Positions 1 through 40,316 of a DNA stretch of 40,316 nt are shown here, piece by piece. The DNA is from Candidatus Saccharimonadota bacterium (GTDB taxonomy: Bacteria; Patescibacteriota; Saccharimonadia; Saccharimonadales; Saccharimonadaceae): contig JAFZQB010000005.1 of assembly GCA_017552385.1 (NCBI GenBank), positions 1 through 40,316 on the forward strand, read 5' to 3'. A model generated the notes under the pieces. That model had not been told where the DNA came from. It did no database searches and was given only the letters and a program-made list of their open reading frames with translations. The position numbers were made by a program, and so were the translations under genes. Position 1 is the first letter of the stretch, and each line of letters begins with the position of its first letter.

Positions 1-3000
1 GGTGACATCCTAGACACTACTACCGAGACCGATCCTCAAACTAACGAATACAATCTTACCTTTGGTGTTAAGACCGACATCGACACTCCTGCTGGTACTT
101 ACAACAAGACCTTTACCCTTACGGCGGTGGCGAATGAGGCTGCCTATAGTGTCGCTTTTGATGCAAATGCTGGAGACGATGAAGTAACAAATATGCCAGA
201 TCCAAACCCGCAGACTACAGGAGTTTCTGGAGTTAACTTGGTCTTATCCAGCGCCATACCCCAACGCTCTGGGTATAATTTCTTAGGTTGGTCAGAAGAC
301 CAGAATGCTACCACGGCAACTTACTACCCAGACGGTAACTATCCGCTTGACGCGACAATATATAACGCAGCCACCCTTTATGCTGTCTGGAAGAATGTCT
401 CAGATGCGCTAACCTATAATATGTATGCTAATGGTGGCACCTATACAAACAATACGCCATTTAACTCTGTCTATTATCAAGCATCCTGTGCGTCTGTAGT
501 TGTTGGCACTTCCCCACAATATTCTCATACCCCAAATCTTCTTGATGATGGTAATAGAAATATGAACTATAGCGAAGGAAATGGTGCCGGTAATTACAAG
601 AACAGCTACGATCAGACTGAAGTTATTACAATTCCGGGAGCTAAAAGCCTTCATATTAGCCTTACGTACGGTGGCGAATCCGCTAGCTTTGACTGGGCTA
701 GCGTCTGGTATGGTGCACACCCTGACTACACTGCATACAACGATTATGATGCTGCTGAAAAGGTTTTTGCTAGTAATAAATTCGGCGGCGGCTCCGCTAC
801 GGTTATTGAGGGAGTAGTATACGGCGTCGATACTATCACCATTGCCTTCCGGTCTGATGGCGGCGGACATGGTAATGGGTATGGATATTATGCGGTGGTC
901 ACCGCCCTAAACGCTGATGGCAACACATTAAGTACCGGCGACAGCTATGAAGAATGCTCCTACCAAATAGCTACCGGCATTTACGAAGAGCCTACAAGAG
1001 ATGGCTATGTCTTCCTCGGTTGGAGCGCTAATCCTAACGCGACAGAACCTAGCTATACTATGGAGAATGAGCTGCTTGACAATCCAACTGGGGCCATTGG
1101 CGAGATTAAAAACTATTACGCTGTTTGGACCAATAGCCACGTTATCACAATTGCTTATGGGTTAGGAGTATCTAGCGTCGTGGTTGACAATAATACCTTA
1201 ACTAATGGCGATACTATTATTCTCGGCGAAGGACAGACTTATCCTATATTCATGAACACTGATGATGGATACACTATAGACAATTGGTCGGCCACGACGG
1301 GCACTATAGCTAGCCAAAAGAGAGCTACTACATACACTGTCGGCCTCGGTAACGCTACTCTCACTGCGACAGCAAAAATAATGCAGGCTTTACAGAGCTG
1401 GAACGACTGCGCCTCGCTCAATGTTGATGACGAGATTGAACTTTACGACATCCGCGATAACCAAGTATACACAGTTACTAAATGGAAAATGATTGCAGAT
1501 GGTTCTCAAACGGCATGCTGGATAAAAGACAACCTCAATCTTGGCGCAGAACCTCTTGTGGTTAATGAGCTTAACGCCGCCAACACCAATATAGTTAAAG
1601 CAAGCGCGGTATCTAAATCCGATTTTGAATCAAATTGGATTAACCATTCCGGTAGCCAAAGTTATATTTATCCGCGGATTCTTTCAATCACTAATGACAA
1701 TTCTCCGAGCGGATCCGATACTGATTCCTACGGAAATAAATATGGCACTCTCTATAATTTCGCCGCCGCCTCTGTGGGAACCGTTGTAGCCGATAGTGGT
1801 GATTTGCCGGACGGCGAGAATTCTGCCGATAGTCTATGCCCATACGGATGGCGTTTGCCAATTACCGACACCTATCCCAACACTCAAGCGGCCTCCCCTA
1901 TTGATTTGCCATCAATTAATGAGTACGAAGCCCTCGTTAACGCCAACTCCATTACTTTTACTACTTTACAATCTGAATTTAACTTTCCCATAAGTGGCTC
2001 TTTCAGCGGCAGTGGGATATATAATTTTAACGAAATGGCGCATTACTGGTCGTCGACCGAGGAGTGCCATAAAGACATGTTCGTCTTAGAAATGCGAATT
2101 TATTATGGCACAGAATACTTATATGCATCAACATATATAGATCGAGCTAGCCCTGGCTCCATCAAATGTGTGTTGGCAGACACCGCTTCAATTACATATG
2201 ATGCCAATGGTGGTTTGGGCGCCCCATTGAGTCAATCGGGTACGGTTGACCCTCATGAAGGTTTCACGCTCAGCGCTACTGAACCAACTAAAGACAACTA
2301 TGTCTTTGCGGGTTGGTCAGAAGATCAAAACGCTACTACTGCAGACTACTTAGCTGGTGAATCTTATCTTGGCTTATCCGGTGATGTTGTGCTCTATGCC
2401 GTATGGGTCCCAGCCCGCACTATTACAGTTTCATATAGCACTGGTATTTCTAGTATTATGCTAGACGGCAGCACTCTAGCAAATAATGACACCATTGTTC
2501 TTGGCGAGGGGATAACGTATAGGATTATCATGAACGTAGAGGCGGGCTATGGGATTGACAATTGGTCTACCACATCTGGCTCTATCGAGGAACAGAAACG
2601 AACAACTTACTATGAAGTGGGACCTAATGACGGCACCATTGCTGCTGCGGCCAAAGTCATTCCGGCCATGCAAGGGTGGAACGGCTGTTCTTCACTAAAC
2701 ATTAATGATGAGCTAGAATTATATGACATTCGTGATGGCACGGCATATACTATCGCTAAGCTTGGCGATGGTAAATGCTGGATGACCCAAAACCTTCGCC
2801 TGGATTTGTCCCTCTATGGTGACCAAATAAATACCAGCAATACGAATAACCCAACAAGCATCTTCTTAGCATCGGCCAACCAAAACCCAGCCGCATCAGC
2901 TAACTTTAAAGGGGAAGGATATGATGCCGACCGTTATGATGTTGTGAAATTTAACACTATGAATATCGGCGATTATTCTCTTGACCATTCCGGTCACACT

Positions 3001-6000
3001 TACGATGAAGGCGGCATTTATTATACCTGGTATACTGCAACGGCTGGCAACGGTGTATATAATTCGAATGATGCTACCGCCGACGGCGATCTTTGCCCGT
3101 CTGGTTGGTCACTCCCTACGGGCGGCGAGACTGGTGATTTCTTCATGCTGAATACGGCCATAAATTCCGGCGCTACCGATACTGCCGCCGGGCTACTCGA
3201 TCCCCCAGCTAACTTTATGCACTCTAGATACTTTAGTGAATATTATGCCAGAATAAATTATCACGACAATGTCGATAGCCATTACTGGAGCAGCACGCGT
3301 CAAAGCAACAGTTATGCCTATACGCTCCATATCAACGCTTATTACGACACAGCTTACTCTTATATCGGCCCGGGCACAGCCACTATCGGGACGGGTTCTG
3401 GTGCTACCGTCCGCTGCCTTGTTGGTAATAACTATCGCATACATTTCGACCCTAACACTGAAGATCAAGTGTTCGGAGCAATGGTTGACCAATACGTCAG
3501 GACTGGCGCCACGACACAGCTAAATGCGAACAGATTTTATCGTCAGCTGGGCGCGGGCTCTGGCTATAGATTCATAGCCTGGAATACAGAACCGGACGGT
3601 TCAGGAATATCTTACGGCGACGGCGCTTTCGTGTCTGACCTTGTCACGGCTGACTCTGCTATCACCCTTTATGCCCAGTGGGACTTAGTAAGCCCGCTTA
3701 TGGCCATAGAAATGAAAGGGAATGGGTTGAGTTTTGACAATAATTCGAACTCAAATACACTTTATTACTATAATGATTGCCGCAACGATTATGCGCCTAT
3801 AGAAAGGTATTCCCACACCTCGAATATTAATGACTCTGGCGTAAACGATGGAAATTATGATAGCGATCTTGCCACTAAAGACGTTATCACTATTCCGGGA
3901 GCTTCCAAATTGCGCGCAACAATTACCTACAGTACAGAAGATGGCTGGGATATGCTCTATGTTTTTGAAGGAGAATACACGGGCAACGTCACTCATGATA
4001 TGTCTGCTGGCCAACTACAAACATATCATGGTAGCTATAGCGCCATGACTACGGTCGTGCTAGATATCCCAGGCGACACCGCTACATTTGCTTTTTATTC
4101 TGACGGCGGGGTAGAATATTATGGCTATTATGCCGTCATTAATGCTCTAGACGGTGACGATAATATTATGCAAACCGCAGAAGCAATACAGACATGCAGC
4201 CGTTCTCTTGTTGCAGGCGAGTATCAAGTCCCATCAATACCTAGTAATCACAAGTTCCTAGGTTGGTCAGAAGATCAAAATGCTACTACCGCCGACTATA
4301 CGAAGGTAGCCGATCTTCTAAACATAGCCGGTGAGAACGGAGAGACTAAGACTCTTTACGCTATTTGGCATTATGTCTACATCATCCACTTTGACGGTAA
4401 CGGTGCAACGTCTGGTACAATGACCGACCAAATTATAACAAGTGGCGCGACGGAAAGCCTTAACTATAACTCCTTCTATCGCGAAGGGTACAGATTCATC
4501 GGTTGGAGCGAGGACCCAAACGCGGCGACATTTACTTATCGGGGCTGGGATAGTTACACCGCCCCAGATAACGGTGGAGAGATTACGCTTTATGCCGTTT
4601 GGGGTTTGCCATACTCAATCGTCTACGATGGTAATGGCGCCACGGACGGCGAGGCAACCGAATCACACAATGATATAAACGAGGGATATGTTATCAACCT
4701 CTACGCTTCCAACTACGCTCGCCCAGGCTATGGTTTCGTTGGCTGGTCCACTGACCCCTTAGCACAGCCAAATGATGGTATCTCTACTATTTATGGCCCA
4801 AATGAAACGATCGACGCCCCAGCATATCCAGGTTCAGATGTTCTTACTCTTTACGCTATTTGGATCCCGAAAGATACTGCTTATACCCTCCAGGATTTTG
4901 ACAGCGCCGCTTTTGAATCCGCCAATCCTAGCGTCACTATCACGGCACTAGAAGATACGCGCGACGGTAATGTTTATGCGGTTTCGAAGCTTGCTGACGG
5001 CAAATGGTGGATGATCGAGAATCTTCGTCTTAACCCCGCAGATCCAAACACAACAATCACGAAGAACAATACAAATAACCCAACAGATACATTTATTGAC
5101 GCTGATATAGTCCTTTCAAACATCCAAAATGCTTCCGGCGATAAAGCGTATGTGAATCCCTATTATCGCACTTGCACTGACTCTAGTATTTCTTGCATTG
5201 ACCAAATATCCTTCGGGATCAGTAATCTAAACGGTACTACGGCCAGCCCGTCAAACTACAATCAGGATACTCGTTGGTACTCATACGGAGTTATGTACAA
5301 CTGGTATACCGCTACGGCTGGTAATGGAACCTATAGCGGAGTTTATGAAGATGGGGCGGTGGCGGGTGATATCTGCCCCAGCGGTTGGCGCCTACCATCC
5401 ATAGGAGATTCATCTAGCGACTTTTCTAATCTCGACATAGCTATCGGTGGCAACGGAACGGAAGACACAGATATTGCTATTGACAATCTATGGCATTCTT
5501 ACCCAAATAACTTTCTGATGTCAGGACATTATAGAGGCACAGCTAGGAGATATACTCACTCGTGCACGGTTTATTGGGGGAACGTGCCATATTCTAATGA
5601 CGGAGGAGCCGTCTTTTATACTGACTATAACGATGTAGTTTATGCGAGCGGAGCGGCTAATTATAAATACGACGGCGCGCCTGTTCGCTGCGTTGCGAAA
5701 TCTACTCCTTCTCTCTCCCTCTCTCTCGGTACTGGCGTAGCTAGCGTTACGGTTGATGGCGTAACATATGATGGCGGCACCCCTATCTCTCTCGCAGAAA
5801 ACTCCACCCATACCATCAACATGACTCTTGTTTCCGGCTATGAATTCGACAACTGGTCCATCTCAGGAGCTGGAACCACTCTCGGCTCCACCTCTACCCA
5901 GAGCACTACTATCACGATCGGCACCGTTAACGTTACCCTGATTGCTAACGCCAAACCTATTAACTTTGATAGTGCCTTTGCCTCTGCCGGCAAAACCAAA

Positions 6001-7170
6001 CAGGGCAGTTATTACACTATGCAAGATATGACTGCTAGTATTTGCTCCTCGGTTGGTATCGGACAAACCGGTATACTAATAGACATTCGTGACGGCACAG
6101 AATATACGGTCGCCAAACTTGCTGACGGTAAATGCTGGATGACTCAGAATATGCGTCTAGACTTCTCGTCTTCCGCTATCACTACTCAATCAGTCGCTGA
6201 CCTGGAGAGTGCTACTAATAATCCCGCCTCTGGATTCTGGGCCGCAGCTCAAGGCGCCACTGCTTCAAACTCTGGGTTCGGTTCTAGCAATTACGATATC
6301 GTCAAATATAGCAAAATAAATATTGGTGACAACACCACAGACTCCACCGACCACACCTATGACGAGTATGGCATCTACTACAACTGGTATACCGCTACCG
6401 CTGGCCAAGGTACCAGAAGCAAATCTTCTGGCAATACTGATGGTGATCTTTGCCCGAGTGGTTGGCATCTTCCAACGGGGAATGTTAGTAATACTGATGG
6501 TGACTTTTATGACTTAAACGTTGCCATTAATAGTGGTTCAACCACCGATTACTCTGGGCTTATTGCCTCTCCAGCAAGCTTCCTTTATTCTGGATCCATT
6601 GCTGATTCTAGCTATATGTATCGCGGTACGTCTGGTATTTACTGGAGCAGCACGGCATTTAGCACCAATAGTGACCAAGCTTTCCTTCTCTACTTTGGTA
6701 GCGATCTCGGCGTTGTCTGGCCTGGTATTGGCCTGGTTGATAAAACTATGGGGCAGCCAATTCGTTGTCTTGTTGATGGCAGCACCACTCAACAATCACC
6801 AGACCCAGAGCCAGCAGCCGCTCCGCAACAGAGTAATCAACAAAGTAGTCCCGTTCCTGTTCGGGCCCAATCAGCTGCCGCTCAGCAGACGGCACACAAC
6901 GATTCAATCGGCGCCGAAGATGAGACCAAAGACGAGAGTTCAGAAGAAACAAATGTCCAACCGCTTGGTGTAAATAAAGAACTCGATGAAGCGGTAAGCT
7001 CTGCCGCAAATATTAGCAACTCGGACAACACAACTAGTATTTTTGGTACTATTGCCATAGTTGGAGCCGGTATTGCCACGACTACTGGCCTCTTACTTCT
7101 AGCGAGTAAGAAACGAGAAGAAGATGAATGTGGCTCAGAGATCGACGATGGCTCAAATCGTCAAATATAA
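1..7170 (+). CDS. Giant FISUMP / InlB-repeat surface protein, 5' end outside window
   Basis: The frame is open from base 1, so the gene is cut by the left edge; a GTG at 127 is internal. About 2389 residues are visible. Approximate order: seven InlB B-type (Flg_new) repeats (about 48-130, 310-378, 730-805, 1144-1232, 1396-1458, 1459-1536, 1537-1622), two CUB-like domains (138-305, 1235-1395), three divergent bacterial repeats with a DNWS motif (380-460, 806-888, 1905-1988), and four FISUMP domains (478-728, 900-1143, 1645-1900, 2025-2262) marked by DIRDG, CWMTQN, CPSGW and WSST. A Gln/Pro/Glu-rich linker, one membrane helix (about 2347-2370) and a short charged tail with a KK start end the protein. 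It is probably anchored with its repeats outside the cell, as an adhesin or host-contact protein. The binding partner cannot be told from sequence. The true N-terminus and any signal peptide are not in the window. Confidence 0.9.
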   Translation, partial: GDILDTTTETDPQTNEYNLTFGVKTDIDTPAGTYNKTFTLTAVANEAAYSVAFDANAGDDEVTNMPDPNPQTTGVSGVNLVLSSAIPQRSGYNFLGWSEDQNATTATYYPDGNYPLDATIYNAATLYAVWKNVSDALTYNMYANGGTYTNNTPFNSVYYQASCASVVVGTSPQYSHTPNLLDDGNRNMNYSEGNGAGNYKNSYDQTEVITIPGAKSLHISLTYGGESASFDWASVWYGAHPDYTAYNDYDAAEKVFASNKFGGGSATVIEGVVYGVDTITIAFRSDGGGHGNGYGYYAVVTALNADGNTLSTGDSYEECSYQIATGIYEEPTRDGYVFLGWSANPNATEPSYTMENELLDNPTGAIGEIKNYYAVWTNSHVITIAYGLGVSSVVVDNNTLTNGDTIILGEGQTYPIFMNTDDGYTIDNWSATTGTIASQKRATTYTVGLGNATLTATAKIMQALQSWNDCASLNVDDEIELYDIRDNQVYTVTKWKMIADGSQTACWIKDNLNLGAEPLVVNELNAANTNIVKASAVSKSDFESNWINHSGSQSYIYPRILSITNDNSPSGSDTDSYGNKYGTLYNFAAASVGTVVADSGDLPDGENSADSLCPYGWRLPITDTYPNTQAASPIDLPSINEYEALVNANSITFTTLQSEFNFPISGSFSGSGIYNFNEMAHYWSSTEECHKDMFVLEMRIYYGTEYLYASTYIDRASPGSIKCVLADTASITYDANGGLGAPLSQSGTVDPHEGFTLSATEPTKDNYVFAGWSEDQNATTADYLAGESYLGLSGDVVLYAVWVPARTITVSYSTGISSIMLDGSTLANNDTIVLGEGITYRIIMNVEAGYGIDNWSTTSGSIEEQKRTTYYEVGPNDGTIAAAAKVIPAMQGWNGCSSLNINDELELYDIRDGTAYTIAKLGDGKCWMTQNLRLDLSLYGDQINTSNTNNPTSIFLASANQNPAASANFKGEGYDADRYDVVKFNTMNIGDYSLDHSGHTYDEGGIYYTWYTATAGNGVYNSNDATADGDLCPSGWSLPTGGETGDFFMLNTAINSGATDTAAGLLDPPANFMHSRYFSEYYARINYHDNVDSHYWSSTRQSNSYAYTLHINAYYDTAYSYIGPGTATIGTGSGATVRCLVGNNYRIHFDPNTEDQVFGAMVDQYVRTGATTQLNANRFYRQLGAGSGYRFIAWNTEPDGSGISYGDGAFVSDLVTADSAITLYAQWDLVSPLMAIEMKGNGLSFDNNSNSNTLYYYNDCRNDYAPIERYSHTSNINDSGVNDGNYDSDLATKDVITIPGASKLRATITYSTEDGWDMLYVFEGEYTGNVTHDMSAGQLQTYHGSYSAMTTVVLDIPGDTATFAFYSDGGVEYYGYYAVINALDGDDNIMQTAEAIQTCSRSLVAGEYQVPSIPSNHKFLGWSEDQNATTADYTKVADLLNIAGENGETKTLYAIWHYVYIIHFDGNGATSGTMTDQIITSGATESLNYNSFYREGYRFIGWSEDPNAATFTYRGWDSYTAPDNGGEITLYAVWGLPYSIVYDGNGATDGEATESHNDINEGYVINLYASNYARPGYGFVGWSTDPLAQPNDGISTIYGPNETIDAPAYPGSDVLTLYAIWIPKDTAYTLQDFDSAAFESANPSVTITALEDTRDGNVYAVSKLADGKWWMIENLRLNPADPNTTITKNNTNNPTDTFIDADIVLSNIQNASGDKAYVNPYYRTCTDSSISCIDQISFGISNLNGTTASPSNYNQDTRWYSYGVMYNWYTATAGNGTYSGVYEDGAVAGDICPSGWRLPSIGDSSSDFSNLDIAIGGNGTEDTDIAIDNLWHSYPNNFLMSGHYRGTARRYTHSCTVYWGNVPYSNDGGAVFYTDYNDVVYASGAANYKYDGAPVRCVAKSTPSLSLSLGTGVASVTVDGVTYDGGTPISLAENSTHTINMTLVSGYEFDNWSISGAGTTLGSTSTQSTTITIGTVNVTLIANAKPINFDSAFASAGKTKQGSYYTMQDMTASICSSVGIGQTGILIDIRDGTEYTVAKLADGKCWMTQNMRLDFSSSAITTQSVADLESATNNPASGFWAAAQGATASNSGFGSSNYDIVKYSKINIGDNTTDSTDHTYDEYGIYYNWYTATAGQGTRSKSSGNTDGDLCPSGWHLPTGNVSNTDGDFYDLNVAINSGSTTDYSGLIASPASFLYSGSIADSSYMYRGTSGIYWSSTAFSTNSDQAFLLYFGSDLGVVWPGIGLVDKTMGQPIRCLVDGSTTQQSPDPEPAAAPQQSNQQSSPVPVRAQSAAAQQTAHNDSIGAEDETKDESSEETNVQPLGVNKELDEAVSSAANISNSDNTTSIFGTIAIVGAGIATTTGLLLLASKKREEDECGSEIDDGSNRQI
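287..320 (+). repeat. Coding repeat, copy 1 (GWSEDQNATTA)
   Basis: First of three near-identical DNA copies inside the giant surface gene, each encoding GWSEDQNATTA at the end of an InlB-type repeat. The other copies are at 2311-2344 and 4261-4294. Similarity at DNA level is higher than the rest of the repeats, which suggests recent duplication or conversion. Confidence 0.75.
2311..2344 (+). repeat. Coding repeat, copy 2 (GWSEDQNATTA)
   Basis: Second copy of the repeat described at 287-320. It is closest to copy 3, sharing the run through GATCAAAA. Confidence 0.75.
4261..4294 (+). repeat. Coding repeat, copy 3 (GWSEDQNATTA)
   Basis: Third copy of the repeat described at 287-320; nearly identical to copy 2. 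Confidence 0.75.
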
Positions 7171-7210
7171 ACACTACCTTCCGTGCGGCGTCGCAAAGTT
7201 GCCCGCATCA

Positions 7211-7219
7211 TGATATAAT
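7211..7219 (+). promoter_or_regulatory. Extended -10 promoter, leaderless methyltransferase gene
   Basis: TGATATAAT ends 7 bases before the GTG at 7227. Transcription would begin at or next to the start codon. No Shine-Dalgarno site is present. Confidence 0.75.
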
Positions 7220-7226
7220 CTTCCCT

Positions 7227-8420
7227 GTGAAATCTTCTAAGATAATTCAAACAAACATCAAGATTGACAGTTTAGTCCCTGGCGGGCAGGGAATTGGCAC
7301 GCTCGAAGATGGCAAAAAAGTTTTCTTATGGAACGCTCTTCCAGGAGAAACTATCTCTGAGCTAATAGTTGCCAAACAGAAGACTCATTTCCTCGAAGGT
7401 ATTGCTACGAAAATAGAGCAACCATCCAAGTATCGTGTTGAACCAAAAGACGCCTGCTTTCTCTCTACTTCACCGTGGCAAATCATGGATTTCAATTATG
7501 AGCTAGGGCAGAAACGTTTGCTCGTTGTTGAATCACTAAGACAGGAACACGTTATGGTGCCAGAAGGTACCAAAGTTGAATCGGTGCGGAGTGATGGAAA
7601 AGAGTGGTTCTACCGCAATAAAATGGAATACGCGCTTTTTTGGGCCAAAGAAGACGAAAAGATACATATCGCATTTCATAGTCGTGGGTCGCACCAAAAA
7701 TTCCCAATCGAAGATAGCTCAATCGAAAAACCAGAGATATTAGAGTCTGCCAAGGCTATCGTTGATGGACTTAATGCAGAGCACGACGACTCTCGTAAAT
7801 ATCAATCTATGCTGCTTCGGGCTTCTAGCGACGGAACAGTATCGGGCGGCCTTTTCGAGAACCACAAGCCACACCCACCCTTTAAAAACCTTAGTGACAC
7901 AATCCTAGGCCAAACCTATACGTATTCGCCGAATGGATTCTTCCAAATTAACCTACCGGTTTATGAACTCGCACTTAAAGAAATTAAGAACTATATCGAT
8001 ACCGCGAAGGTCTTAGATTTATACTCTGGTGTTGGGACGATTGGTCTTTCAGTGGCGCGAGACAAAAATCTAACTCTTGTTGAAAGCAACGAAGCGGCCT
8101 TTCGAGAGCTTAAAAACAATTGTCGAGGCACAAGTGCAGTTCCGATTCTCGCTAAAAGCGAAGAAGCTCTTGAATACATTGCTCCCGATTTGACCGTCAT
8201 TCTTGATCCGCCACGCGCCGGTTGCGATAGACAATTAATCGAAGCATTACTTAAAAAAACCCCAGAAACAATTATCTATCTCTCTTGCAATCCATCAACT
8301 CAAGCACGAGACATAAAGCTTCTCGAAGAAAAATATATCATAGAACGAATAGCGCCATTTAATTTCTTCCCTAAAACCCCGCATATAGAAAACTTAGTTG
8401 TCATGCGCCGTATAATCTGA
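7227..8420 (+). CDS. TrmA/RlmD-type RNA (uracil-C5)-methyltransferase
   Basis: A 397-residue SAM-dependent enzyme that would methylate C5 of a uridine in rRNA or tRNA. An N-terminal TRAM-like segment (first ~60 residues) precedes a Rossmann methyltransferase domain with DLYSGVGTIG (SAM binding), DPPRAG and SCNPST, whose Cys is the family nucleophile. The four-cysteine iron-sulfur motif of RlmD is not seen: the region reads ACFLSTSPW with a single Cys, so the cluster is probably absent. The open frame extends to 7128, overlapping the surface gene, but the GTG at 7227 fits the -10 box just upstream. The substrate (tRNA U54 or a 23S site) cannot be fixed from sequence. TGA is the stop codon. Confidence 0.9.
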   Translation: MKSSKIIQTNIKIDSLVPGGQGIGTLEDGKKVFLWNALPGETISELIVAKQKTHFLEGIATKIEQPSKYRVEPKDACFLSTSPWQIMDFNYELGQKRLLVVESLRQEHVMVPEGTKVESVRSDGKEWFYRNKMEYALFWAKEDEKIHIAFHSRGSHQKFPIEDSSIEKPEILESAKAIVDGLNAEHDDSRKYQSMLLRASSDGTVSGGLFENHKPHPPFKNLSDTILGQTYTYSPNGFFQINLPVYELALKEIKNYIDTAKVLDLYSGVGTIGLSVARDKNLTLVESNEAAFRELKNNCRGTSAVPILAKSEEALEYIAPDLTVILDPPRAGCDRQLIEALLKKTPETIIYLSCNPSTQARDIKLLEEKYIIERIAPFNFFPKTPHIENLVVMRRII

Positions 8421-8445
8421 TAGACTCACGTTCTTACCCGAACTG

Positions 8446-8454
8446 TGATATAAT
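8446..8454 (+). promoter_or_regulatory. Extended -10 promoter of ruvB
   Basis: TGATATAAT ends 8 bases before the ruvB ATG. No Shine-Dalgarno site; predicted leaderless. Confidence 0.75.
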
Positions 8455-8462
8455 CTCTCCAT

Positions 8463-9485
8463 ATGGCCATTGAAAGAAGTACCAAGCGCATTGTCGATAC
8501 TAATCCTCACGACGATGATTCAGAGGAGCAAGTTTTTGAAAAGTCACTTCGACCGGCAACTTTCACTGAATACATCGGGCAAGAACGTCTAAAGACCAAC
8601 CTTAAACTCGCTATTGATGCGGTTAAGAAACGCGGCGATGGCTCCACTTTGGATCACGTATTGCTATACGGTCCACCTGGACTCGGCAAAACTACCATGG
8701 CGAATGTTATCGCGCACGAGCTTGGCGCGAATCTACGCGTTACTTCTGGTCCCGCCATTGAACGTGCCGGCGATCTCGCAAGTATTTTGACTAATCTTCA
8801 AGACGGCGATGTTTTGTTTATCGACGAGATACATCGTCTACGCCGTGTCGTAGAAGAAATTTTGTATTCTGCTATGGAAGATTACAAGCTCGATATCGTT
8901 ATAGGCAAAGGTCCCGCCGCCCGTTCTGTTCGTCTCGATTTACCTCGTTTTACAGTCATCGGTGCCACCACTCGTACCGGTGCTCTCGCTGGCCCACTTC
9001 GTGATCGTTTTGGTATTATACATCGTCTTGAATATTACAAAGAAAATGAAATCGGTCAAATTATTACTCGTACTGCCGCAATACTTGGTAAAGACATTTC
9101 TCCCGATGCTGTAGAGCTTCTCTCCACGCGTTGTCGCCTCACGCCGCGTATTGCCAATCGTCTTGTTAAACGCGTTCGTGATTATGCTGATGTTAACGGC
9201 GACGGTATAATTGATGCTAAGCTCACAACTTCTGCATTAAAAATGATGGAAATCGACGAATATGGCCTGGATCCTGCCGATCGCAATATGCTCTCTCTCA
9301 TGGTTGAGAACTACGGCGACCGTCCGGTTGGCCTATCAACTATTGCCGCACTTACCGGTGACGAAGCTACTACTATCGAAGAATATTACGAGCCATATTT
9401 ATTGCAACTTGGTTTTCTGGAACGCACACCAAAAGGCCGCGTTGTGACGCCAAAGGCACGAGAGCACTTAAAGAAGCACAAATAG
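8463..9485 (+). CDS. ruvB: Holliday junction branch-migration helicase RuvB
   Basis: A 340-residue AAA+ motor that, as a hexamer with RuvA, drives branch migration of Holliday junctions. The N-terminus has LRPATFTEYIGQ; Walker A is GPPGLGKTT (about 70-78); Walker B is LFIDEIHR (about 118); the sensor region is GATTRTGALAGPLRDRFG, and the C-terminal winged-helix domain has GLDPADR and RVVTPKA. Length and order are canonical. ruvA and ruvC are not adjacent. The start follows a -10 box directly. Confidence 0.97.
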   Translation: MAIERSTKRIVDTNPHDDDSEEQVFEKSLRPATFTEYIGQERLKTNLKLAIDAVKKRGDGSTLDHVLLYGPPGLGKTTMANVIAHELGANLRVTSGPAIERAGDLASILTNLQDGDVLFIDEIHRLRRVVEEILYSAMEDYKLDIVIGKGPAARSVRLDLPRFTVIGATTRTGALAGPLRDRFGIIHRLEYYKENEIGQIITRTAAILGKDISPDAVELLSTRCRLTPRIANRLVKRVRDYADVNGDGIIDAKLTTSALKMMEIDEYGLDPADRNMLSLMVENYGDRPVGLSTIAALTGDEATTIEEYYEPYLLQLGFLERTPKGRVVTPKAREHLKKHK

Positions 9486-9493
9486 CTATTTTA

Positions 9494-9502
9494 TGTTATA
9501 AT
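9494..9502 (+). promoter_or_regulatory. Extended -10 promoter of lepA
   Basis: TGTTATAAT ends 9 bases before the lepA ATG, in an AT-rich run. No Shine-Dalgarno site; predicted leaderless. Confidence 0.7.
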
Positions 9503-9511
9503 ATATATAAT

Positions 9512-11290
9512 ATGGACTCCAGTAAAATCCGCAATTTTTGTATTATTGCTCATATCGATCATGGTAAATCTACTTTGGCTGACCGCATGATGGAAATTAC
9601 TGGCACGGTCTCTAAACGGGAGATGAAAGCCCAGCTCCTTGATTCTATGGAGCTTGAGAGGGAAAAAGGTATCACAATCAAGCTGACCCCGGTACAGATG
9701 CATTACAAGGGCTACGAGCTAAACCTCATTGACACTCCAGGGCATGTAGACTTCTCTTATGAAGTATCACGCTCACTTCAGGCTGTCGAAACCGCTATTC
9801 TCGTAGTTGACGCCACTCAAGGCATTCAGGCTCAAACCTTAGCAAATGTTTATCTCGCTCTAGAGCAAGACCTTTATATTATTCCAGTTATCAATAAGAT
9901 TGACTTGCCAGCTGCCGATGTTGAAAAAGTAAAAAAAGAAATTATTAATCTCCTTGGCTGTGAAGAGGATGAAATCATAGGAGTATCTGCCAAGACGGGT
10001 CTCAACGTAGAAAAAGTGCTAGATACTATCATAGAAAAATCTCCTGCGCCTACGAAGCAACAAGGCAACGAGCTCAAGGCGCTCATCTTCGATTCGTACT
10101 TCGACGACTATCGTGGCGTGGTCCTTTACGTTCGTATCTTTGAAGGACAACTCAATAAAAATGCCGCTATCCGTATGATGGCGGCTCAGACTAATGGGCT
10201 TGCTTTGGAGATTGGCACGCTCAGACCAGAAATGAAACCAAAAGAAACACTTGAAGAAGGTGAAATTGGTTACATCGTAACAAACCTTAAGACTACACGC
10301 GAGGCAAAAGTCGGCGACACTGTAACAATACAACATTCTCCAGCTACCACTCCACTTCCGGGTTACAAAAACGTTCTTCCGTTTGTGTATGCTGGATTCT
10401 TCCCGGTGTCAAACGAGGATTATAAAACCCTCAAAGAAGCTCTAGAAAAACTATCTCTCTCTGATTCTGCACTCCAATTCGAGCCGGAGAATTCTCCTAT
10501 CTTGGGATTTGGGCTTCGTATTGGTTTTCTGGGCCTACTTCACATGGATATCATTCGTGAGCGTTTGGAACGTGAATTTAATTTAGATCTTGTTGTAACG
10601 AATCCGTCTACTAATTATCAAATTATCATGAACGATGGCTCAGAACTAGAAATTAAATCCGCAGCTGACCTACCGGACATCTCTGAAGTTCGAGAAATCC
10701 GTGAACCATGGGTCAAGGGCGAAATTATTTTACCAAAAAACATGATTGGCTCAGTTCTCAATCTTATCATCGAAAAACGCGGACTGCAGAAAAACCTTAG
10801 CTATATTGAAGAGCGTGCCGTCATAGATTTCGAAGCTCCAATGGCGAACCTCCTCACGGACTTTTATGATCAGCTTAAATCTATCACGTCTGGATATGCT
10901 TCATTTAACTACGAATTATCCGACTATCGCGCCGAGGATCTCGTACGCGTCGACTTTCTCATTGCTGGCCATAAAAATGACGCTCTCTCCGTCATGTGCC
11001 ATCGTAGCGAAGCTGATGCAATCGGCCGTGATGTCACCAAAAAACTCAAGACCATTATTCCGCGACAGAATTTCGAAGTTGCTCTCCAGGCCGCCATTGG
11101 CGCTCGTGTCATTGCAAGAGAGACCATCGGTGCTTATCGCAAAGATGTTACCGTCAAAATCCACACCGGTGACCGCGATCGCAAAGCTAAGCTTCTGGAC
11201 AAGCAGAAACGCGGCAAAGCCCGTATGAAACGCTTTGGCAAAATCGACATCCCATCAGATGCTTTTACGGTCATGCTTAAACGCGACTAA
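9512..11290 (+). CDS. lepA: Elongation factor 4 (LepA), ribosomal back-translocase GTPase
   Basis: A 592-residue translational GTPase of the EF-G-like family, acting on the ribosome under stress. G1 is AHIDHGKST (about 14-22), G3 is DTPGHVDF, G4 is NKID (about 127-130). The LepA-specific C-terminal domain carries KLLDKQKRGKARMKRFG. It lacks EF-G domain IV, as expected. The last codon overlaps the stop of the opposing adenylate-kinase-like gene by 4 bases (TAA on plus, TAG on minus), and no terminator lies between them. Confidence 0.97.
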   Translation: MDSSKIRNFCIIAHIDHGKSTLADRMMEITGTVSKREMKAQLLDSMELEREKGITIKLTPVQMHYKGYELNLIDTPGHVDFSYEVSRSLQAVETAILVVDATQGIQAQTLANVYLALEQDLYIIPVINKIDLPAADVEKVKKEIINLLGCEEDEIIGVSAKTGLNVEKVLDTIIEKSPAPTKQQGNELKALIFDSYFDDYRGVVLYVRIFEGQLNKNAAIRMMAAQTNGLALEIGTLRPEMKPKETLEEGEIGYIVTNLKTTREAKVGDTVTIQHSPATTPLPGYKNVLPFVYAGFFPVSNEDYKTLKEALEKLSLSDSALQFEPENSPILGFGLRIGFLGLLHMDIIRERLEREFNLDLVVTNPSTNYQIIMNDGSELEIKSAADLPDISEVREIREPWVKGEIILPKNMIGSVLNLIIEKRGLQKNLSYIEERAVIDFEAPMANLLTDFYDQLKSITSGYASFNYELSDYRAEDLVRVDFLIAGHKNDALSVMCHRSEADAIGRDVTKKLKTIIPRQNFEVALQAAIGARVIARETIGAYRKDVTVKIHTGDRDRKAKLLDKQKRGKARMKRFGKIDIPSDAFTVMLKRD

Positions 11291-11937
11291 CGCGTAACTG
11301 CATTATCGGGGTGGTTGATAACGTATTCGTATAATTTATTAATCAAATTAGCAAACACCGTATCTCGTTCCGCATCTGCGTTTACGTCAATAAGCAGGCC
11401 CATCACGCGATAATGAAGCAACACAGGTGCAGTTTTTGTACGGAATTCGTCAAGCCTTTTTTGAAACACCTCAGGCTTTTCATCATCATAGCGCGTTCCG
11501 CGATCTTTCAATGAAGCTGCTTTTTGCCAACGCTCCATTACATCGGCCTCAGACACATTCATGATCGCCGCAACTTTTATAGGATGCCCAGATGCAGCCG
11601 CTCTCTCCATCACCGTATCTTCCTCGCCAGCCCAACGGCCGATAGAAGATAGAATCAAGGGGTAATCCTTGAGCTCTGGCTTATCAAAATATGGCAAAAC
11701 CCAATCAAAGAACACATCAGTAGGCGTCAACTCTCCTTTTTCGGTATAATGCTGACGCGTAAGCCCCTCATTCGCACGAATAATTAGTCCAGAAGACAGA
11801 AATTTCCCGCCAACAGCTTCTGCTAACCTCACCCCGACCGTATCTTTACCGGACATAGGTAAGCCAAATATATTTATCGAGCCCGTTCCTAGCCATTGCT
11901 TTATAATTGCGATTTTCTGTGTTAATTCGTCGTACAT
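11287..11937 (-). CDS. Divergent adenylate-kinase-like P-loop kinase
   Basis: A 216-residue nucleoside-monophosphate-kinase-fold protein. The P-loop is GLPMSGKDT (residues 25-33), where canonical Adk has GxPGxGKGT. The usual TGD before the LIRA-like helix is SSG. The DGFPR motif that binds the acceptor nucleotide is replaced by SSIGRW. The later RGTRYDD region and RLDEFRTKTAPVLLHY match the Adk lid-to-core segment. The fold is well supported; the substrate is not. The longer open frame begins at 11958, but that start lies upstream of the -10 box (11944-11949), so the ATG at 11937 (MYDEL) is preferred. Confidence 0.8.
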   Translation of the reverse strand: MYDELTQKIAIIKQWLGTGSINIFGLPMSGKDTVGVRLAEAVGGKFLSSGLIIRANEGLTRQHYTEKGELTPTDVFFDWVLPYFDKPELKDYPLILSSIGRWAGEEDTVMERAAASGHPIKVAAIMNVSEADVMERWQKAASLKDRGTRYDDEKPEVFQKRLDEFRTKTAPVLLHYRVMGLLIDVNADAERDTVFANLINKLYEYVINHPDNAVTR

Positions 11938-11943
11938 ACTTCC

Positions 11944-11952
11944 ATCATACCA
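11944..11952 (-). promoter_or_regulatory. Extended -10 promoter of the Adk-like gene
   Basis: On the minus strand TGGTATGAT ends 6 bases before the ATG at 11937. Predicted leaderless. Confidence 0.6.
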
Positions 11953-11997
11953 CAACAACTACTAGTCTAGGACATGGTTTTTGGACACGGCAAATTA

Positions 11998-12024
11998 TTA
12001 GCACTCTTGACTCTTAACTGCTAA
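11998..12024 (+). promoter_or_regulatory. CIRCE operator (HrcA binding site)
   Basis: The left arm TTAGCACTC (11998-12006) is a perfect consensus half-site. A 9-base spacer follows, then AACTGCTAA (12016-12024), which matches 7 of 9 positions of the consensus GAGTGCTAA. The spacer contains TTGACT, the -35 box of the hrcA promoter, so bound HrcA would block RNA polymerase. Confidence 0.9.
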
Positions 12025-12035
12025 TTAACTATAAT
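12007..12035 (+). promoter_or_regulatory. hrcA promoter, -35/-10 with 17-base spacer
   Basis: TTGACT (12007-12012), 17 bases, then TATAAT (12030-12035). The hrcA ATG is 6 bases further on, predicting a leaderless hrcA-grpE mRNA. Confidence 0.85.
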
Positions 12036-12041
12036 GTAGGC

Positions 12042-12800
12042 ATGAATTTAACCGAGCGTCAGAAAGAAATACTCTTTGCAATAATTGAGCAATATGCCGA
12101 AGTCGCCACCCCAGTCGGGAGCGTCACGTTAGCAAAACTATTTGATGTCTCATCTGCAACTATACGTGCTGAAATGGCTCGGCTTGAAAGCTTTGGCCTG
12201 ATCGCACAGCCGCATACATCTGCCGGGCGTATCCCGACCGATGCGGGGTATCGTTACTACGTAAATTCGCTTGTCGAAAATTCTGAAGCTCATGAAGCCA
12301 GGCCAGAAACGCCAGCTTATGACCTGCCACGATTAGAGGCCCCACGTGGCGTCAACCGTTCTGCTCATGTTCTTGAAATCCGCGTTTCTTCTCAGGCCAG
12401 CGCTGAAGCCACAATTAAATCCGCCGTAGATTCACTTGTAGAACTCACAGGTAATTTGGGGCTTGGTACAATAGGGAATCAACTCTACCTTGCGGGTATT
12501 TCTCGTCTCCTTACCCAGCCAGAATTTGTCGACCTTGGTCGTGTTCAAGCTGTCGCAAAGCTCCTTGATAATTTAGAGCCATGGCTCCGCGAAGCCGCTC
12601 CTGGCGAACCGCTCAATATTTTCATTGGCAAAGAGAACCCTATTGGTAAATCCTCGGGAGTCTCGCTAATTATATCTAAGTTCCGTTCGCCATTTTCCGA
12701 CAATAGCTACATTGGGGTCCTTGGCCCTACGCGCCAAAACTATCAAAAAGTTATGTCACTCGTCCGACAAGCCGGCGAGATGCTCGAGAAAGGATTTTAG
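12042..12800 (+). CDS. hrcA: Heat-shock repressor HrcA
   Basis: A 252-residue repressor that binds CIRCE and in other bacteria is stabilised by GroEL. The N-terminal winged helix reads LTERQKEILFAIIEQY, VGSVTLAK and SSATIRAEMARLE, followed by GRIPTDAGYRYYV. The C-terminal dimer domain has IGKENP and GVLGPTR near the end. It is about 90 residues shorter than typical HrcA (about 340), mostly in the middle inserted region. It sits behind its own CIRCE site, which indicates autoregulation. grpE follows after 3 bases. Confidence 0.95.
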   Translation: MNLTERQKEILFAIIEQYAEVATPVGSVTLAKLFDVSSATIRAEMARLESFGLIAQPHTSAGRIPTDAGYRYYVNSLVENSEAHEARPETPAYDLPRLEAPRGVNRSAHVLEIRVSSQASAEATIKSAVDSLVELTGNLGLGTIGNQLYLAGISRLLTQPEFVDLGRVQAVAKLLDNLEPWLREAAPGEPLNIFIGKENPIGKSSGVSLIISKFRSPFSDNSYIGVLGPTRQNYQKVMSLVRQAGEMLEKGF

Positions 12801-12803
12801 TCT

Positions 12804-13289
12804 ATGAAAAAAGCACATCAACATATTGAAGAAACGAACCCTACTCCAGAAACTAAACAGGCTCACCCTAATGAAGCTCCAGATCCAAATTTAATCAAAA
12901 TTACCGAGCTCACGAACGACCTTCAGCGAACTCGCGCTGACTTCGAGAACTTTCGCAAAAATGTAGAAAAAGATCGCGACAGTGCTAGAAAGCTTGCAAA
13001 ATTTGCTACCGTTGAAAAATTTCTTCCACTGCTTGACGACCTCGAGCGCGCCATCGCGACCTATCCAGAACTTAGCCCATTAGCCAAGAGCTTTGAAAAG
13101 TCTATCACTAACCTAGGCCTCACTAAGATAGAAACTGCGCCTGGCACAGAGTTTAATCCAGAGTTCCACGAAGCCGTTATGTCTGAAGGCGAAGGCGACA
13201 AGGAAACTATTGCCGAGACTCTCCGCCCAGGGTACCTCTACGAAGGTGAAGTTTTGCGCCCCGCTATGGTCAAAATCCAACTTGCTTAA
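12804..13289 (+). CDS. grpE: Nucleotide exchange factor GrpE
   Basis: A 161-residue co-chaperone that releases ADP from DnaK. A charged N-terminal region and coiled coil (about 30-75, with RTRADFENFRKNVEKD) lead into the beta domain: FLPLLDDLERA, PGTEFNPEFHEAV and a closing GYLYEGEVLRPAMVKI. It is co-transcribed with hrcA, with a weak AAAGGA site about 10 bases before the ATG. dnaK and dnaJ do not follow, unlike the common hrcA-grpE-dnaK-dnaJ order. Confidence 0.95.
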   Translation: MKKAHQHIEETNPTPETKQAHPNEAPDPNLIKITELTNDLQRTRADFENFRKNVEKDRDSARKLAKFATVEKFLPLLDDLERAIATYPELSPLAKSFEKSITNLGLTKIETAPGTEFNPEFHEAVMSEGEGDKETIAETLRPGYLYEGEVLRPAMVKIQLA

Positions 13290-13325
13290 AATAATTATGC
13301 TTATACGCGTTTTTTAATATACGTG

Positions 13326-13334
13326 TGCTATAAT
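13326..13334 (+). promoter_or_regulatory. Extended -10 promoter of the PBP gene
   Basis: TGCTATAAT ends 7 bases before the ATG at 13342. Predicted leaderless. Confidence 0.75.
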
Positions 13335-13341
13335 ATACTAT

Positions 13342-16161
13342 ATGGTAAAAGAGGATAAGAAAAAGTCTAAGTCTACTAAGGCTTCCAAATCTACTAAGAG
13401 CAAGAAAACTAGCAAGGCAAAAAAGCCAGCCAAGCTTTCCATTCCCGAGAAAAAGGCATTGAAGGTCGAGCGAAAAAAGGCAGTCAAGCGCGATGTCAAA
13501 AACATGGGGTTCTTCGAACGTCTCCGTTACAAACGTAAGCTGCGCCGCGACCGCGAAGCGCGTCGTCGTGCAGAAGATCTCGCAACTCTTCCAAAAGAGC
13601 CGATTAAGAGATTCTTCGCCCACCTTAGCCCGAAACGAGTTTTCCATTACTGGTTCTCTTGGCGAGGAGTTAAAAGATTTTTTAAGTTCGTCCTTGCTTG
13701 CATGTTACTAGGCATTATCGCTGTTGGCGCTCTCTTCCTTTATTACAAGAAAGATATTGCAGATATTAAACTTGATGATATCGTCATTTCTGATACCGTT
13801 AATACTTACTTGGATCGTAATGGGGTAGTTCTATGGGAGGACACCGGTACCGAAAACTATCGTCTCGTCGTCTCTCAAGAAGAAATGTCTGATTATGTTC
13901 GTTGGGCCACTATTGCTCTAGAGGATCGCAATTTCTATTCTCACCCGGGCGTCGATTTCTCTGGCCTTATGCGCGCAGTTATTGCCACTGCATCCGGCAA
14001 ACAGGTTCAGGGTGGCTCCACTTTGACCCAGCAGTTAATCAAACAAGTATACTTTGCTGATGAAGCTCAAAGTGAGAACCGTGGTGGTCTTTCACGCAAA
14101 ATTAAAGAGCTTATTCTAGCCGTTGAGCTTGAAAAAATGTATGACAAGGAACAGATTCTCACTATGTATCTCAACGAGAGTCCATATGGTGGTCGCCGTA
14201 ATGGTGTTGAATCTGCCTCTCAGACTTACTTTGGTAAAACATCCAAAGACCTCACTATTGCTGAAGCCGCTCTCCTTGCTGCTATTCCAAATAATCCAGC
14301 AATCTACAACCCATATAATACGGCCGGCAATGAGACTTTGATTGAGCGTCAACAATATGCCATCCAGCTTATGGCCGAGATGGGTTATATCACGAAAGAA
14401 GAGGCGGAAGAAGCTAAGAAGGTTGCTGTTCTTGACACCATTAAACCTGAAGCTTCCCAGTATGAAAACATGCTTGCTCCACATTTCGTCCTAGAAGTCA
14501 AAGAGCAACTAGAAGAGAAATATGGTTATTCCACTCTTCGTTCCGGTGGGTTCACTATCAAGACTACACTGGATTACCGTGCGCAACAGGCCGCCGAGGC
14601 TGCCGTTGCAACTGGTGCGTCCATGTTTAATTGGAACGGTTCTGATAATATTGCGCTCGCTTCCGTAGACGTCGAAACATCTCAGGTTATTGCCATGGTC
14701 GGTTCAGTTGATTTCAATAATGCCGAATATGGTTCTTTCAACGCGGCAACATCTCTTGTCGAGCCTGGGTCGTCAATCAAACCTGTTCTCGACTACACTC
14801 CGCTCTTCATGCAACGCGAAGGTATGAACTACGGACCAGGTACCATCCTTCGTGATGAGAATATCGATTCTATTTATTGCAACGGTTATCGTGGTTCTTG
14901 CATGCTTCGTAATTACACTGGCATTTTCTACGGCAATAAAACCATTCGCCAAGAGCTTTCGAATTCGCTTAATATCCCGGCCGTTAAAGCTCTCTATATC
15001 AATGGCATCCAGAACTCTCTCGACATCCTCCATAAATTAGGCGACGTTAGCTATTGCGCTGAAGACCCAGCCTCTGCTGGCCTCTCTATCGCTATTGGTT
15101 CCGGTTGCCGAGTCCGCCTTATCGAACATGCGAATACTTATGCTACCCTTGCCCGAGGCGGGTCATTCAAAGAGCTCGCTTACGTTCTAGAAGTTAAGAA
15201 CAGTGCCGGTGACGTCCTTGAATCATGGAAAGATTCGGCTGGAGAACGTGTAGTAGACGAGCAAGTCGCGTATATGATTTGGAGCATTCTTCATGACGCC
15301 GTAGCCCGCTCTCAACTTGCGTTCGGTGCTCAATCGTATTCCTACGGCTTCATCGTCCCTGGCGTGGAAACCGCATCTAAGACGGGCACAACCACTACGG
15401 CTAACTCTGCCGTCACTAAAGACTCGCTCATGGTTTCATACTCTTCGCGCATCGCTACAGCTGTTTGGAACGGCAAACACGATGGCTCTGGCCTATGGAA
15501 CTCAGATAACAGCATTGTCCGCCGGGTTGTGAACGACTATATGGAATCAGTTCATAAGAATGTTTATGGACCGGATGGTAAATGGGCTTACGGAGATCAA
15601 CTATATCAACCAGCAGGGATGCATACTATGACGGTTAACGGGGTTACTGATATCTGGCCATCTTGGTATAACGAAAAAACCTCAGGTGTTACTAAAGAAA
15701 CACTTCAATTTAATCGTTATAATCACAAACTAGCTGCCTCTTGTACTAATCCAGACTATATCGAGTCCGTGGAAATAACCAAAGTCACAGATCCGATGAC
15801 AAAAAAGGATGTTTACAACGTTCCAGATGGTTACGATAAAGAAAACTCAGATGATTGTAGCTACGTCGCTCCACATGTAGGCGCCTCTTATAGCGCAAGC
15901 AGCAAGACCATTTCCGTCACTGCCACTGGTAGCGAAGTGCTTAATGGCGGTACATATGTGCTCACCACTGCCGCTGGCGCTGAAGTTGCTCGTGGCAAAG
16001 TAGGAAGCAGTACAAGTTTCACGCCGAACTATACGGCTAAGGGCACTGAAGGTACTATAACCGTCACTGTTACCGACAAGTGGGGCTTTAGCGACTCGTC
16101 AATGGTTACAATTCCACCTGCTCAGACTACGCCTCAATCGTCGTCTTCCTCTGACGAATAG
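13342..16161 (+). CDS. Class A penicillin-binding protein (transglycosylase/transpeptidase)
   Basis: A 939-residue bifunctional peptidoglycan synthase. A Lys/Arg-rich cytoplasmic N-terminus of about 110 residues precedes one membrane helix (about 112-135). The GT51 domain has EDRNFYSHPGVD (catalytic Glu near 194) and GGSTLTQQLIKQ. The transpeptidase domain has SSIK (about 477-480), SNSLN and KTGT (about 679-682). An Ig-like segment and a Ser-rich tail end the protein. Extracytoplasmic cysteines come in close pairs (YCNGYRGSC; SYCAED with GSGCR; ASCTNP with DDCSY), which suggests disulfides. The 3' end overlaps the opposing PIN-TRAM gene by 35 bases. Confidence 0.96.
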   Translation: MVKEDKKKSKSTKASKSTKSKKTSKAKKPAKLSIPEKKALKVERKKAVKRDVKNMGFFERLRYKRKLRRDREARRRAEDLATLPKEPIKRFFAHLSPKRVFHYWFSWRGVKRFFKFVLACMLLGIIAVGALFLYYKKDIADIKLDDIVISDTVNTYLDRNGVVLWEDTGTENYRLVVSQEEMSDYVRWATIALEDRNFYSHPGVDFSGLMRAVIATASGKQVQGGSTLTQQLIKQVYFADEAQSENRGGLSRKIKELILAVELEKMYDKEQILTMYLNESPYGGRRNGVESASQTYFGKTSKDLTIAEAALLAAIPNNPAIYNPYNTAGNETLIERQQYAIQLMAEMGYITKEEAEEAKKVAVLDTIKPEASQYENMLAPHFVLEVKEQLEEKYGYSTLRSGGFTIKTTLDYRAQQAAEAAVATGASMFNWNGSDNIALASVDVETSQVIAMVGSVDFNNAEYGSFNAATSLVEPGSSIKPVLDYTPLFMQREGMNYGPGTILRDENIDSIYCNGYRGSCMLRNYTGIFYGNKTIRQELSNSLNIPAVKALYINGIQNSLDILHKLGDVSYCAEDPASAGLSIAIGSGCRVRLIEHANTYATLARGGSFKELAYVLEVKNSAGDVLESWKDSAGERVVDEQVAYMIWSILHDAVARSQLAFGAQSYSYGFIVPGVETASKTGTTTTANSAVTKDSLMVSYSSRIATAVWNGKHDGSGLWNSDNSIVRRVVNDYMESVHKNVYGPDGKWAYGDQLYQPAGMHTMTVNGVTDIWPSWYNEKTSGVTKETLQFNRYNHKLAASCTNPDYIESVEITKVTDPMTKKDVYNVPDGYDKENSDDCSYVAPHVGASYSASSKTISVTATGSEVLNGGTYVLTTAAGAEVARGKVGSSTSFTPNYTAKGTEGTITVTVTDKWGFSDSSMVTIPPAQTTPQSSSSSDE

Positions 16162-16876
16162 CCCTCTTTGAGTTACGCTTTTTAACTCCAGACACCTCCG
16201 CGAAGATCATCCTTCCGGAGGATGTTTGATGGAATTTTAATATGTTCACATCGATTTCTTTACCGATTTTATCGTCTGCGCCGTCGACAACTACCATTGT
16301 CCCGTCATCTAGATGCCCAATGCCTTGCCGTGGGTTATGGCCTTTTTCGACAATTTTAATATGGATCTTGTCGCCTTGATGATATTTGTTCTCGAGCGTT
16401 ATTGAGAGATCATTAATATTCAACACCTGGATCCCTTCAGTTGTGGCAACTTTCTCTAGATTGTAGTCGCAAGTTAAAATCACGCCATGATTTTCCCGTG
16501 CAAGAGTAAGTAGCCTTTCATCAACCAGCATTCGGCCCAGATGAGAGTCGTCCATAATATTAGTATCGATATATTCCACTCTCTCTAGCTCATTTACAGT
16601 ATTTAAACCATCGCGCGCGCGATTACGTTTAAGCAAATCTTTCCCGTCCGCCAATAGCTGCAACTCTCTAGTCACTGAACGTGGTATGACAAATTCATCA
16701 TATAAAAAACCCGTCTTCGCAACATTAAGTATGCGCCCATCAATTAGAGCCGATGTATCAATATAAACTTTTCTGCGCCCCTTTGGGTGGTTACTCTTTT
16801 CTGCAAGCTTCTTTATTGTCAGGTAGGTCGTCTCAGAAAAAATTCCAAGCGCCACTAAAAATACAAATGAATCCAT
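16127..16876 (-). CDS. PIN-TRAM domain protein, YacL-like
   Basis: A 249-residue protein. A short hydrophobic N-terminus (about 1-12) precedes a PIN nuclease-fold domain with acidic residues in VYIDTSALIDGRI (about 38-50), DDSHLGRMLVDERLL and TCDYNLEKVA. A TRAM RNA-binding domain follows (about 165-230, GHNPRQGIGHLDDGTMVVVDGA). Firmicute YacL has four N-terminal membrane helices; most of that region is missing here. The family probably acts on RNA, but the substrate is unknown. The gene faces the PBP gene and overlaps its end. Confidence 0.88.
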   Translation of the reverse strand: MDSFVFLVALGIFSETTYLTIKKLAEKSNHPKGRRKVYIDTSALIDGRILNVAKTGFLYDEFVIPRSVTRELQLLADGKDLLKRNRARDGLNTVNELERVEYIDTNIMDDSHLGRMLVDERLLTLARENHGVILTCDYNLEKVATTEGIQVLNINDLSITLENKYHQGDKIHIKIVEKGHNPRQGIGHLDDGTMVVVDGADDKIGKEIDVNILKFHQTSSGRMIFAEVSGVKKRNSKRAIRQRKTTIEA

Positions 16877-16882
16877 ACCCAG

Positions 16883-16891
16883 ATTATATCA
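16883..16891 (-). promoter_or_regulatory. Extended -10 promoter of the PIN-TRAM gene
   Basis: On the minus strand TGATATAAT ends 6 bases before the ATG at 16876. It diverges from the phosphoketolase promoter about 30 bases away. Predicted leaderless. Confidence 0.75.
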
Positions 16892-16918
16892 AATCACCTT
16901 CTCTAGGCAAACTTTTTA

Positions 16919-16927
16919 TGTTAAAAT
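16919..16927 (+). promoter_or_regulatory. Extended -10 promoter of the split phosphoketolase operon
   Basis: TGTTAAAAT ends 6 bases before the ATG at 16934. Predicted leaderless. Confidence 0.65.
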
Positions 16928-16933
16928 ATAAGT

Positions 16934-17905
16934 ATGAATCCAGGAGTGGGCATCTCTTATAATACTTCCGAACATATTCGCCGTCGTGTCCGTGCGGCAG
17001 ATTATTTGACCGTAGCCCAACTCTTCCTTTTGCAAAACTTTTTATTAGATCACCCACTTTCGCCTGATGACATCAAGCCTCGTCTCTTAGGCCACTGGGG
17101 GACATGTCACGGCATTAATGTTGTCTATGCTAATCTCAAGTACTTCTATTCCGCCCGTTCGGAGTTTCAGTTCATTCTGGGGCCTGGCCATGGTTTCCCG
17201 GCACTACAGGCCAATCTATTCTTGGATGGTGATCTAGAAAAAGTTGATCCTAAAGCTTCTCCAACGCTTGCCGGCATCGAATATCTATGTAAAAATTTTT
17301 CTTTTCCTGGTGGCTTTCCTAGCCACTCTTCGCCACTCACTCCCAGTGTTGTTACCGAAGGTGGTGAGTTAGGTTATGCCCTCGGAACTGCATACGGAGT
17401 AGCACTTGGCCATCCAGAGAAGCAGATTGCAGTCCTTATTGGAGACGGTGAATTTGAAACCGGCACTGCTCTAGCTTCGCTCAATCTTAAAAAGCTTATT
17501 TCGGGCGAGACTAACGGCCGAGTCTTACCAATTCTAGCGCTTAATGGCTATAAAATTTCCGGACCTACAATTTTTGCACGTAAGTCCGAAAGGGAACAAC
17601 TTGAAACTATCCGCGGTTTCGGCTTCACTCCTATTGTCGTCGATGGCAACGATCCAGAAAAGTTTCAACTTGCCCTCAATATGGCAGAGTCCTCTAAATC
17701 TCCCTTCATTTTATTCAAGACCGAAAAAGGCGAGACCGGCCCCGAAGAAGTGTCGGGTCAGAAAGTAGCTGGCAATTATTTGGCACACCAAATCCCTCTT
17801 CCGCTTGCTAAGACCGAGCCTGATCAGCTCGATATGCTCGAAGAATGGCTCAGGGGCTATCACTTCGAAGAATTATTTACGGAAGGGAAAGGTTTCAGCA
17901 TATGA
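16934..17905 (+). CDS. xfp: Phosphoketolase, N-terminal (thiamine-diphosphate PP-domain) subunit
   Basis: This 323-residue protein matches the N-terminal domain of xylulose-5-P/fructose-6-P phosphoketolase, which cleaves the sugar phosphate to acetyl-phosphate. Family motifs are intact: LGHWGT (His54), GPGHG (His86), FPGGFPSH, EGGELGYAL, the diphosphate-binding GDGEFETG, NGYKISGPT, and AHQIPLP near the end. It stops with TGA at 17903-17905, at the junction between the PP and Pyr domains of one-chain enzymes (about 800 residues). The next gene starts inside this stop (ATGA) and supplies the rest. The linker of several tens of residues between domains in one-chain enzymes is missing. The two products likely form one active enzyme. 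Confidence 0.9.
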   Translation: MNPGVGISYNTSEHIRRRVRAADYLTVAQLFLLQNFLLDHPLSPDDIKPRLLGHWGTCHGINVVYANLKYFYSARSEFQFILGPGHGFPALQANLFLDGDLEKVDPKASPTLAGIEYLCKNFSFPGGFPSHSSPLTPSVVTEGGELGYALGTAYGVALGHPEKQIAVLIGDGEFETGTALASLNLKKLISGETNGRVLPILALNGYKISGPTIFARKSEREQLETIRGFGFTPIVVDGNDPEKFQLALNMAESSKSPFILFKTEKGETGPEEVSGQKVAGNYLAHQIPLPLAKTEPDQLDMLEEWLRGYHFEELFTEGKGFSI

Positions 17906-19077
17906 TTGAACGTGTAGAACACCCTGGTACAGAGAAAATAAACTTAGCCAAGACCTTTGGTCGTTTACTAAGAGAGCGTTTCGAGAAAGATCCGCGTTTC
18001 TATCTTTTCTCTCCAGACGAGACTACCTCTAATCGTCTCACGGAAGTATACGATATTGAAAAACGTGCCTGGGCTCTGCCCGCAGAAGACTTTGACCTTC
18101 CAGAGTCTGAGCAAGGACGCATCGTTGAACTTCTTTCCGAAAACGCACTCTTTGCTTGTCTTATTGGACACCTATCCAATGGTGAACAAGCTATGATGAC
18201 TAGTTATGAAGCGTTTTTCTCAATTATCCTCCCACAAATCTTCCAACAAATTAAGTTTTACAAGCAGATGGATAACGTTGCCTGGCGTAAAGCTTGGCCT
18301 GCAGTGAATTTATTATCCACTTCAATGTGCTGGCGCCAAGACCACAATGGCTTTTCTCATCAATCGCCAGCCGCTATCTCAGCTCTTCTAGATATCCCTA
18401 GTGGACGCGTTAACTGCCTGTTCCCAGTTGATGACTCTGCTGCAGAGGCTACTTTTGACTTTATGCTTACCAGTGAAAACGTTGTAAATATTACAACGTT
18501 TGATAAAAATGAAACCCCCCGCTGGATTGATTCATACCATGCGAAATTTCTCTTTGATAACGGCGGAGCAAGCATTTATCAATTCGCTTCAGACCCAAAT
18601 CCAGGCATCATTCTGGCTGCCGCTGGCGATATCGCTACCCGCGAAATGCTTCGAGCGAAAGAAATAATTAAGAACGACATTCCCGAGGTGAAACTGCGTT
18701 TTGTAGGAGTCAACTCACTCACGTACGGCCATATAGGTACAACCAAGAATCATCTTTCACAAGAATGCTTTGATGATTATTTTGGTTTTGATCAGCCAAT
18801 CATTGCTAGCTTTCATGGCTATAGAGACACCATGAAAAACATTCTTGCCAACTACACTAATCGTGATCGCCTGGAAGTGCATGGCTTTGAGGAAGAAGGA
18901 TCCACCACTACGCCGCTTGAAATGCTGAGGTTAAATCACAATTCTCGCTACGATTTGGCTGCTGGAATCGCTGTTAAATTAGGCCGCACTGATCTCGCAG
19001 AGAAATACCTCAAAACTCTAGAAGAGAACAAAGAACACGCTCGGCTATATGGCACTGACCAAGTTATCCTAGATTAA
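17902..19077 (+). CDS. xfp: Phosphoketolase, C-terminal (Pyr and C-domain) subunit
   Basis: A 391-residue protein matching the second half of phosphoketolase. SPDETTSN carries the catalytic Glu equivalent (Glu40; E479 in the Bifidobacterium enzyme). WRQDHNGFSHQSP follows in the Pyr domain, then ILAAAGD and EEGSTTTPLEMLRLN in the C-terminal domain. The open frame extends to 17845, but the ATG at 17902 overlaps the upstream TGA as ATGA and has AAAGG 9 bases before it, so translational coupling is likely. No acetate kinase or phosphotransacetylase lies nearby. No clear terminator follows. Confidence 0.9.
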   Translation: MIERVEHPGTEKINLAKTFGRLLRERFEKDPRFYLFSPDETTSNRLTEVYDIEKRAWALPAEDFDLPESEQGRIVELLSENALFACLIGHLSNGEQAMMTSYEAFFSIILPQIFQQIKFYKQMDNVAWRKAWPAVNLLSTSMCWRQDHNGFSHQSPAAISALLDIPSGRVNCLFPVDDSAAEATFDFMLTSENVVNITTFDKNETPRWIDSYHAKFLFDNGGASIYQFASDPNPGIILAAAGDIATREMLRAKEIIKNDIPEVKLRFVGVNSLTYGHIGTTKNHLSQECFDDYFGFDQPIIASFHGYRDTMKNILANYTNRDRLEVHGFEEEGSTTTPLEMLRLNHNSRYDLAAGIAVKLGRTDLAEKYLKTLEENKEHARLYGTDQVILD

Positions 19078-19125
19078 CTGTTATTATCTAAAAAACTATT
19101 TTTGGATGACGAAATCTAGATTCTT

Positions 19126-19134
19126 TGCTAAGAT
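19126..19134 (+). promoter_or_regulatory. Extended -10 promoter of the DUF916-like gene
   Basis: TGCTAAGAT ends 6 bases before the ATG at 19141. An overlapping TATAAT (19134-19139) ends only 1 base before the ATG and would start transcription inside the gene, so TAAGAT is preferred. Confidence 0.5.
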
Positions 19135-19140
19135 ATAATT

Positions 19141-20028
19141 ATGGACACTACGAATAATTCAACCCCATCAAATACTTTCTCTATCACCCCAATGTCTCAC
19201 TCCTTCTCTCTTTCTGCGGGAGAACAGACTTCCGGAGCCATTACTGTTATTAATCAATCCGATTCGACCAAACCATTTTCATTCAAAGTGTCTGTTGCCC
19301 CGTATGGCGTCAAGGGCAACAACTACGATGCTGATCTTGTTACAGAAACCGATTTGACTCAACTCGCTAAATGGATCACCATCGAAAATCCTTCTGGTAC
19401 CATTGACCCAGGCAAATCGGAAGAGATAAAATTTACCATCAATGTTCCAGCTGACGCGCCTGGCGGTGGTCAATATGCCGCTATTGTTGTGTCCTCTGAT
19501 AGCCAAGCCGAAGGCTCGGAAAGCCAGTCAGTTGTTGAGTATGTTTACGAGGTGGCGAGCGTTATTTATAGTCAGATTGCCGGCAAGACAGAGCACAAAG
19601 GAGCAATCTTAAGCCACAATGTTCCAGGCTTCTCCACTACGCCGAAAGTATCAGTCAACGCCACCATTAAGAATGAGGGTAACGTCCACGAATTCGCCAA
19701 CGTGTCGCTCACGGTTACGAACGCTCTTACCGGAGAGGACATCTTTTCCTCAGAGGAGCTCGATACTCCAATTTCCGAAATCGTAATGCCATACTCTGAG
19801 CGCTATATCGTTCGTAATATTTCCAATCTCCCATCTCTCGGCGTAATATCTATCAAAGAGACAATTAAATATCTTGGGGAAAGCTCGACCATAGAGCAAA
19901 ATTTGATTATCTGTCCGCTCTGGTTCCTTCTGCTTGCTTCACTTACCATCGTCGCCGCTGTTGGCGCCATTGTCGCACGTGCTCGTCGTCGCCACAATAA
20001 AACTAAACGCAATAGAGCTGAAGATTAA
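19141..20028 (+). CDS. DUF916-like C-terminally anchored protein without signal peptide
   Basis: A 295-residue protein. The first ~120 residues resemble the DUF916 (WxL-protein peptidoglycan-binding) domain: SAGEQTSGAITVINQSD, WITIENPSGTIDPGKSEEI, NVPADAPGGGQYAAIVV. A second Ig-like domain (about 150-245) follows, then a membrane helix (about 258-280) and a basic tail RARRRHNKTKR. The domains look extracellular and the tail cytoplasmic, yet no N-terminal signal is present; a stop codon at 19129 blocks an upstream start. Role inferred as envelope binding, by family only. Confidence 0.75.
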   Translation: MDTTNNSTPSNTFSITPMSHSFSLSAGEQTSGAITVINQSDSTKPFSFKVSVAPYGVKGNNYDADLVTETDLTQLAKWITIENPSGTIDPGKSEEIKFTINVPADAPGGGQYAAIVVSSDSQAEGSESQSVVEYVYEVASVIYSQIAGKTEHKGAILSHNVPGFSTTPKVSVNATIKNEGNVHEFANVSLTVTNALTGEDIFSSEELDTPISEIVMPYSERYIVRNISNLPSLGVISIKETIKYLGESSTIEQNLIICPLWFLLLASLTIVAAVGAIVARARRRHNKTKRNRAED

Positions 20029-20030
20029 TA

Positions 20031-20045
20031 AAAAAGGAGTATAAT
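20031..20045 (+). promoter_or_regulatory. Ribosome binding site and possible -10 before tyrS
   Basis: AAAAAGGAG (20031-20039) lies 11 bases before the tyrS ATG, and TATAAT (20040-20045) lies 5 bases before it. Both modes of expression are possible: read-through from the upstream gene with a Shine-Dalgarno site, or a leaderless transcript. Confidence 0.55.
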
Positions 20046-20050
20046 CACTT

Positions 20051-21298
20051 ATGACTTTATCCGAAGAGCTTATCTGGCGTGGATTCTTCGCCAAAACCAC
20101 CATTAAAAACCCAATTGATTTGGATACGCGAGAGAACAAAAAGTTTTACTGGGGTGCCGACCCCTCTGCCGACTCCCTTACTATCGGGAATCTTGCCGCT
20201 CTCATGATGTGCGCTTGTTTTGTCCGCCATGGCTATCAGCCATATCTTTTGATTGGCGGCGCTACTGGTCAAATTGGCGACCCTAAAGAAAATGGCGAAC
20301 GCGAGCTTAAACCCCTCGAAGAGATTGAACACAATAAATCATGTATCAAGAGGCAAGTTCAGCAGATTATCGACTACGATCATACTGTAATGCTTGATAA
20401 TCTCGACTGGTTCAAAGATATGAGTTACCTCACATTTCTCCGCGAAATCGGCAAGACATTTTCTATGACTCAACTACTCGATCGACAGTTTGTTCAAAAC
20501 CGTATCGGAGAGGGCGGTTCAGGTATTTCTTACGCAGAGTTCTCTTACACACTTATTCAAGGGTATGATTTCTTGCATCTCTATCGTAAATACGGCGTCG
20601 ATCTCCAACTTTGCGGAGCTGATCAATACGGCAACTGCGCTTCCGGCATTCATCTAATTCGCCGCCTCGAAAACGTTGAAGCTGATATTTGGTCTACCCC
20701 ACTCATTATAGATCCTGTCACTGGCCGCAAATTCGGCAAGAGCGAAGGAAACGCTATTTGGCTAGCCGCAACTCCAGCTCGTCGCCCAGATGGAGAACTC
20801 TCCGAAAACTATACGACTGTTTTCGATTTTTATCAATTCTGGCTTAACCAACCTGATTCCGCAGTTGAGCACCTGCTAAAAATATACACGCTGTATGATC
20901 GTACTACTATCGAGAAAACTCTAAAAGAACATACTGCTGCTCCCGAGAAACGTATCGCTCAAAAAGCGCTTGCGCTTGGTGCTACCTCTGTTGTTCATGG
21001 TGAAGTGACTGCTGGCAAGATTGCCGAGCTATCCGATCGTCTATTTAGCAAAAATCTCACTTTCTCTGAGAATGAAATCGAAGAATTCTCTGACCTTCTC
21101 CCGAATGTGCCTCTCGGCGTATCTATAGTTGACGACCTGGTAGCCACTGGCCTCGCTCCATCTAAATCTGAAGCACGTAATCTTGTTAATGCCGGAGCTA
21201 TTTCTGTAAATGGCGAGAAAGTCTTAGACGAAACCAAAGTCATCAATTTCCCTGCAGTTATCAAGAAGGGCAAGAATAAATTCGCAGTCATCTGCTAA
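20051..21298 (+). CDS. tyrS: Tyrosyl-tRNA synthetase
   Basis: A 415-residue class I synthetase that charges tRNA-Tyr. The N-terminal catalytic domain has WGADPSADSLTIGNL (about 34-48), GGATGQIGDP, GADQYGNCASG and a KMSKS-type loop KFGKSEG. The C-terminal S4 RNA-binding domain reads APSKSEARNLVNAGAISVNGEKV. The HIGH motif is TIGN (44-47): both His positions are changed. Asn at the second is known in other TyrRS; Thr at the first is less usual but may be a subfamily trait. It lies 22 bases after the DUF916-like gene. Confidence 0.96.
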   Translation: MTLSEELIWRGFFAKTTIKNPIDLDTRENKKFYWGADPSADSLTIGNLAALMMCACFVRHGYQPYLLIGGATGQIGDPKENGERELKPLEEIEHNKSCIKRQVQQIIDYDHTVMLDNLDWFKDMSYLTFLREIGKTFSMTQLLDRQFVQNRIGEGGSGISYAEFSYTLIQGYDFLHLYRKYGVDLQLCGADQYGNCASGIHLIRRLENVEADIWSTPLIIDPVTGRKFGKSEGNAIWLAATPARRPDGELSENYTTVFDFYQFWLNQPDSAVEHLLKIYTLYDRTTIEKTLKEHTAAPEKRIAQKALALGATSVVHGEVTAGKIAELSDRLFSKNLTFSENEIEEFSDLLPNVPLGVSIVDDLVATGLAPSKSEARNLVNAGAISVNGEKVLDETKVINFPAVIKKGKNKFAVIC

Positions 21299-21372
21299 AA
21301 CAGATCAACAAAAACATAGAATAAGCACGAAAATCCTCTCTGCAATAAACCACTTGAAAAGGGGTAATATTC

Positions 21373-21401
21373 TTGACCATTGATACCGTTTGTGGTATAA
21401 T
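21373..21401 (+). promoter_or_regulatory. Promoter of the protease-rimK operon
   Basis: TTGACC (21373-21378), a 17-base spacer ending in TGG, then TATAAT (21396-21401). The ATG at 21408 is 6 bases beyond. One of the clearest leaderless arrangements in the window. Confidence 0.85.
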
Positions 21402-21407
21402 AAAAAC

Positions 21408-21914
21408 ATGGACCAAAACAAATTGGAAATTATCGGTTCTACCGAGTACGTTGAGATTGCGGGCATCAAAAATGTCCCCGCAAAGATTGACACTGGCGCT
21501 GACTCGTCATCTCTTTGGGCATCCCAAATCGACGTAGACAAAGAAGGTACCCTTTCTTTTGTTCTCTTCGACAAGAACTCGCCGTTTTATACTGGCGAAA
21601 CGATCAAGCGTCAAAAAGACGAATACGAGGTTAAAATCGTCCGCAGCGGTCACGGTGACGAACGCATCCGTTATCGTACCGAATTAATGTTGAATGTGAA
21701 TGGGCACACTATCCATACCATGTTTACATTGGCTAACCGCTCGCGCAACAATTTTCCAGTCCTCATTGGTCGTCGCACTCTCAAGAATAAATTTCTTGTT
21801 GACGTCTCAAAGATGGCCATTGTTAAAGAGTCCAACCCTATTACCCCCAAGCTCAATCGCGAACTTGAGAAAGACCCCTATGCATTCCATCAGAAATATG
21901 GTAAAACAATGTAA
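21408..21914 (+). CDS. Retropepsin-like RimK-associated protease (PF05618 type)
   Basis: A 168-residue protein of the family named ATP-dependent zinc protease, in fact an aspartic retropepsin-like fold. KIDTGADSSSLWA (about 24-36) carries the catalytic-type DTGA; VLIGRRTLKNKFLVD is the second family motif. These proteins are commonly encoded beside RimK-type ligases, and here rimK follows 26 bases later, so a role in processing or opposing polyglutamylation is inferred. The open frame reaches 21390, but that start overlaps the -10 box. Confidence 0.88.
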   Translation: MDQNKLEIIGSTEYVEIAGIKNVPAKIDTGADSSSLWASQIDVDKEGTLSFVLFDKNSPFYTGETIKRQKDEYEVKIVRSGHGDERIRYRTELMLNVNGHTIHTMFTLANRSRNNFPVLIGRRTLKNKFLVDVSKMAIVKESNPITPKLNRELEKDPYAFHQKYGKTM

Positions 21915-21940
21915 CAGGGAATAAAGGAGAGAAGTTAATA

Positions 21941-22849
21941 ATGAAACTTGCAATACTTTCAAATGGTGACGCTAACTATTCCACTAAGCGCCTCGTCGAG
22001 GAAGCGAAAAAGCGTGGCCACGAGGTTAAAGTAATTAAATACAAGAACTGTTACCTCGCTCTTGACGATAAGCATCCAGAAGTTTTCTATAAAGGCGAAA
22101 GACTCTCTGGTTTTGATGCTATCTTGCCACGCATCTCTAATAATATGACTCGTTACGGCTGTGCTGTTGTACGTCAATTCGAGATGCAGGGCGTTTGGAC
22201 CTCTGCTACCTCTGTTGCCATTACCCGCGCACGCGATAAACTTCGTGCTGCCCAGATTCTAGCCAAATTCGACGTTGACACACCAAAAACTCTCGTTTCT
22301 CGTAACACTTCCGATATTGACGATCTTCTTGAGCAGATTGGCCTCCCAGTCATTATCAAGCTGGCTACTGGCACTCATGGCAATGGCGTCATTCTTGCCG
22401 ACACCAAGAAAGCTGCCAAATCCGCGCTCCAAGCGTTCTATCTCTATAATGAAGACGGCACCAATATTCTCCTCCAAGAGTTTATTAAAGAATCCGCCGG
22501 CACCGACATCCGCGCCTTCGTCGTTGGTAGTCGCGTTGTTGCATCTATGCAACGCGCCTCGCTCGACGACGATTTCCGCTCTAACCTTCATCAAGGTGGC
22601 GCCGGTACTCCAATTAAACTAACTGACGAAGAAAAGAAAATCGCCCTCAAGGCCGCTAAGGCTATGGGCCTCCACATCTGCGGGGTTGATCTCATGCGCT
22701 CTAGCAGAGGACCACTTGTCCTTGAAGTTAACGCTTCTCCGGGATTTGGTATCGAAAAAGTTACCGGCCGTGACGTTGCTTCTAAGATTATCGAATATAT
22801 TGAACACAACGCTCCACGCAAGAATGGCAAAGATCGCGTCGGCGCCTAA
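21941..22849 (+). CDS. rimK: RimK-family alpha-L-glutamate ligase (ATP-grasp)
   Basis: A 302-residue ATP-grasp enzyme. RimK of Escherichia coli adds glutamate to the C-terminus of ribosomal protein S6; the substrate here is inferred only. The N-terminal domain begins MKLAILSNGDANYST; ATP-binding segments include VIIKLATGTHGNGV and ILLQEFIKES; the metal site is in GVDLMRSSRGPLVLEVNASPG. AAAGGAGA at 21923-21930 is a strong ribosome site, as expected for a second gene in an operon. A hairpin follows at 22867. Confidence 0.92.
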   Translation: MKLAILSNGDANYSTKRLVEEAKKRGHEVKVIKYKNCYLALDDKHPEVFYKGERLSGFDAILPRISNNMTRYGCAVVRQFEMQGVWTSATSVAITRARDKLRAAQILAKFDVDTPKTLVSRNTSDIDDLLEQIGLPVIIKLATGTHGNGVILADTKKAAKSALQAFYLYNEDGTNILLQEFIKESAGTDIRAFVVGSRVVASMQRASLDDDFRSNLHQGGAGTPIKLTDEEKKIALKAAKAMGLHICGVDLMRSSRGPLVLEVNASPGFGIEKVTGRDVASKIIEYIEHNAPRKNGKDRVGA

Positions 22850-22866
22850 TATATAATCATTTTGTG

Positions 22867-22894
22867 AATATAGCCTCTAAAAAGGGGCTATATT
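22867..22894 (+). terminator. Hairpin after rimK
   Basis: An 11-bp stem (22867-22877 with 22884-22894, one G-U pair) closes a 6-base loop. The following bases are AT-rich but not a clean T run, so termination may be imperfect. Confidence 0.6.
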
Positions 22895-22950
22895 AATATA
22901 ATAAGCTGTTACCTACAGAAATACGATTTTTCTGGCGCAGATTGCTGTCG

Positions 22951-22959
22951 TGCTATAAT
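22951..22959 (+). promoter_or_regulatory. Extended -10 promoter, leadered small membrane protein
   Basis: TGCTATAAT ends 31 bases before the GTG at 22991. A leader of about 25 bases carries TAGGAG (22978-22983) 7 bases before the start. Confidence 0.75.
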
Positions 22960-22990
22960 AGGCATAAGTTTATAAAATAGGAGCTTTATC

Positions 22991-23635
22991 GTGCGGCAAA
23001 CGACACAACACGTATCTGTTGATAGAGGAGGAAGAAAAGGAATGATGATAGGGGTGATTACTTGTGTAATTCTCGCTATCACCGGTATCGGCCTAGGCAT
23101 TTATGGCATAGTTGAAGTTTCCAAATACAGCAAAATAAACACTTTAATTACAAAAGATGAGGCAAGTGCAGCTTTTGCAAGCTTCGCTAAAAATCTTTCC
23201 GGAAACGAACGATCGACGATCGTCATTAATACGGCGCATCTCGTCGACAAAGGGATATCTTTGCCGGGTTCTGCTTACGACTGGGGTAGTGTTTCTGTGA
23301 GCGGGGATAACCACCTAAAGATAGTCGCCGGACAAGAAAAAAAGATTTTCTTCGAAACTAGCAATGTTCTTCTCGCTTTCTACGTCGAGCATAATATTAT
23401 AAACGACTCAAGCAAAACAGAAGTCCATCGGAATCTCGGGACGGATCGATACATATACTATATTAACCTATCCGGTGATGTTTACCGTATTAAGCTCAAC
23501 GATAGTTTTGAACCAGTCAAACCGGAGCATCTTCCAAAATATCGCAATATTATTACTATTCAGAACACTTCTACTGGCGCAATGCTCATAGATATTAGCG
23601 GGACAATATACACCATTTCCGACTCAGAATTTTAG
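22991..23635 (+). CDS. Hypothetical single-pass membrane protein
   Basis: I do not recognise a family. The 214 residues have a short basic N-terminus (RGGRKG, about 12-17), one membrane helix (about 19-43, MIGVITCVILAITGIGLGIYGI) and an extracytoplasmic remainder of about 170 residues, predicted from the positive-inside rule. The outer part has a mixed alpha/beta look, with closing strands such as GAMLIDISGTIYTI. The GTG start is set by the TAGGAG site. It is a single-gene unit ahead of tRNA-Arg. Confidence 0.75.
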   Translation: MRQTTQHVSVDRGGRKGMMIGVITCVILAITGIGLGIYGIVEVSKYSKINTLITKDEASAAFASFAKNLSGNERSTIVINTAHLVDKGISLPGSAYDWGSVSVSGDNHLKIVAGQEKKIFFETSNVLLAFYVEHNIINDSSKTEVHRNLGTDRYIYYINLSGDVYRIKLNDSFEPVKPEHLPKYRNIITIQNTSTGAMLIDISGTIYTISDSEF

Positions 23636-23648
23636 CTCGCTCAAAATA

Positions 23649-23657
23649 TGCTATAAT
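23649..23657 (+). promoter_or_regulatory. Extended -10 promoter of tRNA-Arg
   Basis: TGCTATAAT ends 8 bases before the first base of the tRNA, so the primary transcript would have a 5' leader of about 0-2 bases. Confidence 0.75.
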
Positions 23658-23665
23658 TTTCTCAC

Positions 23666-23741
23666 GCGCCCGTAGCTCAGTGGATAGAGCACTGGTTTCC
23701 GGTACCAGGTGTCGCAGGTTCGACTCCTGTCGGGCGTGCCA
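23666..23741 (+). tRNA. tRNA-Arg(CCG)
   Basis: The 76-base cloverleaf is complete. The acceptor arms GCGCCCG and CGGGCGT pair with one G-U. The D arm is GCTC/GAGC. The anticodon arm CTGGT/ACCAG has loop TTCCGGT, giving anticodon CCG for the codon CGG. The T loop is TTCGACT. Discriminator G and CCA are encoded. Confidence 0.96.
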
Positions 23742-23760
23742 TGCTCCGCTTAGTCACCTT

Positions 23761-23780
23761 CCGCCACTAGGCGGTTATTT
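23761..23780. terminator. Shared terminator, tRNA-Arg and ABC permease gene
   Basis: CCGCC, loop ACTA, GGCGG, then TTATTT. The stop codon of the minus-strand permease gene (23767-23769) lies within the hairpin. Confidence 0.6.
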
Positions 23781-25404
23781 CATTGAATCGTTTTGCTCCG
23801 ACTTTCTTTAGTCTGTGTTCTAATATCAAACAAGCTACGGTATAGATCGCCACAACAATCCCCATTGACCCTATCGTGCCCAATCCAGACAATGCTAAGC
23901 CCACAAGCATACCAATCGTCACTCCCATTGTACTCATCCCTACAAACGAACAAATCATGGTACTGCGGCTTTGCTTAACTACTTCCATATCACTTTCCGC
24001 GTCCATTACTGGATATTTTAAATTAACTAATATTCCGAATATTTGCATGAATGCCGGAAGTACTATAGAGCCAGCAAGAAGCAATAACGTCTCAATGATA
24101 CCGAACCCAAACCAAATCGCCAACACGATATCGCTGATTAGTATCAATGGTAAGATCACAATCATTGCCATTATGATTTTTGCCTTGAGTATTAATGTCA
24201 CCGGCACGGGTAAAGCTTTAAGTATATTTATCGACTTACCCTCCAGACTAATCATAGAAGATGTTATGAAAGTCAACAATGTCGCAAAGCTCATCAGAGC
24301 AAATGCAATCACTGGCGCGAGCCCGCGCATTGTTTCGACGCTCAGTGGGAAATCCTCGGCGGTCTCAACACCGATCAGAATATCTCCGAACTTCCAGCAC
24401 AATAGCCCGGCACCAATAACAAAAAGAATAATTCCAAAGCCAGTGTTTGTAATAAATACCGGCGTTCCGAAGAATCTACTCATCTCTTTTTTCACTAGCG
24501 CCCAAATCGGTCTTCTTTCGCGCATCTCTAATGTTTCTATGTCCACTTTCTTTGTGACGCCATAGTTCGCCATTTTCGCTCTCGTGTTTATTCTGAAAAA
24601 TGTCTTAGCCAGAAGGAGAATCCCGACGCCAGCGATTCCTAAGTGAATTGATACGAAAATTATAAGGTCTATGAGACTAAAATCGGTCGACATTTTTTCG
24701 TATAATCCAGCGGGGTAGTATAATCTCGCCATAGATTCACCGAGCTTAACTATGCCATCATTGGTGCCGACGCTACCGTTCATTGTGCTTGAGACATAGA
24801 ATGATGCCGCCATCACGAGGACCATCGCGATAAATGTGAATACAATTTGCACGGCGGTTCGTTTTTTAAACCTCGACGAGAATGCAGAGATAATTGCGCC
24901 AACAAGACAAGACAGAACAATCGGGATCACTGGCATAAATATTAGGACCACAATCGACACCGGGATAAAAGTTTGGGTTATCGCGCCTCTTGTCAGATAG
25001 ACTATCATTGCTGGTAGCAAGAAAATGGAGTTGAACGCCAACTCGAACAAATAGAATTTTACAAGTTTGAGCGCAACAATTTTCGCGCGAGAGATTGGCA
25101 AAGTCAGAAGTAAGTCATCATCGCGCGTGTTGTACAATAACGAACTCGACTTATAGATGCCCTCGATTATCGTTAAAATTGTTGTCAACACAATAATAAT
25201 TGCTAGCAGTAACGACCCTCTACCAAATTGGTCTAAATTATCAAACCACGTATTTGAGTACACCCACATTATGAAGAACATCCAGCCCATTAAGAAGAAA
25301 GTTACACCAGCGCCAGAAGATTTTTCGCCCTTCTTTTTCTTAATCTTAAAAATGTCCATCCCCTCAGTTAACGAAGCCTTTAAAAGCGTGAAGAATTGCT
25401 TCAT
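23767..25404 (-). CDS. ABC-2-type exporter permease
   Basis: A 545-residue integral membrane protein with roughly a dozen hydrophobic segments. It resembles the putative Firmicute ABC exporter permeases (YthQ/PF16949 type): a conserved TRDDDLLLTLPIS region near residue 90, two membrane halves, and an EGKSINILKALPVP cytoplasmic segment near residue 390. It partners the ATPase encoded just upstream. The ATPase stop and this start share one base (TAATG), so translation is coupled. The cargo is unknown. Confidence 0.88.
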   Translation of the reverse strand: MKQFFTLLKASLTEGMDIFKIKKKKGEKSSGAGVTFFLMGWMFFIMWVYSNTWFDNLDQFGRGSLLLAIIIVLTTILTIIEGIYKSSSLLYNTRDDDLLLTLPISRAKIVALKLVKFYLFELAFNSIFLLPAMIVYLTRGAITQTFIPVSIVVLIFMPVIPIVLSCLVGAIISAFSSRFKKRTAVQIVFTFIAMVLVMAASFYVSSTMNGSVGTNDGIVKLGESMARLYYPAGLYEKMSTDFSLIDLIIFVSIHLGIAGVGILLLAKTFFRINTRAKMANYGVTKKVDIETLEMRERRPIWALVKKEMSRFFGTPVFITNTGFGIILFVIGAGLLCWKFGDILIGVETAEDFPLSVETMRGLAPVIAFALMSFATLLTFITSSMISLEGKSINILKALPVPVTLILKAKIIMAMIVILPLILISDIVLAIWFGFGIIETLLLLAGSIVLPAFMQIFGILVNLKYPVMDAESDMEVVKQSRSTMICSFVGMSTMGVTIGMLVGLALSGLGTIGSMGIVVAIYTVACLILEHRLKKVGAKRFNEITA

Positions 25405-26108
25405 TATTTCTCTAACTCCAAGAATACTTTTTCTAGGGACTTATCGCCTTTTACGGCTTTCATACTACCAACCTTAATAATCTCGCCTTTCTTCACAATC
25501 GCAACTCTCGTGCAAAGTTTTTCTGCCATGTCCAGAATATGTGTAGAGAAGAAAACTGTTCCGCCACGCTCGACTAAATCACGCATTACTTCTTTCATGT
25601 CGAAAATCGCTTTCGGGTCCAACCCTACAAATGGTTCATCCATAATTAACACTTTTGGCTCATGTGCAAGAGCGGAGATTAATGCGACTTTCTGTTTCAT
25701 GCCATGCGAAAACGAGTTGATCGGGCTAAGCAAAGCATCTTCAATTTCAAACAGTTTCGCATACTTTAAAATGGCTTTCTCGCGCTTCTGAATCGGCACT
25801 TCATACATGTCGCAGATGAAGTTAATATAATCAAGCGCCTTCATATTCTCATAGAGTTCTGGGTTGTCTGGGATGTAGGCCATCTTCTTCTTGCACTCGA
25901 TTGGATTCGTTTTGATAGATTTGCCATCAATCAATATTTCACCATCGTCAAAATCATGTATACCCACTATGGCTTTAATAAGAGTTGTTTTACCGGCACC
26001 ATTATGACCTATAAAAGCGAATATCTCGCCTGGCTCCACCGTGAAAGAAACATTGTTAAGGGCTTTCTTATCGCCATATTTTTTTGTTACATTACGTATC
26101 TCAATCAT
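25404..26108 (-). CDS. ABC transporter ATP-binding protein
   Basis: A 234-residue nucleotide-binding subunit. Walker A is GHNGAGKTT (about 34-42), the signature reads SFSHGMKQK (S-H-G-M where LSGGQ is usual), Walker B is VLIMDEPFVGLD, and the switch His is in FFSTHILD. It is typical of the CcmA/YhaQ-like exporter ATPases paired with ABC-2 permeases. It is the first gene of a two-gene unit with a leaderless-type start. Confidence 0.95.
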   Translation of the reverse strand: MIEIRNVTKKYGDKKALNNVSFTVEPGEIFAFIGHNGAGKTTLIKAIVGIHDFDDGEILIDGKSIKTNPIECKKKMAYIPDNPELYENMKALDYINFICDMYEVPIQKREKAILKYAKLFEIEDALLSPINSFSHGMKQKVALISALAHEPKVLIMDEPFVGLDPKAIFDMKEVMRDLVERGGTVFFSTHILDMAEKLCTRVAIVKKGEIIKVGSMKAVKGDKSLEKVFLELEK

Positions 26109-26115
26109 AATCTTA

Positions 26116-26124
26116 ATTATATCA
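26116..26124 (-). promoter_or_regulatory. Extended -10 promoter of the ABC exporter operon
   Basis: On the minus strand TGATATAAT ends 7 bases before the ATG at 26108. Predicted leaderless. Confidence 0.75.
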
Positions 26125-26162
26125 CTTTACGGCAAAGCAATTTTGCCAATCGTCGACCATCA

Positions 26163-26191
26163 TTGACGTAAGAGGTTAACATAGGTATAAT
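26163..26191 (+). promoter_or_regulatory. Promoter of the AMP-binding enzyme gene
   Basis: TTGACG (26163-26168), 17-base spacer, TATAAT (26186-26191). A leader of about 64 bases follows, with an AAGGGGG ribosome site at 26247-26253. This is the longest leader in the window. Confidence 0.8.
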
Positions 26192-26261
26192 ATCCCCTGA
26201 TAAGTCAGCTTCGTGAGGCTTAAGAACCTTTCCATCCCAAGAAACGAAGGGGGTATAGATT

Positions 26262-27977
26262 ATGTCTACGGAATACACCGGTTACCCATCAATCGACAGA
26301 ATCCATCTTCAAGGTATCGACGAGTCAAAACTCAATCCGGACATCTTTCCGATCAGTCTCCTCGCGCTATTCATGCACATCAACGGGCATGATTTAGGCG
26401 CCGTCGCAATTGAACGTGATGGCGAAGTCCACACCCGTAAACAGTTAGTAGATGACACTATCGCGATGGCACAAGGTCTGTGTCTGCTTGGTTTAAAACC
26501 CGGCGAGACCATTACAATCGCGACGGTCAATAATCTCTACGAAGAAATTGTGGTTGCTATGGCCGCAAATGCAATTGGTATCAAATTCGGCTATGCAAAT
26601 GGCGATATTAGTGAACAAGATCAACTCATTGAACGATTATCGGACGAGCTCAACTTTTATGAGTCAAGCGCCGTCGTTGTTTGCGGGAAGTATGAACAGT
26701 TCGCCAATGAGCTATTTGCGCGTGCGCCAGGACTCCGTCGCGTTATCAGTATCAAGCCATCTGAACACCGCTATAACTTTGACCATGAGGAAATCTCTAG
26801 TGCTCGCTATGTGGAATATGACGAGCTCAAAACTGCTGCGATGGCTAGTTCGCTTGATGTTTCTAAGCTCATTGAAGAATATAGCAGGTCTGACCAAGAC
26901 GCCTTCTATCTACAGACGAGCGGATCAACTTCGGGCAAGCCAAAAGGACTGATATTCGGGAACGAAGCGGTACTCGCTGCGCTTATGTATGCCAAGAACT
27001 CGACCGGCACCGATACTCATGACAAAAATATCTCCAAAGTCCTATGTATTCTTTCTTATCGGATACCATACGGCTGGATGACAATTTTTGTCAATCTGCT
27101 CGGAGGAAATCGAGTAGAATTAGCAACTGGTGCATCGCCAAAAGATATTGGCCGCTACCATCTCTTAAAAGCGAGCTATATCTACGCTACACCACTCATC
27201 TTCCGCGTCTTTATGGACGAGACACCGGCCGATGCCGATTTGTCCTCCATAAAAGCAGTCTTCTGCTCTGGTTTCGCCATTAGCGAAGAATGGTACCAAG
27301 AAGGTATCGAGTATCTTCGCGCGCACGGAAGTGATGGCGAAATTCGCAATAACTGGGGCATCGGGGAAGCGCTTTGTGTTGGCACGGCTTCTGACGGTAT
27401 TCCTCATCGTCCAGGTACATCTGGCAAATTCTATATCGGACCGACATGGGTTATAGTCGACGAAGAAAATCATGAAGTGAAGTACGGTGAATCGGGCGAG
27501 GCGATACTCCGTGCAAAATCACTATTCCGAGGCTATTATAAAGACCCAGAAGCGACCAAAAAGGCGTTTACTGAGTACAAAGGGGAGAAGTTCTTCCGAA
27601 CAGGCGATTATCTTTCGCTCAGCCGCGATGGCTATGTTACGTTCCTCGGACGCAAAAAACGCTTCTATCAGCCGCTTGGCGCGACGGATAAGGTGAATTG
27701 TGAAACCATCGAACGTGCGTTACTGAAAGAAATCGACATCGTCAAAACTTGCGCGGTAGTTATTTACTCACCTGACGGAAAGCACGAGACCAGCAAGGCT
27801 TTCGTTGTTCTTCGCAACGATAAGTCTCCATCACGTTCGCTTCACGAAGAGCTGACAGGACGAATCAAAAAAACTCTGCTTCCGTACCAGTTACCGTCCG
27901 ACATCGTTTTTCTTGACAAACTTCCGGTTATGAAATCCGGAAAGATTAATTACACATTACTTAAAGCTATGTGTTAA
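26262..27977 (+). CDS. AMP-forming acyl-CoA-synthetase-like (ANL) enzyme
   Basis: A 571-residue member of the adenylate-forming ANL superfamily, which activates a carboxylate with ATP. The core motifs are present: QTSGSTSGKPKG (about 216-227, A3), NNWGIGEA (A5), RTGDYLSL (A7), the hinge LGRKKRF (A8, usually GRxDD), and a C-terminal MKSGKINY with the catalytic Lys (A10). The acyl substrate and acceptor (CoA, carrier protein or other) are unknown; no carrier protein or lipid gene is adjacent. It is a single-gene unit with its own promoter and terminator. Confidence 0.9.
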   Translation: MSTEYTGYPSIDRIHLQGIDESKLNPDIFPISLLALFMHINGHDLGAVAIERDGEVHTRKQLVDDTIAMAQGLCLLGLKPGETITIATVNNLYEEIVVAMAANAIGIKFGYANGDISEQDQLIERLSDELNFYESSAVVVCGKYEQFANELFARAPGLRRVISIKPSEHRYNFDHEEISSARYVEYDELKTAAMASSLDVSKLIEEYSRSDQDAFYLQTSGSTSGKPKGLIFGNEAVLAALMYAKNSTGTDTHDKNISKVLCILSYRIPYGWMTIFVNLLGGNRVELATGASPKDIGRYHLLKASYIYATPLIFRVFMDETPADADLSSIKAVFCSGFAISEEWYQEGIEYLRAHGSDGEIRNNWGIGEALCVGTASDGIPHRPGTSGKFYIGPTWVIVDEENHEVKYGESGEAILRAKSLFRGYYKDPEATKKAFTEYKGEKFFRTGDYLSLSRDGYVTFLGRKKRFYQPLGATDKVNCETIERALLKEIDIVKTCAVVIYSPDGKHETSKAFVVLRNDKSPSRSLHEELTGRIKKTLLPYQLPSDIVFLDKLPVMKSGKINYTLLKAMC

Positions 27978-27985
27978 TCGACCAG

Positions 27986-28010
27986 CCGCTCGATTCTCGA
28001 GCGGTTTTTT
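27986..28010 (+). terminator. Intrinsic terminator of the AMP-binding enzyme gene
   Basis: Perfect 8-bp stem CCGCTCGA/TCGAGCGG with a TTC loop, then six T. Confidence 0.92.
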
Positions 28011-28031
28011 CTAGTGTTTTTTTAATGATTA

Positions 28032-28040
28032 TGCTACAAT
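28032..28040 (+). promoter_or_regulatory. Extended -10 promoter of the 7TM receptor-like gene
   Basis: TGCTACAAT ends 31 bases before the ATG. A short leader carries a full AGGAGG site (28062-28067). Confidence 0.65.
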
Positions 28041-28071
28041 CATCTTAACGGAAAGTCATTTAGGAGGTCAC

Positions 28072-29394
28072 ATGAATTTAATTACCGTGCTACTTATTGC
28101 GGTTGCTGCTCTAGCCATTTTAACTGGTTTTTCAATTTTATGCGGCGCCACTAAGCAATCCCGTATAAGTGCCTTATGGTTTTTTGTCGGGACGCTCGGC
28201 GCAGCCGTTTGGTCTGCGGCCATTGCAATATTCTTAACACTCCCATCCTCTTACTCTGATACTGCGCCCGCACTTGTAATTAGCGTTATCTCCGGCATTA
28301 CGTTGACGGACGTTGCTTTATTGGGATATGCCAGCTGGGCCAGTGGACGTAAGGGTAAAGTGATTGTCGGGGTATTCGCCGCACTCGGGATAACGCTCTG
28401 TGTTTTATTGGCTCACCAGCCAGAACTATTTTATTCACATTTTACCTTCGGACAAGATTTTAATACGATTCATACAACGCGCACTTGGTATTTCTATGCG
28501 CTTATTGCTTTCTTTACAATAATTTCTCTAATTTACTCAGGCTTCCTTTCAAAAACTATTAAACGCATTAAGAACCACGGTGCGAAAAACGGGCTACGCA
28601 CTTTCCAAGCTGGTCTTTCCGTCGGTGGTATACTCGCGCTCATATTCGATCTGCTGTTGTTGACGTCTAGCCCTCACCTTGCCTGGATTGGTCCGATGGC
28701 AGTCAGTATATCCATTATTACTTTCTACTATTCTGTCGTGAAATACCGCATCCTTGCACTTTCCGGCAAATGGCTTGAAGTCTTATCATACATTATTCTT
28801 ATTGCCGCCGGCGTAATTGTTTATACGCTCGTATTCTATGCTATCTTTACCGCATTCTTTAGCGTAGCAAGCCCTTCTCTAGAGATTCTTTTACTTAATT
28901 TTATTATGATTGTTGTCCTACTTTGTCTTATGCCGGCGCTTCGCGAAATTTCTACTAACCTGAAGGCCTTATTCCCGACACGCAATATCGACATCGGCTA
29001 TATTACACGTAAAATTCTTGCTATCAAGCACAATAATTTTGATTTAAAAGAACTCTCAGGCTTCCTAGCAACTCAATTAAAGTTGGATTATTTCGCGTTT
29101 TTGATTGACGGCAAAGTTTACGGGTCAAAGCCAACATTCCTGACTAGTGATGAGCTTGCAAAAATAGCGAAACTTAAGCATCCAACGAAAAGCATTTGGC
29201 AAGATCAGCCGAGTGAGATCAAAGACAATTCCATACGTATAGCTACACTCACTGACTCTAAGGGCGAAGTATTTGGCCAAGCTATAGTTGGACGTTCTAA
29301 CAGTGGCCATGCACTCGAACACCGTGACTTTATCCAAATCGAGATGGTGATCAATCTTTCTGCTTCCGTCATCGAAGGAGACAGAAAATCATAA
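28072..29394 (+). CDS. 7TM sensor-like membrane protein, no kinase domain
   Basis: A 440-residue protein. Eight or so hydrophobic segments in the first ~300 residues resemble the histidine-kinase N-terminal 7TM region (FYALIAFFTIISLIYSGFL; MAVSISIITFYYSVVKYRIL). The cytoplasmic remainder (about 305-440) looks like a GAF-type domain (IGYITRKILAIKHNNFDLKELSGFL; ALEHRDFIQIEMVINLSA). The protein stops there: no phosphoacceptor His or ATPase boxes follow, and no kinase or regulator gene is next to it. It may sense a signal and pass it to a partner elsewhere. Family assignment is moderate. Confidence 0.75.
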   Translation: MNLITVLLIAVAALAILTGFSILCGATKQSRISALWFFVGTLGAAVWSAAIAIFLTLPSSYSDTAPALVISVISGITLTDVALLGYASWASGRKGKVIVGVFAALGITLCVLLAHQPELFYSHFTFGQDFNTIHTTRTWYFYALIAFFTIISLIYSGFLSKTIKRIKNHGAKNGLRTFQAGLSVGGILALIFDLLLLTSSPHLAWIGPMAVSISIITFYYSVVKYRILALSGKWLEVLSYIILIAAGVIVYTLVFYAIFTAFFSVASPSLEILLLNFIMIVVLLCLMPALREISTNLKALFPTRNIDIGYITRKILAIKHNNFDLKELSGFLATQLKLDYFAFLIDGKVYGSKPTFLTSDELAKIAKLKHPTKSIWQDQPSEIKDNSIRIATLTDSKGEVFGQAIVGRSNSGHALEHRDFIQIEMVINLSASVIEGDRKS

Positions 29395-29415
29395 AGGCTC
29401 CAACCACTCCGCACC

Positions 29416-29444
29416 TTGACTTTTCTACATATATAATATATACT
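29416..29444 (+). promoter_or_regulatory. Candidate nusA promoter
   Basis: TTGACT (29416-29421), 17-base spacer, TATACT (29439-29444). Transcription from near 29451 would include the hairpin at 29464-29488 in a leader of about 70 bases. A second, weaker -10 (TATAAA, 29491-29496) lies after the hairpin. Confidence 0.6.
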
Positions 29445-29463
29445 AGAACTATACAGATATCGA

Positions 29464-29488
29464 CCGGCCCGAAAGGGTCGGGCGTTTT
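29464..29488 (+). terminator. Terminator-like hairpin in the nusA leader
   Basis: Two alternative stems share bases: CCGGCCC/GGGTCGG around a GAAA loop (29464-29481, one G-U pair), or the perfect GCCCGA/TCGGGC (29467-29472 with 29478-29483) followed by GTTTT. The second is a terminator form. It may end the upstream transcript or attenuate nusA. Confidence 0.65.
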
Positions 29489-29521
29489 AGTATAAACCTA
29501 GTTAATAATAGAAAGGAAACT

Positions 29522-30646
29522 ATGGAAGGTCTCGACCTTAAACAAATGACAGCGATGGTTAAAGTCATCGCCGAAGAAAAAAACCTCCCCGAAGAAACCG
29601 TTCTCGACGTAATCCAGATGGCTATTGCTGCTGCTTGGCGTAAAGACAATGGCGACAAAGACATGGATGTTCGTGCTGTCTTGAATGTCAATACAGGCAA
29701 AGCCGATGTATTTATTGCCCGCACGGTTATTGAAGATGGCCTTGCTTACAATCCATCTACGGAAATCCCTCAATCCGAAGCAAAGAAGGGAGCTAAAGTT
29801 GGCGATATTGTTGAAGAAAAAGTCGCCGTTACTGGCTTTGGTCGCGTAGCCTCTCAGACCGCTAAACAAGTCGTGATTCAGCGCCTCCGCGAAGCAGAGC
29901 GTGAAGCCGTTCTTAACATGTATGAAGACAAAATCGGCACTGTCGTAACTGGTATGATTCTTCGTGTTGACAAAAACATTGTCCGTATCGACCTTGGTCG
30001 CACCGTCGGCATTATGCCACGTTCCGAACAGATCGAAGGAGAATACTATACGGTCGGTTCTCGTATCAAAGTCTATATTAAAGGTATTGAGCGATCTGAG
30101 CGCAGCACTGGTCTTCTTTTGTCTCGTGGTTGCCCAGAATTTATTGAATATCTCTTCCGCCAAGAGGTCCCCGAGATCGAGAATGGCACCGTTGAGATTC
30201 GTGGTATCGCTCGCGAGGCTGGTCGTCGCACCAAAATCGCCGTCATGTCTACCGTCCCAGGTGTCGACCCAGTGGGTACTTTCGTAGGTGGCCGTGGTGT
30301 ACGCGTCCAGGCCGTCATGAACGAGATTGGCGATCGTGAAAAAATCGACATCGTCACTTGGTCCGATAACGCTTCTGAATATATTCGTGAGGCTCTCTCT
30401 CCTGCGGAGATTTCTAAAGTAGAAATTTCTGGCAAGAAAGCCAAGATCTTTGTCACTGAAGATCAACAGTCTATCGCTATTGGCCGTCAAGGTCAGAATG
30501 TTCGTCTTGCCAGTAAACTTACTGGATACGATCTCGACATTGAACTCGCTAAAGCACCTGAAAAGAAGAAAAAGAAGAACGTTGAAGATTCTCTCCTCTC
30601 CGCTCTCGAAGACGCAGAAGCAGAAACTGAAGAAACCGCCGAATAA
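29522..30646 (+). CDS. nusA: Transcription termination/antitermination factor NusA
   Basis: A 374-residue RNA-polymerase-binding factor. The N-terminal domain (about 1-130) contacts polymerase; an S1 domain (about 135-200, GTVVTGMILRVDKNIVRIDLG) and two KH domains follow (GVDPVGTFVGGRGVRVQAV and EDQQSIAIGRQGQNVRLASKLTG). A Lys-rich segment and an acidic tail end it. The acidic repeats of enterobacterial NusA are absent, as is usual elsewhere. The common partners rimP and infB are not adjacent. AAAGGA lies 4 bases before the ATG. Confidence 0.97.
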   Translation: MEGLDLKQMTAMVKVIAEEKNLPEETVLDVIQMAIAAAWRKDNGDKDMDVRAVLNVNTGKADVFIARTVIEDGLAYNPSTEIPQSEAKKGAKVGDIVEEKVAVTGFGRVASQTAKQVVIQRLREAEREAVLNMYEDKIGTVVTGMILRVDKNIVRIDLGRTVGIMPRSEQIEGEYYTVGSRIKVYIKGIERSERSTGLLLSRGCPEFIEYLFRQEVPEIENGTVEIRGIAREAGRRTKIAVMSTVPGVDPVGTFVGGRGVRVQAVMNEIGDREKIDIVTWSDNASEYIREALSPAEISKVEISGKKAKIFVTEDQQSIAIGRQGQNVRLASKLTGYDLDIELAKAPEKKKKKNVEDSLLSALEDAEAETEETAE

Positions 30647-30648
30647 AA

Positions 30649-30677
30649 AACACCGCCCCGAAAGGGGCGGTGTTTTG
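30649..30677. terminator. Intrinsic terminator after nusA
   Basis: Perfect 11-bp stem (30649-30659 with 30664-30674) closed by GAAA, flanked by an A run and followed by TTTTG. Confidence 0.93.
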
Positions 30678-30728
30678 ATAGTCATAAACTAGGACATCCT
30701 TTCGTATTTTTTGTGTTTTATGTCGCTA

Positions 30729-30757
30729 TTGACAGCTTAGCTCATAAGAGATAAAAT
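30729..30757 (+). promoter_or_regulatory. Promoter of the RNase J gene
   Basis: Consensus TTGACA (30729-30734), 17-base spacer, TAAAAT (30752-30757). A leader of about 42 bases has AAAGGA at 30796-30801. Confidence 0.85.
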
Positions 30758-30805
30758 AAAAACAATTATTTTACTTGTAATTAATAATCATAACCAAAGG
30801 AATTT

Positions 30806-32932
30806 ATGAATCAATCCGAATTAGAGCGTCGTGCGCGTCTTATGAAGCAAGGTGCTGAGCGTCTTCCTGATATAAAGAAGCGTTTCGAGGAAGCCCAAAA
30901 GAGGAATTTTAACAGTAATTTTGCCCCTGGCGGCAAGGATGCTAAGCTTGTTAATCAGTCCACGAAGGCCAGAACCGCTAAAGCCAAGGCTCAAAAGACG
31001 ACCAAGACCAAGAAGCAGCCTGCAGCTAAGACCGAGGCAGAGCAACGTAAAGTCAATCTATCCGTCTCCACTCGTAAGGGTGAAATGGTCCATCATCAAC
31101 GCATGCTTAGCCAAGATGTTAATGCTCAGGCTACTCAGCACATTATTGGTATTCCAGTCAACAAATCCCGTTACAATGGGTACGGTGGTCAACAAGTTAC
31201 CAATGCCATGCTAAAGAAGGCTCGTCCCGATCCGGAAGCTGTCCGCATTATTCCTATTGGCGGTCTAGGAGAAATAGGTATCGGTAAGAACATGACCGTC
31301 ATCGAGTATAAGAATGAGATGATTGTCGTAGATATGGGCGTGCTCTTTGCGGACAATGACTACCCAGGTGTTAACTATCTCATTCCAGATATTAAATATC
31401 TAGAAGACAACAAAAATAATGTCAAGGCTATTCTTTTTACTCACGCTCACCTTGACCATATCGGTGCTTGTCGCCATCTCTTACCAAAGTTCAATTCAAC
31501 CACGCCAATTTATGGCACTGAATTCACGATCGGCATGATCAAGAAACAGATGTCTGAGCTTGAAACAGAGCCAGACCTTAACTATATTACGGTCGACCCG
31601 TTTAAACACGAACAAATCCAAGTTAGCGAACATTTTTCGGTCGAGTTTATTCATACACTCCACTCTATTCCTGGTAATACCGCTATAGTTGTTCGCACAC
31701 CCAATGGTGTAATTTATCTTTCTGGAGACTGGCGCCACGAGGCCAACCCGGTCGGCATTCAGACCGACTATGAACGCATTGATGAGATCGCTCAGAAAGA
31801 GGGTATCGCTTTACTCGTCAATGAGTCGACCAATATCGACTCACCAGGCAAACACCCACATTCTGAATTTGATGTTGGTGAGAATCTAGGCAAAGTGATG
31901 GATAACTACTCGAACGGTCGTGTAATTGTTTCTTGTTTTTCTTCACAAATTGGCCGTATCGAACTTATTCTGAAGGAAGCTCATGCTCGAGGTCGCAAGG
32001 TAGCCTTCTCCGGGTTCTCCATGATTAATAACGTCGAAGTTGCACTTCGCGCTCATGCCATCAAGGTGCCTAAAGACACCATCACGAAAATGGAAGATAT
32101 CATTAAACTTCCAGACGAGCGTATTTGTATTGTTTGTACTGGCTCTCAAGGAGAACTTAACGCAGTTCTCACCCGCATGATTACCGGCGCGCACAAATTC
32201 ATTAAGATTAAACCGACCGACACTATCGTTTTCTCGTCAAACCCAATCCCTGGCAATGAACCACATGTTGTCTCGACAGTCGGGGGGCTTTTACGCGAGG
32301 GCGCCACTGTCGTCCAAAATGGCAAAACACATCTTACGAACCTTGGCCCGCTCCATCTTTCTGGGCACGCTTACTATGAAGACCATGTTGAGTTTGTCAC
32401 GCGCCTGCATCCAAAGAACTATATGCCATATCACGGCGAGTTTTATATGCTTGAGCACAATGCTGAAATGGCGGAAAACGTTATCGGCATCCCACGCCAA
32501 AATATTATTTTGTCAGATGATGGTGATGTTGTAGAGCTTCGCAAAGATCAAACGATTCGTAAAAATGGCCGCATTTATGTCGGCAACAAACTCTATGATG
32601 ACGCCGATCAACCAGTTCACGAAGCCGTAGTAAAAGATCGTATCCACATTTCTCGCGAAGGCATCTTTGTCATAGTCCTTACAATGAGCAAGAAAACCGG
32701 TCACCTTATTAAGACACCAGATATTATATCCCGTGCGTTTATTTATCTTGATAATTCCGAAGAGCTTATTGGCAAAATTCGTCACTATCTTCGTGCCAAA
32801 ACCGACAAATCCATTTCTACCGATCCTGAACTCAAAGTCTTGAAAGAGGAAATCAAAGAAGATATTACACACATTCTCTACGACGCCACAGGACATACGC
32901 CTATTGTTATTCCTGTCATCAATAAAGTGTAA
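30806..32932 (+). CDS. rnj: Ribonuclease J
   Basis: A 708-residue metallo-beta-lactamase/beta-CASP nuclease with endo- and 5'-3' exonuclease activity in RNA turnover. The catalytic domain begins near residue 146 (IIPIGGLGEIGIGKNM). The metal motif is THAHLDH (His213, His215, Asp217, His218). LSGDWRHE, CTGSQGE, SSNPIPGNE and HLSGHA are further active-site and beta-CASP motifs. The first ~145 residues are an extra Lys/Ala/Arg-rich extension, likely disordered and RNA-binding by composition. It is a single-gene unit with a clear promoter and terminator. Confidence 0.96.
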   Translation: MNQSELERRARLMKQGAERLPDIKKRFEEAQKRNFNSNFAPGGKDAKLVNQSTKARTAKAKAQKTTKTKKQPAAKTEAEQRKVNLSVSTRKGEMVHHQRMLSQDVNAQATQHIIGIPVNKSRYNGYGGQQVTNAMLKKARPDPEAVRIIPIGGLGEIGIGKNMTVIEYKNEMIVVDMGVLFADNDYPGVNYLIPDIKYLEDNKNNVKAILFTHAHLDHIGACRHLLPKFNSTTPIYGTEFTIGMIKKQMSELETEPDLNYITVDPFKHEQIQVSEHFSVEFIHTLHSIPGNTAIVVRTPNGVIYLSGDWRHEANPVGIQTDYERIDEIAQKEGIALLVNESTNIDSPGKHPHSEFDVGENLGKVMDNYSNGRVIVSCFSSQIGRIELILKEAHARGRKVAFSGFSMINNVEVALRAHAIKVPKDTITKMEDIIKLPDERICIVCTGSQGELNAVLTRMITGAHKFIKIKPTDTIVFSSNPIPGNEPHVVSTVGGLLREGATVVQNGKTHLTNLGPLHLSGHAYYEDHVEFVTRLHPKNYMPYHGEFYMLEHNAEMAENVIGIPRQNIILSDDGDVVELRKDQTIRKNGRIYVGNKLYDDADQPVHEAVVKDRIHISREGIFVIVLTMSKKTGHLIKTPDIISRAFIYLDNSEELIGKIRHYLRAKTDKSISTDPELKVLKEEIKEDITHILYDATGHTPIVIPVINKV

Positions 32933-32938
32933 AAATTG

Positions 32939-32961
32939 ATAACCCTTCGGGGTTATTTTTT
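32939..32961 (+). terminator. Intrinsic terminator of the RNase J gene
   Basis: ATAACCC, UUCG-type tetraloop, GGGTTAT, followed by a T run. Confidence 0.92.
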
Positions 32962-33015
32962 GTCGCGTAAACCGTTAAAGTATATTATTACCACTACCGT
33001 TTTGAGCAAAAAGCA

Positions 33016-33023
33016 TGTATAAT
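33016..33023 (+). promoter_or_regulatory. -10 promoter of the beta-helix surface gene
   Basis: TATAAT (33018-33023) directly preceded by TG. The start is 29 bases on, with AAGGAA (33038-33043) as ribosome site. Confidence 0.6.
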
Positions 33024-33052
33024 AATAGTAATTAAACAAGGAATTAACTGCG

Positions 33053-34720
33053 ATGCAAAATGATCAACTTGGCACGCCGCCAGATGGTCCAGGCGGTCAA
33101 GGTCAAGCTCCCGCCACCAATGCCACCTATTCTGGCGCCACCACTCTTACTAGTGAGACGACCGGCTTTAATGTTGGCGAAGATGGGCTTGCTTCTACTG
33201 TTGGTGGGCAAAATGCTCTCCTTGTTACAGGGGGTGAGTTTAATCTATCCGACACCAAAATTACTAAATCCGGCGACGAAGCTTCAGAAGAATCAGACTT
33301 CTATGGCACCAACGCAGCTGTGCTTATTACCGATGGCGCCCTGACGCTCAGCGATTCTCAAGTAGATACTTCTGGTGCTCATGCAAATGGCATTTTTGCG
33401 TATGGCAATGGCAACGCGACTATAAGCAATACTGCAATAACCACTACGAACAACAACTCTGGCGGAATTATGGTAGCAGGCGGTGGCAAGCTTTCAGCTA
33501 CCGGATCGACAGTTGAAACCAAGGGTAATTCCAGCGCAGCCATCCGCTCAGATCGAGGCGGTGGAACTATCGAGATCTTTGGCGGAGATTACACAACTCA
33601 CGGTCAAGGCTCACCGGCCATCTATTCTACCGCATCTATTACCGTTTCTGACGCCGAGCTTACGTCAACCTCTTCAGAAGGTGTTGTCATAGAAGGTAGT
33701 AATTCCGTAAATCTATCTCACGTGACGTTAACAGATACCAATAATACACTTAATGGCAATTCCGAAACTTACAAAAATATTTTTATCTACCAATCGATGT
33801 CAGGTGATGCAAGTGAGGGGACCGGCACTTTTCAGGCTAACGAATCTACTATTACTACTAATCAAGGCGACACTTTCTTTGTCACTAACGCTACGGCCAA
33901 CATCCGCCTAACAGATAATCGCATTATCAACAATGATGCCACATCTGCTTTCCTTCGCGCACAAGCCGGTAAATGGGGAACGGCTGGTTCGAATGGTGGA
34001 CACGTCAACCTTACGCTCAATCAACAAGTTGCCGAAGGCGACATTGTTCTTGATAGTCTTTCCACGCTAACTCTTGTCTTGGAGAATTCTAGCTTTTACA
34101 TGGGCGCCATTAATAGTGGCAATACGGCGCAGACTATTTCCGTCAATATTGATGCTTCGTCGCAGCTTATTCTCGCTGGTGATACATATATTTCCGAACT
34201 TACGAACGCTATGCCAGACAATATGAATATTTATAGCAACGGTGGGCATAAGCTCTACGTCGCTGGTGAAGAGATTGCAATTAATGGAAGCGAGGCCCCT
34301 GAAGTGCCGGAAGTTACAATCGATAAAGAAGAAGAGCCTATCATGGAAACCGTGGTCGAGGATACCACTGGTGCGTCTGGCACCGACATTGTTCCATTCG
34401 TCGTCGGTGGCGTTGCTATTCTTGTTATCGTTTTGGCGGTCGTCGCCCTCTTCCTTCACAACAAGAAGAAAAAAGGCCCCACTACTTCGATTGATGAGGT
34501 CGTCGTAGATCCAACCATCACTAGCAGCGGGCGCCCAGACTTCTCTCAATTTGATGATGGGCCAGTCCCACAGGGCGAAGGCTACATTCCTCCTGCCGCT
34601 CCTGCTTCTCCTACGCCAGCCACTCCAGCAACGCCAGTTACTCCGCCTACGTCAGTCACATCCAGCCCAACCGCACCGTCGTCAACCGACACTCATCGTC
34701 CTCTCGTTGGCCAGATGTAG
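33053..34720 (+). CDS. Beta-helix adhesin-like protein, C-terminal anchor, no signal peptide
   Basis: A 555-residue protein. A Gly/Pro-rich start (TPPDGPGGQGQAP) leads into a repetitive beta-strand region (about 25-410) that looks like a right-handed beta-helix, with family hallmarks AAIRSDRGGGTIEIFGG, GSPAIYST, SEGVVIEG and IFIYQSMSGD. I recall similar proteins in gut Firmicutes and Actinobacteria. An acidic linker, a membrane helix (about 444-468), a KKKK cytoplasmic flank and a Pro/Thr/Ser-rich tail follow. There is no N-terminal signal peptide, and a stop at 33029 blocks upstream extension. Probably surface-exposed. Confidence 0.85.
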   Translation: MQNDQLGTPPDGPGGQGQAPATNATYSGATTLTSETTGFNVGEDGLASTVGGQNALLVTGGEFNLSDTKITKSGDEASEESDFYGTNAAVLITDGALTLSDSQVDTSGAHANGIFAYGNGNATISNTAITTTNNNSGGIMVAGGGKLSATGSTVETKGNSSAAIRSDRGGGTIEIFGGDYTTHGQGSPAIYSTASITVSDAELTSTSSEGVVIEGSNSVNLSHVTLTDTNNTLNGNSETYKNIFIYQSMSGDASEGTGTFQANESTITTNQGDTFFVTNATANIRLTDNRIINNDATSAFLRAQAGKWGTAGSNGGHVNLTLNQQVAEGDIVLDSLSTLTLVLENSSFYMGAINSGNTAQTISVNIDASSQLILAGDTYISELTNAMPDNMNIYSNGGHKLYVAGEEIAINGSEAPEVPEVTIDKEEEPIMETVVEDTTGASGTDIVPFVVGGVAILVIVLAVVALFLHNKKKKGPTTSIDEVVVDPTITSSGRPDFSQFDDGPVPQGEGYIPPAAPASPTPATPATPVTPPTSVTSSPTAPSSTDTHRPLVGQM

Positions 34721-34732
34721 CAGAACAAACAT

Positions 34733-34755
34733 AACCGGGCCATTGGCCCGGTTTT
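34733..34755 (+). terminator. Intrinsic terminator of the beta-helix surface gene
   Basis: Perfect 9-bp stem AACCGGGCC/GGCCCGGTT with an ATT loop, then a short T run. Confidence 0.92.
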
Positions 34756-34773
34756 CTGTTTCTATTATATCTA

Positions 34774-34782
34774 TGCTATAAT
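34774..34782 (+). promoter_or_regulatory. Extended -10 promoter of tRNA-Leu
   Basis: TGCTATAAT ends 8 bases before the tRNA, the same spacing as for tRNA-Arg. A 5' leader of about 2 bases is predicted. Confidence 0.75.
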
Positions 34783-34790
34783 GTATACAC

Positions 34791-34877
34791 CCCCGGATGG
34801 CGGAATTGGCAGACGCGCTAGCTTCAGGTGCTAGTCCGAGCAATCGGGTGCAGGTTCAACCCCTGTTCCGGGGACCA
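34791..34877 (+). tRNA. tRNA-Leu(CAG)
   Basis: An 87-base class II tRNA with a long variable arm (TCCGAGCAATCGGG region). The acceptor arms CCCCGGA and TCCGGGG pair fully. The anticodon loop TTCAGGT gives CAG for the codon CUG. Discriminator A and CCA are encoded. Confidence 0.95.
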
Positions 34878-34882
34878 ACACA

Positions 34883-34905
34883 AAATAGCGCCATGCTATT
34901 TTTTT
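34883..34905. terminator. Terminator of tRNA-Leu, overlapping ATP-grasp gene end
   Basis: AAATAGC, loop GCCAT, GCTATTT, then a T run. Its end reaches the stop codon of the minus-strand ATP-grasp gene (34904-34906), so it may serve both directions. Confidence 0.8.
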
Positions 34906-35731
34906 ATTTATCTCTTAGATATTCCACCATTTTACCAGCTATGTCTGTGCCGGTCAGCATTTGACACCTAGGGAAGAAGCACGGGGAATTAACCTCAGCA
35001 ACTTTTGGTCCATCTTTAGTAATCATAATATCAACTCCGCCAAACTCTAGCCCTAACGCATGAGTTGCCCTAACGGCAATTTCTTCAACCTCTGGATCAA
35101 ATTTTTTCGGCGAGACATTCGGTACCGTGCCTTCGTTTGAGCGGAAATCGCCTTTTGGCGCAGAATACTCAATAGAATCAATCACTTTATCACCAAGTAC
35201 AATCAATCTAGCAGAAGAAGCAACATCGCAGTATTCCTTCATCACAACCATGCCTCCTTGCTCTCGTAAATAATCAGAGACCGAGAAGAGACTCTGCTTG
35301 CTATCAACACGCATAACGCCAACACCGTGGCTGCCGCCCAAAGCCTTTAAGCAGACCGGAAAGCCACCGAGTCTATCCACGCACCTAAGTAGTGCGTCAC
35401 GGTCTTTTGGCAAATAATCAACTGTCTTTGGTGCTGGGATGCCAAATTTCTCAAATAGCATAGAATCGATACGTTTTAAAAGGAGAGCGCTCGTGTCTTT
35501 ATAAAACGACTTTGCTCCTCTAAAAATTAAATCCCATTCTAACTCCGCCGCCCCATAGTGCAACATCGTCGCAACACGACAAACCGCATCGCCGTCATTG
35601 ATGCTAATATCCAGCGGGCAGACAACTTCAGGGTTTAGCACCTCATATTTAATTCCGCGATCCTGGCAAGCCTTAACGAGTAATTCAGTTTTAGGTTCTT
35701 GATTGTCAACACTTATAATATATAATTTCAT
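34904..35731 (-). CDS. RimK-like ATP-grasp enzyme, second in window
   Basis: A 275-residue ATP-grasp protein, distinct from RimK at 21941. The N-terminal domain starts MKLYIISVDNQEPKTE; ATP-binding segments include FPVCLKALGGSHGVGVM and GGMVVMKEYCD; the metal site is GVDIMITKDGPKVAEVNSPC. Such enzymes join a carboxylate to an amine or thiol; the substrate is unknown and no protease gene accompanies it. AAAGG (35740-35744) lies 8 bases before the ATG, and the -10 box is 39 bases upstream. Confidence 0.85.
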   Translation of the reverse strand: MKLYIISVDNQEPKTELLVKACQDRGIKYEVLNPEVVCPLDISINDGDAVCRVATMLHYGAAELEWDLIFRGAKSFYKDTSALLLKRIDSMLFEKFGIPAPKTVDYLPKDRDALLRCVDRLGGFPVCLKALGGSHGVGVMRVDSKQSLFSVSDYLREQGGMVVMKEYCDVASSARLIVLGDKVIDSIEYSAPKGDFRSNEGTVPNVSPKKFDPEVEEIAVRATHALGLEFGGVDIMITKDGPKVAEVNSPCFFPRCQMLTGTDIAGKMVEYLRDK

Positions 35732-35760
35732 AGTTCGAGCCTTTAAAAATAAATAGCTAA

Positions 35761-35787
35761 GCCCCTCTATATTATATCACTTGGGGC
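35761..35787 (-). promoter_or_regulatory. Promoter of the ATP-grasp gene, flanked by an inverted repeat
   Basis: On the minus strand TGATATAAT (35771-35779) is centred between GCCCC (35761-35765) and GGGGC (35783-35787). The arms could be an operator; they are short. Confidence 0.6.
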
Positions 35788-35877
35788 ACTTCGCACACTA
35801 ATATTTGTAATTCGTTTCAAATCGGCAAGCCAAGCATTCCACCATTTTGGAGAGGCGTGTTGTTATTCGCAAATTAT

Positions 35878-36804
35878 TTAGTCTCTCAAAATAACTTCAG
35901 TTATTTCTGCCGCTTTTATGAAATTAATATAATGAAGTGGTTTCGGCGCGCTACCTTGTGCCATCACCATTCCAGCATTCACAATAAAACTAGCTCCATT
36001 TGGAAGTGTTTCTTGCCCACGCATAAAATGTTTCGGGAACCACTTTTGAAATGGTGCCACAATTCCACCATGCCCACCGCATGCATCCACTACCGCGTCT
36101 ACAACAATTGGCACGCATCCGCCATGCGTATGTCCAAAACTAAACACATTGAAGCCAGCCAACTCTTTCATATTGCTTAATTCATTAATAGGCGCATGCG
36201 CCGCAAACCAATGCGCTTTTTTAGGTCTGAATTTCAACACGCCTTCCTGGCCTAGCTCTTTGATGTGCCGACGCATCTCTTCGATACTTTCACCTCGTTT
36301 ACCAGGTCCAGCAAAATAGGCTTCAGGCCCTTGCCACATTCCAAATATTCTCAAACCTTTTATTTCGAACCACTCATCAATCAATAATTTTACTCCGCAT
36401 TCTTTGCATATGCGTCGCCACTCATCAAGCACATTCTTTCTGGCATGCTTTAAATAATCGATACGTGACTTGGGCGGCGTCATTATCGGTTCGACTTGGT
36501 CATGATTCCCAATCACCATCACCGTAGGTGCAATCTTTACGCACGCGAGTAAGTTCTTTTTTAGTTTAGCTACTAAACGTAAATCATCAAATGAATGCGG
36601 CGTATCGAATAAATCACCCTGCAGAATTATTAAATCAGGCTGAATCGCCTGGAGCTTCTGTTTCAAAAACCGGCGTTGTTTGTCAGAAACTATTCTGGTT
36701 ACGTGCCAATCGCCAGTTAAGGCGACCTTTACCGGAGCCTTTACTCCGGTATGGATAACGGTGTACTTTGGCGTACAACAACACAGCGGTTCTTTCAAAA
36801 ACAT
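35878..36804 (-). CDS. Calcineurin-like metallophosphoesterase
   Basis: A 308-residue metal-dependent phosphoesterase. The five family blocks are visible: LTGDWH (DxH), LQGDLFD, IGNHDQ, AAHAP and FGHTHGG. A non-standard start CCCTPKYTV precedes them. The substrate (phosphoprotein, nucleotide, nucleic acid or lipid) cannot be told. The open frame reaches 36822, but that start overlaps the -10 box, so the ATG at 36804 (MFLKEP) is preferred. The gene diverges from the CPTC membrane protein gene. Confidence 0.85.
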   Translation of the reverse strand: MFLKEPLCCCTPKYTVIHTGVKAPVKVALTGDWHVTRIVSDKQRRFLKQKLQAIQPDLIILQGDLFDTPHSFDDLRLVAKLKKNLLACVKIAPTVMVIGNHDQVEPIMTPPKSRIDYLKHARKNVLDEWRRICKECGVKLLIDEWFEIKGLRIFGMWQGPEAYFAGPGKRGESIEEMRRHIKELGQEGVLKFRPKKAHWFAAHAPINELSNMKELAGFNVFSFGHTHGGCVPIVVDAVVDACGGHGGIVAPFQKWFPKHFMRGQETLPNGASFIVNAGMVMAQGSAPKPLHYINFIKAAEITEVILRD

Positions 36805-36810
36805 AACCTT

Positions 36811-36816
36811 ATTATA
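36811..36816 (-). promoter_or_regulatory. -10 promoter of the metallophosphoesterase gene
   Basis: On the minus strand TATAAT ends 6 bases before the ATG at 36804. It lies 13 bases from the divergent -10 at 36830-36835, so the two promoters must compete for space. Confidence 0.7.
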
Positions 36817-36826
36817 ACGCAAACCA

Positions 36827-36835
36827 TGCTATAAT
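36827..36835 (+). promoter_or_regulatory. Extended -10 promoter of the CPTC membrane protein gene
   Basis: TGCTATAAT ends 22 bases before the ATG at 36858. AGGAG (36849-36853) is the ribosome site. Confidence 0.75.
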
Positions 36836-36857
36836 GTTTAAGTAAATCAGGAGTTGC

Positions 36858-37538
36858 ATGGCTAAAGAAAAAAAGTTCAGTTTTGCTAAATTTTTAGATG
36901 AATATGCTTTGGCTGGGAGGGGGCTGCTTCTAGCCACTCGCAAAAAAACATTTTGGATCGCATTCATTATTACTTTTATCATTTTCGGTACAATTATCAA
37001 TCTCCTAGCCGTCACCGGATTTACTTCCTTCAAAGTAATATGGGGATGCTTATGCGATGGAGATGTTGGCGGAGCATTTAAAATTATCGGCGAAGCGTTT
37101 CTTCAAATCTTTGGTGTCGGGCGTGATTTTCGAGATTTCATTCTTAATTTTATTCTGACGCTTTGCCAATCGATTCTTATCGCATTAGTTGTTTTTGTCG
37201 CAAAATACAAACGTTCAGAAAAAAGAGCTAAAAATATCTCAAAAGAAAATAAATCAGACGACTCTAGTAGTGGCTTGCAGTCTTCTGCCATTGTTGCTGG
37301 TCTTGCCGTTTTGGGCTCAGGATGCCCAACTTGCCAAACAGCTCTTCTGACTCCGGTTATCGGTACTCTTATTTCTGGCGTTAGTGGCGCATCTACAATC
37401 GCAGGCGCCGTTTCATTAGCGCTCGATATTTTGGCAATTTTAGTTGCGATTCTAGTTTTTAGAAAGCTTGGCTTAGAAACCTATGCTATAATCAAGAGTG
37501 AACACTTTAAGGAGAAACAACATGAAAAAGATAGTTAG
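36858..37538 (+). CDS. Membrane protein with CLC and CPTC motifs, candidate thiol oxidoreductase
   Basis: I do not recognise a named family. The 226 residues have a basic N-terminus, a membrane helix (about 31-54), an outer loop with Cys64 and Cys66 (WGCLCD), a second helix (about 92-115), a basic cytoplasmic stretch (116-133), and a hydrophobic C-terminal half that opens with GSGCPTCQT (Cys156, Cys159). An outer-loop cysteine pair plus a membrane-edge CxxC is the working layout of DsbB and VKOR, although the sequence matches neither by eye. The next gene is DsbA-like and overlaps this one by 17 bases, which supports a redox role. A metal or other transport role remains possible. Confidence 0.7.
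   Translation: MAKEKKFSFAKFLDEYALAGRGLLLATRKKTFWIAFIITFIIFGTIINLLAVTGFTSFKVIWGCLCDGDVGGAFKIIGEAFLQIFGVGRDFRDFILNFILTLCQSILIALVVFVAKYKRSEKRAKNISKENKSDDSSSGLQSSAIVAGLAVLGSGCPTCQTALLTPVIGTLISGVSGASTIAGAVSLALDILAILVAILVFRKLGLETYAIIKSEHFKEKQHEKDS
37484..37492 (+). promoter_or_regulatory. Extended -10 promoter of the DsbA-like gene, inside the upstream gene
   Basis: TGCTATAAT lies within the 3' end of the CPTC gene and ends 29 bases before the ATG at 37522. AAGGAG (37509-37514) is the ribosome site. Confidence 0.65.
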
Positions 37539-38211
37539 AATTGCTGCGATTGTCGCCGTATTTGCCTTAATTTTGATTGCTATCGTCTCGAGCTCCGTCA
37601 ACCAAGTCGATGTTAGCGGAGAAATATGGAACCAAGCTATGACTATAGGCGATCCAGAGACCGCTGTTCGGCACTACATCGTTTATACGGACCTTATGTG
37701 CCCATATTGTAATTACTATGGTCGCGCAATTTGGGACAACGATTCTGACTTTCAGGAATTCATTAAAGATAATAAAATCGCGTACGAAGTGCGTGTTACC
37801 GATATGCTGTTTGAAAGCTCTGGCGTAGACATGTCGCGCCCAGCCGCTGAAGGTGCTTACTGTGCCGCTCGTGAAAATCGCTTCTGGGATTACTATCACG
37901 CTGCGCTTGAACATATCTTCACCGACTACTATGCAAAAGGATATGGCTACGCCAAAACTGCACCAGCAATCACTGGTATGACTCGCGACTATTGGTATAA
38001 CATTGGCAAAGAGATTGGGCTTGGAGATACCTTCAAAACTTGTTTTGAGGAATCGCAAGCTGTTTCGGAGATCCAAGAAAATACCATGAAAGCCAGTAAT
38101 TATGCCAACGGCCTACCATACTTCACCTTTGGCAAGTTCTCTACAGGTGGTTTCGATCCAAGTTGGGAATGGGACACTGTAAAATCTATGCTGAAACAGG
38201 GCTTAAAGTAG
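37522..38211 (+). CDS. DsbA-like thiol:disulfide oxidoreductase, membrane-anchored
   Basis: A 229-residue protein. A basic N-terminus and one hydrophobic helix (about 5-24) anchor or export it. The thioredoxin fold carries DLMCPYCNYYG, with active-site Cys60 and Cys63, then the DsbA-type helical insertion, and NGLPYFTFG with the cis-Pro typical of thioredoxin folds. It would introduce or shuffle disulfides in exported proteins. The open frame begins at 37498, but the ATG at 37522 has the ribosome site and gives a proper signal. The 3' end overlaps the opposing methyltransferase gene by 26 bases. Confidence 0.9.
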   Translation: MKKIVRIAAIVAVFALILIAIVSSSVNQVDVSGEIWNQAMTIGDPETAVRHYIVYTDLMCPYCNYYGRAIWDNDSDFQEFIKDNKIAYEVRVTDMLFESSGVDMSRPAAEGAYCAARENRFWDYYHAALEHIFTDYYAKGYGYAKTAPAITGMTRDYWYNIGKEIGLGDTFKTCFEESQAVSEIQENTMKASNYANGLPYFTFGKFSTGGFDPSWEWDTVKSMLKQGLK

Positions 38212-38767
38212 CAATTAGCTTTGCTTCAAATAAAACACATGGCACGGCAGGCGGCGGAGTAAAATCCGTCGCCTTTAACGGATAGCGAATTTTAGTGCTG
38301 TATTTCTCTAACAGCTCGTAGCCCAGTTGTGAAGTATAATGTCTGTCTGTAGCTATTAATTTTAATGCGAATTGCTTTTGCAAAATTAAATAAAAACTAC
38401 GCGGAGGGTTATCGCTTTCAATGAGTTTATGCACAATCTTGGAACTTAAATGGAATGGTGGGTTCGCAAATACTTTATATCCTTCTGGGAGTTGTCCTAA
38501 ATCGTAATCCAAGAAATCTTCCTCAACTACTTCAATATTCTCGATTTTCCTCTGCGCTAAGTTCTTGCGAAGTAGCGCAGCGGTTTTCGCATCGGATTCT
38601 ATAGCTACAACTTTAGAACAGCGTTTCGACAATGCTGATGTAATAACTCCACTTCCAGCTCCAATTTCGAGCACTGTATCACGTTTTCGGATATTAGAAT
38701 GCCCAATCAGCATCAATGCTAACTTTGGACTTTTCAGAAAGTGTTGCGATAAAAGGTGGTTTCTCAT
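38186..38767 (-). CDS. Short Erm/KsgA-type rRNA adenine N6-methyltransferase
   Basis: A 193-residue SAM-dependent methyltransferase. SQHFLKSP near the start, VLEIGAGSGVITSAL (SAM site), VVAIESD and FANPPFHLSS (the NxPF/Y catalytic motif) match the Erm/KsgA family. The C-terminal domain (family length about 245-290) is mostly missing; the end FTPPPAVPCVLFEAKL matches the last strands of the catalytic domain. NPPF and the overall pattern lean towards Erm (23S A2058) rather than KsgA (16S), but this is not settled. Its start shares a base with the hisS stop (TAATG). Confidence 0.8.
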   Translation of the reverse strand: MRNHLLSQHFLKSPKLALMLIGHSNIRKRDTVLEIGAGSGVITSALSKRCSKVVAIESDAKTAALLRKNLAQRKIENIEVVEEDFLDYDLGQLPEGYKVFANPPFHLSSKIVHKLIESDNPPRSFYLILQKQFALKLIATDRHYTSQLGYELLEKYSTKIRYPLKATDFTPPPAVPCVLFEAKLIATLSPVSA

Positions 38768-40068
38768 TAAATTTCCGAGGTTGTTGTCTCGCCAGTCATA
38801 AGATCCTTCACGCCAAATGTGCCAGTTCTTACCTCGTCGTCACCAATCACTATAAGATAGTCTGCCGTTTTGCCGGCGAATTTAATTTTGTCACCGAGCT
38901 TTTTGTCTGCAAATACTATATCCACATCCTCACCTTGCTCGCGGAGCTTTCTTGCAACTTTATAAGCCATTTCTACTTCGGGTTCGCTATTCCCGAACGG
39001 TACGACCGCATATCTTCTGCGTTCAACGTCTGCTTCGTTTATTAACCCATATTCGTTTAATACATAGAATAGTCTGGTCAAGCCAATCGAGCCTCCAACG
39101 CCAGGGAATTTCTGATCGGTATACAATTCAGCAAGGTTTTCATAACGTCCACCAGAGCAAATTGAACCAATTTCCTTATAATCTGGCAAAATCGTTTCGA
39201 ACACGGTGCCCGTATAATAATCAAGCCCGCGCACAATCTTCATATCGGCAACCACTGAGCCTTCAAGACCCTGGCTTTCTAGAATCGAGAGCACTTTATC
39301 GAGTTCTTGCAGGCCTTCGGTAAATTTCTGATTTTCAAAGCCAAAGCTATTTAGCCGCGAAATAACATCGGCTCTATCACCGGCTATATCAATAAAGTTC
39401 ATAACGCTATCAACTCTCTCATTGCCAATCGAGAGCTCGGCCAACCATTCCTTTGTCTTCTCTAGAGGGACCTTTTCTGCGTGGTCAACAATCGAAAATA
39501 TTTCGCTTGCGACTTCCTGCAAGTTTAGCTCCTCCAGAAAACCAACGAGGATTTTGCGGTTAGATACGCGCACTAGCTTTGGTGGCAAATGCAACGCGTC
39601 AAGCGCTTCTGACAAAGTCAAGATCACCTCTGCATCGTATTCTATGGCAAGCTCGTTTCGTCCAAGCACGTCTATGTCGGCTTGATAAAATTCACGGAAG
39701 CGCCCTTTTTGTGCGCGCTCTCCACGGTAATTCCGTCCAATCTGTGTCACGCGAAAAGGAAAAGCCAAATCGCTCTCGTGCTCTACGATATAGCGAGCAA
39801 GCGGCACGGTATGATCAAAACGAAGTGCTTGGTCGGCCCCCTCTGCTGCTTCCTCGGTCTTTACGACTTTGTAAATCTGTTTCTCTGTCTCGCCACCTGC
39901 CTTGGCAAATAAGATTTCGGCACGATCGATAACTGGAGTCTCTATCTCTAAGAAGCCACGATGTTTATATACTTCCCGGACACAATCCTTAAATTTATTA
40001 AATACGGCCTGCTCTTTTGGCAAGAGCTCTTGCATGCCAGATATTGGGGAAGTATTTAGTTTTTTCAT
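38767..40068 (-). CDS. hisS: Histidyl-tRNA synthetase
   Basis: A 433-residue class II synthetase that charges tRNA-His. Motif 1 is around GFLEIETPVID; motif 2 is FRVTQIGRNYRGERAQKGRFREFYQ; the histidine A motif is RGLDYYTGTVFE; motif 3 is GVGGSIGLTRLF. The C-terminal anticodon-binding domain (about 335-433) has ADYLIVIGDDE. It is the first gene of a unit with the methyltransferase gene, and diverges from tRNA-Phe. Confidence 0.97.
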   Translation of the reverse strand: MKKLNTSPISGMQELLPKEQAVFNKFKDCVREVYKHRGFLEIETPVIDRAEILFAKAGGETEKQIYKVVKTEEAAEGADQALRFDHTVPLARYIVEHESDLAFPFRVTQIGRNYRGERAQKGRFREFYQADIDVLGRNELAIEYDAEVILTLSEALDALHLPPKLVRVSNRKILVGFLEELNLQEVASEIFSIVDHAEKVPLEKTKEWLAELSIGNERVDSVMNFIDIAGDRADVISRLNSFGFENQKFTEGLQELDKVLSILESQGLEGSVVADMKIVRGLDYYTGTVFETILPDYKEIGSICSGGRYENLAELYTDQKFPGVGGSIGLTRLFYVLNEYGLINEADVERRRYAVVPFGNSEPEVEMAYKVARKLREQGEDVDIVFADKKLGDKIKFAGKTADYLIVIGDDEVRTGTFGVKDLMTGETTTSEI

Positions 40069-40074
40069 GCTTTT

Positions 40075-40083
40075 ATTTTAACA
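40075..40083 (-). promoter_or_regulatory. Extended -10 promoter of hisS
   Basis: On the minus strand TGTTAAAAT ends 6 bases before the ATG at 40068. Predicted leaderless. Confidence 0.65.
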
Positions 40084-40090
40084 CATCTTA

Positions 40091-40099
40091 TGATAAAAT
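40091..40099 (+). promoter_or_regulatory. Extended -10 promoter of tRNA-Phe
   Basis: TGATAAAAT ends 12 bases before the tRNA; a leader of about 5 bases is predicted. Confidence 0.6.
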
Positions 40100-40111
40100 A
40101 CACTGTAGTGT

Positions 40112-40187
40112 GGCTCTGTAGCTCAGTTGGTAGAGCAGAGGCCTGAAGAGCCTTGTGTCGTTGGTTCAAGTCCGACCGGAGCCACCA
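40112..40187 (+). tRNA. tRNA-Phe(GAA)
   Basis: A complete 76-base cloverleaf. Acceptor arms GGCTCTG and CGGAGCC pair with one G-U. The anticodon loop CTGAAGA gives GAA. T loop TTCAAGT. Discriminator A and CCA are encoded. Its 3' half is overlapped on the minus strand by the recombinase-like frame and is a likely integration site. Confidence 0.97.
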
Positions 40188-40316
40188 AACCGAATTTACC
40201 AACAAGAGTTCCCGCAAGGGCGCTCTTTTTTAATCTGTAAATCCATGGCATTTTGGTGGTTCCAAATTTTTCGCCATCATACACTAAGCCTTCAGGAAAA
40301 AGCCACTTTTGGAACC
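40123..40316 (-). CDS. C-terminus of a probable site-specific recombinase, cut by right edge
   Basis: The minus-strand frame is open from the right edge to a TGA at 40123-40125, 63 codons. It begins KWLFPEGLVYDGEKFGTTK, which resembles the C-terminal end of large serine recombinases in Patescibacteria and related elements, as I remember them. The frame then runs through the tRNA terminator and into tRNA-Phe, where it reads VAPVGLEPTTQGSSGL, the kind of tail seen when an integrase gene abuts a tRNA target. The N-terminal catalytic region is outside the window. Confidence 0.6.
   Translation of the reverse strand, partial: FQKWLFPEGLVYDGEKFGTTKMPWIYRLKKSALAGTLVGKFGLVAPVGLEPTTQGSSGLCSTN
40204..40231 (+). 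terminator. Intrinsic terminator of tRNA-Phe
   Basis: AAGAG, a 2-base internal mismatch, CCC, loop GCAA, GGG, CTCTT and a T run. It lies inside the opposing recombinase-like reading frame. Confidence 0.8.

Follow-up and report, generated by a model that had tools for sequence, protein, structure and literature searches.

The window analyzed here, i.e., the whole stretch of 40,316 nucleotides, belongs to a Saccharibacteria genome of 766 kb that is assembled into 13 contigs and is 97% complete; its named relatives are Candidatus Saccharibacteria, for most of which the gut of sheep, goat or roe deer is the source. Two genes with intact open reading frames adjoin each other on the forward strand of this window. 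Gene 1 (16934..17905, +) encodes a chain of 323 amino acids and gene 2 (17902..19077, +) a chain of 391 amino acids, and both overlap in the four nucleotides ATGA (17902..17905, +), which form the start of gene 2 and the stop of gene 1. The list of open reading frames lets the second frame start at an earlier ATG at position 17845 (410 amino acids); due to the conservation across relatives position 17902 is the true start. Profile searches with Pfam assign XFP_N to gene 1 (E-value 9e-89) and XFP and XFP_C to gene 2 (3e-45 and 7e-39), so that the domain order of phosphoketolases is kept over two adjoining genes with all three matches above the Pfam cut-offs. The best solved match for both halves is 9cd3, a phosphoketolase from a Candidatus Saccharibacterium that consists of a single chain of 799 amino acids; its residues 11-350 align with gene 1 and its residues 397-750 with gene 2. 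This places the break at the PP/Pyr junction, as was claimed in the initial annotation together with the assignment of the overlapping genes to the N- and C-terminal halves of a phosphoketolase. Gene 1 is thus assigned as the PP subunit, based on the Pfam match, the alignment to 9cd3, invariant residues and the predicted fold, and gene 2 as the subunit carrying the Pyr and the C-terminal domain, based on the first three of these lines of evidence. The adjoining genes encode a TRAM-domain protein, a protein without Pfam match and TyrS and give no indication of a pathway operon. Elsewhere in the window (21390-22849) a putative ATP-grasp-associated zinc protease (PF05618) and a RimK-like ATP-grasp ligase are encoded in this order, one directly after the other, and a very large open reading frame with a GTG start encodes 2347 amino acids (127-7170) in this reduced genome.

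All best matches of both halves are phosphoketolases, and among the family features tested the single-chain architecture is the only one that the gene pair lacks. Curated full-length models describe one polypeptide of approximately 790 amino acids, a criterion that is architectural rather than chemical, and here chains of 323 and 391 amino acids are found instead. The best NCBIfam full-length model yields 327 and 285 bits for the two halves compared to a cut-off of 962 bits, i.e., about a third of the score needed. As these models reject each half, a split phosphoketolase may have stayed hidden.

The residues of the active site are divided between both chains. Using the numbering of the Bifidobacterium breve enzyme, which was obtained by counting, the chain encoded by gene 1 holds the equivalents of H64, H97, H142, K300 and H320 (H54, H86, H131, K265 and H285) as well as the GDG...N motif, and the chain encoded by gene 2 holds those of E479, Y501, Q546, N549, H553 and K605 (E80, Y102, Q146, N149, H153 and K202). 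In an alignment of 94 split and 33 fused sequences all these residues and the GDG...N motif are invariant, which agrees with the earlier statement that the catalytic and cofactor motifs are intact in both parts. Therefore, neither chain carries a full active site. H64, H142, H320 and H553 are residues that were mutated according to the titles of PDB entries. For the residues beyond these and four described for the cyanobacterial enzyme, we take the catalytic roles to be those known for the family. The four cyanobacterial residues, i.e., Y492, N540, K593 and D538, are conserved catalytic residues of that phosphoketolase (PMC10365998). The predicted structure of the PP subunit is of moderate quality (pLDDT 71) and resembles phosphoketolase PP domains with a TM score of 0.82; the model obtained for the Pyr and C-terminal subunit (pLDDT 49.5) is too poor to be used. 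Moreover, purifying selection on both halves is strong, with dN/dS values of approximately 0.005-0.05 for pairs with usable dS, and the divergence of one half is correlated with that of the other (Mantel r 0.86 overall and 0.81 within the genus, with none of 999 permutations reaching such a value).

A search of related genomes revealed that the split recurs. Within the genus, the PP half was found in 112 of 118 genomes, and in 111 of these 112 it is encoded in its own short frame, with G278 being the one genome with a fused frame, of 725 amino acids. Altogether 130 distinct loci were fetched from genome samples of the home phylum. Of these, 35 have a single frame, two of which are short of the N-terminal part; the other 95 are split and come from a single family, within which they represent five genera. 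The split was observed in 75 of 76 loci of the home genus, 16/16 of genus g11, 2/2 of g12, 1/1 of g59 and 1/4 of g9. When 380 genomes sampled across the phylum were searched, 45 gave a match, and all those outside of the split genera have a single frame of approximately 760-850 amino acids. Orphan halves were not seen among the fetched loci, as both loci without one half (L059 and L116) are located at a contig edge. A different situation is found in L114 (G013:C2, minus strand, below 502647), where a phosphoketolase of another clade lacks approximately its first 262 residues and is left with a frame of 512 amino acids; it sits inside a long contig and represents a truncated gene, unlike the conserved split. 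The single chain is the rule elsewhere in the phylum, and a sequencing or assembly indel, or a recent frameshift or pseudogenization of an ordinary single-chain gene, might be suspected on this ground. However, the same split is present in more than 100 separately assembled genomes, the linker block is missing and not frameshifted, and the dN/dS values of both halves are very low, leaving this explanation with a practically negligible probability. In particular, an indel of one assembly does not account for a split that recurs in independent genomes, i.e., in 111 of 112 genomes of the genus, in all loci of g11 and in three further genera, and a frameshift or assembly error is ruled out by this recurrence. 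Most close relatives are split; an unbroken gene for about 780 residues in all of them would have spoken against the initial annotation. Its preference for a real two-subunit enzyme over a frameshift is supported by the recurrence, the strong purifying selection, the divided active site and the Shine-Dalgarno motif of gene 2.

This motif, a Shine-Dalgarno-like sequence AAGGGAAAGG (AAGGG/AAAGG; 17883..17892, +), is located inside the end of gene 1 and was identified from the sequence. A ribosome site of its own, as had been postulated for the second gene, is borne out, and a Shine-Dalgarno motif is present there in 90 of 94 split loci, compared to approximately 10% of random coding windows and 19% of fused genes at the same place. 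Gene 1 is preceded by an extended -10 promoter element TGTTAAAAT (16919..16927, +), which ends 6 nucleotides before its ATG. A promoter and terminator scan over the gene pair found promoter sites no more often than in shuffled sequences and did not list this element; it was revealed by the sequence and by comparison across loci. An extended -10 element (TGnTAnn[AC]T) ends 6-9 nucleotides before the start of gene 1 in 78 of 91 split loci and never occurs in this position before gene 2, and a Shine-Dalgarno motif before gene 1 was found in 1 of 90 split loci. These signals are most simply read as a bicistronic mRNA whose first cistron is leaderless and whose second cistron is led by a Shine-Dalgarno motif and coupled via ATGA. 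Many genes of this genome have a -10-like element approximately 6-9 nucleotides before the start codon without a Shine-Dalgarno motif, as one expects for leaderless mRNAs, and operon-internal genes do have a Shine-Dalgarno motif. In the window, -10-like elements are located upstream of 9512, 13342, 16934 and 19141 on the forward strand and of 16876, 26108 and 40068 on the reverse strand.

Short overlaps are common and natural in-frame fusions are known, namely L066 and those of genus g9, and a working enzyme of one fused chain might accordingly be made by programmed frameshifting at the overlap or by slippage between stop and start. We regard this as very improbable, since the frame relation varies by lineage: 58 of the 75 split loci in the genus have a start-stop offset of -1 and some others one of -5 or -8, the loci of g11 have overlaps of 11-23 nucleotides in the other frame, and a few loci have short gaps. 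A shared frameshifting signal is not possible with frame relations that differ between lineages, and a conserved signal of this kind is ruled out by the variation in overlap and frame. Furthermore, gene 2 has its Shine-Dalgarno motif and start codon, and the product of such slippage would be without the usual linker.

The loss of the long linker, also part of the initial annotation, was borne out by comparison with single-chain relatives. The distance between the N Tyr309 position and the FSPDET motif has a median of approximately 50 residues in the split pairs of the genus compared to approximately 88 residues in single-chain relatives. A linker block around (R)MGxN/S/T, which was read off aligned segments as the strict pattern misses some variants, is present in 29 of 29 aligned outgroup single-chain enzymes and in no split pair. 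Phylogenetic trees were calculated from 127 rows and, more carefully, from 34 rows without the linker columns. All split genes fall into one clade (bootstrap 100, SH-aLRT 100), which includes four fused genes, i.e., the one of G278 (L066) and three of genus g9. These four genes are devoid of the linker block as well, and their linkers are unrelated. A single clade of split genes without reversals was rejected (AU test, p 0.0002), and a placement of g9 outside of the split clade was disfavored (p 0.017). L066 (G278:C4, about 44421-46556) is a natural fused phosphoketolase of 722 amino acids nested among split relatives; its linker, SCRFCRPPRRQVSAGVPLQNRHPSEIVDEDDN, is unlike that of any single-chain enzyme, suggesting that L066 is probably a re-fusion. 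Of the four loci of genus g9 (L100, L101, L109 and L105), three carry a fused and one a split gene, and the linkers of the three fused genes differ in length and are unrelated in sequence. To judge from these genes, the same enzyme is repeatedly fused or split in this genus. The best reading of the data is one ancient split accompanied by the loss of the linker, followed by re-fusion in L066 and at least once in g9, where one member would be still split or split again. With a single origin, the split appears to be stable, functional and reversible, as it would have been kept in more than 100 species and re-fused at least twice. It is not obligatory, as the fused genes in one genome of the genus and in three members of g9 reveal.

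Regarding the metabolic context, no match to Transketolase_N (PF00456) was found in this genome including this locus or in 60 genomes of the genus, and no phosphofructokinase (PFK) was found in this genome. Acetate kinase and ribulose-phosphate epimerase are encoded on other contigs of the genome. In another Saccharibacterium, a single-chain phosphoketolase encoded beside acetate kinase has been suggested to provide an energy route (PMC6031116). The enzyme described here likely converts pentose phosphates, and perhaps fructose-6-phosphate, for the formation of acetyl-phosphate and ATP. Alternatively, a two-chain ThDP enzyme might have altered its chemistry, with the loss of the linker enabling a transketolase-like or broader ketol transfer that covers the missing transketolase. 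The acceptance of bulkier substrates was tied to the loss of the linker in a split transketolase (PMC7661550), and the genus encodes no transketolase that could cover this step. All phosphoketolase residues tested are invariant, including the equivalents of H64, H142, H320 and H553, the genome encodes an acetate kinase for the use of acetyl-phosphate, and every best match is a phosphoketolase, making an altered chemistry unlikely.

The gene pair thus very probably encodes a two-gene, two-subunit phosphoketolase. The direct results, i.e., the genes, their conservation, selection and residues, the Shine-Dalgarno motif, the phylogeny, the loss of the linker and the presence or absence of pathway genes, can be combined in the following mechanism. 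One transcript would start probably at or beside the ATG of gene 1 and would be leaderless. Gene 2 would be translated from its own Shine-Dalgarno motif and coupled to gene 1 via the ATGA overlap; this coupling would hold both chains near a 1:1 ratio. The PP and the Pyr and C-terminal subunits probably assemble into an α2β2 core as in the split-gene transketolase, in which ThDP-Mg would be held between one PP and one Pyr domain. In the presence of phosphate this complex would convert xylulose-5-phosphate and/or fructose-6-phosphate to acetyl-phosphate and an aldose phosphate, and acetate kinase would use acetyl-phosphate for the formation of ATP. Taken as a whole, the data make it likely that this is an undescribed heteromeric phosphoketolase, which originated a single time, when an ancestor common to at least five genera of Saccharibacteria lost the linker block, was kept in more than 100 species, was re-fused at least twice with unrelated linkers and acts as the sole phosphoketolase/transketolase-type enzyme of these cells.

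If true, phosphoketolase is a further ThDP enzyme whose PP and Pyr domains function on separate chains, and this would bear on a step that is central to the energy metabolism of reduced episymbionts without transketolase. No description of a split or heteromeric phosphoketolase was found in the open-access literature as judged by title and abstract. Moreover, one bacterial family offers natural controls, as split, re-fused and always-fused relatives coexist in it, making the function of the linker and the change from a homodimer to a heterotetramer testable. The single-chain phosphoketolases (XPK/XFPK, EC 4.1.2.9/4.1.2.22; 9cd3) share the three domains, their order and the catalytic residues with the gene pair, whereas here two genes are present, the (R)MGxN/S/T linker block is lost and the total length is approximately 704-714 amino acids compared to approximately 786. 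The break between PP and Pyr at the gene level and the missing linker, which define a two-chain ThDP architecture, are both found at this locus. The similarity to split transketolases and two-chain E1 enzymes pointed out initially holds, as the same division into a PP chain and a Pyr and C-terminal chain is found there (PMC7661550). In the heterotetrameric E1 components the α-chain carries the PP domain and the β-chain the Pyr and C-terminal domains (PMC7661550). This division is alike in the E1 components of the pyruvate and the branched-chain 2-oxoacid dehydrogenases; however, chemistry and family differ, and E1_dh (PF00676) matches gene 1 with an E-value of 4e-4, below the Pfam cut-off. The split-gene transketolase of Carboxydothermus hydrogenoformans (PDB 6yak) has the PP domain on one chain and the Pyr and C-terminal domains on the other, with the gene break between PP and Pyr and the linker absent, and it is active only as α2β2 heterotetramer, as the chains alone are inactive (PMC7661550). 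Break, missing linker and chain division are alike in this enzyme, and also in archaeal two-gene transketolases, and in the gene pair described here; the family is a different one, as the pair has no Transketolase_N match and the PP chain of 6yak is only a weak match in sequence (3e-7) and in fold. The split-gene transketolase of Carboxydothermus is the closest precedent for the two-gene phosphoketolase of the Saccharibacteria.
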